Source: Loxodes magnus
Lineage: Eukaryota > Ciliophora > Karyorelictea > Loxodida > Loxodidae
Reading direction: 5' to 3'
DNA: 64,000 nucleotides
NCBI GenBank assembly: GCA_946699065.1
Contig: CAMPDV010000042.1
Location: forward strand, 248,001-312,000
Shown one piece after another: positions 1 to 64,000 of this stretch; position 1 is the stretch's first letter; each line of letters begins with the position of its first letter. The notes beneath the pieces were generated by a model. The model did not search any database. It was not told where the DNA came from and worked only from the letters and a program-made list of their open reading frames with translations. Made by a program: the position numbers and the translations under genes.

Positions 1-350
1 GCTCAATCTAACTTAATTAGATGTATTATTATTTATAAGAAGATGGGATTAGAAGGAACGTAGATAAAACAAGCTGAAACTAAAAATCCTGCTATCTTTC
101 AGCTAAGTTTAATCCTAGTGGTTTGAAATTAACACTTAATCCTTTTTTTATTTATGATTACCTTAAAATAAAAAAATCTCTAATTAGCACTAGAGGATGG
201 ATTAATTAATCCTTTAGCATTATATTTGTTTCTAGCTACATTTATGACTAATCTTATCTTGGCTCTTAACTATTTGCTGCCTAAAGCTTTACTGTTAAAT
301 TCCAATTAAAAATTCCTTTCTTATGTATCATTTTTAAAATACCTAATCAT
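1..350 (-). CDS. Unassigned protein, 5' part only (runs off left edge)
   Basis: I do not recognise this protein. On the minus strand an ATG at 350-348 opens a frame rich in Lys, Arg, Asn and Ala (starting MIRYFKNDTQERNF), unlike the Ile/Asn/Lys/Phe noise of non-coding DNA here. After about 63 codons a candidate 20-bp intron (plus coordinates about 141-160, donor GTAATC, acceptor AAAG on the minus strand) leads into a second stretch that stays protein-like to the window edge. It is divergent from the Arb2-like gene, 72 bp apart, which fits a shared promoter region. With no reserved stop codon the frame can only be judged by composition, so this is tentative. Confidence 0.35.
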
Positions 351-422
351 ACGTTTCAATCTTTTATTTTGATGAAGGTCTATTAGATAGTTAGGAAGCT
401 TTTATATTTAAATAACGTATTA

Positions 423-1355
423 ATGGTTTCTTAATAAGAAGATGCTTTGGTAAACCTAGGATATGCTTATAATGAGAGAGGATAGCTTTTTAATCTGCAA
501 ACTGAGGGAAAGTTCAAGTTTATTAATTAATAGCATTATGATCTGCTAGGAGATGCTGTTGCTGCTTATGTATAAAACTAGATGAAGCAAGCTTTTTAAA
601 TGTAGGAAGTGTTCATACCAGAAGCTACTAACGACTGTAACATCTTTATCTCTAGTGATTTCTATACTAATTAGCAAACTTGCTTGCTTCTAATTCAAGG
701 TATGGGGAATGTTTAACCAGGAGTTTGGTCTAGATCTGTTTGTATAAATGATAGTTTGAATAAGGGTAGCATGCTACCCCACATTTAGAGGGCATTTTAA
801 CAAGGATGGTCTGTTATAGTTTTTAATCCAAATAATTGGGGTGATAGATCAAAAGGGACAGACAAGTCCCATTGTGTGTATGTATGATAGAATTATATGT
901 AATTCTGTCCAGCTAAGAACTTTAAAATAATAGCTCATAGTGCTGGAGGAAGAAGAACTCTATGTCTGCTTGAAAATATCGAGGAATTTTAGACTAAAGT
1001 ATCTGCTGTTGCGTTTACAGACTCTCCTCACAAAAACGTAGCACATCTGAATTAATAATGTCTCAAATTTCTCAAAGAGAAAGCTATTAATTTTCAAAAA
1101 TCTAAGCTAGAAAAAGGGGCATTTATAAGCGCTCCCAACCCTTCAATGTAGGGATGTAAAGTTGTTTCATGTGGAAGTCTAGAACACAACTATGCTCCTA
1201 GTGAACCCTTTGAGCTAATATTTTAATTTTTAGCTAATCCTAAGTAATTTCTACAAATTAACCTAAGAGGAAAGGTTATTCCAGCGAAGACTCAAGTCTA
1301 AGGAAAGAAATAAATTACTAATGGCACTAAGCCAAATCTAGTAAAGAAGAAATGA
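423..1355 (+). CDS. Arb2 domain protein (FAM172 family)
   Basis: A 310-residue protein covering the whole Arb2/FAM172 fold. Landmarks in order: LGYAYNERGQL near residue 14, an oligo-strand segment ending FISSDFYT, the LLIQGMGNVQPGVWSRSV block near residue 97, VIVFNPN near 130, VYVWQNYMQF near 152 and the nucleophile-elbow-like IIAHSAGGRRTL near 171, followed by VAFTDSPHKN. Family knowledge: FAM172A/Arb2 proteins have an alpha/beta-hydrolase-like fold; fission yeast Arb2 sits in the Argonaute chaperone (ARC) complex and FAM172A is linked to co-transcriptional splicing with AGO2. The HSAGG elbow keeps a Ser in the usual nucleophile position. Trp in VYVWQ is encoded by TGA. The start chosen is the Met just before the first conserved block; an in-frame ATG at 372 is an alternative. 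The stop is TGA after three Lys codons. Confidence 0.85.
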
Positions 1356-1841
1356 AAAAATATCCAAACATTAAGTTTCATTAATTGATCATACTACTCT
1401 TCTACCTTTACTATATCTATCATTAACATAGTCACTCTAGTATCTACATTAATCACCTATTATATTTCTAATCAAAACTAGCAACTAAGTAGATATTATG
1501 CTAATAGTTATCACGGTCATTCATTAAAATATTTAAAGTATGAAAATCAAACTTCAAGCTACTTAAGTAAACTAGACAGTATAAAAAATAGGTAGATGCA
1601 ATTGATGGTATAAATAAGTCTAAAATTTGTTATTATAGCATTAAAAAAATAAGAAGTAAGACTACTACCAAAACGCTTATATTAATAAGCTACACTGGTA
1701 ATATCCAATTTTAATCAATAGCTAATGTTATAAAATAGACTAGTTAAGATTAGTAAGACTTCTGTTTATATAAATTTAGGCTTATAATATAGCTATTAAA
1801 ATTGGAAATAAGAGATTATAAAGTTAAAAGACATAAGTAAA

Positions 1842-4065
1842 ATGGAAGATGGTGCTATCTTTAAAGACTACGAATAGATGATAGCTAATGCTCCTAAGTA
1901 GAATTCTTTAGAAGTAACCGATATTCTAGCGTTGAGTTATAACAATTTGAAAAAAACAGACAGAGCAAGTCCTAGAGATCTTTTAGCAAATACACTTGAA
2001 AAGCATAGCTTGTTTATGGAGATCAAAGATAGTAAAAGTAATATAACACAGATCCTTTCTTAAGAAAATCAGAACGAAACAGTTTACTTTTTGGAAGATA
2101 AAGACATAAGTTAAAATTAAAAGCCTAAGGATGTAAATGAAGAAAATCAAAGAGAAGTAATACTTTTTGGATTTTATGGAATGAAACTTAAGCTTACATT
2201 GTTGAAAAGAGCTCATGAAAGAATAAAATCATCATTTATTATGGGAAAAAGAAAGAAGTCCCTAAAAAATGATGAGGAGGTAAATGTTTAAATACCATTT
2301 TGAATAATATCAAGCAAAGGAAATAAAGTATATTGAGACTTTTTAGTAAACACCTTTATTATTTTGAGTGTGTCAGAGACTCTATTTTAGTTGGCGTTTA
2401 AAAGCGAAACTAATGATTTTGAAGGAGATTAAAAATACCTAGACATATTTATTACCTCAATCCTTCTATTAGATATTATTCTCACTTTCTTCACTGACTA
2501 TTATACCAATAATAAGCGAGTTGTAGATTGCTGAAAAATAGCTAAAAGGTATCTAACTAGATGGTTCTTAATAGAGTTCATTTCTACTTTTCCATGATAA
2601 GTGTTTTTAAATAGAAAGACAAACTATCTGAAACTACTGAGATTTCTAAGACTGTCCAGAATAACCAAAGTATTTTCAAAGAACTAGCAGATAATTAGGG
2701 TGTTAATTCAGAAGTACAATAGAGTAGATACCTAGTCTAATTAGTCAAATCTAAGGTTCAAAGTTACTCTTAGGTATTATATAAAGATATTTCAGAACTT
2801 TGTAGTCATATTTTTTATAATTTATGTGATTGGATGCTTATGGTTCTGGTATGTTATTATAATAGACTAAACTCCTAACTTTGTGGATACTTATTAGATC
2901 AATAAGCAAAAAGATAGTGAGAAGCTACTTGCAGTGTTTTACTTTATCTAGACAATACTTGCTACGATTGGCTACGGAGATTTTACTGCTATGAATGAAT
3001 ATGAAAGATTAATGATTTGTGCTATATTAGTTATAGGAGTGGGAATTTTCGCTTATGCGATGGGAAACTTTACAGATGCGATTAGTAATATCGACAAGCT
3101 GAAAAAAAGAAATTTTACTAAGGAAGAAACGATGAAATGGTAGGAGGAGCTTAAAGAAACGAAAGTGAAGGTTCCTATCCAGATTTAGAATCAAATAATA
3201 GCAAGTCGGAAGTATTTTTTCAAATATGACAGACTATATCCCATAAAAGACTATCCAACCATTTGAAAAAACCTTCCTTAAGAACTCAGGACGAAAGTTT
3301 TAAACTTCTTAATGGCAGATATAATGAAAAAGTTTCGCTTCATCTTTTTAGATAAGCATAGTGATTTCAGGTATGAACTTGTACAGTGTCTAATACCTAG
3401 ATTACTCTTACCTAATTAAATCTTTATAAGAAAGCTTAATGAAGTGCATGATCTAACTTTCATCTTAGAAGGAATCACTTGTGTTGGAAACGCGAAGGAG
3501 AATGAATTTTAAACCCTAATTGAGTTTAAAGGACATAATTATACAGGAGACTATGAAATAATTGCAGATACTTAATCAGCAGCTGATTATATGTTTAAGC
3601 ACAATCAGATTGGAAAAGCTTATTTTATACCTGCAAGCTAATTTAAAGTAACACTGAATAAATACCCAGTCTGCTATAAGAAGCTTCTCAATACAGCTAT
3701 ATACAGAAACAGAACAATTTGCCAAAAAATGGTAACTTTTCATTCTTTAGTCATAAAACTAATTAAAAAAGGACTTTTTCAAGATTATTAGAAGCAACCT
3801 AAAAATAGCCAACGAAAAGAGAAAGCAAATATCCAAAACCTAAAACATTGCCTTGTAAAGAAGAAGAGCAATTTCACTAAAAGTGAGGAAAGAACAGATT
3901 AGAACAGAAGATTTGATATAGAAATAAGGAAATGCTATATAAAAACTTTCAGAAGAGCTAAATAGAATTGATAAGCTTATCTTGAAAGCAAAGGAGATAT
4001 ACGATAAAGAAAAGGCAGATTAACTTAGATTTATTTTATTAGCTAAAAACAAACCTCCAAAATAA
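1842..4065 (+). CDS. EAG/CNG-superfamily potassium channel
   Basis: About 734 residues with one 19-bp intron (3732-3750). After a hydrophilic N-terminus comes the hallmark S1 entry IPFWIISSKGNKVYWDF (about residue 152), then S2-S3, a weak S4 (LKLLRFLRLSRITKVF), S5 (FVVIFFIIYVIGCLWFW) and a pore helix with the filter TIGYGDF, which predicts K+ selectivity. S6 is LMICAILVIGVGIFAYAMG. The C-terminus holds a C-linker and a strongly degenerate cyclic-nucleotide-binding region (PNQIFIRKLNE, FILEGI) without the Gly-Glu and Arg-Thr-Ala cassette residues that bind cNMP, so cyclic-nucleotide gating is doubtful. A charged coiled-coil tail follows the intron. The frame stays open upstream to 1353, but that stretch lacks coding-like composition, so 1842 is taken as start. 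The stop is taken as TAA at 4063; the next in-frame TGA is more than 300 bp away. Confidence 0.85.
3732..3750 (+). other. 19-bp spliceosomal intron in the K+ channel gene
   Basis: GTAAC...CTTTAG. Without its removal the frame after the CNB region changes to non-protein-like sequence; removing it joins ...ICQKM to a K/E-rich helical tail that is clearly coding. Donor and acceptor match the 19-bp intron at 25371-25389 closely. Confidence 0.75.
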
Positions 4066-4822
4066 GTATATACGTTCTTAAGTACTGTAAATTAGATTAC
4101 TAGCATGTCTTTCATATTCTAATTCCCTTTTTTAAATTTAATAGATTTTTCCTTTTTTTCAGTTTTATATAAATTACCGAGAATTAAATTATATATTTAC
4201 CTAAAAAATGGTTATTTAAATAGAGTTTACATAGAGAAATGTATAGCAAATTTCTTTATAGTTACAATGTAGAACATAAGCAGTAAAAGGGAGGTAGAGA
4301 TAAAGTTCAGTATTTAATAAGGAAAAAATTAGAGGGCTACTTATAGCTATTTAGTTACCCTCAAGAGTTTCACTTTTTCTTCACTTATATAAATTAAAGG
4401 CTTTATAGAATGAATATCTATTAGCCAAGTAAACCATTTTTACCAACTAAAGAGTATAAAACTTTTATCAAATATGATAATAATTATTTAGCCTCATAAA
4501 TATTACTCCAATTAAGACTTTGCTATATTTACTTAAACCTTTAGACTTATATGTATTTTAAATCATATCAAATTAACAGACTTAAATTTTACCTTATTTT
4601 TGCACTTACTAACCATATAGATTTAACATCGAGATTCACTAACCATTCTTAAACACTAAATATAAGGTCCACTTTATATCTGATAATAAAGGGTTAAAAT
4701 GATGACTCATTTAAGTCTTTTAAGAGACTGAAGGTTCTTTATATCTAGCATCTGCTTTACTTAGGTTAATATGTGTATATTTTAAATTCCTTAGTTAATA
4801 AAGACTTTTTCATTTTCGACAA
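4066..4822. other. Intergenic, nothing recognised
   Basis: About 750 bp of AT-rich sequence between the K+ channel and the DHS/CDPK gene. I see no domain and no coding-like composition on either strand. Confidence 0.5.
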
Positions 4823-7264
4823 ATGAACGAAATTCCAAAATAGTTGGAAGAAATAATTTTTAAGTAGTGTGATTATACACCTCAAGAAAAAAAAGTCCAA
4901 GGACATGATTTTGACTAAGAATCGTAAAACATGATAAACGACTTCGAAACAACCGGGTTTTAAGCATCTCACTTGCATAAGGCAATAACATTAATTAATG
5001 AAATGTGCTCTAAAAGGAAAAACGGAGATTTGAAGATCGTTTTGTGCATTAGTAAAAATCTGCTTGCTACTGGAATTAGGGATACTATAACCTTTTTAGC
5101 TCAAAATTAACTTTTCGATGCTCTTTTCAGCAATGGGGTTGAATATGATTTCTTAAGGAGTCTAACGGCCTTTTATGCTGCTAAAGACTTTACAAACAAA
5201 GTTCTTAAAGTTAATTAGCAATAAACAATTTAATTAGGGAAAGAAACAAACAGTAGAGCTTCAAGTCGCTCAGAGTTTTCTTTTGATACAACTATCAAAA
5301 AAGATATCAAGCTTGATTTCAAACTAGCTAAGATACTAGGAAGTGGAGCTTCAGGAATTATTAGAGAAGCTACCAGAATTATAAACCCTGATAAGAAATA
5401 CGCTGTAAAGTCCCTGCAAAAAAGAGAAATTAAATGCGACTTACTAAAAAACGAGATAGAGCTAATGAAAGCATTGGATCATCCTAATATCGTAAAATAT
5501 TACTCCAGCTATGAAGATCAATAATACTTTCATATTGTAATGGAACTATGTACTGGAAGTGAGCTCTTAGGAAGAATTCTAAAATAAGGAGGATTAAAGG
5601 AATAAGAAGCAAAGTAGATTTTTATTTAAATGCTTGGAGCTGTAAAGCATATGCATACGAAGAATATCATTCATAGAGATATCAAACCTGAAAACTTCCT
5701 TTTTGAAAGTACTGAATCTAATAACATCAAACTAATTGATTTTGGAATTGCAAGTAAATTTATCGCTGGAAAACTGATGAGAAGTACCCGTGGAGGAACA
5801 ATTCATTATTCAGCTCCAGAAATTTTCTTATCTAAATACACACCTGCTTGTGATTTATGATCACTAGGAGTGTCACTTTATACAATGCTAAGTGCATAAC
5901 TTCCTTTTGATGGAAGGTCAGAAGAAGAGATCATATCAAAGATAAAAAAATCTAATGTGGACTTTAGAAATAAGATCTGAGCCAACGTGAGCAAAGAAGC
6001 TAAAAACTTGATTATGAATTTACTAGTTAAGGAACCAAAGCATCGAATGACAATCGATGCAGCATTACAGCATCCATGAATTTAATAATAGCAGAACAAC
6101 GAAATTATCTCTGAACAAGCCCCCGAAATTCTGGAGAATCTCTTAAACTATCGAAGTGATAAAATTCTAAAAACTTAAGCAATGCATGTTTTAGTAGCCC
6201 ATGCTGATTAGAGTCATATTAAAAATCTATAGTAGATCTTCACTGCAATGGATAAAGAAAATACTGGAATGATTACTTCTTAAGATCTTTATGAAGCTAT
6301 GAAATAATGTGGCTTGAATGTGGCATTAGAATAAATTTAGTAGATAATCGAGCAACTAGATGTGCATGGTACTGGACACTTGAACTACAGCGAGTTTCTA
6401 GCAGCCACTCTTGATGCTAGAATTTACATGGATGAGCAAATGCTATAAACTGCTTTTTCTTACTTTGATGTTGAGAAAACAGGTTTTATTACAGCCTAGA
6501 ACCTTGAGAAGGCATTATTGGAATTAGGTAGCGAATTTAAACCAGAAGAGATATAAAAAATAGTTGAAAATGTAGACCAAAATAAAGATGGAAAAATTAG
6601 CTTCTAAGATTTCAAATTGATGATGGACCCAAAACTTGAGAGTTAAAATTAATGCAATCTTTTAGATTCTCCTTCTAATTATAGAGTAGGCAATGTGCTT
6701 ATTCCAGTTTGTGGATATAAGAACTTTGTTAATTGAATGATAGAGCGTTTGGATAAGTAGGGATAGAATTAATTTACTACTTAAGAACTTATAAAGTTTC
6801 TAGCCTCATAGTTAAGTGATCCCTCAACAATAAGTTTTTAGTGCTAATAGAACAATATTCCTTGGTTTGCTCCTTGCATTTCAACTTGTAAGAGCTTTAG
6901 TGAACTATTATACATAATGAATAAGAAAGGGGAGTTTATTTTAGACGTTTCAAATGACATTGCTGGAATGTACGATCTTTTAGAAAATTGAAACGACAAA
7001 TAAATTGGATTAATTTCATTAGGAGGAGGAAGTGCTTTGTAACACGCACTTCACGCAAGCACAATAAAGGGTGGATTTGACTATAGCGTATTTATAACAA
7101 CTGCAAACGAATTTGACGGAAATAATACAGGAGCAAGTTCAGAATAAATGGAGACATGGGGATTCCTAAAAAATAAGCAAACCAGCGTGACAGTATGTAT
7201 AGATGCAACCATTGTATGGAATCATATAGTTGCTAGCTCTTTTTTTAAAATCGTTGAAAATTAA
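4823..7264 (+). CDS. Deoxyhypusine-synthase-like pseudoenzyme with a CDPK inserted in the middle
   Basis: An 813-residue single-exon frame with nested domains. Residues 1-140 match the N-terminal half of deoxyhypusine synthase (DHS): VQGHDFDQ, FETTGFQASHL, NLLATGIRDTITFLAQN and GVEYDFL. Residues about 163-420 are a full protein kinase: GSGASG loop, YAVKSL Lys, HRDIKPEN, DFG, TIHYSAPE and DLWSLG, with that Trp as TGA at 5858. Residues about 455-610 hold four EF-hands (the last is DQNKDGKISFQD), the CDPK layout. From about 620 the DHS C-terminal half resumes (YRVGNVLIP, LDVSNDIAG, LGGGSALQH, ANEFDGNNTGA, ETWGFL). The kinase looks active; the DHS half does not. Aligned by eye to human DHPS, Lys329 (imine-forming) is Phe, Lys287 is Leu, His288 is Gln, Asn292 is His, Asp316 is Asn and Glu323 is Gln. 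Inference: a Ca2+-regulated kinase carried by a DHS scaffold, perhaps pairing with an active DHS elsewhere as trypanosome DHS pseudoenzymes do. It ends at tandem TAA TAA. Confidence 0.9.
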
Positions 7265-7479
7265 TAATTCTTAAATTAACCATAAATCTACTTTTATAAT
7301 TGATTTTACTCTAATTTCCTATTTCTTCTTAGTATTAGTTTAAGATATAGCCTAGATAACCTTTATTAAGTTACATTATACTTATAAAATTTATCAATAT
7401 AGGTTTGAATTTTGACTGTAAACTGAATTACTTTAACAGATAGATCTGTAAAAGACTTGTGGTTGTTTGGTAAAATTCA

Positions 7480-7814
7480 ATGAGTCCAAGAAGGGATAAA
7501 TTCTTTAAAGGGCTATCAAATCTAATTAAATTAGACTTACTAAATTGCTTCATGGCTATTATAGTTTCAGTCAGCATTATTATAAATGAAGCGGGAAATG
7601 CTTATATAATGACTAATATGTATTAGCATCTTTTATCTTTAAAACTGAATCAATGATTTTTATGTTTATTCCTCTATCTTTCATACAATATTGTATAAAA
7701 TGCTTTTTCGTTGCTGTAGCTTCCTTTAATTGGTTTGGAAGTATATGTAGAGACCTTCAGAAAAAAGCATTAAAAGTAGAGTATTTAACTAACTGAAATA
7801 TAGAGGAGAATTGA
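7480..7814 (+). CDS. Small membrane protein, unassigned, frame interrupted
   Basis: Not recognised. An ATG opens a basic start (MSPRRDKFFKG) followed by a hydrophobic helix (CFMAIIVSVSIII). The second half reads best in another frame (ASFIFKTESMIFMFIPLSFIQYCIKCFFVAVASF...), ending LTNWNIEEN and TGA at 7812. The change needs an intron of length 2 mod 3 or an indel that I could not place. At least two transmembrane helices are predicted by eye. It is convergent with the PH-domain gene, 36 bp away. Confidence 0.35.
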
Positions 7815-7850
7815 AAAAGAAACACTAGTATTATTAATTAAATAGACACT

Positions 7851-8309
7851 TCATTGGCTTATTTTAGATGAAAATAAAGGCTATCTTATTGCTTCCTAAA
7901 TTGCTTCCATCCATTCGTTTATTTCTTAGTTTTCTAATCCTCTAAAATAAAAAGGTCCTGTAGTTGTTTTAACTTGAAATACAAATCTTTTAGATAGCAA
8001 AGCTTCTGCGTTTGATACTTCTAAGCAGTCCCTTATGAAAATTCTTTCAGTTGGATTTCCATTTTTTAAGTGGAAATCGTTAGGAACTTTAAAAGTGAGC
8101 AAATGACGAGGTGTTAGAACAACTCACCTCTTTCTTCAAACTTTCAGATATCGCGAGCGTTTTTCTAATCAGGCTTGCTTTAAAACATAACTTGGAGAGT
8201 TTGGAGCTAGACTACTAGAGAGCAGAGGACTAAGATTTTCCTTTTCAAAATCACTATGAATAGAGCAAGAAGAAGCTGATGAAATCTTATTATTTTTCCT
8301 TCTATCCAT
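7851..8309 (-). CDS. PH-domain protein
   Basis: About 152 residues made of a Ser-rich N-terminus (residues 1-40) and one pleckstrin-homology domain (about 42-140). Visible PH hallmarks are the opening QAWLEKRSRYLKVWRKRWVVLTP with its basic beta1-beta2 loop, TERIFIRDCLEV, FVFQVKTTTGPFYF, and the C-terminal helix with its invariant Trp in NEWMEAIQEAI. The basic loop (KRSRYLK, RKR) is what phosphoinositide-binding PH domains use, so membrane recruitment is likely; ligand preference cannot be read here. Several Trp are TGA. TAG at 7881-7883 falls just after the last helix and is a rival stop to the TGA at 7851. Confidence 0.8.
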
Positions 8310-8574
8310 TAAATAATATTTATAGCTAATTAAATTTATCCTTCTCTACCTTTAATTATTAATACTCCATACTAGTCTATCTTAAGTAAGCATCTCACTT
8401 TTTCTAATTACACTGCTAGATTATCCTTATCTAAGTGTAGATACACTAACCCAGTTTTAAATACTTAAGTATATAGATTTTTGAAAGGATTAGATAGAAC
8501 TATTGGAATATTGAAGTTTAGCTTTAGTTCATACTAAAGTTCCTGTTACTTAATTCGTTCATTTACTTTAGTTA

Positions 8575-10930
8575 ATGCGGTTAGATATATAATCCATTGA
8601 TCTTTTAATCTATGCTTTAACCTCTATTATACTACTTGGGAGTATAAACTTAGATTTTCTAAGGATTAAGAAGGAAATAAAGAAGAAGCAAATGATAGTA
8701 AAGCACTATAGAAGTACCTTGTTTGAAAGGGAAGTTAAGTACAATTAGACTCTTTAAATAATAAAGGTAACAAAGAGATAACCTTATTGAAGAAAGTCAG
8801 GGAAAAGAAGAAAAAATAAGTAACCAAAAAGCTAAACTAAAGTTAACTAGTTTTAGTTAGTCTCTTTTAAGTTAAATTTTTAATACCTCTAAAAGTATTT
8901 CCAACAAAATAGACAGATCTATTCTTTAAATCACTGAACAACATTCAAATGTTCTTTAATCGACAATAAATAATGATATAAATGAGAAATTGACAAGATA
9001 AAGAGATATGTTATTTAATAATCTATATGCTAATAATAGATAGAAGTATAGAGTTTTTTGTACTTGTAATAAATTAAAAATAGAGAATAAAGTTAAAGAA
9101 GCATATTTATAGAAGCTAATTGATAGAATAGACTTTCTTATTATCTACTTTAATCTCAGAGTTTGAATAATAAGAAAAACTTCAATCAAACTTAAAGAGA
9201 AAGATATAAATCAATATCTAGGCTTAGAAAATATGTAGAGTAACCTAAAAATAAAATTTAAAAGTTATCATGCAATTGGGTTCTTCGCATCTAGTATAAG
9301 TAATTTGCAAAAAAGGAAATAGATAGAGAGATGGTGCAAATATAAAATTATGCACCCTGCATCTTTTTATAAGTAAACATATTAATTAAAAAAATATTAG
9401 TTATCATAGGAAAGCAAAATTCAATAAACGAATCTAATCATCATTCTTACTACTCTTATATACCTACCTTTCTATATGATTTATCTTAATACTGAAGCAA
9501 GGATCTAAGGGAAAAGGTTCAATTTAACTGGTTTAATTAAAACTAGCATAGTTAAATAAAATATTTTCCATTTAGATAAGTAGGAAAATCTTAGTTGGTA
9601 CTAACATAGTTAAATAAATATAACTTAAACGCTAAGCTATATAACAATATAGCTAAACTTATGTTAAAATATTATAAGACAACTTCTTGCTTTCGTTAAT
9701 ACTTATTTAATGCTTCTAGACATTGATTTTTAAACTTAGCATTAATACCTAAATTTATGCTGGTTAAGTTCAATTGAATATTTACTATTATAAGCTTTAC
9801 TAATTTCTAATTTTCGCCATTAACTTTTTAGGTTTTACTCAAGCTTCTACTTTAATTATCTTAATTATGTAGTAAAAAGGAGGAATCAGCTTCTGATTCT
9901 AAGATGATTGCCCAACGTAGAGAGATCTTGATACTTAAACTTTCTGAGTAGCCCACTAATATAATCACAGTAGACAAATTACTTATTAATCAACTGAATT
10001 TAATCATTTTCTACTTTTTCAGTGTATCTACAACGGATTAAATATTTAATAAAATCGAATAAATATTTAAGCTCATAAAGAAGCAAAGAAATAGTCAATG
10101 AATCTAATATTTCAAACATAGGTTCCATTTTAAAATACCTTATAAGTAAGCTAGTTGTTAAGAAAGGAACTTATATATCTATTCAAAATTACTTAATAAG
10201 CAACTATAAGACTCAATTTATATGCTTAACGGTGATAGTTTAATATATATTCTTCAAGGTTTTAAATGAAAATTTTTGAAAATAATGGAAGTAAATAAAG
10301 CCTAAACAGGAAATTAAAATAAAAACAATTTGGATTCTGCTTTAGAAAAATAAAAAAGTAAGAAAAAATCATGAATCATTACAGAAGCAAATAGTGTAAT
10401 AATGAAGAAAATGATAAAAGGAGCTACAGGACAAATTCATAAAAGAGTAAGAAGAGTAAGAAGAGAACTGAACTGAAGTGAAAGAATAGGAAGAAACCTT
10501 TCAACAGTTTCGAAAAATGCTTTATAAGTAACAATAGAAAAGACTTATTTAAACCTTATGATCCTATCAAAGGAGGAGATACGTTGATCTATTATTATTT
10601 AATGATAATTCATTATATATTTAGTTAAAGCTTATATTTAACTTACTATAACTAAATTTTATCTTTATGCTCAGTCTTATTCATCAAATTTATTCTGATA
10701 TAAAGTCTTGATAACATCAAGCAGTTAATTTAACTAAAGAATTACTAAAAACATAAGCAAAACTACATGTTTAGTATTAACCAAGTCCAAGACCTACTTT
10801 TATAGGAAAATTTTTTATCATCTCTACAAGTCTTCTCCTTGCTATGTATAATGTCCTTGAGATATCCTTTCGCCTAGATAATGATTGGTATCTTTTACCT
10901 TGTAATTTTTTCGAATTTGTTGCAATATAA
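8575..10930 (+). CDS. Large polytopic membrane protein, unassigned
   Basis: Not recognised. The frame opens with MRLDIQSIDLLIYALTSIILL (a TM helix), then a charged coiled-coil region (RLFKQQRQQRDNLIEES..., about residues 40-150). Further hydrophobic segments follow (LIIILTTLIYLPFYMIY, FICLTVIVQYIFFKVL, FFIISTSLLLAMYNVL), plus a Glu/Gln-rich helix near 10410-10500. The distance from ATG to the TAA at 10928 is 1 mod 3, and a candidate 16-bp intron at 8714-8729 (GTACC...GAAAG) restores one frame throughout. It ends 7 bp from the convergent gene on the other strand. The mixed TM and coiled-coil layout recalls LMBR1-type proteins, but I see no diagnostic motif. Confidence 0.42.
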
Positions 10931-10937
10931 TATTAAT

Positions 10938-11729
10938 CTTTATCTTTCTCTTTCTAGTTTTAGTTGCTTTTTCTTTTTGTTCTCCAATTTTTTCTAGTTA
11001 TTCACTCGTATTTAAAGATTTAAAGTTATGAAATTTTGAAATTTCTAGCATCTTTTCCATAGATGCGTTCGAGTGTTACAATAATAGCATCTTTTTACTT
11101 CTCTTTTAAGTTTAAATCTTGAGTTCTTTTCTTCTTCAATTATCATTGGCTCATTTCATTATTCTTATAGGTCCATTTAACGCTGTAATTTTTGCTGGTT
11201 GTCTTCTATTTTATTGATCAGTTCTTTCTGCTTCTACTGTTAATTTTATGATTAATTGTTCTGTCTTGTGAAATATTTCTAAATGAGCTAAGGTATCTTT
11301 CTTAGTTCATAAATTTTTATTCTATTTCCTTTGCAATTTCAAGTTTTTCCATCATTCTCTTATTATTTTTCTTTAGCTACTTGATCTCTTTCTGTAGATC
11401 CACACCACTTTTATCAGCCAATCATAGATTATTTACTGTTCTGTGACGAGGTACAAGACTTTTGATTGAATAATTCTTTTAGCCTATTTCCTAGATTTTT
11501 CTTCAAAAGAAGGATTTTTGATTTGATAAGTGACATTTTGGTTTTCTTTTCCCGATCCTAGCCTCTATAGATGTCATTAATTTCTGCTTTTTTGTAGTCT
11601 CGAAAAAACCTAATTTAAACCCTTACATTTTTTTAATATAAACGTTAAATAGCTTTTCATAGTCTCATTTCTACATCTATCATATTTATTTCCTAAGTTT
11701 AAGCATATCAACTTTATCATTTGTTCCAT
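10938..11729 (-). CDS. Lys/Glu-rich coiled-coil protein, unassigned, multi-exon
   Basis: Not recognised. Starts at an ATG at 11729 (MEQMIKLICLNLG). A candidate 23-bp intron leads to ...MTSIEARIGKRKPKC... and then a convincing coiled coil (DLQKEIKQLKKNNKRMMEKLEIAKEIEQKFM). Beyond that, protein-like segments appear in different frames, so further introns or homopolymer errors must exist that I could not resolve. Internal exon limits are therefore not given and the end is approximate. It is convergent with the plus-strand membrane protein. Confidence 0.4.
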
Positions 11730-12071
11730 AAGTTTATTATAACGTAATTTGAAAGTTCAATTTAGCACAAGTTAAGTAGAAATTCGTATTTATACACAAT
11801 AAGCAAAATTTTGCCTAAAATATCTACTTTTTCTCTCAAAATTTTACTTAAGGGAATATATCTAGAAAAATACTTATCCAGGATACATTTTTTTGCTTAT
11901 AAATTGAAGCAAAGAAAGTTATTTTAATAATGCTGTTTAACTAGGAATCAAATTATAGGTTAGAAGAAACTTAAAAAAAGACAGTCAATAATCACGATTC
12001 TTAATTTAAGCAGATGTGAAGCTTAAAAATTATTATATTAATATCTTATTGGAAAAATATCGCTTTTTATC

Positions 12072-12416
12072 ATGGAGAATCAAAAATATAGTAATGAGTT
12101 TCATATGTAAGCATATAGTTGCAATTTTCAAGAGCATACGCTAATTTAAAGTCTCAAAATAAATCTCATTTTTCTTACATATACTGAGTTCTATGATTGA
12201 TAGATTAGTTCCTGTCTTGATAAAGAAATAAATGATTACTTTGTTAACTTTGCTAATCATAAAACATATAATTCTGTAAATCTTTAGACAAACTAGATAG
12301 GAACTACCAATTAATGAGTGATTTTACTTTATTTTTTCTAGAAAATACTTAGTCTTTTGAAGCTTAAAAAAATCCTTTTCAAATCTCTTCTCAAACTTAA
12401 AGCTTTTAAAATCTAA
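12072..12416 (+). CDS. Small hypothetical protein
   Basis: A 114-codon frame beginning MENQKYSNEFHMQAYSC and continuing with mixed polar content (DWQISSCLDKEINDYFVNF) and a hydrophobic, Lys-rich tail; TAA at 12414. No family is recognised. A 24-bp GT...AG stretch inside it could be an in-phase intron. The 340 bp upstream, back to 11729, show nothing else. Confidence 0.3.
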
Positions 12417-12603
12417 TGTAATAGTAATACTAATAAGAAAATATAACTATTAATTATTTAAGCTCAAAATTCAAAGATTTATTTCAATCAAGTTTTTTAC
12501 TTCCCATTTATAAATTTTTCTTTATATAGAAATGATGAATAATATTACGCTCATAAGAAGGATAAATTGAAACTAGAGTTGTAATTAAATATTTATGGCT
12601 TAA

Positions 12604-15600
12604 TCAAAATCCTAAATCTACTTCCTCTTTTTTATTTTCTCCTTGCTCAATTTCCTACTATTTCTTTTCTTCCTTTTCTTTAGTCGTTTCTTGCTTTTAC
12701 TTAGGAATTATCTCTGGAACTTCCATTCCTAGAATGGGGAAGATTTAGTTTCTTATAGGTCTGATTTCCTAAAATTAATTTTTACCTTAACGGGTTTTGT
12801 CCAATCAGTGTTCTTAATAATTTCAACAGCTTGCTCTTTACCTGCTTAGCCTTGTAAATAAACAAAAAGTTTATCTCTGACTTCCATTCTTATCTTGGCA
12901 TAATTATGACTAAGTCAAGCTACGCATGTTTTAAGAGCTCTACTCTATACTTTCTCTTCAGGACAGTTTAGCATAGCTGATAATAGTTGGGCAGAAGCTA
13001 GAAGTTTTCCCATGTCTTTTTGCTGCTTACTTTCTTAAAGTGTCTTTTCCAAAACGTTTTCAAGAGATGGTAAGTTGTTTAGCTGAGTGATTAGAATAGT
13101 AATTGTTTTAATGCAGGGAGCTACAAGCCTATGATCTTTAGGTAGCCCTTCGTATAATTAAATTAGCTTCTATATACACTCACTGTTAGGATTCTGTCTG
13201 ATAGTGTTTAAAACAGCGGAAGAACTGCATTTAATTGTACTTTCAGTGAGACTTCCTATACTTAAAACTAGACCTTTCCACAGATCTGTAGTAAACTCAG
13301 GTGATTATGTTAACAGAGGAGAAAGTAGCTTATAAGCATATTAAGGAGATGACCAAAGAGCTGCTCTTGTATAAGCTGAAGTAGCAGAAGCAACAGGAAT
13401 ATGAGTTTGGTCTGGAAGATTTGAGATTTCTTCAATTTCTATCTCCTTATTAAAAAGATACGTAAGCTATGATGAAAAAATCTCAGGCATATATTAAATT
13501 ATATCATTCAAAAGTTGACCAGCAATTTAGCGGAGTTTATCTATAGGCTCGCATAATAATCTCAAATGAACACCTACAATTTCACTTCACTCTTATTAAG
13601 ACAACTAACTGCTAAAGTGAATTGCTATTTTATGTAAGCTTCTTAATGCAGCTTCTCTAACCCAGCTGCCAACATCTCCTCGAGTATCCACTGAATAATC
13701 TTGAGTTCCTTTCTCTAAATATTAAATTATTATTTCCTTGCTTTGCTGAGTTTCTATGCAAACACTACTTAAAGCCCACATTGCGTTTTACCTAGTTTCC
13801 GCATCATCATTTGCATTGTTAAGTGGAATTCCCGATGCATACAAGCATTCGATTATTTCCTAGAAATTCTTTAAAAGTAAAGGTTTCTTTAAGCATCCTA
13901 AAGCTAAGCAAGCCCCTCTAGTTTTATTAGCAGGAACTTCTTTACCTTTAATAAAATCTTTTAAAGACTCTAAATTAGGCTCAGTAGCATCTTTGTAAAA
14001 TACTTCATTATCATGATATTATTAGGAGAAAGCTAGATATGCTTTCACAGCTGCTTACTAAATTTCTTCAAAAGTATGCGAAATCATTTCATTCAAAACT
14101 AGGGTTATTAGCTTAATCTGTTGACTACTAAGAGGTAATTAGCAAAGGGAGTAGCATTAAATGTATCTGCATACACTAACTCTCATTATTTATCCTCCCT
14201 TTCCTCTGAATAGTCTCTACTTATCAATTTTTTCAACTAGAGTTTACAGTTCTTCTAGTAGCTAGGCAGGAAGTTTATTTAGCTGATCTAAGCTTTATTT
14301 CTCTTAATAGTGCTATTTAAAACGAACTCTACTTTCACTATCTTCAACTATTTTTAAAGTATTGATCTTGTCTTATTACTCTGATTTATTGCTAATTAAG
14401 TAGTATAGCTAAGCATGCTTATAGGTTTGCTGCTATATTTAAAGAGGATTTGTGTTTAGATATCCTTTTCCTGCAAGCCCTAGTAAGATTTCGCCTACCG
14501 CCTATGTCGCTCCTGCTCTCACTGTCATTATAGGATCAAAGCATAGTTTAATAAGAGGAGGTATTACTTATGCTATAAAATAGTCAACATCAAAAGGAAC
14601 TAAAGCACTCAGAGCACAAGCTGCTAAGTTTCTAATTTGTTAGTCTCAATGCTTTAGTTTTTAATCTCTTAGATGGTTTGTTAGATTTAGGAAATATTCT
14701 TAGAACTAAGCAACAAATGCTGCTATCTGTAAATAGCAGTATGCTCTATTTCCTAGAGACAGATAATCTGTTTCTGTGTTTATTTCAATTCCATGAGGAA
14801 AGTTACCTTATCTGCCTACATGCTCTTAATATGCTGCTGCCGCTGCTCTTCTGCAATTAACCTCTCTATCAAATAATGTAGTTATAAGTAACGAACTGGA
14901 AAACGGAAGAACGCTTTTCTAAAGAACTTCAGGAGCATAAGCGCGAGCGAAGCTTCATGCTACATAGCAAGCTGCATCTCTAACATGAGCTCCTGTAGAA
15001 AATTGCCCTAGTCTTTAATCATAAATCAGGGCTTGCTCGAGTAAAGGAAAGAATTCTTTCAGTCTTTGCTCAATAATTAATCCTCTTCTTCCAAGTTCAG
15101 CTATCGCTAAACATCCACCATGCCAAGCATCAGCTGATTCAGCAGGATTAAGTAGAGAAAACAAGTTCTGAACAATATCGTCAGCTAAATCAAAAGTAAG
15201 TCTTCCAGTAATTCTTCCTAATCCTTTTGCAGCTGATCATCTAACAATAGTATCTTTATCTCTAAGATCATTAAGTAAAATATCCATTATTTTCTCAAGC
15301 CTTTCAATATTAAAATCCTCTTCAAATAAGTCCGATTCTTCCTTCTGTGCATTCTCACTTTGCTAAACTTGCTTAATCATTGTAGTGTTTGTCAAAATTT
15401 AACATTCTTCTTACTATGAAAGTTGCAAAGTCAAACTTCTAGCTCCTCTTTAATATCTCCATGTACACACTCTAGGCTTCAAATCAACAAGAGCAATTCT
15501 TTATGCAAGTTTGCATTTATACTGTCTAATTTAAGAGTTATCTTCCTCATTATGTTCTATAAGCTAGATTGTAGAATCCAAAGTAGGAAGTAGCTCTTAT

Positions 15601-16364
15601 CTTTATCCAGATGAATAGATGTACGTTAATGCAAGCAAATAGCCAGAAGTTTCAAGATTAGAGTATGATCTGAAATTATCAATTATCTCTTTCAAAAATT
15701 TATCTAAAATACCACCTTTTACAACATCAGGCCTAGTCAAAAGCTTTCCTAGCATCAATGCAGCCATTTCTCTACTTCTACTAGCTTTGCATATCACTTA
15801 TTTCCCTAGATCCATAACTTAGCTTAACAGACTTCCTTTAGAATCAATACTTTCTAAGTCAAAAGGTACTAAAACAATAACAGACAGTCAAAGTAAAATA
15901 ACGTAGACTATTTCTCACTGCTCTTGGATATTCGTTTATAATGATTAAATAATTGGCTCTAGATCAGCTACTTCATGAGGGAAAAATTTAGCTATCGCTT
16001 TACCGCCTCTAACTTTACAACAGCACTGAATTATTTCGAATAGCAATATTTATTACTTACTAAAAACGCCTTCTGGATTCTACCTGATAATATTCCTAAT
16101 AGTCTAGAGCAAAGGAGTAAGTCACCCTTCTATATGCGGATCAAGAAGACCAGGCTGTTCCTAATAGATAGAAATAGTGTAGACAATTCAGTTTTTGATT
16201 TCAAATAGTTCGTTATACTATTAGCTACTTAGATTGCATAGCTTCTATATCTAAGACAGAATTGTTTCAGATTCTTTTACAAATGTATGTACGTTAGGTA
16301 CCAACTCTTCTCCACATTCTTCTTATTATCTCTTATGCAAATCTAAAAATATCGATTCTTCCAT
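12604..16364 (-). CDS. TBCD: Tubulin-specific chaperone D (tubulin cofactor D)
   Basis: A 1247-residue HEAT-repeat protein, close to the usual TBCD length of about 1200, with one 17-bp intron near its 3' end. Diagnostic blocks are [22 protein letters not shown] near residue 195, [17 protein letters not shown] near 373, [18 protein letters not shown] near 405, and [16 protein letters not shown] near 888, which matches the RGDVGxWVR signature of TBCD. The C-terminus is a charged Glu/Lys tail ending EEVDLGF, then TGA. Family knowledge: TBCD, with cofactors C and E and Arl2, assembles and recycles alpha/beta-tubulin dimers, essential for a cell built on ciliary microtubules. The Trp in VRWSAAKG is TGA. 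Its ATG lies only 5 bp from the most upstream possible ATG of the divergent START gene. Confidence 0.93.
12769..12785 (-). other. 17-bp intron in TBCD
   Basis: On the minus strand GTAAAAATTAATTTTAG separates ...TDWTKPVK from EIRPIRNQIF. Removing it keeps the frame to the acidic C-terminus and makes the whole CDS divisible by three. Confidence 0.75.
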
Positions 16365-16369
16365 CTTTT

Positions 16370-17569
16370 ATGTAAGTTATTTGGGAAGAGTCAATTTAAG
16401 CTATCTAGAAATTATTTGATGCTAATTAGAGAAGCAAGGCAGCATATGAGTTAAACAGGACTGAGATATAAGTAATGAAGCATTTTGAAAATGAGTCCTA
16501 GCTAGGAAATTCTGAGGTTTAGAAATGAGATGAAGTTTGATAGATGTTAAATGATAATGATACTATCAGAAAGATTCGGACTATGAGAGTTTATCAGAAA
16601 ATTTCAGTTGTTTGTTGTGAATCTATTGACTAGCAAGAAGTGAAACTTTTGATACCCTAGTAAGTAACTGAAAACTGAGAGTAATATATTCAAGAGATTA
16701 AAGATACGTTCCATGTTGAAAAAATATAAAAAGCTTATAAGTTAATCCAGAGATTTAAGCAGCAGTTTCCAGCTGTCAATCTAGAATAGAATCAAAAGCT
16801 GTTCGATAAAATCATTTAGTTAGAAGAACAAACTGTCAAAATACTAAACGAGTTTAACGATAATGAAGGTTGGCAAGTTGAATAAGGAGGCGCCTTTTAA
16901 GTTCATTTTAAGTAGCTTCCTTAATTCAACTCAAGTTCTTTAAAATTCGAAACAGAGTTAAAGGTTTCGCTCTTTTCTCTTTTATCTCTGTTTTACGAAG
17001 TGGATTTATATCCTAAAGTGCTACCATTTTGTAAAAGCACTGCTACTATATCAACTCTATCTAAATGTAGGAAACTTTTCCATATAACTTATGATTTACC
17101 AATCGTGAGTAGAAGAGACGCAATAATACTAGGATAAGGAATTGATAGGACTGAAGAAGATGGCTCAATTTTAGTGTTCTCTTAATCTCTACCGCTAGAA
17201 GATAAAACTTATACTGAGTTTGATTCCTACGAAATGAAAGAAAAAACAGTTGATATTCCTGGGGATTAGAAGAGTACTATAAGAATAAGCATAAACTTCT
17301 TTGGTATACAACTCATTCCTACATCTAGATAAAGCTGCTATATTAGAATGATCACTAATATTGATCCTAAGCTCAAAATAATTCCCATGTGAATCATTAA
17401 TTGATTCAATAGAAAATTTTCAGCGAGACTTGTTAAGAAAATTTTAAAACATGCAAATAAATTCGAAGGAAGTGAGCATTAAAGAAGAATGCATGGCTAG
17501 GAAAACAGACTTTTCTATGATTGGATGACTCAAAGAGTTGAGGAGTTTTATAAAATAAAGGGATTTTGA
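16370..17569 (+). CDS. START-domain lipid-binding protein
   Basis: About 399 residues. An N-terminal helical region (residues 1-150, Gln/Glu-rich) precedes a START fold: ...NEGWQVEQGGAFQVHFK near 165, FYEVDLYPKVLPFCKST, the DLPIVSRRDAIILGQGID strand pair with the basic VSRRD motif, a polar EDGSILVFSQSL strand, and the C-terminal helix IDPKLKIIPMWIINWFNRKFSARLVKKI that caps START lipid pockets. Family knowledge: StAR-related domains carry sterols, phospholipids or ceramide between membranes; the ligand cannot be inferred here. The start at 16370 keeps a coding-like leader (WEESIQAIQKLFDANQRSKAAYELNR); Met at 16475 is the alternative. It ends KGF then TGA TGA. Confidence 0.85.
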
Positions 17570-17593
17570 TGACTTTACTAGACGATATTTTAT

Positions 17594-19039
17594 TTAATCA
17601 GTATAAAACCAATTAAACGAAAGCAATTAATCACTCAATATCTGTTTCTATTCAAAGAGAAATTCCAAATTATTCACGTTAAAGTCTCTTATATTTATTA
17701 TAATTCAATCCTAAATATATACAGTTCTAAGTTTATATCTCCTTGCTGTCAGTAAACTTTTATGGAAATTACATATTTTGCATTAAGGAAATAAAGTAAA
17801 AGTAAGTGTTCAAAGTATAGAGCTTAGTGTTATAGTTTTTATTTGCATAAATTAAAAAATTTTATCAAGTTAATGTATTACCATTATTTTACGTTCTTCT
17901 ATATAAGGTTTCCATGCTTACCTGCAAATATAATCATCGTAAGATTTAGCAAAGTAGTTTTAGTTTTTTAATAATATCTCCCTAAAGCAAATGCAACTAT
18001 ATATATCATAGCTTTTATATTATCAATTAAAAACTATCCAACCTTCACTATAAGCTCATTAAAGATTCCAGAAGTATCTAAAAAGTAATTTCCTAAATGT
18101 ATAATAACTGTAATTAGCATGAAAAGCCTATTTAAACTATAATTTAGTTACTCTTATATGAAAACACTTGATCCTTATAAAACATACCCTTCATTAGCAA
18201 AGTAGACAATCTAAATTTAAACTTATTATTACATCTACTATATAGTTATAGTTCTCAATTATTTTACCTCTTAATAGATTTTGGATAACCAATAATATCC
18301 CTATTCCCTATAGTGGAATATAGTAAGTATAGAGTTAATTGTATAATCGCTTTTTCCTCTTCTTTAACATCTCATTAAGCTTCAGAATAAACTATGATAG
18401 AATCTTTACTCTCTTTCAGTTGGTATTTCTTAGAGCTAAGTAAAGCAGTATAAAGGCTAAGATATCACTTGACATTATATAGTAGAGTCTATTACTTAGA
18501 TGTCTAATAGCCAAGATAAGCTTAAATTAAAATAAGCTATATGAGCCATTGCTTATAGTACTAGTTACGCTTATCAATAGCTATATGAAACTTTACCAAT
18601 TTAAATAATAAAACCTTCATTCTAGCAATAAGACCATTAAACCTATAATAAATGCTTTATCATACAAGTAATGAATGCTTTTATTAAAGCAACTTAAATA
18701 TCTAGATTTGAAGACTCCAACTATCTTGTTAATAGAGTTAAGCAAAAGTAGACTGATTATTACTTTAATATTAGCTTGGCTTGATTTATATTCTTCTAGC
18801 ATTTAAAATTATTCCCTAGTTCCAATTTATATTTCAGTAGAAACAATTAATAGCTAAATTAAGGAAACAATAATTACTTCCTAGAAATCATATGTGAAGC
18901 TAAAGTTTTTTTAAAGGGAATAGGAAAATAGTAAAATAAGCAGTAATAAAAGATCGTATAAAGTGAATGCCTATGTAAGTATCTTAAAACTGATTAAAAT
19001 AAGTATAAGTAATTCATTAGGAAGCTTTATTTTAAGCAT
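17594..19039 (-). CDS. Polytopic membrane protein, unassigned
   Basis: Not recognised. One uninterrupted 482-codon frame from an ATG at 19039 (MLKIKLPNELLILILI) to TAA at 17594, with at least six hydrophobic segments (LYDLLLLLILLFSYS, IKVIISLLLLNSI, AFIIGLMVLLLEW, FIQLLISVTSTI, YIMSSDILAFILLYLAL, IPLQGIGILLVIQ), then a mostly soluble, Lys- and aromatic-rich C-terminal third. It ends 24 bp from the convergent START gene and is divergent from the copper transporter, 107 bp away. Because an open frame alone proves nothing in this code, the call rests on consistent frame and composition. Confidence 0.45.
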
Positions 19040-19146
19040 ATTACTGTAGGTTAAGCTATTTAATAATTTTAGTTACTTTACTTTTATGTTAAATATCCTT
19101 AATTGAGGACTTTACACATTTAAAATAGTGGAGGATATAAATAAAA

Positions 19147-19730
19147 ATGAATGGGGATAATTTACATAGTTAAGAGCCTGACTATATGCAGAATGTAATT
19201 AACACTGGCCATTATAGTGATTTGAAGGATATGGATATGAATATGACGATGATAATGGAAATGCGGATGACTTTCTATAATGATTTTAAAGTTTCTTATT
19301 TGTTTGATTCATGGGATGTTGATACAAAGGGAAAATATGCCGTTGCGATTATAGGGACTTTCTTAGCAGGAATGTTCTTAGAGTTCCTCATTTTTGCAAA
19401 GTTCTCATTTACAATTAGGAACAGAGATAAAACACTAGTAAACAAGCTAACCAAAACTTTCTTGTAAGGAGTCACTCTAACACTAAGCTATTTACTTATG
19501 CTAGTAGTAATGACATACAACACTGGACTCTTTCTTTCCCTAATTTTCGGTATCACTCTTGGACACTTTCTATTTCAGGAGATCTGTCAAGATTACATTA
19601 AAAAAAAGTATTAGCTGGAAGTTTGTAATAAGCCCCTAAATTAAGAAATGAAGAAGCCCTTCATGAACAATTAAAAGATTTATATTTCTTAACTTACTAG
19701 ATTATTAATAAACAGACTAAGCTTATTTAA
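19147..19730 (+). CDS. Ctr-family copper transporter
   Basis: A short SLC31/Ctr protein of about 194 residues. The N-terminus has the Met-motif run MDMNMTMIMEMRMTFYND that captures Cu(I), then FDSWDVDTKGKYAV into TM1. TM2 carries the pore motif in LMLVVMTYNTG (MxxxM) and TM3 carries SLIFGITLGHFLF (GxxxG packing). All are expected of a trimeric high-affinity Cu+ importer of plasma or vacuolar membrane. After FQEICQDYIKKK the frame must step back by one at an eight-A run (19600-19607) to continue into VLAGSLQQAPKLRNEEALHEQLKDL; one missing A, or an intron of about 23 bp just before, would explain it. The TAA TAA at 19728 is taken as the end because a convergent gene ends at 19821. Confidence 0.85.
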
Positions 19731-19820
19731 TAAGAAGGGTATTTCTATCCATTAAAGTCACATACGTAGGGTAATAAACCTTTGCTAACTTTACCTTGCT
19801 CCTCTTATTATATTCTAGTC

Positions 19821-21380
19821 TCATGAACATTAACAGTCTCCTTATTCATTAATTAATTACTTTAGAATGCAATTAAGTTATTATATTGAGGCTGTTTCTT
19901 TAAATATAAAATGCTTGGTAGGTGACAAATCCAATATCTTAAAAGCAAATTAGTAATTCACTATCTCTTAGAAAGTATCATACTGAAGAGTTAAATAGCA
20001 GTAAGAAGAGAAACCTTAAGATGATAATATTACTTTAGCGACTTAAGTGAACATAACTATTAGAATGTCTTCAGGGTAAATAAAAAAGGGTAATGTAATA
20101 ACAGATGTAAAGCATAACTACTGCTTTTACTTAAGTTAATAGAATTAATATAGAAAGTAGGTATAAATAGCCAGCTAAATTATTATAGACTCTAAATGGC
20201 TTTTCATTGTCTTTTGAAATAACATCTAAAATATGGCTTTTAGTGTCAGTTGTTACATACAAATTGATAACACTTAGTCTAGTAAAACTATTGATACAAA
20301 GCTGCTAATCAACCATTTACTTTCTTTCTAATAGTTAGCCTTAATTATTAAAGCAAAATAAAGGAGTAAATACTAGGATTACAAAGTATTAAAAACAGCA
20401 AATAACCAAGAATATATAGATACACCTGAATAATCAGCTTTATTTAATACCTTATAAAAGATGTTTAATTACTTATAAACACTAAAGGCAAAAAAATTAC
20501 TTTTGTAATTATTAGAAACCTATTTATTCAGCTTAAGCCATAAAGTTTCTTATTTTAAAAGTAATTCTCATACACAAGGCTTTAGAAATTCATTAAAGTG
20601 TTTATTAATAAAGGTTATTTATAGTAAATCTAATTAAAGCGTTGCAGTTAAAGCTTATATTGATGCTTGGTTGAAATTAGTATTGTCTTCTGCTTTTGAA
20701 TCTTTATAGTGTTCTAAACTTCTCTTACTAGATTAAGTCTTTAACTAACTTTTTATGTGTATCTTACTTACAAAAATTTTAATTTTGACATGCATGATTT
20801 CTGAAGATATAAGCTACATTCTTAATAAACTTATCTATCTACAGATATCAAAATTTATATACCTTTTTTCTAAAACTAACTTGTAAATATCTGAGCAAAG
20901 AGTAGCTTGAAGCAGACTAAGCAATAACTTTAATTAAGTTTACTCTTTAGATATGCTAATTTCTTATCTCTATACTATTTAAATAATTATGCTTAAAGTC
21001 TTTCCTAGTAAACATTAAGACTCTTAAGACTTATAGTTAAATTATTCATCAATTAGATCTAGAAAGCCAGTATGTGATACTATTTAGTTCCAATTTGCTT
21101 ATTAAGCTGAATAATAGATTCCTTTGCTTCTTTATCTCTTGAATCCTATATATAATATCCTAAAGCAGCAGTTTACTTTAAGAACAACATACTATAACTA
21201 AATAGTTTAACAGCAGGTATATGAATATGCTAAGCTTGCTTTTTGGTAGACTAAGCTTCTTCAAAAGATTTGATTATCAAATGCATTATCTAAGAAGAGC
21301 TTCGTTATCTAATTTAGCTCTTATTAAGAATGAAGCTTTTTCAATTTTATCTCTTATTCTAAGCAAGAATTCTTAGCCAT
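19821..21380 (-). CDS. Unassigned protein of about 505 residues
   Basis: Not recognised. Starts MAKNSCLEQEIKLKKLHSQQELNQITKLF and contains helical, TPR-like stretches (AALGYYIQDSRDKEAKESIIQLNKQIGTK, YISKEQTQLKLLLSLLQATLCSDIYK). The C-terminal half is more hydrophobic (SKWLISSFVSIVLLDQV) and ends IQQLNCILKQLINEQGDCQCS with TGA at 19821. Two introns of 22 bp (21230-21251) and 20 bp (20956-20975) join three frames, and with both removed the gene is exactly divisible by three, which supports the model. Convergent with the copper transporter. Confidence 0.5.
20956..20975 (-). other. 20-bp intron
   Basis: GTATAG...AATTAG on the minus strand. Removing it connects ...QERLQAQLFK to YISKEQTQLKLLLSLLQ; the frame beyond is otherwise shifted. 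Confidence 0.5.
21230..21251 (-). other. 22-bp intron
   Basis: GTCTAC...GCTTAG on the minus strand, between the N-terminal coiled segment and the helical body of the unassigned gene. Confidence 0.45.
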
Positions 21381-21545
21381 TAATTTTAAATAACTAAAGT
21401 ACATCCCTCACTCTAAGTGTCTATTAAATCCAGTCTATCATACAAAGTATGATAAGTATTCTAGAAGACATATAGGAGTAGAAGGATAAGTAATGTAGTA
21501 AGAGGTGCAAAGTAAGGTAGTAGCGATAAATAAGAAATTAGAGGA

Positions 21546-24500
21546 ATGATTGAAAATAAAGGATATAATATTTAAATTAACAATTAAATGTAAGAAGATC
21601 CTCTTTCTGATGGTGTAGAGTTTGGCCCGTCTTCAGATTCTGAGCAGGTTGTTTAAACCTAATCGTAGACTTAAAAGCCAATTGATTAGAATTAGCAGCT
21701 TAACTTAAAATTGTAGCAGAAACTTTAAAGCCTTGAAAATTATAAGAACCTGTGTGAAGCTCGTATATAAGAACTATGTCCTTAGCACCCTCTGCCTGTT
21801 AAATAAGAGCATCTTGGGACTGAGATAAATAGTGATGTAGAGTAGCTTTAAAAAACGATTCAGGAAACTTAAATTGCTTTGGAATAGAGAGAAAGAGATT
21901 TATACACCACTTTAAAAAGGTGTGATCAGCTGCAAAGTGACTTAGATACTTTGAAAAAGTAGAAATCCCCTTCCTTTATCACAGCTCCTTCTGTCTATCC
22001 TGGATTTCAATCAATTGATAATTAGCAATTCCCATCTCCTTCAAACATATAGTCCATTTCGTTTGCGGAGTTATGTGATTGCTACTCTGCAATGTATATA
22101 AAATTCCAAGAGGTAGCAAAGGATAAGATTAACCTAGAAAGAAGCTTGAGGTCTGAAATATTGACAACAGAGGAGTAAAGAACATATATAGAGGTATTAA
22201 GGCAAGCTTTGGAGTAAAAGCTAGAAGATATGGGGTTATAAGATTTACTTGGTAAATATCAGGGAGAAGCTGTGGATATTTATAGTGAGTTGATTAACTT
22301 GAAATCAGAAGGAGATTTACATAGGCAGGAATATAACAAATATAAGAACATTTTGATTGATCATGAACATCAAATCCAAACCTTAAAGGATTAGCTTAAC
22401 AAAACTTAGTAGGACAGATCAGAGCTACTTAAAGTAAGGGAAAAAGCACACGGAGATTTAGATAAAGGTAACCAGGCTCTTTCTCTGGCTAAATAGTAAA
22501 TCCAAAAGCTAGAAACTGAGAAATAAGCATTACTTGATTATACTGATCAATGTATCAAAAAAGAGAAAGCACTAATAAGTGAAGTGAACGAATTAAAAGA
22601 ATTAAACTCAAAATTAAGATCTGATAGAGAAGAGATCTACACTGAACAAAATTAGCTGCAAACCTAATAGAAGTAAATGGAAGTGTAAATAATGGAGAGG
22701 GAAGAATCTATAATAGAAATGGAAAATACCAAAAAGTAGTACGAGCAGAAACTATAAAAGATGCAGGAAAACGAGTATTTATTATAAAAAGATATCTCTT
22801 CATTAAAGGAATAGTTCCATTAAGTATCTGCTGAACTATTAGAAGCCTAGAAAGATATAGAAAGCAAAAATAACCAAATTGAAAACCTTACTATTGACTA
22901 GAAGGTCACAAAAGAGAGATTTGAGTAGTAAAACCTCAGTAAAAATTATGAGATAGATTCTCTGAATATAAAGATATAGGATAAAGAAATGACGATTAAT
23001 GATAAGTAGCTAACTATCGAATAAACAAGATAAAATTTAGAGCAGATAAAAGAAAATTACGAAAGCAGACTTAAAAGAATGGAAAATGAATTGGAATCAC
23101 TTAAGTTTAAAAATATCGAAATGCAAAGATAACATGAAAATCTGCTAGAAAACAACCAAATATTGTAACATACACTTTAGGATACCCAAAGTGAACTCGA
23201 CTAAATGACACTGCAAAAAGATATTCTAAATCAGTAAATACTAGAAATAGATAGGAAGATGAGCTTTGTCAAATTAGATAGAGATGAAATACAAGCTAAG
23301 CTATAGGAATACATAAAGAAGTACTAGCAAACTGAAACTTCTTTCCTAATTCTTTAGTAATAGTCTGAAAAAATATAGAAACAGCTCTAAGAGGATATAG
23401 AAGATCTACAGAACAGCAAATTAGAATAAGAAAGAGTTTATAAGGATTTGAGAAACTTATAAACTCAAGAAAAGATCAAAAGTTAATCTGATATTAAATC
23501 GCTAGATCAATTAACTTAGAATATGAGAGTTTAGCTAGAAGAACAGAAAGAAAGTCTCAATTAGTTGAGAGAAAAGCATTTAAATCTGACTTAAGATAAT
23601 AACTTGTAAAGGTAAGAGAATTAATAGCTAAAGCTGGAAAACTAAACATAAAATGATCAGATAAAGATGCTTCAGTAAAAGTTGTTCTAGTTGGACAGAA
23701 CATAACTAGAGCTAGACAGGGCAAATTAAGATTATGATTAACTGATTGATGAACTGCAATAGAACTAGAGCAAGCTAAATCTTTGTAAGGAAGAACTAGA
23801 AAAGTACAAGGAAAAGTAAATATAAGCTTATGCTAGTAGTGAACATTTACAAACAGAACAGATTAGACTAAAGTCAGAGCTTTAAAATTCATAAGAGGAA
23901 AACGAAATACTAAGAAGGAAGATTGATTCTCTTAATAATGAAACTCTTATTTAAGAAAAAAAAATTTCAAATTACGAATCACAAATTAAGCAGCTCTAAG
24001 CAGATTGTACAATCTTAAAATAAACTTGTGAAGAGCTTTAATAAGAAAATATCAATCTAAAGTAAGAAAATCAAGCTTTATAAGAATAACTATAGAACTA
24101 TTCTATAGCAGAAAAAAGTATAGGATCAGATTTAGAGTGGTATGAGCGATTGATAACAGCTCTAAAAAGAGAAATAGCATTCTGTAACCAGAAAATTCAG
24201 CTTTATAAAGACGAAGCAATGCGTAACTAAACATTATCTCTGAAATTCAAAGAGTAAATTAGTAGATGAGTAATTACTCAAGAGGAATAAAATCTAGAAA
24301 TCCAAGTTAAAAATTTGCAATCTATTGTAAGTATTCTAATGGATGAAGTAAAAGCACAAGCCTTCCAATCAGTTTAGCTTTCAAATGATCTGGCAAAAAT
24401 AAACGCGTTAAACTAAAACTTGGAAAGCTAGAGGAAAGAACTTTAGTAATAGGAAATAAAAAATAAGGAAAAGTTGGCTTTATTACAATAACAGTTATAT

Positions 24501-25494
24501 GAATAATCAGATTAACCAAAGAAATGGGCAGTGTAATAAGATTTGAACATATAAAATACTGAAAACATTCTTAGGGATAATCAACTTCTAGAAAAGGAAA
24601 AAAATACCCTAAAGCAGCAAATTTAAGACTTATAAGAGTAGAGCTATAATCAAGAGATAGAAGGATCTAAAAATCAAGTGCAAGTAAACGAGTTAAAACA
24701 GTAGATAAATGAACTTAACAATAAGCTTACTTAATTGTAATAGAGTTAAAGCAATTTAGCTAAGCATAAAGAAGTTCAAGAAGATATCATTAATAGGTTG
24801 AAATCTTATCTACCTTCTTTTGAGCTTTAATCTAAATTTGGTAAATTAGTAAACTCAAAAATATAAATGGCTTCGCATGAAATAGAGAAGTAATATTTAG
24901 AAGAACGCTTGCAAAGTCTAGAGTAACAGGCTAAATAGATTTTATACGAGAATCAGGACTAGAGCTAATTGGAGTTCATAAGGAGGTAAATAGAATAGTA
25001 GAGAAGCAAAGCGATGAAGAATTTCCAAATTATATAAGAGCTTATAAGAGAAAATAAGTAGATAGAGAGTGAAATTTATTAGCTTGATATGAAGGAAAGA
25101 AAATCGTCTAACATTGGATATGTTTCAAGTTCATATATAAATTACCAAGAACCTTCTTTCAGAAGTAAGATTGATTAACCTACCTCAAGCATCCTATAGC
25201 AATAAAGTGAAGAAGGCATTTACGAGACTAATATTTCAAAAACTCCTGCTAAAGAAAGATTTTCTTAAAGTGTGATTGAGGAATAATATTCCTAAGCAAT
25301 ACCAAATAGACAAAATTAATCAGTTTTATTATAAGATAGCACAAGCAAATACTTTGAAACAAGACAATCAGTAACTTTTTAATTTGTAGAGCTAGTCAAG
25401 GTATGCAAACTATGGAACTCTACCAAGGTTCTAGAAACCTTTATTAGACACTCCTTCAAGATTTGAAAAGTATCATAGAGATTTTAAGGAATGA
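21546..25494 (+). CDS. Long coiled-coil protein (cytoskeletal type)
   Basis: A 1309-residue protein that is almost entirely coiled coil from about residue 40 to 1160, with Glu/Lys/Gln/Leu heptads throughout (for example EELEKYKEKQIQAYASSEHLQTEQIRLKSEL). A Ser/Pro-rich break lies at about 150-185 (KSPSFITAPSVYPGF). The C-terminal 120 residues are low-complexity Ser/Tyr-rich. A 19-bp intron at 25371-25389 leads to the last exon, ending RDFKE then TGA. Very many Gln are TAA/TAG, because heptads are Gln-rich. Layout resembles basal-body, golgin or CCDC proteins; nothing is specific enough to name. Met at 21588 is an alternative start. Confidence 0.88.
25371..25389 (+). other. 19-bp intron in the coiled-coil gene
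   Basis: GTAACTTTTTAATTTGTAG. Removing it turns the 3' end into SQSRYANYGTLPRF...YHRDFKE followed by TGA, and makes the CDS divisible by three. Confidence 0.75.
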
Positions 25495-26387
25495 TTAACT
25501 GTCGAACTCATTATTATTTAATATATTCTCATCATTTTACTCTACTCATATAATCAAAAATTTATCTTACTCTTATTTAAAATATTACTAGTAAGACTAA
25601 TAAGATATTGATATAGAGCAGGTTACAAAATAAGCTAAATACAATTGCTTTTATATTGTGTCCTATCTTTTTACATTATCTAGCTTTTTAAATTTTGACT
25701 TAATGCATCCTTTAGGAAAACAAGCTTGATGAATACTTTATTTGAACTCGTTAATTTTAAGAGCCAAAGCTTTATTAAATTAATACCATTATGTAGAACT
25801 CATAGTTATGTCGCTTATTTTCTTCTTTCATAGCTTAGGTTTTTGTTTAAAAAGCTAGAAAAGCAAGAGTTACAATAGATTAAATATAAAGCAGCTGTGT
25901 AGAAGGCAAGCAAATAAAGCAAACTTTGAATAGATATCAAACTACCTAGCTTGGCTACTTAAACTTCTGGCATTTATCACTAATTTTGAACTAATCTGAC
26001 TGCTATCTTTCAGGCTAAGTTATAAGGAGCTTTACACTTATCTCCTTATCTCTATTATTAATCTTTGTATACTTTAATCTAACTTATATTGCTCAATTCT
26101 CTTACTAGCTACTATTTAATAATACTCTCACATTAGAAAACTATAATATTGTAAGTAATTCGATTAAGCTAAAAGATAGTTTATATTATATACCAAAAGT
26201 GTTTGGAATGTAAAAGGAAAGGTATAGAATTAGCAGCATTACACTACATATGCTAATGGATTTAAGCAAAAAGGTGTTTAAATAGAGAAGTAAAAGGAGT
26301 AGTTTAAACTTTAAAAAAGGAGACTGAACTAGCATAAGGAGAAAATAATAAATAAACCATTTATTTTCATCAAAAATTACAACCTCT
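25495..26387. other. Gap with a possible but unresolved gene
   Basis: Both the ATG at about 25730 (MNTLFELVNFKSQSF) and an overlapping ATG at about 25704 (MHPLGKQAWWILYL) open long plus-strand frames that look moderately protein-like and hydrophobic. I cannot choose between them and see no domain. Confidence 0.25.
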
Positions 26388-26976
26388 TCAGTTTTCTAAT
26401 TGTAACCTTACACAACTTATTTACCTATCAGAATTTATTTTCATAAATTAGCTGAAAGTTGATACTTATAGAAACATCTGAATGTTAAATATTACCTAAG
26501 TTTGGAAATATCCATTTATAATTACAATTATGTCACTTCTACTCGTTTCTATACTTAATGATTCTGGGATTGTTTGGAATTTTTTTACCAGTGTATTCAG
26601 ATACTGTAGTGCATTTAAGACTGGCTCTGCAGCTTTATGGGATACAATTTCAAAAGTGGCATTTTGACTAAATGAGCTTTCGATTTACTAGTCTCTTTAG
26701 TTATATTTGAGAAAATAATTCTCAGTCAGCCTTTAAATTTCTTCGAAATCAAACTGCTAGACAGTATCCTAAACTCTAATACAATTATAAGCTGTGTATT
26801 AAGTGCTGTTTGTTACATCCCTCAAAGCAAGTTTTTTAGTGCTAACATTACTCATGTTTTAAGCGAAATTTCGCTAAACTGTTGCATACTAAAACTAATT
26901 TTCTTCAAAGTTCTCCTCAGACTGTCTGCAATTTCTTATCTAGATATTAAGAACTTACTGGTGTTTAAGGTTCCAT
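26388..26976 (-). CDS. NTF2-like domain protein
   Basis: About 189 residues in two exons. Exon 1 is only MEPQTP, followed by a 19-bp intron (26940-26958) with a canonical GTAAGT donor; its removal opens one frame to TGA at 26388. After an acidic linker (RQSEENFEENQFQ) comes an NTF2-type pattern: a long first helix EEIQRLTENYFLKYNQRDQQIESSFSQNATFEI, then VLNALQYLNTLVKKFQ, SIETSRSDIIVIINGYFQ and a final strand region. In NTF2/p15/Mex67 folds the helix is followed by a Y/F-x-A/T-F turn and a VxG-like strand, both visible here. Role (nuclear transport or a scaffold) is inference. Confidence 0.55.
26940..26958 (-). other. 19-bp intron in the NTF2-like gene
   Basis: GTAAGTTCTTAATATCTAG on the minus strand, right after a six-codon first exon. 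Confidence 0.65.
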
Positions 26977-28179
26977 TGCTTTTACTATTATTTTGGAGGG
27001 CAAGCCTTTAAATTTAGCTAAAAATTCAAAAATTTAATTTAAATTTATTTAAATTACTTCCTCTGCGTAATTGCGGATTTATCTATTTTATTGAATTTTC
27101 TCTATTGATAGACATGCTATTACTACATCACCTTATAACCTTAGAAATGATAGTTAGAAATTATGCTAATTAATAGACTCACTGATACTTATATTAAAGG
27201 AGATGATATATGTGTTATTTGTGGTGAACAAGACTGACAAGGATTAGAATTAGCAACCAAGAGTTTCAAATTCAGTTTTTTAAATTTTCATTCTCTAAAT
27301 TTAAATTTAGAACTAGATCACAAGATACTATTTAAGCATTTAATTATATAAGCACTTTCTATCTATCTAGCACCTTATCTATATCTAGTCTCATTCAACT
27401 AGAATAACTCAATGCTAGCATTCTTAGTATCCAGACACCTTATCAATAGAATCTTCAGTAGTATTAGTATAACTAGCAATGAGAATGACTAGTAGCATAT
27501 GTAGTTGAGTTAGAGATATAAGGGTATTATAAAATATGTATCTTATTATATTCTTTTTTATAGCTATACTTGCTATGCTTTATTTTAGTCCCTCTTATAA
27601 CTTTCAGATATTACCTACTACTACCTGCTGCTTACCTACGTTTAAGCTGCTTTGTTTTATAAATCTCTTCCACTCATAAGGTGCTTAGTAAATATTTGAT
27701 AAGCTTAGTATTTAAGCATTCAACTCTATAAGATATAAAGCTAGACTTCTTGAATCAGAAATACTAAAGATTGGTATTAAAAGTAGCAAAAAGCGTGTTA
27801 TTAGGGTATCTAGCAATTACAATATAATTAGTCTAATGTAAAGAAGGAATAGAAAGGAGCATAATTAAGTAAATATAAGTATTTAAATTAGAATAGAGGC
27901 TTATTATGCTTAAGTAGTAAAGACTTACTATATGTACTACCTTCTATACTTAATGGATATCTTACTATATATACTTTATAACTACGTATTAAGCTGCTCC
28001 TGTTATACCTTTAAAACTAACAATTCTAGTTATTTAATCTGGATATTTTGTTAATTGGATAGAAGATATAATAGCTAGGACTAAGGAGTGTGTAAGTGTA
28101 AAGTACATATTGAAGGATAAAGAGTAGAGATAGTTGATATACAGAGTTATATTTGATATAGTTGGGTTTTTATATAAAT
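26977..28179. other. Intergenic, nothing recognised
   Basis: About 1.2 kb, AT-rich. A frame from an ATG near 27202 is open but has no domain and weak composition. An imperfect inverted repeat lies around 27370-27530. Confidence 0.4.
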
Positions 28180-31100
28180 ATGGAGGAAAAAGAGAATAGT
28201 CTATCTAAATAAGAACTAAGAATCAAGAGACATAGACCTCCATCTAGAAAACACGAACCTACTCCTAACTAATTTGGACTGCAAATGGCTAAAACTCCTT
28301 TAGGAAGATTATGCAGCATTGAGAACTTAACAGGCGAGGCTGTGAATGAAGCTGCTCATGTTCTTAAATTAATTTCGATACTTTAATCCAAAATCGCTTC
28401 AAGAGTTCGTAAATGTTTTCACCCACCTTTAATAGTGAAAGATGCAGATGCAATAATGAAAAGATCAATAAAGAGACTAATGACAGTCAAAGATAATTTG
28501 TTCTAAACTGCTTTGGTTAGATGATTTTATAAAGCCAAAATCGCTAATAGAATGAACAAAACTGGAGTGCTACTTTCAGCTCTTTAGAATGCTACAAAAG
28601 GTCTGAGATAAGCTATTTTCAGATGATAATAAGTAATACATAAGGAGAAACTATACTAATATGAGTTAACATTGAAGCAAAAAATCGAAGAGTAAAAAAG
28701 GGAAACTGTCTATACAGCTAAAATCCTAACTATGGTTAATACTCTTTAGTATGCTGTTGGTAGAAAGACTAGTAAGGTGTATAAACCAGTTCAGCAATTA
28801 AAAGACGTTAAAGTATATCTAATGCAAGCTATGAGAAGGATCATGATTAGTGTATAAACTTGTAAAAGGATAGCGATGCTTAGATGAAAAGTATACTGCA
28901 AATTCTCCAAAAATACCAGAAAAATCCTTCTTATTCAAAATATTCTAAATGGAACATCTAGAGGAACTTTGGGAGCTTTACGCAAATGAAAGATCTGGGC
29001 TGTTAGAGATCAAGCTAGGAATTTTATAATAGAGGCAAGATTTGCAAGCTTAGAGAAAATGATGAAAAAGAAATAGAGAGAAAGGAAAAATTGAGGCCTT
29101 TAAGCTTTACAAATTGATGATGTTTAGTATATTATGATAAGAAGGATGTGCTGTGCCTTTTATCAGTCATACTTTAATAAAATCAAATAAGCCTTCATGC
29201 TCTGGTGTCTTAACAAAAAGAGAGTTGAGGAGTTCGGTTACCGCTAGCAGTTGACTGAATTTGTCTACTATAAGGAGTTTGAAATTCGTCTTGCTAGGAT
29301 GAATTTTTCTGATTTCACTATTCGAAGAAAATATTGAGCTTTCTCCAGGATAAAAGTATATAAACTAGGGGCTAATAAAAAGCTTAAATTGATCTTCCTT
29401 AGGTTTAATAACTAGTTATCTAAGATTCTACGATAATGACATAACAACATTAAAGAAACCTAAAGCTAACAATCTTTAAATCAGTCTAAATCTCACCTGT
29501 TGGCGTTGAAGTTTAGGGACATATAAAAGAGCAGGTATTTACAGGCTTGGTTAGCTATTAGAAACTATGATCCTTCTAAGGTGAAAAGAGCTATTAGAGT
29601 TATAGTAACTAGACTTGAATAGAAGGTAGCAAATGCATTTTAGATATGGAAAAGCATGTAGCAATCTGGAAGAGTAAAGGAGTTGAATTAATCACTTTAC
29701 TAAAATAAAGTTAAAGGAGGTCATTAACTGTTACGTAATATTATTCAGTTCAAACTTAAAAAATATGTATGGGAAATACTTAAGCATGATCCAACTAAGA
29801 ACTTGCGCTAAATTTTTATTTACATGGCTAAAAACGTGAGTTTTTCTCAATCGAAAGCATTTCTAATCTGAAAGTCAGTAACTAAAAATAGGTTTAAATA
29901 TATGACTAAAGCTTTAAGAGCAAAAAATGCAGCGAAATTACTGGGGCTATTAGAAAAAAAGCTTAACAAGACCTATAAAATAAGTTTTAAAGCTATTTAA
30001 TTAGATAACTTTTATAGGCAGTAGTTGAAAAAAGTTGTCTTAAAGATAAGTCAAGCATATTGGGATAAACTCGAAAAGGCTAATTTAATTTGAAAGTTTA
30101 AAACTTTTGAAAAAACTCGCGAATTGATTTCTAGTCACAAGGCTAGAGTCATTGATCGATTAGTAAGAGCATCTGAAGATAAGTAAAAGGGAAGTTTTTA
30201 AAGATGGAAGAGCTTTGTTATGTTTAATAAGCTTGAAAGTGAAAAAATATGGAAAGCCTTATAAGTATTTGGCAAATATAGCAGGCAAAGCTAAAACTTT
30301 AATGACAAAATTCTCCTCAAATTTGCTTGATAAAAGCTATAAAATAATCCTAAGCAGACACTTAGAAATTGCTTTGAAAAAATGGTAAGAAAGAGTCTAA
30401 ATGATGAGACTCAAGCCTTGCAAAGATGAAAATTCTCAGTTAATAATAAGAGAACAAATGAATAGAGCATAAAGAGAACTATGTGTGCTAATGTCGTTTG
30501 AAAGGAGCTTTTACTTAATAGATAAGCCATGCTTCGAAAAGGATTAAAAGCATTCGCAAAAGGTATAGCTTTAACACACTCTTAGTAAAAGATACTAAAT
30601 CGAATGAATTTCGTTTATTATGAAAAGATAAAGCTATTTTTTATAAAATGGAGAGGATTCGCTTGTAATAGATTTAAAGAGTTACAGAAGGCTAAGCATA
30701 CATACGTGTTTAATAAGCTAAAATTTGCTTAAAGCTCTAAGATGAAAGAAGGCTTTAATTTATGGAAGCAATTTCTATGAAAAAGCAATCATACTAATCA
30801 AGACTTTAAGAAGAGAGCTGGACTTCTACTCTACCAGTTAATTAAGCGAACTAAAGATCAAAGCGATAAATTTGATCTTTCTTAGGCATGACAAAGACTA
30901 AACTATGACCCAACGAAGATTTTTAGATCATGCTTATAGAAAATGATAAGAGCAACTGATATGGATCAAAGGAAAGCTATGTTCATATGGAAGCTAGAAA
31001 TGTATAAAAACAAAGAGATAGCAAAGTAGAAGAAGAAGTAAATGAAAGTAATGGAAATTGCTAACTTCCTAAATAGAAAGCTGAATTCAAACTAGAAATG

Positions 31101-34100
31101 GGCATTTACTAAACTGTGCAAAGACGTTACTTACACTAAGATTCAGAAGAAGATTTTCGCAAAAATGTCCTCTATTTACTTCTAGATAATGGCTAAACCC
31201 TTTTATAATTGGAAATCAGAAACATTTAAATGGATAAAAACTCAAAGGGAAAGTAAAAAAAATAGAATGATTCAAAAGTTAATTGAGGTGAAGGTTAGTG
31301 ATATAAAGCGTTTCTTCAATATATGGGCGGAAAAGGTGAAGAATGATAAATTGAGCGAACACTAGTCAAAAACGATAGCAACTGTTATCGTTTTTAATTA
31401 TTTAAAGAAAGCGAAAGAAAAGGAAAGCTAGTATCTTAAAAAGAAAGCTCTAATCAAGTTTTCCTTTGATTTGAAAGGGAAGATAGGAAATATTGTTAAC
31501 AAAATAGAGAGAAAGGTCTAATATGATTCCAAAGCTGCCTTTCTATAATGGAAGTTTGCAAATAAAATCAAACAAGTGAGTGACAGGGAAAAGAAAAGAG
31601 TAATGGCGCTTAGAAATCTAGTGAGTATATAAGTAAATAAAGTAGATAACATGAAGCAGAGGGGATATAAAGCCTTTGCTAATGAAGTTACTCGTAATAA
31701 GTATAAGAACAAAGCTGCTTAGAGATTAAACTCAATTTACCAAAGTCAATTTAAGATTTATTTCTATAAATGGAAGTATTAAGCATTTGAACGCTTTGGA
31801 TAGTGGGCTTAAGATAAGAAAGAGAGATTGATAGAAAGATTAGTTTAGATTTAGCTTGGAAACCAAAGAAGAGCTATGTATCAATGGTAAAAAGCAGCTA
31901 TTTAGACAAAGATGAGAGATTAAGGCAATAGAATGTAAAAGGTAAATATGCTTAATGTGCTCAAGTACAACCTTAAGAAGCGAAAATTAAAAGAAGACAC
32001 CTTGCTTCTAAAAAATGCTTTTAACAAGTTCAAGTTTAACCCTTAAATCGGAAAGAAAAGAGGCATTTTAAAGATAATAAAAGCTTCAAACTGAAATATG
32101 GCTAAAGCATTATTACTATGAAAAAGCTACATTCAAACCTTAAATTACTAAAATATGAACTAAAATAAAATGAAATAAACAAACTAAATATTTACATACT
32201 TAGTCGATAAATCCAAACTTATAAAGAGTGAAGCATTAAAAGCAATATAATAAGCTAATGCATATAATACTAACAAATAAAAGGCTATTAGAAGGATTAA
32301 AATGATATTCAGTATTCAATTTGCCTAATGATTGAAGAGATGGAAAAACAGTATAAGCTTTTAAAAAGGAACTCAAGACGATAAGAATAAGTAAAGAAGT
32401 GCTTTTATTCTTCAGTAAAAGCTAAACAACATTATAAAGAAAAGCTTCAGTCAAATTTAGAAATATGGAGTTGAAAAAGGTAAAGAGTAACTTTAAAATA
32501 GCTTCAAGTAAAATGCCGTCAACCAGCTTAACGCTAAATTCTCCAAAGGTTTGGAGAAATGGTTTTAAAGATGGAAGAGCTCGCTTTAGTTAGAAGACAA
32601 AATCAGAATGCAGAAAATCTAAGGTTCAAAAGATCTAGCAACTTAGCTAACTTAAGTTTATAACCTAAAGCTTAGATATGCTTTTAATATGATTAGGAAA
32701 ATAGTATAAGCAAAAGATAGAAAACGTTAAGCTATATTGAAACTAGTTTAAGCTTAGAAATAAAAATAGTTAATCTATTTAAATCTTTGAAAGGCATAAT
32801 GCAGCAAGATCTCTTTATCTTGTAATGTTAAAAAATTCGCTTAAACAGTTATTGAAATAGTCAAGCTTAAACATCTTAAAGAAAAGGTTTAAAAGCAAGA
32901 TATGGGTATCGCTTTTTAGAAATGGAAGTTCTGTGCTAAGAAAAGCTTATAGAAGATGATAGTATGGATATAGATGTTCTAAGAAAACAGGATAAAAAAA
33001 GCATTCGATCATTGAAAGTAAATGATTCTGAAATAAAGGCTGGATTAAAGTAATGCTCTATGGAGGTTATATTTTAACGCAGTAAATTAGAAGAAAAAAG
33101 AAAAGATTGACTTCCTACAGAAGGATAAAGGAAAGTTAAAGTTTTAAACTATCTTCAGCAGTAAGATCAACTAGTAACTAAAAGAGGCATTCGAAGCAAT
33201 AAAGCATAAAAGTTATTAGCTTAAGGAGAAGAAAAACTTCATACTCTCCTTTATTTAAAAACAAAGCAGAATATAAGCTGAATCTTTCTTCAAGTGGAAA
33301 TACGCGACTTGTAACAATAGAGTTCAAGAAGCATAAAAGAGCTTTAAAAAGAACTAAAAGGTTACTTAGCTTATTACTATACAGTACTAAATATACAATA
33401 GATGCTTAGCTAAGTATTTCAATAAGTGGTAAAAATACAAAGGCGCAATTTTGAAGAAGTGTTTGATGTTTTTACATAAGTAAGCCGTCTAAAAAATTAG
33501 CAGTTACTTCGCTATTTGGAAAATGAAAAACTAGATTCTTAGAAACAAGGAAAAGTTTTCTAATGTTCATTAACTAGTTTTATAACTAAGAATGAAAATA
33601 GAAAGTACATAAAGGCAGTGCTTTAAACAACTAGTTCCTTAGCGCGCAAAAGGAAAAAAAGAGGCGTTAAAGTTTATTATTATGAAGTTTGAGAAAGGAG
33701 TAAAAAGTATGTTCTTAAAGTGAAGGATTGGAACTTTGAATTAGCAAAGAGTGAAAGAAATTAACTAGAGTCAAAACTTTTTTAAACTCTTCCTTTAACT
33801 CTAAAAGTTTTAGAACTTAGGAGTTAAAAAGGCTTATCTAAAACTAGCTAACATTCTAAAGATAAATGATAAGCATAAGCTACTGAAGAGGCTTTTATTA
33901 AACTTGCAAAGGAAGGAAAAGAGAAGCTTCGAGAAATACAAAACGTATGTTGAAAACTAGAAATGTATCCAAAAGGTAAAAGCAAGTATACTGATAAAGG
34001 ATATGGCGTATAGAGATGGATTAGCTATTATTCAAAGATTTTTCGATAGGTGGAAAAAAAGTGAAATATCAAGATAGAGAAGACTGCTAATGAAATACTT

Positions 34101-35061
34101 CGTAATTTTGATTTACTATGCAAGAATTAAATGTGAATAACTAGGATTCTGAAGATGGAAATATATTGCTAAAACAGACTTTAAATTAGTGGAGCCAAAA
34201 CATGTAGTTCTCTAGAAAAAGTTGGTTAGATTTTATAATAGAGGCTATAGAAAGTAACTTAGAATAGCTTGGTTTTATATATGTATGTGGACAAGGTAAT
34301 TATCTAAATAAGTGGACCAGGATAGATCTGATATTGGAAAGTATTGGGTAAACGAACCAGTAGCTGAACATGTCCAAAGACTAGCTTAAAGATATACTCC
34401 ATAACCCTAGCTAATGAGCCAAGAAATATTCTTATAGCAGAGTATGGAAGAATAGTCTAATGAAAATCAAACTCAAACTTCCCTACCAATCTCAACACTA
34501 ATCTTTAGACTAAGATGGTATGCCTGCTCCAACATTCAACAGATGATACTAGAAAGACTAAGGAAAAGATTTGCCCGATGAAAGTTCAGCAGTACCTTAC
34601 CCAATTAGGCAAATAAAACAAATACCTAACTCGATGGGTCCGAGTATTAAGGATTACTGAAGCATGGAGCAGCTAGACTTTTATACGAAAAGCTATCAAA
34701 GTTCAATTTAAGAAGATTAGAGAGAAGTTTCCAAGCATGAAACTGCTAGAAAACAATAGAAGAACTAAAGTCAGAAGATTACAGGAAAATAATAAAAGAG
34801 CTAACCATTGAGAAGAGGAACATTCTATAAGAAGCACAAATTATAAGGGAGCATAATACATAATTATAAATCAGCTTAGAATAGTCAAATTCAGCATTAA
34901 TGAAAGTAGTCACTCAGCTTGAAACTATGCGAGCTGTGAGAATGTACCGAGTGCTGTGGAAATTCCAATATATGCTTAAGGTTGACGTATTCTATGAAAT
35001 GAAAGAGTTATCTGTTGCAGATCTTGAAAGCATTTCAGGAGATTCAGAGGAATAGTCTTAA
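28180..35061 (+). CDS. Giant Sfi1-like (centrin-binding type) repeat protein
   Basis: One uninterrupted frame of about 2290 codons. It is very basic and helical, and carries well over 25 copies of the Sfi1 core, a hydrophobic pair followed by Trp-Lys/Arg: examples are AMLRWKVYC, AFLIWKSVT, SFQRWKSFV, ALQRWKFSV, GFNLWKQFL, AMFIWKLEM, AFLQWKFAN, YFYKWKYQ, AFDHWKQMI, SFFKWKYAT, MFLKWRIGT, FFDRWKKSE, GFWRWKYIA and RFARWKFSS. Spacing is irregular at about 33-90 residues. Family knowledge: each Sfi1 repeat binds one centrin, forming long fibres at spindle poles, basal bodies or, in ciliates, the infraciliary lattice. The last 150 residues form a coiled coil (TIEELKSEDYRKIIKELTIEK). Repeat Trp are TGA and TGG interchangeably. 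The end is taken at TAG/TAA (35053/35059), since the next in-frame TGA is about 180 bp on. Confidence 0.85.
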
Positions 35062-35264
35062 CATAGCTATAATCATATTAAGCTTTAATTTACTTTCTAC
35101 CTTATTAACCTTTTAAACTATATTTACCTACTCATTTAAGATATAACTTAGTTGATTACAACAGTATTAAGAAGACTTCAAAGTTAATTAAGAAGGAATA
35201 TCTAAAATATAGACAGGGATAAGTAAGGTAGGAAGTAGTGACTCAGTTAAAGAAAGGTGTAATA

Positions 35265-35720
35265 ATGAATCTAAGAAATATAGCAAATGATTCTTTATAC
35301 AAGATCTTTAGTTCTTGTCATATCACGCTTTAGCAGATTGTTTAATTATATTTAATAAATGCTTCTTTAAATCAGTGTAATCTAAATTACTTAAAGAACA
35401 AGCTTAATCCTATTATACCTTCTAATCCTCTACTCTAAAAGAAAGCTATGCTATTTATTGTGGTTGCATAAGAATTGAAAACTATAAAAGTTTGGATGCT
35501 TAATAACTAAACTACCTAGTAAGTTATAGTAATGCTATATTCATAAAAGCTTTCTAGATATTACTTCTAGCAAGAGATTTATAATACTTCTTAGCTTTTA
35601 TTCTTAATCCATATCATATGGTTAAAGCCAGATTCTTAACTGAAGAACTACTTAAAGTAGCCATTTGATAGTGTAGCTAGTTATATTAAAAGATAGTTAT
35701 AGTAAGATAGAGTAAAGTGA
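35265..35720 (+). CDS. Hypothetical protein
   Basis: Not recognised. ATG to TGA, 151 codons (MNLRNIANDSLYKIFSSCHITLQQIVQLYL...), mostly helical. A second frame through the same DNA (HALADCLIIFNKCFFKS...) looks equally protein-like, so the frame is uncertain. From 35720 to 36329 I see nothing. Confidence 0.28.
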
Positions 35721-36329
35721 TCAGTGGTGGTAGTAGATTGTGTTCATAAATCAAACCTTAAAATCATTCATCATCGTTCATTTTAATTATTATAACAATT
35801 TAGTGCTTCAAGCCTATTTAAAGTACAACTTACAACTAAATAACCAAACTAATTCTTATTTAAATATGTCAATTCATACTCTGCTTGTATAGTTATCCCA
35901 CTGATTATGCTGAAACCTTATATATTGAGACTGGAAACTTGTATGAAGAAGGTGAAAAAAGGGTTTAAGCTGATATATGCATTTAATATATATTGAGAGT
36001 ACAATTTCCTTGTATAGCTCTTACTTTCTAAGTTATGTATAGTTTCTATAAGGAAAAAGGAAACTTCTAAAGTACTATCCTAGTAAAGGTTGTTAATAGT
36101 TAACTATATCTTAAATTTCAAGAAAATCAAATTACTAGAAGCTTTTAAAGCCTCATAATATAAAAGGCATAAGGTAGATAGTTAAAAGCAGAGAGTTAGC
36201 ACTAAAAGATGTATATAAATAGGTTGATGTGATGGATTTAAGTCTTAATACATGTAAAATTACTGAGGTAAGTAGTGTGAGGTAGATAGAAATGAACTAA
36301 TAAAAGGGAAATATTAATTAAAATAAAAG

Positions 36330-39300
36330 ATGGAACAAGTTCTTAAAGAGACTTAATACTTAGATAGCAAAGGAGTTACTGAACAAGTAAAAGGTTCAAT
36401 CCTCTCTCGCTTATTTAGATTAATATCCACTCTTTCTTTAGAAAAATAGAAGGAAATTTTGAAATAAGAAACTATCATTTAAAAACTAAGAAACTGTATT
36501 TGTGATAAAGAAAAGTCAATTAGAGCTATCACTATGAGAATCATTAGGTATCTAATGCTTGATTAGGAATCTTTGAATGTCTTGCAGAGATTCTGAATCC
36601 ATTATTTAGTTGTCAGAAATTTCGAGAGAGAAGGAAAAGGATTAGAGAGAGTAGAGGCATGAAAAATTATTAAAAAGTGGATTTAAATAGGATCTGAGTA
36701 AATACCCAGAGTGTTCTCAAGTTCTTTGCTTAGTATAGTTGAAGCAGATGCTGATGATTTTAGGGAACCGGCAGTAGAGCTGTTAAGACTACTAGCGATT
36801 CATAACCCTAAATAGCTAGTAACTTCTGACAGTTTTTCAACTCTCGTATCTTCAAGTTTCGATTCTAGATTATCAAGCTACTTTATTGAAAACGTTCTTT
36901 TAACTCTAATTCACATTATTAATAATCCTGATAGTAGAAAACTAATTTTGCCTTATCTTGAAATCGAACCTATTTTATATGTATTTACTGATACCGAAAG
37001 TCCTGAGAAAGAAGCTGAACTTGAAAATAAACTAAAGCTCGCTAAACGAGCTACTGTCCTATTATTAAGATCTTGAACTGGTCTAATATACTTGACAGCT
37101 GATCCTTTTGGTCTGCAAAGTCTAGTACATGCTATTTCACTTCCAATCCGACCACTAATTCGCAAAGCAATTTATGAAGCTTTCGAAGAAGTATTAACAC
37201 CAGCCTAAGGATGCAAAGCTGGTACTTTACTAGGAAATTTCATGGCTTTAGTTATTGAGGCTTTACTTCTTTGTGACCTACATAAGTTCTCACTAAATGT
37301 GCTAAAAAAGAACCTCTTGCTAGGTCATTACTATAGAAGCTAATGACAGCAGCTTGGGAACTATTACCAAGCGTGCCTGAAATATCATTACTTTAGAATA
37401 ATTAAATGTGCATATTGCAGCCTTAGCTAGAAAATGAATCTGTCCATACTAATAATCTGCTAGTTACTTCATTAAACTTCGTATCCAAGCTTTAATAAGA
37501 GCCTGAGGCTTTCTTACTCTTTCCTAATAGCGATTAATGGCTATTAAAGTAGATTGAATCATGCAATATTAATAAAGAGCCTAGCAAATGGGAGTGGGAT
37601 AGAATAACTGAACTGACAGATGGTCCTTTATGGAAATTCCCTAACTTAAAGAAAAACGTTAAGCACTTCCTAAAGCATCTTCTGAGCTTCTTCCTTCCTT
37701 CAAGGTAATTGTTTTGAACAGAGCCTTGGGTAAGTTTTACTTATACTACAGCATCACCTTTACTTTATCCAAGCAAGAGTTGGTTATATAGTAATTCTAA
37801 ACTGCCTAAGAGACAAATTTTACTAGGATTTACTTCTATCTTATAGCTCTGATAATTTCTTTGTTTCAAGAAAGAATATCATAGAGGAGTTAAGAGATGG
37901 ACTCTAAGCTGAGTTGCAGCCTTAGGAGGAGAAGAGAGTTTTTTCGCCTGACAATGTAAGAGGATTTATGTCTAGGGAATACTTAATTTGGATTGGTGCT
38001 TTCTTACAAGAATTTTCGGGAAGAGAGTTACTGATGAAGTACCAAGTGGACAATATACTGAGAGAAGTCATAAGCTTAGAGCATTTAGCTCCGTTGTTAA
38101 TCATATGTTTGGATTGCAAAAACTCCCTTTCTAAAGAACTTCTTTCTTTTGCCTTGCAAGCTAAAAGTTTATTAATTCGTCTAGTGGCAGTCTAAAGGAT
38201 ATAATATCTATTTAGAACTACTTAGGAAGACATGGGCTGAGCTATAGAAGCTCTTATTCCTTTACTATATCAGAACGATATAGAAATTGCTAATTATGCT
38301 AGTTATCTGCTAATAGAAATCTGCAAAGAGCCTAAAAACTTGTAGTAGCTCATAAGCCTTAGACCATAAAACTTGAATAACACCTTAGTTTAGTAGAACT
38401 TATTAATGCCTTTCCTTAGTTCTACTTAAGGAGTGGAATATCTTATGCAGTTTGATATTTTACCAAAGTAACTTGAACGTTGGTTTGAAAATGGAAACAC
38501 TTAATATGTGGTTGATGTTGAAGAACTGATAGAGTAATCGCTTAACTACTCTAGGTCTTATGGGTTAAATCCTCCAGTGCCAACAGCTTGGATTTTGAAG
38601 GATAAAGATTTATCTTTCTTGAAAAGAATTCCCTTGAGTATATTAATTTAGTTAGGTGCGGAAGTAACTGTTTAGCATCTAGATGTAATATTCGAGCAAA
38701 AGGATTAGGAATTATATCTAACAGCAAGGTGTAACCTAGAGGTAGGTCATACCACTATTAGTATTTGTGTTTTGCTAGGACGATATTGTATCGATAGTAG
38801 AGGAGCTGAAACTAGTGGACCAGGGTGGTATAACTGCACAGAGTAGGATAGACAGGCAGCATATGAACAACACTTGCACAGCCATTTTATTTTTAATAAA
38901 AAGAAAGAAAAGGAAATAGATGCAAGGATAACTGTTAATAAAGAAGGAGCTCTATTTATATTCCATCTTAACTAAGGAAAATGACTTCTAGAAAAGGTAT
39001 AACTCATTTGCAGTTTTGATACCATGGCTAATTCAAAATTGGAGCCTCCTAGTCATTTCTGCGGAGAAGTAGTAAAAACTAAATAGGGAGCGGAAATATT
39101 AAGCAAGTCTGGATTTATAGAAAAATTACTAGATGATTTAAACCAAAATAATACGCTGAAACTAAGAGCAGCAATATGGGCATTTGGGCATATTGGAACG
39201 ACTGAGTATGGCTTGCATATTCTACTGTAGAATTAGATTTTAAATAGACTTTGTACTTTAGCTGTAATATCAGAAATGCTATCCATCAGAGGTACTTGTC

Positions 39301-39743
39301 TTTAAGCTTTAAGTCTTGTAAGTAGAACGTAAGAAGGAAGAAGTGAGCTATATAAGCTATAGTGGCTAGCAAAGGAAAGAATAGCAGTACCCATGGAGCA
39401 TTTCTTCAAACTTAATCAACAAACTGCTGAGGAAGAAATTTAAGACTGAACTGAATTTGATAAAATAAATAAAGTAATCTAGCTGAATGAGGAAGAAAAC
39501 GACATCTTAGAAAACATCATCAACTTATCAAATATAGTGCTTAAGTAATAAAGCTTTGACTACTTGAGAGTCAAGAGAAACTCTCACTGCTTAAACAACC
39601 CTCAGCTATTTCTCTAAACAATGAACCATATGAGTTTTTACAAGTTTAAGTAGCAAATGAGAAAAGCAATCTATACCTTGTATGATAGAAATTTAAATAA
39701 CAAGAAGTTCTTGAATAAAATGGATAAGTTCGTAGCTGTTTGA
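36330..39743 (+). CDS. RICTOR: Rictor, TOR complex 2 subunit
   Basis: About 1130 residues of alpha-helical repeats matching Rictor family blocks in order. N-terminal block: DKEKSIRAITMRIIRYLM, FEREGKGLERVEAWKIIKKWI, PAVELLRLLAIHNP, and RATVLLLRSWTGLIYLTADPFGLQSL, the hallmark LRSW-GL segment, about residues 50-280. Middle block near 540: SREYLIWIGAFLQEFSGRELL. RICTOR_V block near 940: LRAAIWAFGHIGTTEYGLHIL then SIRGTCLQALSLVSRTQEG. Family knowledge: Rictor scaffolds TORC2, which phosphorylates AGC kinases at membranes. A 22-bp intron lies at 37730-37751. One base is missing to hold the frame at the A6 run 37304-37309. The ciliate protein is shorter than human Rictor (about 1700), lacking the long disordered C-terminus. 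The end is TGA after DKFVAV. Confidence 0.9.
37730..37751 (+). other. 22-bp intron in Rictor
   Basis: GTAAGTTTTACTTATACTACAG, between WTEPW and HHLYFIQARVGYIVIL. Removing it restores the frame that carries the rest of Rictor. Confidence 0.7.
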
Positions 39744-42375
39744 CTTTATAAACTACTTTCATTATATCTTTATTATCAACTTACCAATCACTAAATCAGC
39801 CTTATTCCATTAATTCTTGTCAAAGGAATACTATATTAAGCAAACTAGCTAGCATATCTCTAAGTTCTAATATTCTTCATTACTTCAACACATAAAAGAG
39901 TAAATCCCTTCATCTAACTACATGCGTTTTACTTTATTTCTTTAGATATATTAGCAGATAAAATTACTAGGATTTATTTACCAAAATCCAAAGAAAGCAA
40001 GTACCATATTTTCTATACAAATACCAAAATATAATTAAACTTAATAACATTAATAGCTTAGTAATCTGGTTAGTATTACACTATATCCTTTAGCAATAGC
40101 TAATAAATCTTAACAATTCTAATAAGCTTCATGATTGATAAATATTGTAGATAGATAGTTTCCAGATAATAGCTATTATAACTAGATAGGTATAAATAGT
40201 ATTTGGATTCAGCGATTGAATAACTATTGTAATGAGGTATCTATATATGATAGGGAAACTTGATTATCTTATATAAATAGTTAAGATTAATTCTAAAGCC
40301 TTAAATACTATACTACTTCTAAGCGCCTTATTATCTTTAATTACTTTAGCTTTTTAATTTTATTCTCTTAAAACTATAGATTCACTCTATCCTCATTATC
40401 TAGTTAGATATATATGTGTATGAAAAAAGCAAGATCTATAGTAGAGGCATTTTGTTTAGTTAAATACTGCATCATTTTTTAGAGCGAAGCAAGAGAGGAA
40501 AGCATTAGATAGTTTCTAGTTATAACCTAATAGTTAGATAACTTATTATGCTGATAACTTAAATTTAAGTTCTAAGCTCTTAGTATACATCAGTAAAAAT
40601 TAAAAAATTACTCTTGTAGACAAGATTTACAAAGGATTTCGCAAGAAAGTTAATTTGAAAATAGAAGAGAGAATTAGAAATTTTATTAAATGAAAGTATA
40701 TTTCAATAGGTAAGTAATATATTTGAATGAACTGCTAGACATATTGTATTATATCTAATTTATATATAGCTTAGATTGTAAGACTCTACTTCAATACTAA
40801 ATTTGCTTGTATAGTTACCATATTTTAATGCTTTATTCTTCCAATTGATTAAGCAAGTCTATTTAGGATTGAAAGGGAACTATTTACTTCTATGGATATA
40901 AATATAAAAAACACTGCTAAAATTTATTATGCAGTGAGCTATCAACTTTATAATTGGATATTAAGTAATGGAGTTAGATGTTTAGTAAGCTTAATTCTCC
41001 CTAGCTATTTCCTAATAGTACTTGGCCATACTTGGTATTATATAAGCTAAGTAAGGAAATAGAAAAAATCTAAGAGTGATAAATAGTTCCTTAACAATTA
41101 TCTTACTTAATACAGTCCAGCTTATTATTATACTTTATTCAAAGATACAATTTCTAGAGTGAAGATCATAAGTTATAAGTCGCTTTCAAATAGGAAGACT
41201 TATTGTTGACAAATTTTAGCATAAAATATAAAAAAATACAAAGTAAAAGAAAATTATTTTTGGTTAGTATTTCAGGTAGTTTGACTATCTCAATAGTAAA
41301 TTTAAAATCAACTTATAGCAGATTTATTAAAGAATCAGAATGCTATTAAAAGGCTATGATATGGAATACTATAATTCTACTTCTCCCTTAATAAAGATAC
41401 ATTTATTAACTTATAGTTATTTATTTAATTATCGTACATTGAAACAATTCTCTGTACATACTCTTATAAGTATAAGAACTAGTTCTCATGAAATAGGTTA
41501 GTCTATTTCATATATATAGATCCTCAGAGTATAATTAAGGATAATTATAGTAGAAGAACTTGGAACTTTAAAGTAAATAAATAAAAAGAGAAAAGTATGT
41601 TCAGAGGAGGGCAAACTAAAGAGAGATAATTTCCTATCATTCTAAGATGAATATATTAACCTGTAAATTTTTTATTTATACATGCTTAAAATCAATGGTA
41701 CAGTATATAATCGAAATGTTATTTAGTCTAAGAGTAATGCTTTAAAGCTGATTAAGGTATTAAAAAATACTGCTTATATTCAAGTCAAATTACTTTTCAT
41801 TGATATGTTTACTATCTTAATAAGTGACTTTTTTAAATGCTTTGAAATTTTATAAAGAAAGCTTTGATTTTTGCAGATACTACTCTTTTATCTCATCGCT
41901 CATTTTATAGTAATAGGTACCTTAAATTATTGTGCCTATAATTTCTTAATATTTGCTAGCAAGTTTGGAGTATTTTAGGATGAGACATAATATTTTATAA
42001 ATGCTTTTGCTTTATTTTGAGCTTTTAAACTGATAATACCCTATATTTTCATATGATATCTATTTTCACCAACATTTATATTCAATTATTAGTTCAAATA
42101 TCTTTAAATAGTCCCACCCACTTAATTTTTAACACCTAGCCGTTGCTTATTTTAGCATTGTAAGAGATATCAAATACTGATACTAAATAGCAGATAAGCA
42201 AACTTTAGGTTAGTAGTAACTCTTTGGGATTCTTCTTTACTTTAATAGCTTTCTTTGACTTAAAAATCTAAGTTTCTTAGAATGTTTTCGATAGGCAGTT
42301 ATAAACATTATCCTTGATCTTAAATAAGTGCTTAAGTTATTTGATAAATAAAGGTTTCTATTCAGCTAATTTTTA
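39744..42375. other. Intergenic, 2.6 kb, nothing recognised
   Basis: AT-rich throughout. I found no recognisable domain and no frame with clear coding composition on either strand, although short open stretches occur everywhere because no stop codon is reserved. Confidence 0.4.
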
Positions 42376-43587
42376 ATGAAAAAATTGCTGAAAAGGTCAA
42401 AAACTCCTTAGATCAGAAACACTTTGAGCAAAAGTTAATTAATCACGCCTAATTAAGTTTCCATTAGAGTCAAGAAAGTTCTCAGTCCTATAGTACTTAA
42501 GAAGCCTATTCTTTCCAACTCTTTCACTTTTGACCCACTCAGTACTACAAATAGCAGCAAAATTAGCCTTCTTTAGAAGAAGAAATCTAATTAATACAAG
42601 AATAGGCCTAAGACTTAGATTAAAACTAAGATACAGTTTCCCTTATTGCTTAAGTAAAAATCCCCTTTAATATAAATATTTCTAAATGACCCTCCCATGA
42701 TTTCCTCTATGTGCTGATCTATCTTTGATGGAAAAACCAGCGAATTTTTATATGGAAAGAACTACGAAATTTAACATGAAATTGCTAGCCTTACAAAAAT
42801 GATGACTGCTTTAGTAGTTCTAAGATGTATTGAGATAGATAATTTAGGAACGTGGGATTAGCTTGTTAGCATTCCTAAATAGGCTGAAGCTGTAGGAGGA
42901 ACTACTGCTTATTTAAAGGGAGAAGAATAATATTCTGTTTGAGATCTAATGCATGGACTTTTGCTTCCAAGTGGTAATGATGCTGCTTATTCTCTTGCCG
43001 AGTTTTTTGGCAATAGACTTTCATCGCTACCTAGGTTTAATAAGCTTAAAGAGAAATGCCCTTGTAATTAACGAATTTTCGTAGAATAAATGAACAAAGT
43101 AGCTTACGAGCTCCGAATGTACAATACTTAGTATTTGAATCCCCATGGGTTAGGTAACAAGGAGCATGTTTCGACATCTTGAGATATTGGTAAACTAGCA
43201 TGTCATTTTATGTAATATAAAAAGCTACGCAGAATTGTTAAGACTTAAGAATATCAAACAGCTGTTCTTATCCCAGGCAAAGGCTTTAGAATGAATAAAT
43301 GAAAAAATACAAATAAACTGTTAGGCTAATAAGGATGGATAGGCATTAAAACAGGAGTAACTGCTTCAGCAGGTCCATGTCTTTGCTCAAGCATTAAGAA
43401 AGACGGAGACTTTTTCATAATTACTCTGATAGGCTGTAGAACATTACATCATAGATGAGCGGAGTCTATTTAGTTATATCACTGAATATAAAATCTACAG
43501 CATTTTAATAAAGTTGTCGTCGATACAAACGAAAAGGACGCAGACTAGTAAAATATTAGCGTATAATTGAAACAACCATAAGGATGA
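42376..43587 (+). CDS. Serine D-Ala-D-Ala carboxypeptidase-like protein (peptidase S11)
   Basis: About 403 residues. A basic, low-complexity N-terminal 105 residues ([11 protein letters not shown]...) precede an S11 / penicillin-binding-protein-5-type catalytic domain with all three active-site boxes: SLTK in [15 protein letters not shown] (nucleophile Ser138, Lys141), SGN in [16 protein letters not shown] (Ser199-Asn201) and KTG in [17 protein letters not shown] (Lys325). Spacing fits family S11. Bacterial members trim the D-Ala of peptidoglycan stem peptides; a ciliate makes no peptidoglycan, so a digestive or defensive role against ingested bacteria is the natural inference. The gene is native in code use (TAA/TAG Gln, TGA Trp in YSVWDLMHG), so it is not contamination. 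No obvious signal peptide is seen. Stop taken at TGA 43585; TAA at 43579 is possible. Confidence 0.87.
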
Positions 43588-43718
43588 AAAGCAAGCAAAA
43601 TATGCATTATAAGATTATTATTTTTCTCTTTTAAAACATTTCTTATCTTTAGCTCCTATCCCCTAACTATAATAAAGTAAAAGACTCTTATTATTTATAA
43701 CCTTTTCTTTAGTATTAA

Positions 43719-44042
43719 GTAGCTTCTTTTAAAGTGATAGGGAACTTTCTATTTGCTAATGAAAGAATATCAGTAGAAGGTACTAATTATGAAGTTCTGA
43801 AAGGTTCAATAGATTATGAATTTGCTTTCCTTGAATAAAGAACAAAAGCTAGACTAGTAGTATTGAAATAAATCTTAGAGCCTATTGCTAAACCCTAATT
43901 TGTATATTTTCTTAGCAATTATTTAATTAGATTAAACCTTGCTATTTCGCAAATGTTGCGGATATGCTATAAGGCTTGTTCTTAAGTGGAATAAAAGGAA
44001 TTAAAAAAACTCTTAAACAAGAAAAATTTAAAAAGTATATAA
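43719..44042 (+). CDS. Unassigned ORF, 5' end not found
   Basis: Not recognised. From about 43719 the frame is clearly protein-like (FLFANERISVEGTNYEVLKGSIDYEFAFLEQRTKARLVVLKQILEPIAK) and ends KNLKSI with TAA at 44040, 8 bp before the convergent RBR gene. No in-frame ATG precedes it, so a spliced first exon or an indel joining it to the S11 gene upstream is likely; I could not place either. Confidence 0.38.
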
Positions 44043-44050
44043 AAATAACT

Positions 44051-45610
44051 TCAGAAAGCCATTCCTCCCTTTATGCCGCCTTTTACTTCAGGAGTATAAA
44101 AAAATCGATTATACCAAAGAGGTAAAATTTGATCTTGACAGGTAATGCAGTTTTTGCTTATCATAACTAAGCTTCATATGAAAAACATCATAACTACAAC
44201 TGGATTGATAAAAATGGAAAAAACTCAGCAAAAAAATTTACAGCACACCTGTTTACAGTGTTGAAACTCATATTTGATTAGGCATTTGTTTCCTCCACCA
44301 TATACAGTAAGCATTCAGTCATATGGATATTAGCAAAAGACTAGGAAAAAAAGGAAGAAAGGAAAAATCAGAAATAATACAATTAACCTCAAAATAGGAT
44401 TGAGCTTATCAATCTTCCTTAGAAACTTTATTCCTAGATAATTATCTGCATATATACAATTTTTATAGTGAGTCTTTTAATAAGGCGCTCTACACCTAAA
44501 ACAGAATTCAAATCCGCATAAACATTCCATGTGATCACAACCTGTTAATTTTTCTATTCTCTTTTTACATTTTGGACATAATTGAACTGACTTATCGTAA
44601 GCTCAATCTCTATATAGGTTATCTGTAACTTCTTCGCATTTTGTTTTTTCATGTCATTAGTTCATGCATAAAAAGCAATAAGTTTTTTGACAAGCATCGC
44701 ATTTTACTTTATTAGTTGAATTTTCCATTAAGTAAGATTCACAGTCTGGAGTTGGACATCATCTAGCATTTTTATTGGTATTAACTCAGTTATTCTTTTT
44801 AAACTTCGTCATTTTTTTTAGAGTTGCTTACTCTATGCTGCTTTCAATTTCTGTCTCATTAATTAATTATGGGCACCCTTTTGAAGGGCATAAAATTTTG
44901 TCTACCTTAGAGTCATAAATATTTAAAGTTAGGTACTTCCTGAAGCAATTTTTGCAGAACTAATGTTGGCAGTCTAATTTTACGAATTATGATACATCAA
45001 AAGGAGAATAGCAGATTTCACAGATTTAGTCCTATTGAATATCTTATTTATATACTAGAGACTTATCAGATTTTTATATTACTATACCCTATATTTCCTC
45101 TTCGACTCTGTTTACCTTTTAATTCATTTTCTACTTCTATATTTCTTCCAGAATGAAAGGTAACTTCTATTTTAAGTACTGATTAGCTTACTAATAATCC
45201 TCTATCTTTGACTTCACTACATTCCTATGTCTTTGATCTACCTCTCCACAGATATCACATAGTTAATTACCCTCAAAATTATGTTAATATAAGCCTTCAT
45301 CATCCTGCAGCAGAAAAAACACAGCAGTGTTAATATCATTGATCATAACCCTCTGCATCAAATTATTAATATGCTCACTCTTGAACCCCATTTTAATCAA
45401 CTCAATTACAATATTTTCCACAGACTTTTCTTAAGAGTTATTCTTACTGAGAAACGAGACCATGGCAGCCAAAGAAGGTTCTTCTTCGATATCTTTATCA
45501 GAAATAGTTTTGAAAATAAAGGAATTAGAAGATCTAAAAGGTTTATCTTAAGGTAATTCAAAGTCACTCAAATGCTAGTCCTATAGATTTTCAGATTACT
45601 CTTTTTACAT
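44051..45610 (-). CDS. RBR-type E3 ubiquitin ligase with UBA-like domain and C-terminal membrane anchor
   Basis: 519 residues. N-terminal UBA-like helices near 63-105 (ENIVIELIKMGFKSEHINNLMQRVMINDINTAVFFLL), an isolated CDICGEV pair, then RING1 from about residue 190 (CEICYSPF...CQHQFCKNCF...CPSKGCP), IBR near 265-320 (WCPTPDCESYL...CDACQKTYCFLCMNQWHEKTKC) and RING2 near 347-375 (CPKCKKRIEKLTGCDHMECLCGFEFCFRC). The Cys of LTGCDHM sits where RBR ligases carry the ubiquitin-thioester Cys. Two hydrophobic helices follow (ILRLIVLFLIFPFFLFFLVF and FSIFINPVVVMMFFIWSLVM), so it should be anchored in ER or another endomembrane, as RNF19 and RNF144 are. It ends GGMAF then TGA. Confidence 0.9.
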
Positions 45611-46091
45611 ATTTAAATCTTATTGTATTTCTAAGAATGGTTTTTTGTATTATTCCATTATTTAATTCAACCCTATTATTTCTATTTATTATCAACCTTA
45701 CTTTAATTATATCTATTTATCATTTTTTTATTTTACTTACTATATTCCCTGATGTAAAGAATCACCTTAACAAAATTATTTTCGCTTCTTTTTTCTGATA
45801 CTTTGATGCTAGTTTTGAGTGTGTTATTGAAGAATCTAAATTTTGATGAAATGAAAGGGAAGATAAGTTTATAATGAAATTTATGGATAGTTTAATGAGA
45901 GATCTTTTACGTTTATGGTCATAAATTTAAAATACCTTTTTTATTTAACGGGCTAATTAGATAAATACGTATGACAATCATTTTATAAATAAAAGCTAAG
46001 GTTTTATTTATGATAGATAAGGAATATTTTTTATTGAGGGATATAGATGAAAATCTGTGAAGGGAATAAAAGAGATCTAAAGAGGATTTTA
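45611..46091. other. Intergenic, nothing recognised
   Basis: 480 bp between the start of the RBR gene and the end of the FkbM-triple gene, both on the minus strand. AT-rich; no feature seen. Confidence 0.5.
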
Positions 46092-49000
46092 TTAAAGAAA
46101 TTAATCATCTCCAGCAATGTCTATTTTGTACTTTTTCAATGCCTACTACTTTGCAATCACGAAGTTGAATTAGCCTCTTAATTCTAAGAATTAAGATTGA
46201 GAGACCTTGGTCAAAGGTACCATTATATGAGCATTGTACCAATCATCCTAATTAATTTCTAAAAGTTGATTATTGCTATTTCGGAATGTTCATAAATCTA
46301 GAGATAAACTACCAAAGAAATCTAAGTTACTATTACAGCTTTCCTTAGTATTACCGATAGAATATTTATAATCCCATCTAGATAAAATGACAATTTCATT
46401 TAGGCTTTAAAGAATCAACTACTTAGCTCCTTACAAAACCTAACAGACTTCTTCAACATCCATTTTCATAAAGTACACTCGCCCTGGTTTGTTAAAAACT
46501 TCGTCTAGTTTCTTAGCCTTTATTTTTTCCTCTTCATTCTCACTCCACGATCTTTATTGAAGAGCTTAAATATTAGAGTTCTAGTAATGATATAAGCTCA
46601 TAAATGCTGTCTAGTTATAAAGAGCGACATTATAAAGTCTGAAATACTGTAGTAAGTTATTCTCTTTAATGTTATTAGACAGTTAAATGAAATTATTGCA
46701 AGAAGCTTCGAAAGCATTTATTTTGAGTTCGGAATATTAAATTGATATGTTTATCATACTTTGATAGTACTAAACTAATTTAGCCATTATAAGTCCATGC
46801 AATCCTATGCCAGCTCCAATATTCATGATGTTCCCCTTTTGTTTAGATCTGAAGTTAATATTTTTTATCAATCTAGAGTATAATAAAATTCCTTCAACTT
46901 CTCAGTTTTATTATTTACTTTTCTCAATTTTCATCCTACAGTTAGGATCAATTTCAGTGTTACACTAAATTACAAAATAATCATTTTGAATATATAAATC
47001 AAAAGGAATTTTAACCTTCAAAAATAGCTCCTTTTTATAAAAAAAGCTAGAAATTTCCTTCTAATTGTTCCAGCATTTTATATACTAAAACTCACTAGTC
47101 CCGTTATCTCTAGTTTTATTCGATAGTCGATTAATCTTTCGTGTTACATCTTTTTTCTCTACCTTTTTCTATTAATTACTTGAGTAATAATTAACTGTAC
47201 TTTGTTTCTAGGATAAAGTGGAAGACTCTTAGTAGGTATTTTAAGAATCTTGCTTATTTTTTTGAAATCTAAGTTCTTTAAAGCTCTTCTATTTCTTAGG
47301 GGCCTTTACTTTAATGAAACTTAATAAATACTCAATTTATTAGTCTAAAGAACTGACATCTTCTAGGTAGCTATAAGGAACATTAACCTTAGGAGGTTCT
47401 TTATATTCTAAGTTATACTTATTTAAAGTGGTAGATCTAGAAATTATTAGGATTTCCTAATCAGTCTATCTGGTTTAGTAGCCTAAATCTTTAATTTCGC
47501 TAAATTATATTCCTATAAGAGGGTAATTAATATCTCCTTTATACCAACGATACCTTTCTCTTTCCATTAGTCATCTATTTTTTAAGTCAAATCTGAAGAA
47601 CTGGAAATCTAAAACTGAAAGAATATAAATCATAGAGTAACATACTTAGGTAGATTTGAAAATTTCATCATTCCATTTTATAATCAAAACTATAGAATCG
47701 ATATTTCTGACTATTGTTTCCAAACTTCCTATTATTATATGACATGTCAGTTATCCATCTATCTTCAGTAAATTAATTCCTTTTAGGTCAGAAGGTAAAA
47801 TAGAATCTAGAGTTTTAGCTTTTATTTTTGTTTAATTATAAACCTTTTAAAAACTACCTAGCTTTGATGCTGTGAAAGAGGTTTAATTTATAATTGCAAC
47901 TTCATTTGACAAAATGTCACTGTGAAGTTCAGCAAAATTCTGAAAATTGTTCTTTTAAACATTTTGTAAAAGCTGCTAGAACATATAGCAATCTGATTCA
48001 AAACTGTATAGCTTTTCTTTTCCTTGTTCATGATTATATCTTGAAATAAGTCCTGCCATTCTTAGTGTATGGATTCCATACCCAGCTCCTATATCAATAA
48101 CGATATTTCCTTTTTTTAGAATCTTTGAGTAGAAGCTAATCACTTCAATTTCAAATTTATTCTTCTAGTCTAAATCCGCTTTCTTCTAACATTCTTAATC
48201 AAGGTTAACATTACAAGATACCTAAATTTACTTACTATCTCAAATTTTTATTTAATAGCTAATTTAAGCCAAAGGATCATTAAGTATCTATCTCACTTCA
48301 TAAGTTAAAACATCCTAGCTAGTACAGATTTACTTCTAAGCATTGTTTATATTTCTTTACTCTCTTTTAATGACTTATTTAAGAGCTTAAATAGAATAAT
48401 TAAAATATTTTTCATCCTTATTGTCACTTATTTTTGATGGAATTACTTCTATATCGTATTTCTTAATGGTAGATGGCCTTGCTATTATTATGTTTATTTG
48501 AATTTTTTTATTCGTGATTCCATAAAGTTCCTCTATTTTAACTTCCACTAATGGTATGTTTCTGCTGCCTGTATATCATTGTTCTTTCATGTAATCTGCA
48601 AACTCTAAAGCATCAAAATTTGTATCAGTCTAATAGATTCTCATGCCTAGTTCTTAAATCTTTGTGAACATAGGATGACATATGGAGTCGAAATCGTAAT
48701 GTCTTGAATCTCATTCTGCTATTATCACTATGGTATCTAAATTTCTTTCTATTGTTTCAAACCCTCCTGATATTACTTAGCAGCCAAATCCTTCAACATC
48801 TACTTTCATAAATCCAATTTTACTTTCATTTTGAGGAATTAAATTATCCAGTTTATTAGCTTATACTTTAACTTCATTACGAGATCCTGCAAATGAAACT
48901 CCTGATTTTCCAGAATTTTTGCTTATCATAAACTAAAGTTATTACTCCTTGTCATATATTGCTAAATCATGTGGCTTTACATAATCTTATAACTAGTTCT

Positions 49001-49802
49001 TTTCAATGTTCACTAGAAGCTGTACGAAAGTTGTGCAGGAAGCTTCAAAACTGTACACAGTTCCACTTCCACTTCGCTTTTTAATAAGAGACGCCATTCT
49101 TACAGTGTGCAAGCCATAGTTAGCTCCAACATCTATACTTGTTTAGCTTTTTTTTAATATTTTTGAGTAAATGCTTTAAATTCCCATTTCAAATCTACTT
49201 GGTGCATCTTATCTTGATCTCCAGTTACAATCTAAATCAAGAGCTTAATTGCATGAAAGGTAAATGTACTCTTTAAAAAATTTAACTTTATAAGTTTTAT
49301 GATCCATGCTCTTTTTTAAATTTTGAGCTATCGAATTTGGTAATTTCTATCCATTAGGACACTATTGCTTTTAAATAATGTTCTATATGATTGATGAGTT
49401 GCTAATACTTCAGTTTCGAGTCTCCCATATTCTATTTAATCTCTAATCTTATTAATGCTTATACCTTATTCCTTCAGTTTTTAGCAAGTTTTTATCATTA
49501 ATTTCATTTATCTATTTCTATACCTTTTTCTGATTTCTCCTCTTGCCTTATTACCTCTATTTATCTCTCCTATCTTTATCCTTTTCCAAATCTTAATTTT
49601 CCACTTATTAAAGCGACTAATCAAGAATCTTCTAATCATTCAACTAAGCCTCACCAGTCATTAGCACATTCTAGTTCAAAAGTACTGTCTAGTTATATTA
49701 TTTTTATTTACTTCGATATTGTTATAACATAAACATACCAAAGAATGAAGTTAAAAGCATGACTGAAAGTACTCCTATAATATTTTTTACCTTAAACTAC
49801 AT
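46092..49802 (-). CDS. Membrane-anchored protein with three tandem FkbM-type methyltransferase domains
   Basis: 1236 residues in one exon. The N-terminus is a type II anchor (MQFKVKNIIGVLSVMLLTSFFGMFML), then a Gln/Lys/Asp-rich stem (about 30-150), then three FkbM (PF05050-like) domains. SAM-binding motifs: TSIDVGANYGLHTVRMA near 225, IVIDIGAGYGIHTLRMAG near 570, NIMNIGAGIGLHGLIMA near 995, each followed by a YSFEA-like strand (YSFEA, YSFES, NAFEA). The second FkbM signature, KxDvEG, is intact in domain 1 (MKVDVEGFG near 333), broken in domain 2 (LKIDG then TCH, near 680) and partial in domain 3 (MKMDVEEVCQ near 1113). FkbM enzymes O-methylate sugars and polyketides; with a luminal anchor, glycan methylation in the Golgi is a reasonable inference. 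Probably only domain 1 is active. It ends at TAA TAA. Confidence 0.87.
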
Positions 49803-50170
49803 TTTTAAATAATATTTCAATCTCATTTATTTAGCCTATAACCCTTATTTTAACTCCCTAGCATTAACCTAAATAACTAAATAATAAATTTGCATATTGT
49901 TTATCTGTTTCTCTATACAGCTAACTTATTAGATACTTTGTCCTACTGAAAAGACAGTAAAATAATTGTTTGTATCTAAAGCTAAAAGACTTAAAAAGGT
50001 AGTTATATTGTTTGGAAAATAAACTGGATATTTACTAACTTATGTTAAAGCTAGAAAGGAAACTAATTGTAATAGTTTAGGATGATTAAGTAAGTATAGA
50101 TTATAAAGGCAGTAAAGTTGTTAAATTTAAAGACATAAAGAAGTTATTAAAACGGGGTTTCATTAAATCA
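49803..50170. other. Intergenic, nothing recognised
   Basis: 368 bp between two minus-strand genes; it should hold the promoter of the FkbM-triple gene. Confidence 0.5.
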
Positions 50171-52378
50171 TTATTTGAACTTAAAAGTCTACTTCTGATT
50201 CTTAAATACCTTGAATATCTATTCTTCTATCCATTTCATAACATCCTTTTTATCTCTCACTAATATCCTGCATTTATTTGGGTCTAATACCATAGTAGGA
50301 GTTATTAAGTCTTAGTGCACTTTGCTTTTACTTCCGTTCTAGTAGTAAGCGATTCTTTGATCTGGAAGTTTAACATTTAAAAGTTTCCATTGCTTTTAGT
50401 TTTTCCTCCGCTGATCCTTTTTTCATTTCCTTTCAGATTGATTATATAAATTTTTTAGTTCTAGTGAAGTAGATGCATTGTGAGCAAGGTGAACTGTTCT
50501 TCACGCTGCGGAAGCAACATAAGGTTTGCTATAAACAAATCTGAATAAATGTTAGAATCACCCAGAATGATCTTCTCACTAGAAATGCTAAACAAATGTA
50601 TCGAAAGCATATCTAGGTATCAAATAAGCAGGATTAAACCTTCCAATATGAAACCAATTTCACTTCTTATTATGGTCAGGCTCTAGTGTTTCACATTTTT
50701 CATAGTAAGGTCCTCCTAAACCTATTAAACTGATAGATTTGCCTAAAAAAGGATTTTCAATTCAGTATTTATAAGCATATATCATAAACTGGTATGAATC
50801 TTTTGAAAAAGCATGATCATCCTCAGTGTAAAGTGCTACCGGTGCTTTCATATAACCCATGGTAAAGTTAATTACAAACATGATGTTTTTATTGATTCTA
50901 TGCATTCTAAGATACAAAAGCTTCTATATATCAGTCTTTATTTAGAAGTGATCTAGTTCTATAGGATACCTCATATAGACTATATTCAATTTCTTCTAAT
51001 ATTCTCTTATTATCTTCTCTATTTAACTGGAATTCCCTTACTACGATATAACTATTAATGTCTTATTAATATCTCTTACTTATGTGAAAGATTCCAAAAC
51101 TTTCTATACGAATTAGGTTCGCTTATAGGTGATTATGCAGATAGGAATAAAAAACTCTGGTAAACTTTCAGCTAATTTGAGATACTATGACTTATAGATT
51201 TCATAATAAGGAGTAGGATCAAGCAATCATAAGTTAGATATGTTTTATGCTTCTTTTGTATATGTATTATAATATTCCATCCCTTCATTATTTTTTCTTT
51301 CAATAAAGTAATTTTCATTGCCTAACGTATATGTCGTTTCAGTTGTTAGATTGACATTTCATGGTTCTTTCTTATAATTGAATTAAAATCCTGCGCTTTC
51401 AATTTATTCGATTTGTCTCTTTTCATAGAAGTAATGAATTCCATAGATCTTCATGTCGATGAGTTTTTATTCCTTATTTTCGAAGTCTGTATAAAACACT
51501 TAATTGACATTAATGCTTTATCCATCTAGCAAGTTAATTATGCTTTGAAAAGAAAGTATCTAGTTAAAAAGAGAAAAGTCATCGAATCATCCTATAAAAT
51601 GATGACCAACTGTTTCATATAAATTTTTGCTTACAGATTCTTTAGTTACAATTCAGCTTCCTAGCCTTAAAGATTAGCCTCCTTATATTAATCGATATGT
51701 CTATCGATTTTCATAAATTAGCTTTCCGTTTAGATAAAAACATACAAACTAATATTCTTCGTACTTTAATCCTAGAGCTGAAAACGTTACAGCTAAATGA
51801 TTCCATTTCTGCAATTCAATTTATTTAGATACAGAGAAAGTTTAACATTATATATCATTACCCAACTCCATTTAAAGCTCATCTTTATCTAAGTAAATCG
51901 AATATCCTCAATGAAAGACCAATTTTCCACAGCCAAATAAATTATTACTAACTAAGGTCTGAATAGAATTCTTTTTCACGTCCCTTTTTACCCAAAAAAG
52001 CAAAGTTATTTCTGGAAAATCAAGTGAGGGATATTTGGATGCAATCCTCAGTTAAGTATGTTCACTTGAATAATACTACTTAGATTCTTTATAATTCTCC
52101 ATAACAAATAAGCTTTATTTTCTATCCTAACTCAATCTATCTACATCAACTGATTTTCTTAACTAAAAACCTTGACTATCTTTTACCATAATCTATCTCT
52201 CCTTGCCAATCACAGTGGAAGATTCAATCCAAGAATTTTAATTACCTGAACTTAGATTAAAAAAGTGTAAATATCATAGTGTTCCTTATTATAGAGTAAT
52301 ACTAGTACTAAATAGAATAAAAACTAGTGATGATATTATTAAAAATATAAAGACTAGATTTAGAGCCTTCCATTTCAT
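50171..52378 (-). CDS. Type II membrane protein: LamG-like domain plus GT-A glycosyltransferase
   Basis: 735 residues in one exon. N-terminal anchor MKWKALNLVFIFLIISSLVFILF, then a LamG/concanavalin-like beta-sandwich (about 110-290) with LRIASKYPSLDFPEITLLFWV, QTFSVSKQIELQKWNHLAVTFS, VCFYLNGKLIYEN and IGWFDDFSLF. From about 405 a GT-A nucleotide-sugar transferase begins with IPICIITYKRTQFVQKVLESF, continues LIVISQQGNSSQIEKIIREYQKKLNIVYMRYP and has an acidic metal motif in APVALYTEDDHAFSKDSYQFMIY (DxD-like, near 517). The arrangement resembles GT13 (GnT-I / POMGnT1) enzymes, which pair such a catalytic domain with a carbohydrate-binding stem, but the family is not certain. A Golgi location is expected. 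It ends TFKFK then TAA TGA. Confidence 0.85.
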
Positions 52379-52928
52379 TTTACGCCTTACCTTCTTATTA
52401 TTTATTTAATTTCAACTATTCATCTTCTTATATACCTTACTAGGTCATTTTCATCTATCTCCTTATCTGGCTAACCTTTAAAAATTTATTAGGTTATTTA
52501 TGATATAGGAATGAGATTATCTCTATATTAATAAGATTGAGAAACAAAAGATCTACGTAAGAAAACAGACTTGGATTGGCAAAAGCATTTAAGCGTTTTA
52601 AATCTCTTTAACGGTAAATTGTAGATTATAATTAAAGCAGCAAGCTAGTAGAGTAAAGCTAGACTTTCATTATTTTCAAATAGGAATTAATATAATAAAT
52701 CCATATAAAACATATAATCATTCTGTATCTAAACAAGCTATTAACTTGGTGATATTACCTACTATATAGATGTGGTATAACAAGATAGTTTATTATACTT
52801 TCTGGATAATTTAAATTAATTGAAATTAAAAAATCGAAGAAGGGAACTAAGTTTTAATATAGGTACTTTAGAGGGATTTAGTCTATAATAGCAAATAAGT
52901 TTCGCAAATTAAAGTTGAGATATATAAA
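52379..52928. other. Intergenic, nothing recognised
   Basis: 550 bp between the glycosyltransferase start and the methyltransferase end, both minus strand. No feature seen. Confidence 0.45.
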
Positions 52929-53546
52929 TCAAAATTATCTAGAATCTTTCTTACATACATAAACATAATGCACCTCCACTTTTTCTTCGAACTTTTCTGC
53001 GTGAGGGTCAGTAATTGGAGGTTTTGCCACTTTATGTACAGAAATATTCCATTCTTATGAATTAAGGTACTCCATACGATTTTCGGGGATTCCATAACTG
53101 ACAAAAATATAGACACCTCTAGGGGCCAACACTCTATGTATTTATTTCAAGCTTTTCTTTGCGTTTACTGTTGATCGATATCCACTTAGAATTGTGTCAA
53201 GTGTGCCTTTGTCTATAACACTTTCAAAAGCCCCATCTTCAAATTTAAGATCTCTAATATCCATTTAAGAGAACTTCTAGTCAGGATAAATCTATTTCAT
53301 TTGCTATATTACCACTCCAGATATATCTATGTTAGTTATATCACTAAAACCTTCCTACATCATTTCTTCCGATAGTCTAGAGTTGCCACAACCAATGTGT
53401 AATATCCTATCGGTCTGCTTAACATATTGTGTTACCACATCTCGAATTCCTGAAAATCTTTGATACCAATCAAACTAATCTTAAGGACTGGAATAACGTT
53501 CATCCCAATAATCGCTTTTACCATACTAAGGCTTATTCGTTTCCAT
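52929..53546 (-). CDS. EEF1AKMT4/METTL13-like class I methyltransferase
   Basis: About 205 residues, the compact length of EEF1AKMT4 (ECE2-like). Landmarks: YGKSDYWDERYSS and FDWYQRFSGIRDVV at the start, motif I ILHIGCGNSRLSEEMMQEG near 50, DITNIDISGVVIQQM (acidic loop end), the post-I motif MDIRDLKFEDGAFESVIDKGTLDTIL near 100 and VLAPRGVYIFVSYG near 145. The CGNS motif I and DKGTLD are specific to this clade. Family knowledge: these enzymes methylate lysines of translation factor eEF1A; that target is an inference here. The C-terminal strand pair EVHYVYVCKK closes the fold. The stop is TAA at 52935 or TGA at 52929. Confidence 0.9.
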
Positions 53547-53906
53547 TCCTCTATCAAAGTTAAAATATGGCTTAAAAATAAAAACTGAAACCTTTAATTT
53601 AGACCTTTTAGTTAAAAATCCAATTCCTTATCTTCTAGTCTTTTTCTTCGCTCTTAACTAACTGCTTCTATAGCTTAATTTCGTTAATTTTCCCTAGAAA
53701 TAAAAAATTTTCTATAATATCAAAATTTGAAAAGAGTATACCCTAAAAAGCTTAACTAAGATATAAAATAGGAGGAGATTATAGAGGCTTAAAAAATAGA
53801 GAAACTAGAGAATGTAAAGAGGAATTAAATTTAAAGTAAGAATCACTAAAGTAAAGGATCAATATAAAGAGCATTTACTAGTATCCTGATAAATTATTTT
53901 ATTATT
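53547..53906. other. Intergenic, nothing recognised
   Basis: 360 bp, AT-rich, between two minus-strand genes. Confidence 0.45.
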
Positions 53907-55793
53907 CTACTCCCAGTTGCAACTTAAACTCCACTAACATTTTTTCAAATCGAAATTCATTATTCCGTAGTACTTTAAACTTGGAGAATCTTAGTGTGTC
54001 CAGATAAAAATACTTTAGCCACGAATAAATGGAAGATAATGTGTTTTTTCTTTGATAGGATATGATTCTCCACATTCTAGGATTTTCATATTTTCCATTA
54101 TGCAAGTTTTGTTCTTTTTTCAATGGTCTCATATAAGTACATGTTGATCATTAATATTAATAGCCTGTACATCTATTGATTACTTCTACAATGTAGAATT
54201 TTCTTGGAACCACTAGTTCTAAATGACATCATACCTAAATATCTCATTAGTTTCATGTTTTATATATCCACCATAAGTTACTATGCTTTATTAATTGGTT
54301 GAAATTCCATTCCAACATATTTAAAAAGAAGGAAAACACTTTAAGGTAGAGAACTTTCTGGTTTAAGGATTTCACATTTCATTTAAATTGCTTAAGTCGC
54401 CTCCTATTATAAAGACCTTCTGCTAGCAAACTATAGCTCTATGAAAGCTACGGCCAAAATCCATTTTAGATTTCTTCACTCCTTTTGGTTCTATAACAGT
54501 TCACTTCTTATTTTATTTTCCTCCAATTATTATTAACTTATCTTAGTATTATAAATTGAATGAACGATATGAGTCTTATCATGAATAAGATGGATTATAA
54601 ATAGCACTAATAGTATGCTTATCTACATCAAAGGAAAGCTTTATTCTTGAGTTTTGCATCATTATTTAGTAGTGTTAAAACTGTTCAATGCTACTGGATA
54701 TCCTGAATCGTGATTATACATAGCTTAGTTATGAAAAATCTCCTGTACTTTCACTTGGGAAATAAGATAGAGCTGGCTTTTAAGAATAACTCTATGTGCA
54801 AACCTCAAATTCACTTAGTTTTGTTAAAGCCAGACTTGATACTGGAATCTATATTTTAGACTGATTCTTTAATTATGTAAGCTTTTCGTGTATCTCTTAT
54901 ATTGTAAATCTCATACTAGCATCACGATGAAAACATGATTCTATTATCTTGACTAAATTAAAATTCAGACCTGTAGGAATTAAATGATGCTAATTTTTGG
55001 CTAGAACTTAATACAAAATTTACCCATCATTAAGTCCAGGTCACAATTCTTACTCGGAAAACATTTCAATCATTATGCATCCAAATGATCAAATATCAAC
55101 TTCAGGGCCTATTCTCTTTTCGTGATCGAAGCATTCAGGAGCCATATAACTTGCATTTCCGATACTTGAGTTTGTAACAGTTGCCTTTGATTTAGATTCT
55201 TTTAAAAGCCTAGCTAAGCCTAAGTCACAAATTTTGACCGAATTATTCTAATCCAGAAGTACATTTTTAGATGTTATATCTCTGTGTATAATAGCAGGTT
55301 CGTTAGTATGTAGACAAAGTATTCCTTCACTCAATTGAATTAAAAGATTAAGCTTCATTTGCATTTTTTAGTTTTCTTCTTACTAAGCAAATATTCTTTT
55401 CACATGAATAGCTTCATAAAGTGATCCTCCTGATTAAAAGGGAGTAATTAGACAAAGATTTTAATCAAAGCTAATGCCATAGAGAAGTACAATCTTTTCC
55501 GATCTTAACAAAACATGAACTTTCAATTCTTGCAAGAAACTAGATAGTCCATTTTGCCAATCTTTGTTAGTTTTATCAACCTTTAACATCTTAATAGCTA
55601 CTTAAAGTTTTTTTCACGTTCCTCTATAAACTATTCCAAACCCTCCTTCTCCTACTTTATCAGTTTCTTAATTAAAAACTAGTTCTTTGTATTAAATTTC
55701 ATGGACAAGTTTGTTATTAATCATCAATTGTATAAGTTAAACAGCATCTTGCTACAAGTCTTTAAACTATATGAAATATGAACTATTTTCCAT
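53907..55793 (-). CDS. TKL-type protein kinase with C-terminal kelch-like repeats
   Basis: 628 residues in one exon. Kinase domain about 40-320: GEGGFGIVYRGTW loop, VAIKML Lys, IIHRDITSKNVLLD catalytic loop, CDLGLAR (DLG in place of DFG; Asp retained), NASYMAPE and DIWSFGCIMIEM. HRD-x-x-SxN and the activation segment place it in the tyrosine-kinase-like group. The second half (about 330-628) has kelch-type blades: KLIIIGGKQNKK near 423, KVFIIGGDLSN near 463, SIVTYGGYI near 508 with FRYDVIQNQWF, and a last blade THYLPFIRGQSIFIW...YYGIMNFDLKKCQW. Kelch propellers usually choose substrates or partners. A shorter overlapping frame (53902-54132) is a shadow, because the blade continues in this one. 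The stop is TAG; the next in-frame TGA is distant. Confidence 0.87.
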
Positions 55794-57385
55794 TAAAAGA
55801 GATTAAAATAATAAATTAGGAAATATTAAGCAAGTAATTTGATTGCCACGCACTTTATAATTAGACTTATCATCAATATTTTAACTTAAAGTTAAGCTTT
55901 AATTAATCCTTTCCTTGTATGCTGCATTACCTAATGTAAATTTATCCTTACTATAGTTTATTAAAGTTAGATAAGTTTAATAAGTTGAAAGTAGCTTTTG
56001 GATTTAATTTTAGTTTCTTTAACTGCTTCTAATTTCAAACTTTAAATCATGCATCTCTCATTTCTAGAAAAATTCATGGATTTTTTAAAAGGCCTAATTT
56101 ATATACAGTTCATTAGTAAAATAGCCTTTGTATTCTTCAAGCTTACAAACTTCTGAACTTATAAAAACTGTATCTTGTATTAAAGTCTTAATTTTTATGT
56201 TCTACCCTTACAATTAGATTAATTAATTTAGACTATAATAGTAAAATTTGTAATCAGTTCTTAAACTTCATTACAAAGCTTTCATTAATTATTATCAAAT
56301 TAATTTTGCTTATCAGACTATTTCATTAATTGATAGTATTTGTCTAATTATACTAAAAGAGTACATTTTGTGCATTACGTCTGCTTCTTTTTTTCATTTA
56401 TTTTACAACGAGGAAATTACAAATATTTATTTATAAAGGGGATATTTTTGAGTTAATGTCAGTAAAATTATCTTGAAAAGAAGCTTCATAATGCTCTGTT
56501 TTTATATTTTTACATAATTACGAAGATTCTAATCAAAAAAATTAATGATTGCTATAGATATAATTGAAGGCGTTAAAGCGGCATTCAGCCACTGTTATAC
56601 CAATTATTTAGAATTAACCGGAGGCTTGGAATTTTTTTAGCTTCTTGTTCTCTTTTTTGACCTCATATCTTGGTAAATTCCTTCTTTTTCAGTTATGTTG
56701 CTTCATTTTTCTATAAATTTCCTCTAATTTAATATAATATAGTCACTTTTATTATATCCTTATTCTTACTAAGTAATTTATTTTCCATTTTTATTAATTA
56801 AATCTTCTTTTGTCAATTTCTTGAATTTAAATATTGGAAAACGCTACAATACTTATAAAGCTGAAAGCTTTTCTTGCAGTAATAGTATTTCTTCTCTCTT
56901 AGTTTAATATTTATTGGGTATTCAATTTTATATTTTAAATCCAAATTAACTAAAAGAGTTCTGTGATATCTTTTCATTGTAGGAAATTCTTCCTTCTATT
57001 CTTTATATTTAATTAGATTACATACCATTTTTATTCAAATTATAAGCAATACAATATAAACATACTAGATTTCTTCTTTCAATATATAAAACTTAATTTT
57101 AATATTTAAAGCTTCTTACTAAGTTAAAGTTAAGATAACTGATAATAAGGTATATTTTTATATTTTATCAGTTGAATACAACTTTAGATAGCTTATGCTA
57201 TTTTTGATTTACTCTATCACTTTATTTTTGTTTTTTAATTTTTGAATTAACAGGATTAGAATAAAGTACCTAAGTCAATCCTTTTTGTAAACTATGCTTC
57301 TAATAATATAGATTAAAGATAATTTGCTTCCTTACTGATAATTTCTGTTATGTTTAAATTAAAATAATCTCTTTTGAGTAAATAA
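55794..57385. other. Intergenic between divergent kinase genes, nothing recognised
   Basis: 1.6 kb of AT-rich sequence holding the upstream regions of both kinase genes. No domain seen on either strand. Confidence 0.45.
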
Positions 57386-59299
57386 ATGTAATCAGTTTTG
57401 GCAAGCGAAAAAGATTATATCATCGAAGCTTCTTATATTTAAAAATTAGACGAGATAGCTAAGGGAAGTTTTGGAGTGGTTTACAAAGGTTTAATGTAGG
57501 GTTGTATTGAAGTTGCGATCAAAGAGTTATATAATTAAAGTATATCTCAAACAGCTTAAAAACTTTTGGAATGCGAAATATCGATAACATAGAAATTAAA
57601 GCATCCTAATATAATAGTTGTATATGGATACTGTCCTACACCGTTATGTTTGGTAATGGAGTATCAACCATAAAATTTATTTAATTTAATACATAACGAG
57701 ATAAAGTTGCCATGGGAGTTGCGTTATAATATAAGTTTGGATATTGTACTGGGTCTTGAGTATATACATGATAAAAATATAATTCATAGACATTTAAAGA
57801 GTAAAAACGTATTACTAGATATCCTTATGAGAGCTAAGATAACAGACTTTGGATTATCTCAAGTGAGAACTGAATCAAAATCTTTAGCAATTAAGTAATA
57901 GATGGGAAATATTCGTTGGATGGCACCGGAGTTAATGAGCTCAAAGCCGAAATACAGTAAGTAATCCGATATTTTTGCGTTGGGAGTAATTTTTTGAGAA
58001 ATCGCTGCTCGAAAAATTCCTTTTTAGGGTGCTGAGGATAAATTTATAAAAGAATTCGCTTTAAGAGGTGAGAGAGAAGTAATTCCTGAAGACTGTCCTT
58101 AAGTATTTCAGCAAATAATTTAAGGATGTTGACTATAAAATCCAGCAGAAAGAATTAATTTGGAATAAATAAAAAATTATCTGTTAGGAATACAAAAATC
58201 AAAGTAAGCTTCAGCTACTAAATCTAATACAAATACTGTTTCCATATAATCGTAAATAGGAAGTTTAAATCTCTAAGAAGAAAATAAGGTAATAACTCAA
58301 TTTAAAGCCAAGCAATAAATCTCATATGATTAAAGCAAAGGTAATTATTAATATACAGATTAAATCCTTCAAGGACATTCTGACTACATCTAATCAATAA
58401 CCATTTCTCCTGACCAGAATTGAATCATATCGGGAAGTGTAGACAAAACAATAAAGATATGAGATTTTCTGGATGGAATCTGTAAGAGTACCTTGACAGG
58501 ACATACTGAATCAGTTTATTCTGTAGTGGTATCAAGTGACCAAAAATGAATCATATCAGGAAGTTCCGATAAAACAATAAAGATATGAGATTTTTTGGAT
58601 GGGACTTGTAAGAGGACTTTGCTGGGACATAAGTATGGAGTTAGATTGGTGGTGATAACATGTGATCAGAAATGAATTGTATCGGGAAGTTATGATGGAA
58701 CAATAAAGATGTGAGATTTTCTGAGTGGAATCTGTAAGAATACTTTGTCGGAACATACGGATGGAGTTTTATCGGTAGTGGTAACAAGTGACTAGAAATG
58801 AATCGTATCGGCAAGTTACGATAGAACAATAAAGATATGGGACTTTCAAAGTGGGATTTGTAAGAGTACTTTGACGGAACATACTGATTGAGTGAGATCG
58901 GTAGCTGTATCAAGTGATCAGAAATGAATTGTATCGGGAAGCGAAGATAATACAATAAGGATATGGGATTTTTCTTCTGGTTAATGTATACAAACTATCA
59001 CTGGGAATTCAAACTAAGTATTTTCAGTAATATTAACATCAGACAACAATTGGATACTATAAGCTTCAAATGATAGTTTAATCAAAATATGGAATTTCTA
59101 AACAGGGGAAAATATAGAAACTCTAAGAGGTCATTAGGGATGGGTGCTACCTTTAGCGTTAAGTATGGATAATAAGTGGTTGGTATCAGGAGGAGAGGAC
59201 AAGGTAGTGAGAAAGTGGAAAATATCAAGCTGAGAAAGCAAGCAGAAATTTCTAAGACTTTAAACACAACGAATTGAAGAAATTAATTTGAAAAATTAA
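57386..59299 (+). CDS. TKL-like kinase (catalytic Asp replaced) fused to a seven-blade WD40 propeller
   Basis: 637 residues, single exon. Kinase about 15-275: EIAKGSFGVVYKG loop (first Gly is Ala), EVAIKEL Lys, catalytic loop IIHRHLKSKNVLLD, TDFGLSQ, RWMAPEL, DIFALGVIFWEIA and a final WLQNPAERINLEQI. The HRD Asp is His (codon CAT at 57791-57793, one base from GAT), so phosphotransfer should be lost or much reduced although Lys and DFG remain. After a Gln/Ser-rich linker come seven WD40 repeats from 58373 to about 59250, each exactly 42 codons, with WD at DQKWIVSGSYDGTIKMWDF-type positions. The first five are close to identical in DNA. The propeller was presumably used for partner binding. Most WD Trp are TGA, the clearest proof of the code in the window. 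End taken at TAA 59297. Confidence 0.9.
58373..59254 (+). repeat. Seven tandem 126-bp WD40 units
   Basis: Units start near 58373, 58499, 58625, 58751, 58877, 59003 and 59129, an exact 126-bp period. Units 1-5 share long near-identical stretches (for example around ATAAAGATATGAGATTTT), including at synonymous sites; units 6 and 7 are diverged. This suggests recent expansion or gene conversion of the first five blades. Confidence 0.85.
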
Positions 59300-59971
59300 A
59301 TTTAATCAAACTCTTTAATTACTTAGAATTAAGAAAGTTCAAATTTTTTAAAGTTATGAAAAGTTAAAATCTTTCAACTAGATATAAGATTATGCTAAAT
59401 ATAAAAGATTTTTTACTAATAATCTTATTTTTAATTTTAGTAAAATATACCACAATATTTTTTGATTTGAGATGTTTCAAATTGTACAAGTAAAATATAA
59501 AAAGACAATTAGAAATTTAATATAGAAGCAATTAAAATTTAAATATATATTAATAATTTTTAAATGCTAGAGTCACGATTATTTATTCAATTATCTTATT
59601 TAAAAATGAAGAAAGTTAAAAAGAACAATTATTTTCTAAAATTTAGTATAAATTAATGATCAAAAATTCTAAAATGATTAAAACTTTATTTTGTTCGCTT
59701 ATTTATACTAAAAGATATTTTTAGGAAAACTATTAAAAAGTATTAAATTTTTAAAAATTTTAAGATTTTTAATTAAAATTAGATTTTTTATAATTTAGAT
59801 TCCATTTGATATTTATTCGTCCCTAATTTAAAACACTGAGCTAAAATGCTTAATTTTTAATGGATTATAAATTTTTCACTTTTTAATTTTTTCTTTTTGA
59901 TTCTTTATAACTATTAAAAATATTTTTCAATAGCAAAAAAATTAATTTTTTTATTATATATTATATATAAA

Positions 59972-60532
59972 ATGGTACCTAAGAAATAATAGAATTCTTT
60001 AGCAAAATCTAATAATTAGCCAGAATTTGCTAACAATTTCAATTTGCTAAAATTGGAAATTAGAAGTTAGTAAAAGAAGTTTAAGACCTTAAATAAATAG
60101 AGTAATCCCTTATACTAATCATTAAAAAATATATCAATGAATAAAAAAATAAGCAAGAAATTAAATAATAGACTAATTTTTAGAGATGGAAAGGTAAATT
60201 GGTCAAATAGAATGGAATTTAAAATAAAATTTTGACCAGAGGATCAATTAAGGAGCATAAAAACCCCAATTAACTATCAAATCCAGAATCAAAAGGAGAA
60301 GAGAATAAAAACTCAAGCTTATTCTATTAGAAGAGAAAAATTAGATGTTTATATTGCTATAAATATAGACACAAGCTTAATATATGTTATAGAATTAAGA
60401 AGAAACTATCTTAAATAACAGAAAGAGGAATTTAAAACCTATTCAAGATCTATTGCACAGCAAGCAGAAAATTTCGAAAAAATTTTTTAGCCATTCTTAG
60501 AAGCTCCAAAAATCTAAGTTACATTAAGATGA
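59972..60532 (+). CDS. ORF in the AT-rich island, possible nuclease-like fold
   Basis: Not firmly recognised. 186 codons from ATG (MVPKKQQNSLAKSNNQ) to TGA at 60530; Met at 60137 is an alternative start. The body is protein-like (WSNRMEFKIKFWPEDQLRSIK, AYSIRREKLDVYIAINI). The segment LDVYIAINIDTSLIYVIELRR has the beta-Asp ... beta-Glu-x-Arg/Lys look of the PD-(D/E)xK nuclease core, but one motif is not proof. The stop overlaps the ATG of the next frame (ATGA). GC content and codon choice differ from neighbouring genes, with many Gln as CAA/CAG instead of TAA/TAG, hinting at foreign or selfish origin. Confidence 0.42.
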
Positions 60533-60741
60533 CACGAAAGATGACAATTTTATTTGACTTACAAGCATTAGCAAAAGGAGAAAATAAGCAAGCTATAAGG
60601 ATTTACGATCCAGAAGAATACGATTTCGTGACCTATTTATTTATACAAAACTCTATAAACTCTAGCTCGTGGAAAACCAAACAAAGGCGACGCCACGTTA
60701 ATATATTATTATTATTTTTAATTATAAAAATAATTCTTTAA
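60529..60741 (+). CDS. Second ORF of the AT-rich island cassette
   Basis: Not recognised. Begins at an ATG overlapping the previous TGA and reads MTRKMTILFDLQALAKGENKQAIRIYDPEEYDFVTYLFIQNS, rich in Asp/Glu, then turns into AT-noise after about codon 60, before TAA at 60739. In the good part all four Gln are CAA and no stop triplet occurs at all, unusual in this window. It may be the continuation of the preceding ORF through a frameshift or short intron. Confidence 0.4.
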   Translation: MTRKMTILFDLQALAKGENKQAIRIYDPEEYDFVTYLFIQNSINSSSWKTKQRRRHVNILLLFLIIKIIL

Positions 60742-63380
60742 AAATGCTAAGTTAAAATAATTTAAAATTTATATAAAAATATTTAAATTAAATAAAAAAG
60801 AAACTATAAAAAAAGATATTTCAATTTCTCTTTTAAGAAAAATATAATTTCTAAAATATTAATAACTTTAGGTCTAAAAAAGTTATACAATACATTTTTT
60901 CCAATTAAATACTATAGTTTTTGCTTTAATTATAAAAATTACATGAAAAAAATTCAAAAATATAAATAAAAAATTGCACAAATTTAAGAAAAGAAAAAAG
61001 AATAATAATTTCTTAAGTTTTTTAATTTTTCAATTAAAAAAAGTAAAAAATGTTAGAAATTAAAAAATATTTGGAGGAAACTGTAAATTATGATTTAAAT
61101 TTAAGAAAAGACAGAAGAAAAGAAAAGTATTAAAAATGTTGTAAAAATAATATATAATTTTGCTTTTATTTTTAGAGTAGAAAATATTTAAAGAATAAAC
61201 AAAAAAAATTTATCTTTTGAATAAAAAATAGAAGTTGAGAATAAATAGTTTAAAAAAGTAAATAATATAAGAGTTTAGATTTTTTAAACGTACTTAAAGA
61301 AAAGATTATAAATAAGATTAAGATCTTTTTTCCCGTATAATAACGAGATAAGAATTTAAATTTTTTAAAATTAAAATTTAATTAACATATCTTAAATTTT
61401 TATACAACTAAAACCTTTTTAGCTTAAATATATTAAAAAATTAAAACAAAAAAATAAATAAAAAATATCAAAAAGCAAATTTCAAAAAGTAAAGCTAAAT
61501 AAAAATTTTAGAAAGATAAATTTAATCTTAAATCTATACTTTAAAAAATTAAAATCTATAAGTTTAAAAATAATCTTAAGTGAAAAAATCGTAAATAAAA
61601 AAATTGGAATAAATCAAAGAAGAAAGAACAGTGAAAAGATAACTTCTTTCATGTGATTTAAATTTATTCTGAGCTCATTTTATTTTTTAATGATACTTGG
61701 AATTAAAATTATCATTTTTAAATATTTATTAATACTTCCTTTTTATACTTAAATTTTTATTTACATTGCTAAGTATAATGAATGAAAGCATTAAAAAGGA
61801 TTTGTATCAGTAAAAAAGATAATATCACCAAGTCTTCTCAAGTAACTAGAATTTTAAATTCACAAAGTCTAATAAATTTCATTTTTTTAATAGTGCATAA
61901 GCTAAGATAACTTTTCAAGTCAAAATATGCTTAAAAGTAACTAAGCTAAGCATAAAAAGAATATTTTTAATTTTTTTAGGTAGAGCTAAAACAAATACAA
62001 CCTTAATTAATTATTTAGTTAATAACACAAAATATTTCCCATCCATAATCAAAGCCAAACAAAATTTCAATAAATAGCCATGTTCTTTATATAGAATTTT
62101 TGTTAAATTTCAGCATTAAAAATAACCATAATCTCATCTAAATAGAGTAGACTGAAATTTATAAAATCTTCATGTTGCAGTTCAAGATTTAAAAATTGAA
62201 TGAATTATGTCTTATTAAAAGTTATTATTTGCATATGAATTATCTATTTATATTTATCATACTAAAAATATCTATTTTGTAGACTTAAGAAAAAAATTTA
62301 TTTCATTTCATTCTTAATAATCAGGACAAATATTGGAATAAGTTAATCTTGACTTTGATACTTTGATAATAAATAGCCAACAAAGATAAATATGAAGACA
62401 CTTGGAGTTAAAGATACTGAATAGGAATTTCTAAAATTATTTCTAAAGAGATAAGAAAAAAATTGAAGCATGGTAAATTTTACTGTTACATGTCTATTTA
62501 TGAATAATTATACTATTTTTAAAAGTATGACTTAATTAATAATGGCCTTAAAAACTGAATTTATATGAATAAAATAGTTAAAAATTAGATTTAGGCAGTT
62601 CTTTCAAAAGCTATTTTATTGGTAATTAAAATAATACGGATGCTGAAAGTTTCGATTTGGTAGAAAATAGGTCATGAATCTGTTATTCAATTTGGGGTAA
62701 AATTTTAAAAAAAAAGAGCTGGGATCAGAACTTGGCGATGAAAAATTTAGAGATAAGTTAATTCAAAGGATTAGCTTCTTAGAATTATTCAGATCTTATT
62801 CAATTAAATTAAAAATAAAGTAATAACAAAATTTTTAAAAGTTAATAAAGAAAAAAATTATATTATTTGCATACTCTAAGATTGCCTCTACAATTATAAA
62901 CTTTAATAAAAAAATATTACAAATTTATTGTAGGCAGAGATCTGAAATAATAATTAAATAATTGATTTGGAAGTTTTAGCTAAAACTGCGTATAATGTTT
63001 TAAAATCTTAAAAGAGCAAGAAAGAATAAAAAAATGCTTTTAGAATCAAGTCAGAATTAAAACAAAATTGGAATTTTAATTATAATTAAGAACTAGTATC
63101 TATAAATAGATTAAATATAACCATTATACACATTTATAAAAAATTTACTTATTTATTCAAGATATATCATTTTTACTTAAGATAAAAAATTTTATAATAT
63201 TAAAAATGTTTATTTCAATATTTGCTAAGATAAGTAAACCAAAAGTATTTTAAATATATTTACTTTATGACTAATTAATTCTATCTACAATTGATTAAAC
63301 AACTAAGAAAATGATAATAAGTAATATCTCTTTTATTGCTTAGTCTTTCCTAATAAACATTTTCCCTAGTTCTAATCCTA

Positions 63381-63635
63381 AATTAAGCCTACCTTTTATA
63401 CGTTTTTGCTTTGAAACTCCTTTTTAAATGCTCTTACTTGTTTATATCCGTTGCTCTTTCTATTATGTTATGCTCATCTTATTTTATCCGTTTCTATCAG
63501 TTTACTTTCACTTTACTCTTTTCAACTCCTTTCCTTACCGTTTTCTACCTTCCTTTTCTATTTCAATTCAAAGTTTCCATAACAATCAAAAAATCCCTTG
63601 CTTTAAATCTTAATCGTAGTTACCTTTATAATCTG
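63381..63635. other. Upstream region of the last gene, nothing recognised
   Basis: T-rich leader before the ATG at 63636; the frame is open upstream but Phe/Leu/Ser-rich in the way of non-coding sequence. Confidence 0.4.
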
Positions 63636-64000
63636 ATGGCTAAAGACTTAAAAGAAAGTTCAGGTGATAGTTGCTAAGAAGTGATAGAGAAGTTTGTTAG
63701 AATAAAGCAGTTAATAGAGAAAATGAAGAAGTAGAAGTAACTAGTCAAAGACCAGAAAGTTTAGAGAAAAGCTACTTTAGCTAAGTATGGGAAATATGTC
63801 ATGCAAATGTAGAATTCCTTAAAGTTCATCAAATCCAATCTCCGCGATCTCATAATACTAGAAAATAGCGAACTAAAGGATTTTCAGAATACAATAAAGT
63901 AAGAAATTATATAGGCATTCCTATTCAATCATATCAAACTTCAATCAGACTTTATACCAATCTAAGGAGAGAAGCGACTGTGGTGTACTATGAGTATTAA
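63636..64000 (+). CDS. Coiled-coil-start protein, truncated by the window edge
   Basis: The first 121 codons of an unassigned gene, beginning MAKDLKESSGDSCQEVIEKFVRIKQLIEKMKKQKQLVKDQ, a clear helix, followed by SLKFIKSNLRDLIILENSELKDF. The Met chosen is the first in a strongly coding-like stretch. The protein continues past 64000, so nothing can be said of its function. Confidence 0.55.

Follow-up and report, generated by a model that had tools for sequence, protein, structure and literature searches.

Kinetoplastids carry a catalytically dead paralogue of deoxyhypusine synthase (DHS) that has been reported to boost the active enzyme ~3000-fold within a heterotetramer (PMC3663545), in agreement with the activator role cited for the trypanosome paralogue when the locus described here was first read without database searches (hereafter, the sequence-only reading). 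A DHS paralogue in which Phe replaces the catalytic Lys has been described in Entamoeba (PMC7909649). In human cells, ERK1/2 is reported to phosphorylate the DHS enzyme (DHPS) at Ser233 (PMC7522278) and to compete with eIF5A for DHPS (PMC12868627), and a DHS-ERK2 structure, so named in its title, exists in the PDB (8pvu).

Within a 64-kb stretch of Loxodes magnus DNA (termed the window, meaning the whole of the stretch analysed), a coding frame at 4823..7303 (+) very probably encodes a single polypeptide in which a eukaryote-type DHS fold, as judged from profile matches and structure models, holds a ciliate Ca2+-dependent protein kinase (CDPK) nested in a loop. The frame is uninterrupted over 4823-7264 (+) when translated with table 28 (TAA and TAG as Gln, TGA as Trp); it comprises 813 residues if it ends at TAA 7262-7264 and 826 if, as in the karyorelict code, the sole stop is TGA 7301-7303. 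The DHS N-half occupies residues 37-123 (4931..5191, +; PF01916 positions 2-87, E=4.2e-14 when scanned alone) and the DHS C-half residues 617-804 (6671..7234, +; PF01916 positions 97-286, or 100-286 with E=7.6e-35 when scanned alone), and together the two matches span the length of the family profile. Between them, all on the + strand, lie an in-frame linker of residues 124-159 (linker 1, 5192..5299), a protein kinase domain of residues 167-420 (5321..6082; Pfam Pkinase, 6.6e-68), a calmodulin-like region of residues ~467-601 (6221..6625) that matches Pfam EF-hand models and contains four EF-hands, with loops at 6251-6286, 6359-6394, 6467-6502 and 6575-6610, and a second linker of residues 602-618 (linker 2, 6626..6676). 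The profile scan of the table-28 translation that had been proposed as a check therefore returned PF01916 in two stretches with Pkinase and EF-hands between them, bearing out the original description of a DHS N-half, a complete kinase with four EF-hands and a DHS C-half in one frame.

Without the insert, the DHS halves align colinearly to human DHPS (1rlz, 4.8e-40) and share 78 identical residues with it over 253 aligned. In a comparison with solved structures, the top scores of the DHS part are to the human, Brugia and Trichomonas enzymes, followed by Pyrococcus, which ranks above Entamoeba and T. brucei. The insert falls at human DHPS residues ~152-163, where the alignment is loose, and ~10 residues ahead of N173 and Y176, by which the human enzyme stabilises the eIF5A loop (PMC10042821). 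The DHS fold is retained across both halves in a structure model, and the sequence-only placement of the insertion in a loop stood; the segment YRVGNVLIP, read as the helix following that loop, is modelled mostly as strand, with a helix after it. In each of the two models made, the alignment lacks relatives for one of the parts (scores mostly under 50 for the kinase in one, mostly 30-60 for the DHS in the other), so neither gives the placement of the DHS and kinase relative to one another.

The kinase and EF-hand part matches full-length CDPKs (structure 4mvf, 4.3e-97) and shares with them the order of a kinase domain followed by four EF-hands. The catalytic Lys (K196), HRD (284-286) and DFG (306-308), correctly read as kept before any alignment was available, are accompanied by APE (331-333), and 48 of the 51 columns conserved in at least 95% of 35 CDPKs are retained; from these residues, the kinase is likely active. 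The count of four EF-hands also held, with the qualification that EF1 (Glu3 and Asp12), EF2 (His3) and EF3 (Asn12, found also in 11 of the 35 CDPKs) are off the canonical ligand pattern, while EF4 is near canonical, with Asp at position 12. Ca2+ dependence is plausible from the presence of these EF-hands, three of them with non-canonical ligands. In a kinase tree of 24 rows with a midpoint root, the nested kinase shares one side with CDPKs of Protocruzia, Blepharisma and Stylonychia and with other rows, and plants, dinoflagellates and Vitrella lie on the other (98/97); it sits on a long branch (1.44), and the tree fixes no position for it among the ciliate rows. Three of the rows were assigned to their taxon by taxid. 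Two other protein kinase genes in the window match it weakly (2.5e-12 and 1.9e-8).

The genetic code of the window is of the karyorelict or Condylostoma type. Across the 9193 codons of predicted coding segments in the whole window, TAA (394) and TAG (226) compare with 163 CAA and 76 CAG, and TGA (79) outnumbers TGG (50). The use of TGA as Trp is supported by the nested gene itself, in which TGA encodes the kinase residues W346, invariant among 36 aligned rows, and W386 and W419, both nearly invariant. In karyorelicts, TGA also serves as a stop (PMC11441545). Elsewhere in the window, a gene at 57386-59233 (+) fuses a protein kinase (PF07714) to a WD40 propeller in a single reading frame, and a TGA follows in that frame. 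Because this TGA lies near the end of the gene, with no TAA or TAG closer, TGA probably doubles as a stop, and the true stop of the nested gene may be TGA 7301-7303. Other genes in the window include ordinary eukaryotic neighbours, namely a Tubulin folding cofactor D gene (12747-16373, -) and a RICTOR-like gene (37884-39515, +), and a long frame that encodes an FkbM-type methyltransferase domain (46416-49694, -), seemingly in about three repeats by eye, of which Pfam calls one stretch.

Aligned to human DHPS, the DHS part shows the replacements K329F (Phe781, codon TTC at 7163..7165, +), K287L, H288Q (Gln740), D316N and E323Q, all five of which had been picked out by eye in the sequence-only reading, as well as N292H, E137Y and D243E; W327, D313, D342 and the GGG motif are retained. 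K287, E323, D313 and D342 have roles in the human enzyme. Roles have also been described for D316, N292, D243, H288 and K329 (PMC7226451), and alanine at eight positions of human DHPS is reported to stop hypusination (PMC10042821); the nested protein differs at six of these eight. Neither the catalytic Lys329 nor His288, by which we recognise a DHS enzyme, is present. Additionally, the protein reaches about half of the TIGR00321 equivalog cut-off (149.7 versus 304.25 bits), in a comparison that uses an NCBIfam model made for bacterial and archaeal annotation, in which the insert splits the match and an archaeal-like protein (P0003), passing at 305, is the sole control. Taken together, these residues point to a DHS active site that is very probably dead. 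As only two of nine mapped eIF5A-contact positions are identical (Y176 and S240), the nested protein may itself not bind eIF5A.

The precedents of kinetoplastid DHSp, the Entamoeba DHS paralogue and the ERK-DHPS pair lead us to favour, tentatively and with a chance somewhat short of even, an explanation in which the nested dead DHS and the intact CDPK act as a Ca2+-gated, prozyme-like partner of DHS. The DHS halves would close round the kinase and assemble like DHS protomers, the most likely partner being a separate active DHS, as for the kinetoplastid DHSp prozyme, and the kinase would thereby sit close to the mouth at which eIF5A docks. Rising Ca2+ would activate the kinase, which would then phosphorylate DHS, eIF5A or partners in the complex, or alter access to the active site. 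The link to hypusination is possible rather than probable, a regulatory role tied to hypusine and eIF5A being suggested by analogy with the dead DHS paralogues of kinetoplastids and Entamoeba and with the binding of ERK to human DHS. Somewhat less likely is a built-in Ca2+ switch in the full sense, in which a dead DHS subunit bringing its own CDPK would join an active DHS and so couple Ca2+ to eIF5A modification and hence to translation. If the proposed partnership holds, Ca2+ signalling and hypusination would be tied within one molecule, one more lineage would possess a dead DHS paralogue, and control of DHS by a kinase would be directly testable.

The main alternative, which we consider rather unlikely but worth serious weight, is that the dead DHS fold has been reused as a hub for oligomerisation, through which four copies would form a tetrameric CDPK unconnected with hypusine; CaMKII, assembled by its association domain, offers a comparison. 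Such a role would suit a fold that is kept in the model when its catalytic and most of its eIF5A-contact residues have changed, and Brugia DHS is described as tetrameric, with ~12,600 A2 buried (PMC7581365). Nothing specific speaks against a hub, although the described dead DHS paralogues favour the role of a partner. Even as a plain hub, the protein would represent an enzyme fold turned CDPK scaffold, in which a loop ~10 residues before N173 and Y176 accommodates an entire kinase.

A third explanation, that the DHS part is in decay and only the kinase still functions, was considered in the light of DHS conservation. The alignment used has 21 rows, comprising 20 of the 73 DHS loci found and P0003; of the remaining loci, three were excluded because they carry stops within the match and 50 by choice of subset. 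Half of the 68 columns conserved in at least 90% of these rows are kept in the nested protein (34) and half are changed (34), which is what decay could produce. However, of the 61 such columns that have a human counterpart, 18 are changed even in human DHPS, which keeps 43 where the nested protein keeps 31, and ordinary divergence thus accounts for part of the loss; K287, H288, E323 and K329 fall in the 15 columns that human DHPS keeps and the nested protein has lost. As both DHS halves are also in frame, are modelled as a DHS fold and show codon usage in that frame, we regard decay as improbable.

It is more improbable still that the layout represents two genes or an artefact, with either a kinase gene housed in a DHS intron or an assembly misjoin of two loci. 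A misjoin is conceivable for a layout known here from assembled sequence alone, and linker 2 has a weak coding signal (10% of 1074 null windows score equally well, and one minus frame slightly higher) and carries two TAA codons. These codons lie in a candidate 24-nt GT-AG intron (6642..6665, +), recognised by sequence and situated after the last EF-hand, so that the earlier claim of a frame without introns stood as to the frame, which is open throughout, but is qualified at this point; the length of the candidate is a multiple of three, and the frame would therefore be kept whether spliced or unspliced. Set against the two-gene view, both junctions share one frame and one strand, and the DHS profile resumes ~10-13 positions past its break. 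Between 5176 and 5433 the + strand is free of ATG starts, and the ATGs that flank this interval, at 5175 and 5434, lie in other frames, so the kinase would lack a start of its own, barring an unseen exon. Furthermore, a DHS intron housing the kinase gene would have to span ~1.4 kb, whereas 93% of Loxodes magnus introns are reported to be 25 bp or shorter (PMC11441545). The codon-usage score of the whole frame exceeds that of 308 of 308 intergenic windows, which overlap one another, and linker 1 scores best of six frames in its own, a modest support given that 4.9% of 1058 null windows do equally well. The null windows here also overlap, and the model, trained on eight other predicted segments, is not fully independent because these came from a scan first seeded with the nested gene. 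Finally, that the protein is still an active DHS, with a Ca2+-controlled kinase built in, is scarcely credible, since the retained W327, D313, D342 and GGG motif are outweighed by K329F, H288Q, D316N, E137Y and the other replacements, by the score at about half of the TIGR00321 cut-off and by the report that Entamoeba DHS1 with Phe for Lys is an inactive enzyme (PMC7909649).

Within the searches made, the architecture is a novel combination of two known parts. No protein of 447-1422 aa with the DHS C-half was found at E 1e-3 among 580 candidates, and the joined DHS halves used as a query yielded one match, P0003, among 817. A CDPK search gave 4302 matches among 7990 candidates scored, and in the best 120 of these 4302 neither PF01916 by domain annotation nor, by blastp with the two DHS halves and P0003, any match below E 0.13 was found. 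Standard gene prediction fragments genes in which TAA and TAG encode Gln, which limits these negatives from protein collections. In viral contigs, 31 stretches fitted a search pattern and none was a relative, and no second DHS was found in the 64-kb window. The claim that no DHS with a nested CDPK had been described agrees with these collections and with the literature on deoxyhypusine synthase together with CDPKs, ciliates or kinase-domain fusions, in the accessible portions of which no DHS-CDPK fusion was found.

Similar to the CDPKs of apicomplexans and ciliates (PfCDPK2, 4mvf; Protocruzia P0005), the nested enzyme joins a kinase to a calmodulin-like domain and matches over the full length, but those kinases stand free, while this one sits in a DHS fold without a free N-terminus. 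ERK1/2, for its part, is a MAP kinase without EF-hands. The human DHPS-ERK1/2 pair (8pvu; PMC7522278) nevertheless resembles the nested protein in that a Ser/Thr kinase is held on DHS and affects it, and differs, as described, in consisting of two separate proteins with an active DHS. Leishmania DHSc likewise is a DHS fold with insertions, of at least 15 residues (PMC7581365); these are small, and the source, in the portion available, gives no structure for them and describes no enzyme domain within them, unlike the nested kinase. The DHSp of kinetoplastids (T. brucei, Leishmania) and Entamoeba DHS2, as described, hold no kinase inside, and the ball helix itself is outside the alignment in this comparison. 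With both, the nested protein shares a DHS fold that has lost the catalytic Lys; the residue in its place is Leu in kinetoplastid DHSp and Phe in Entamoeba DHS2, as in the Loxodes protein.
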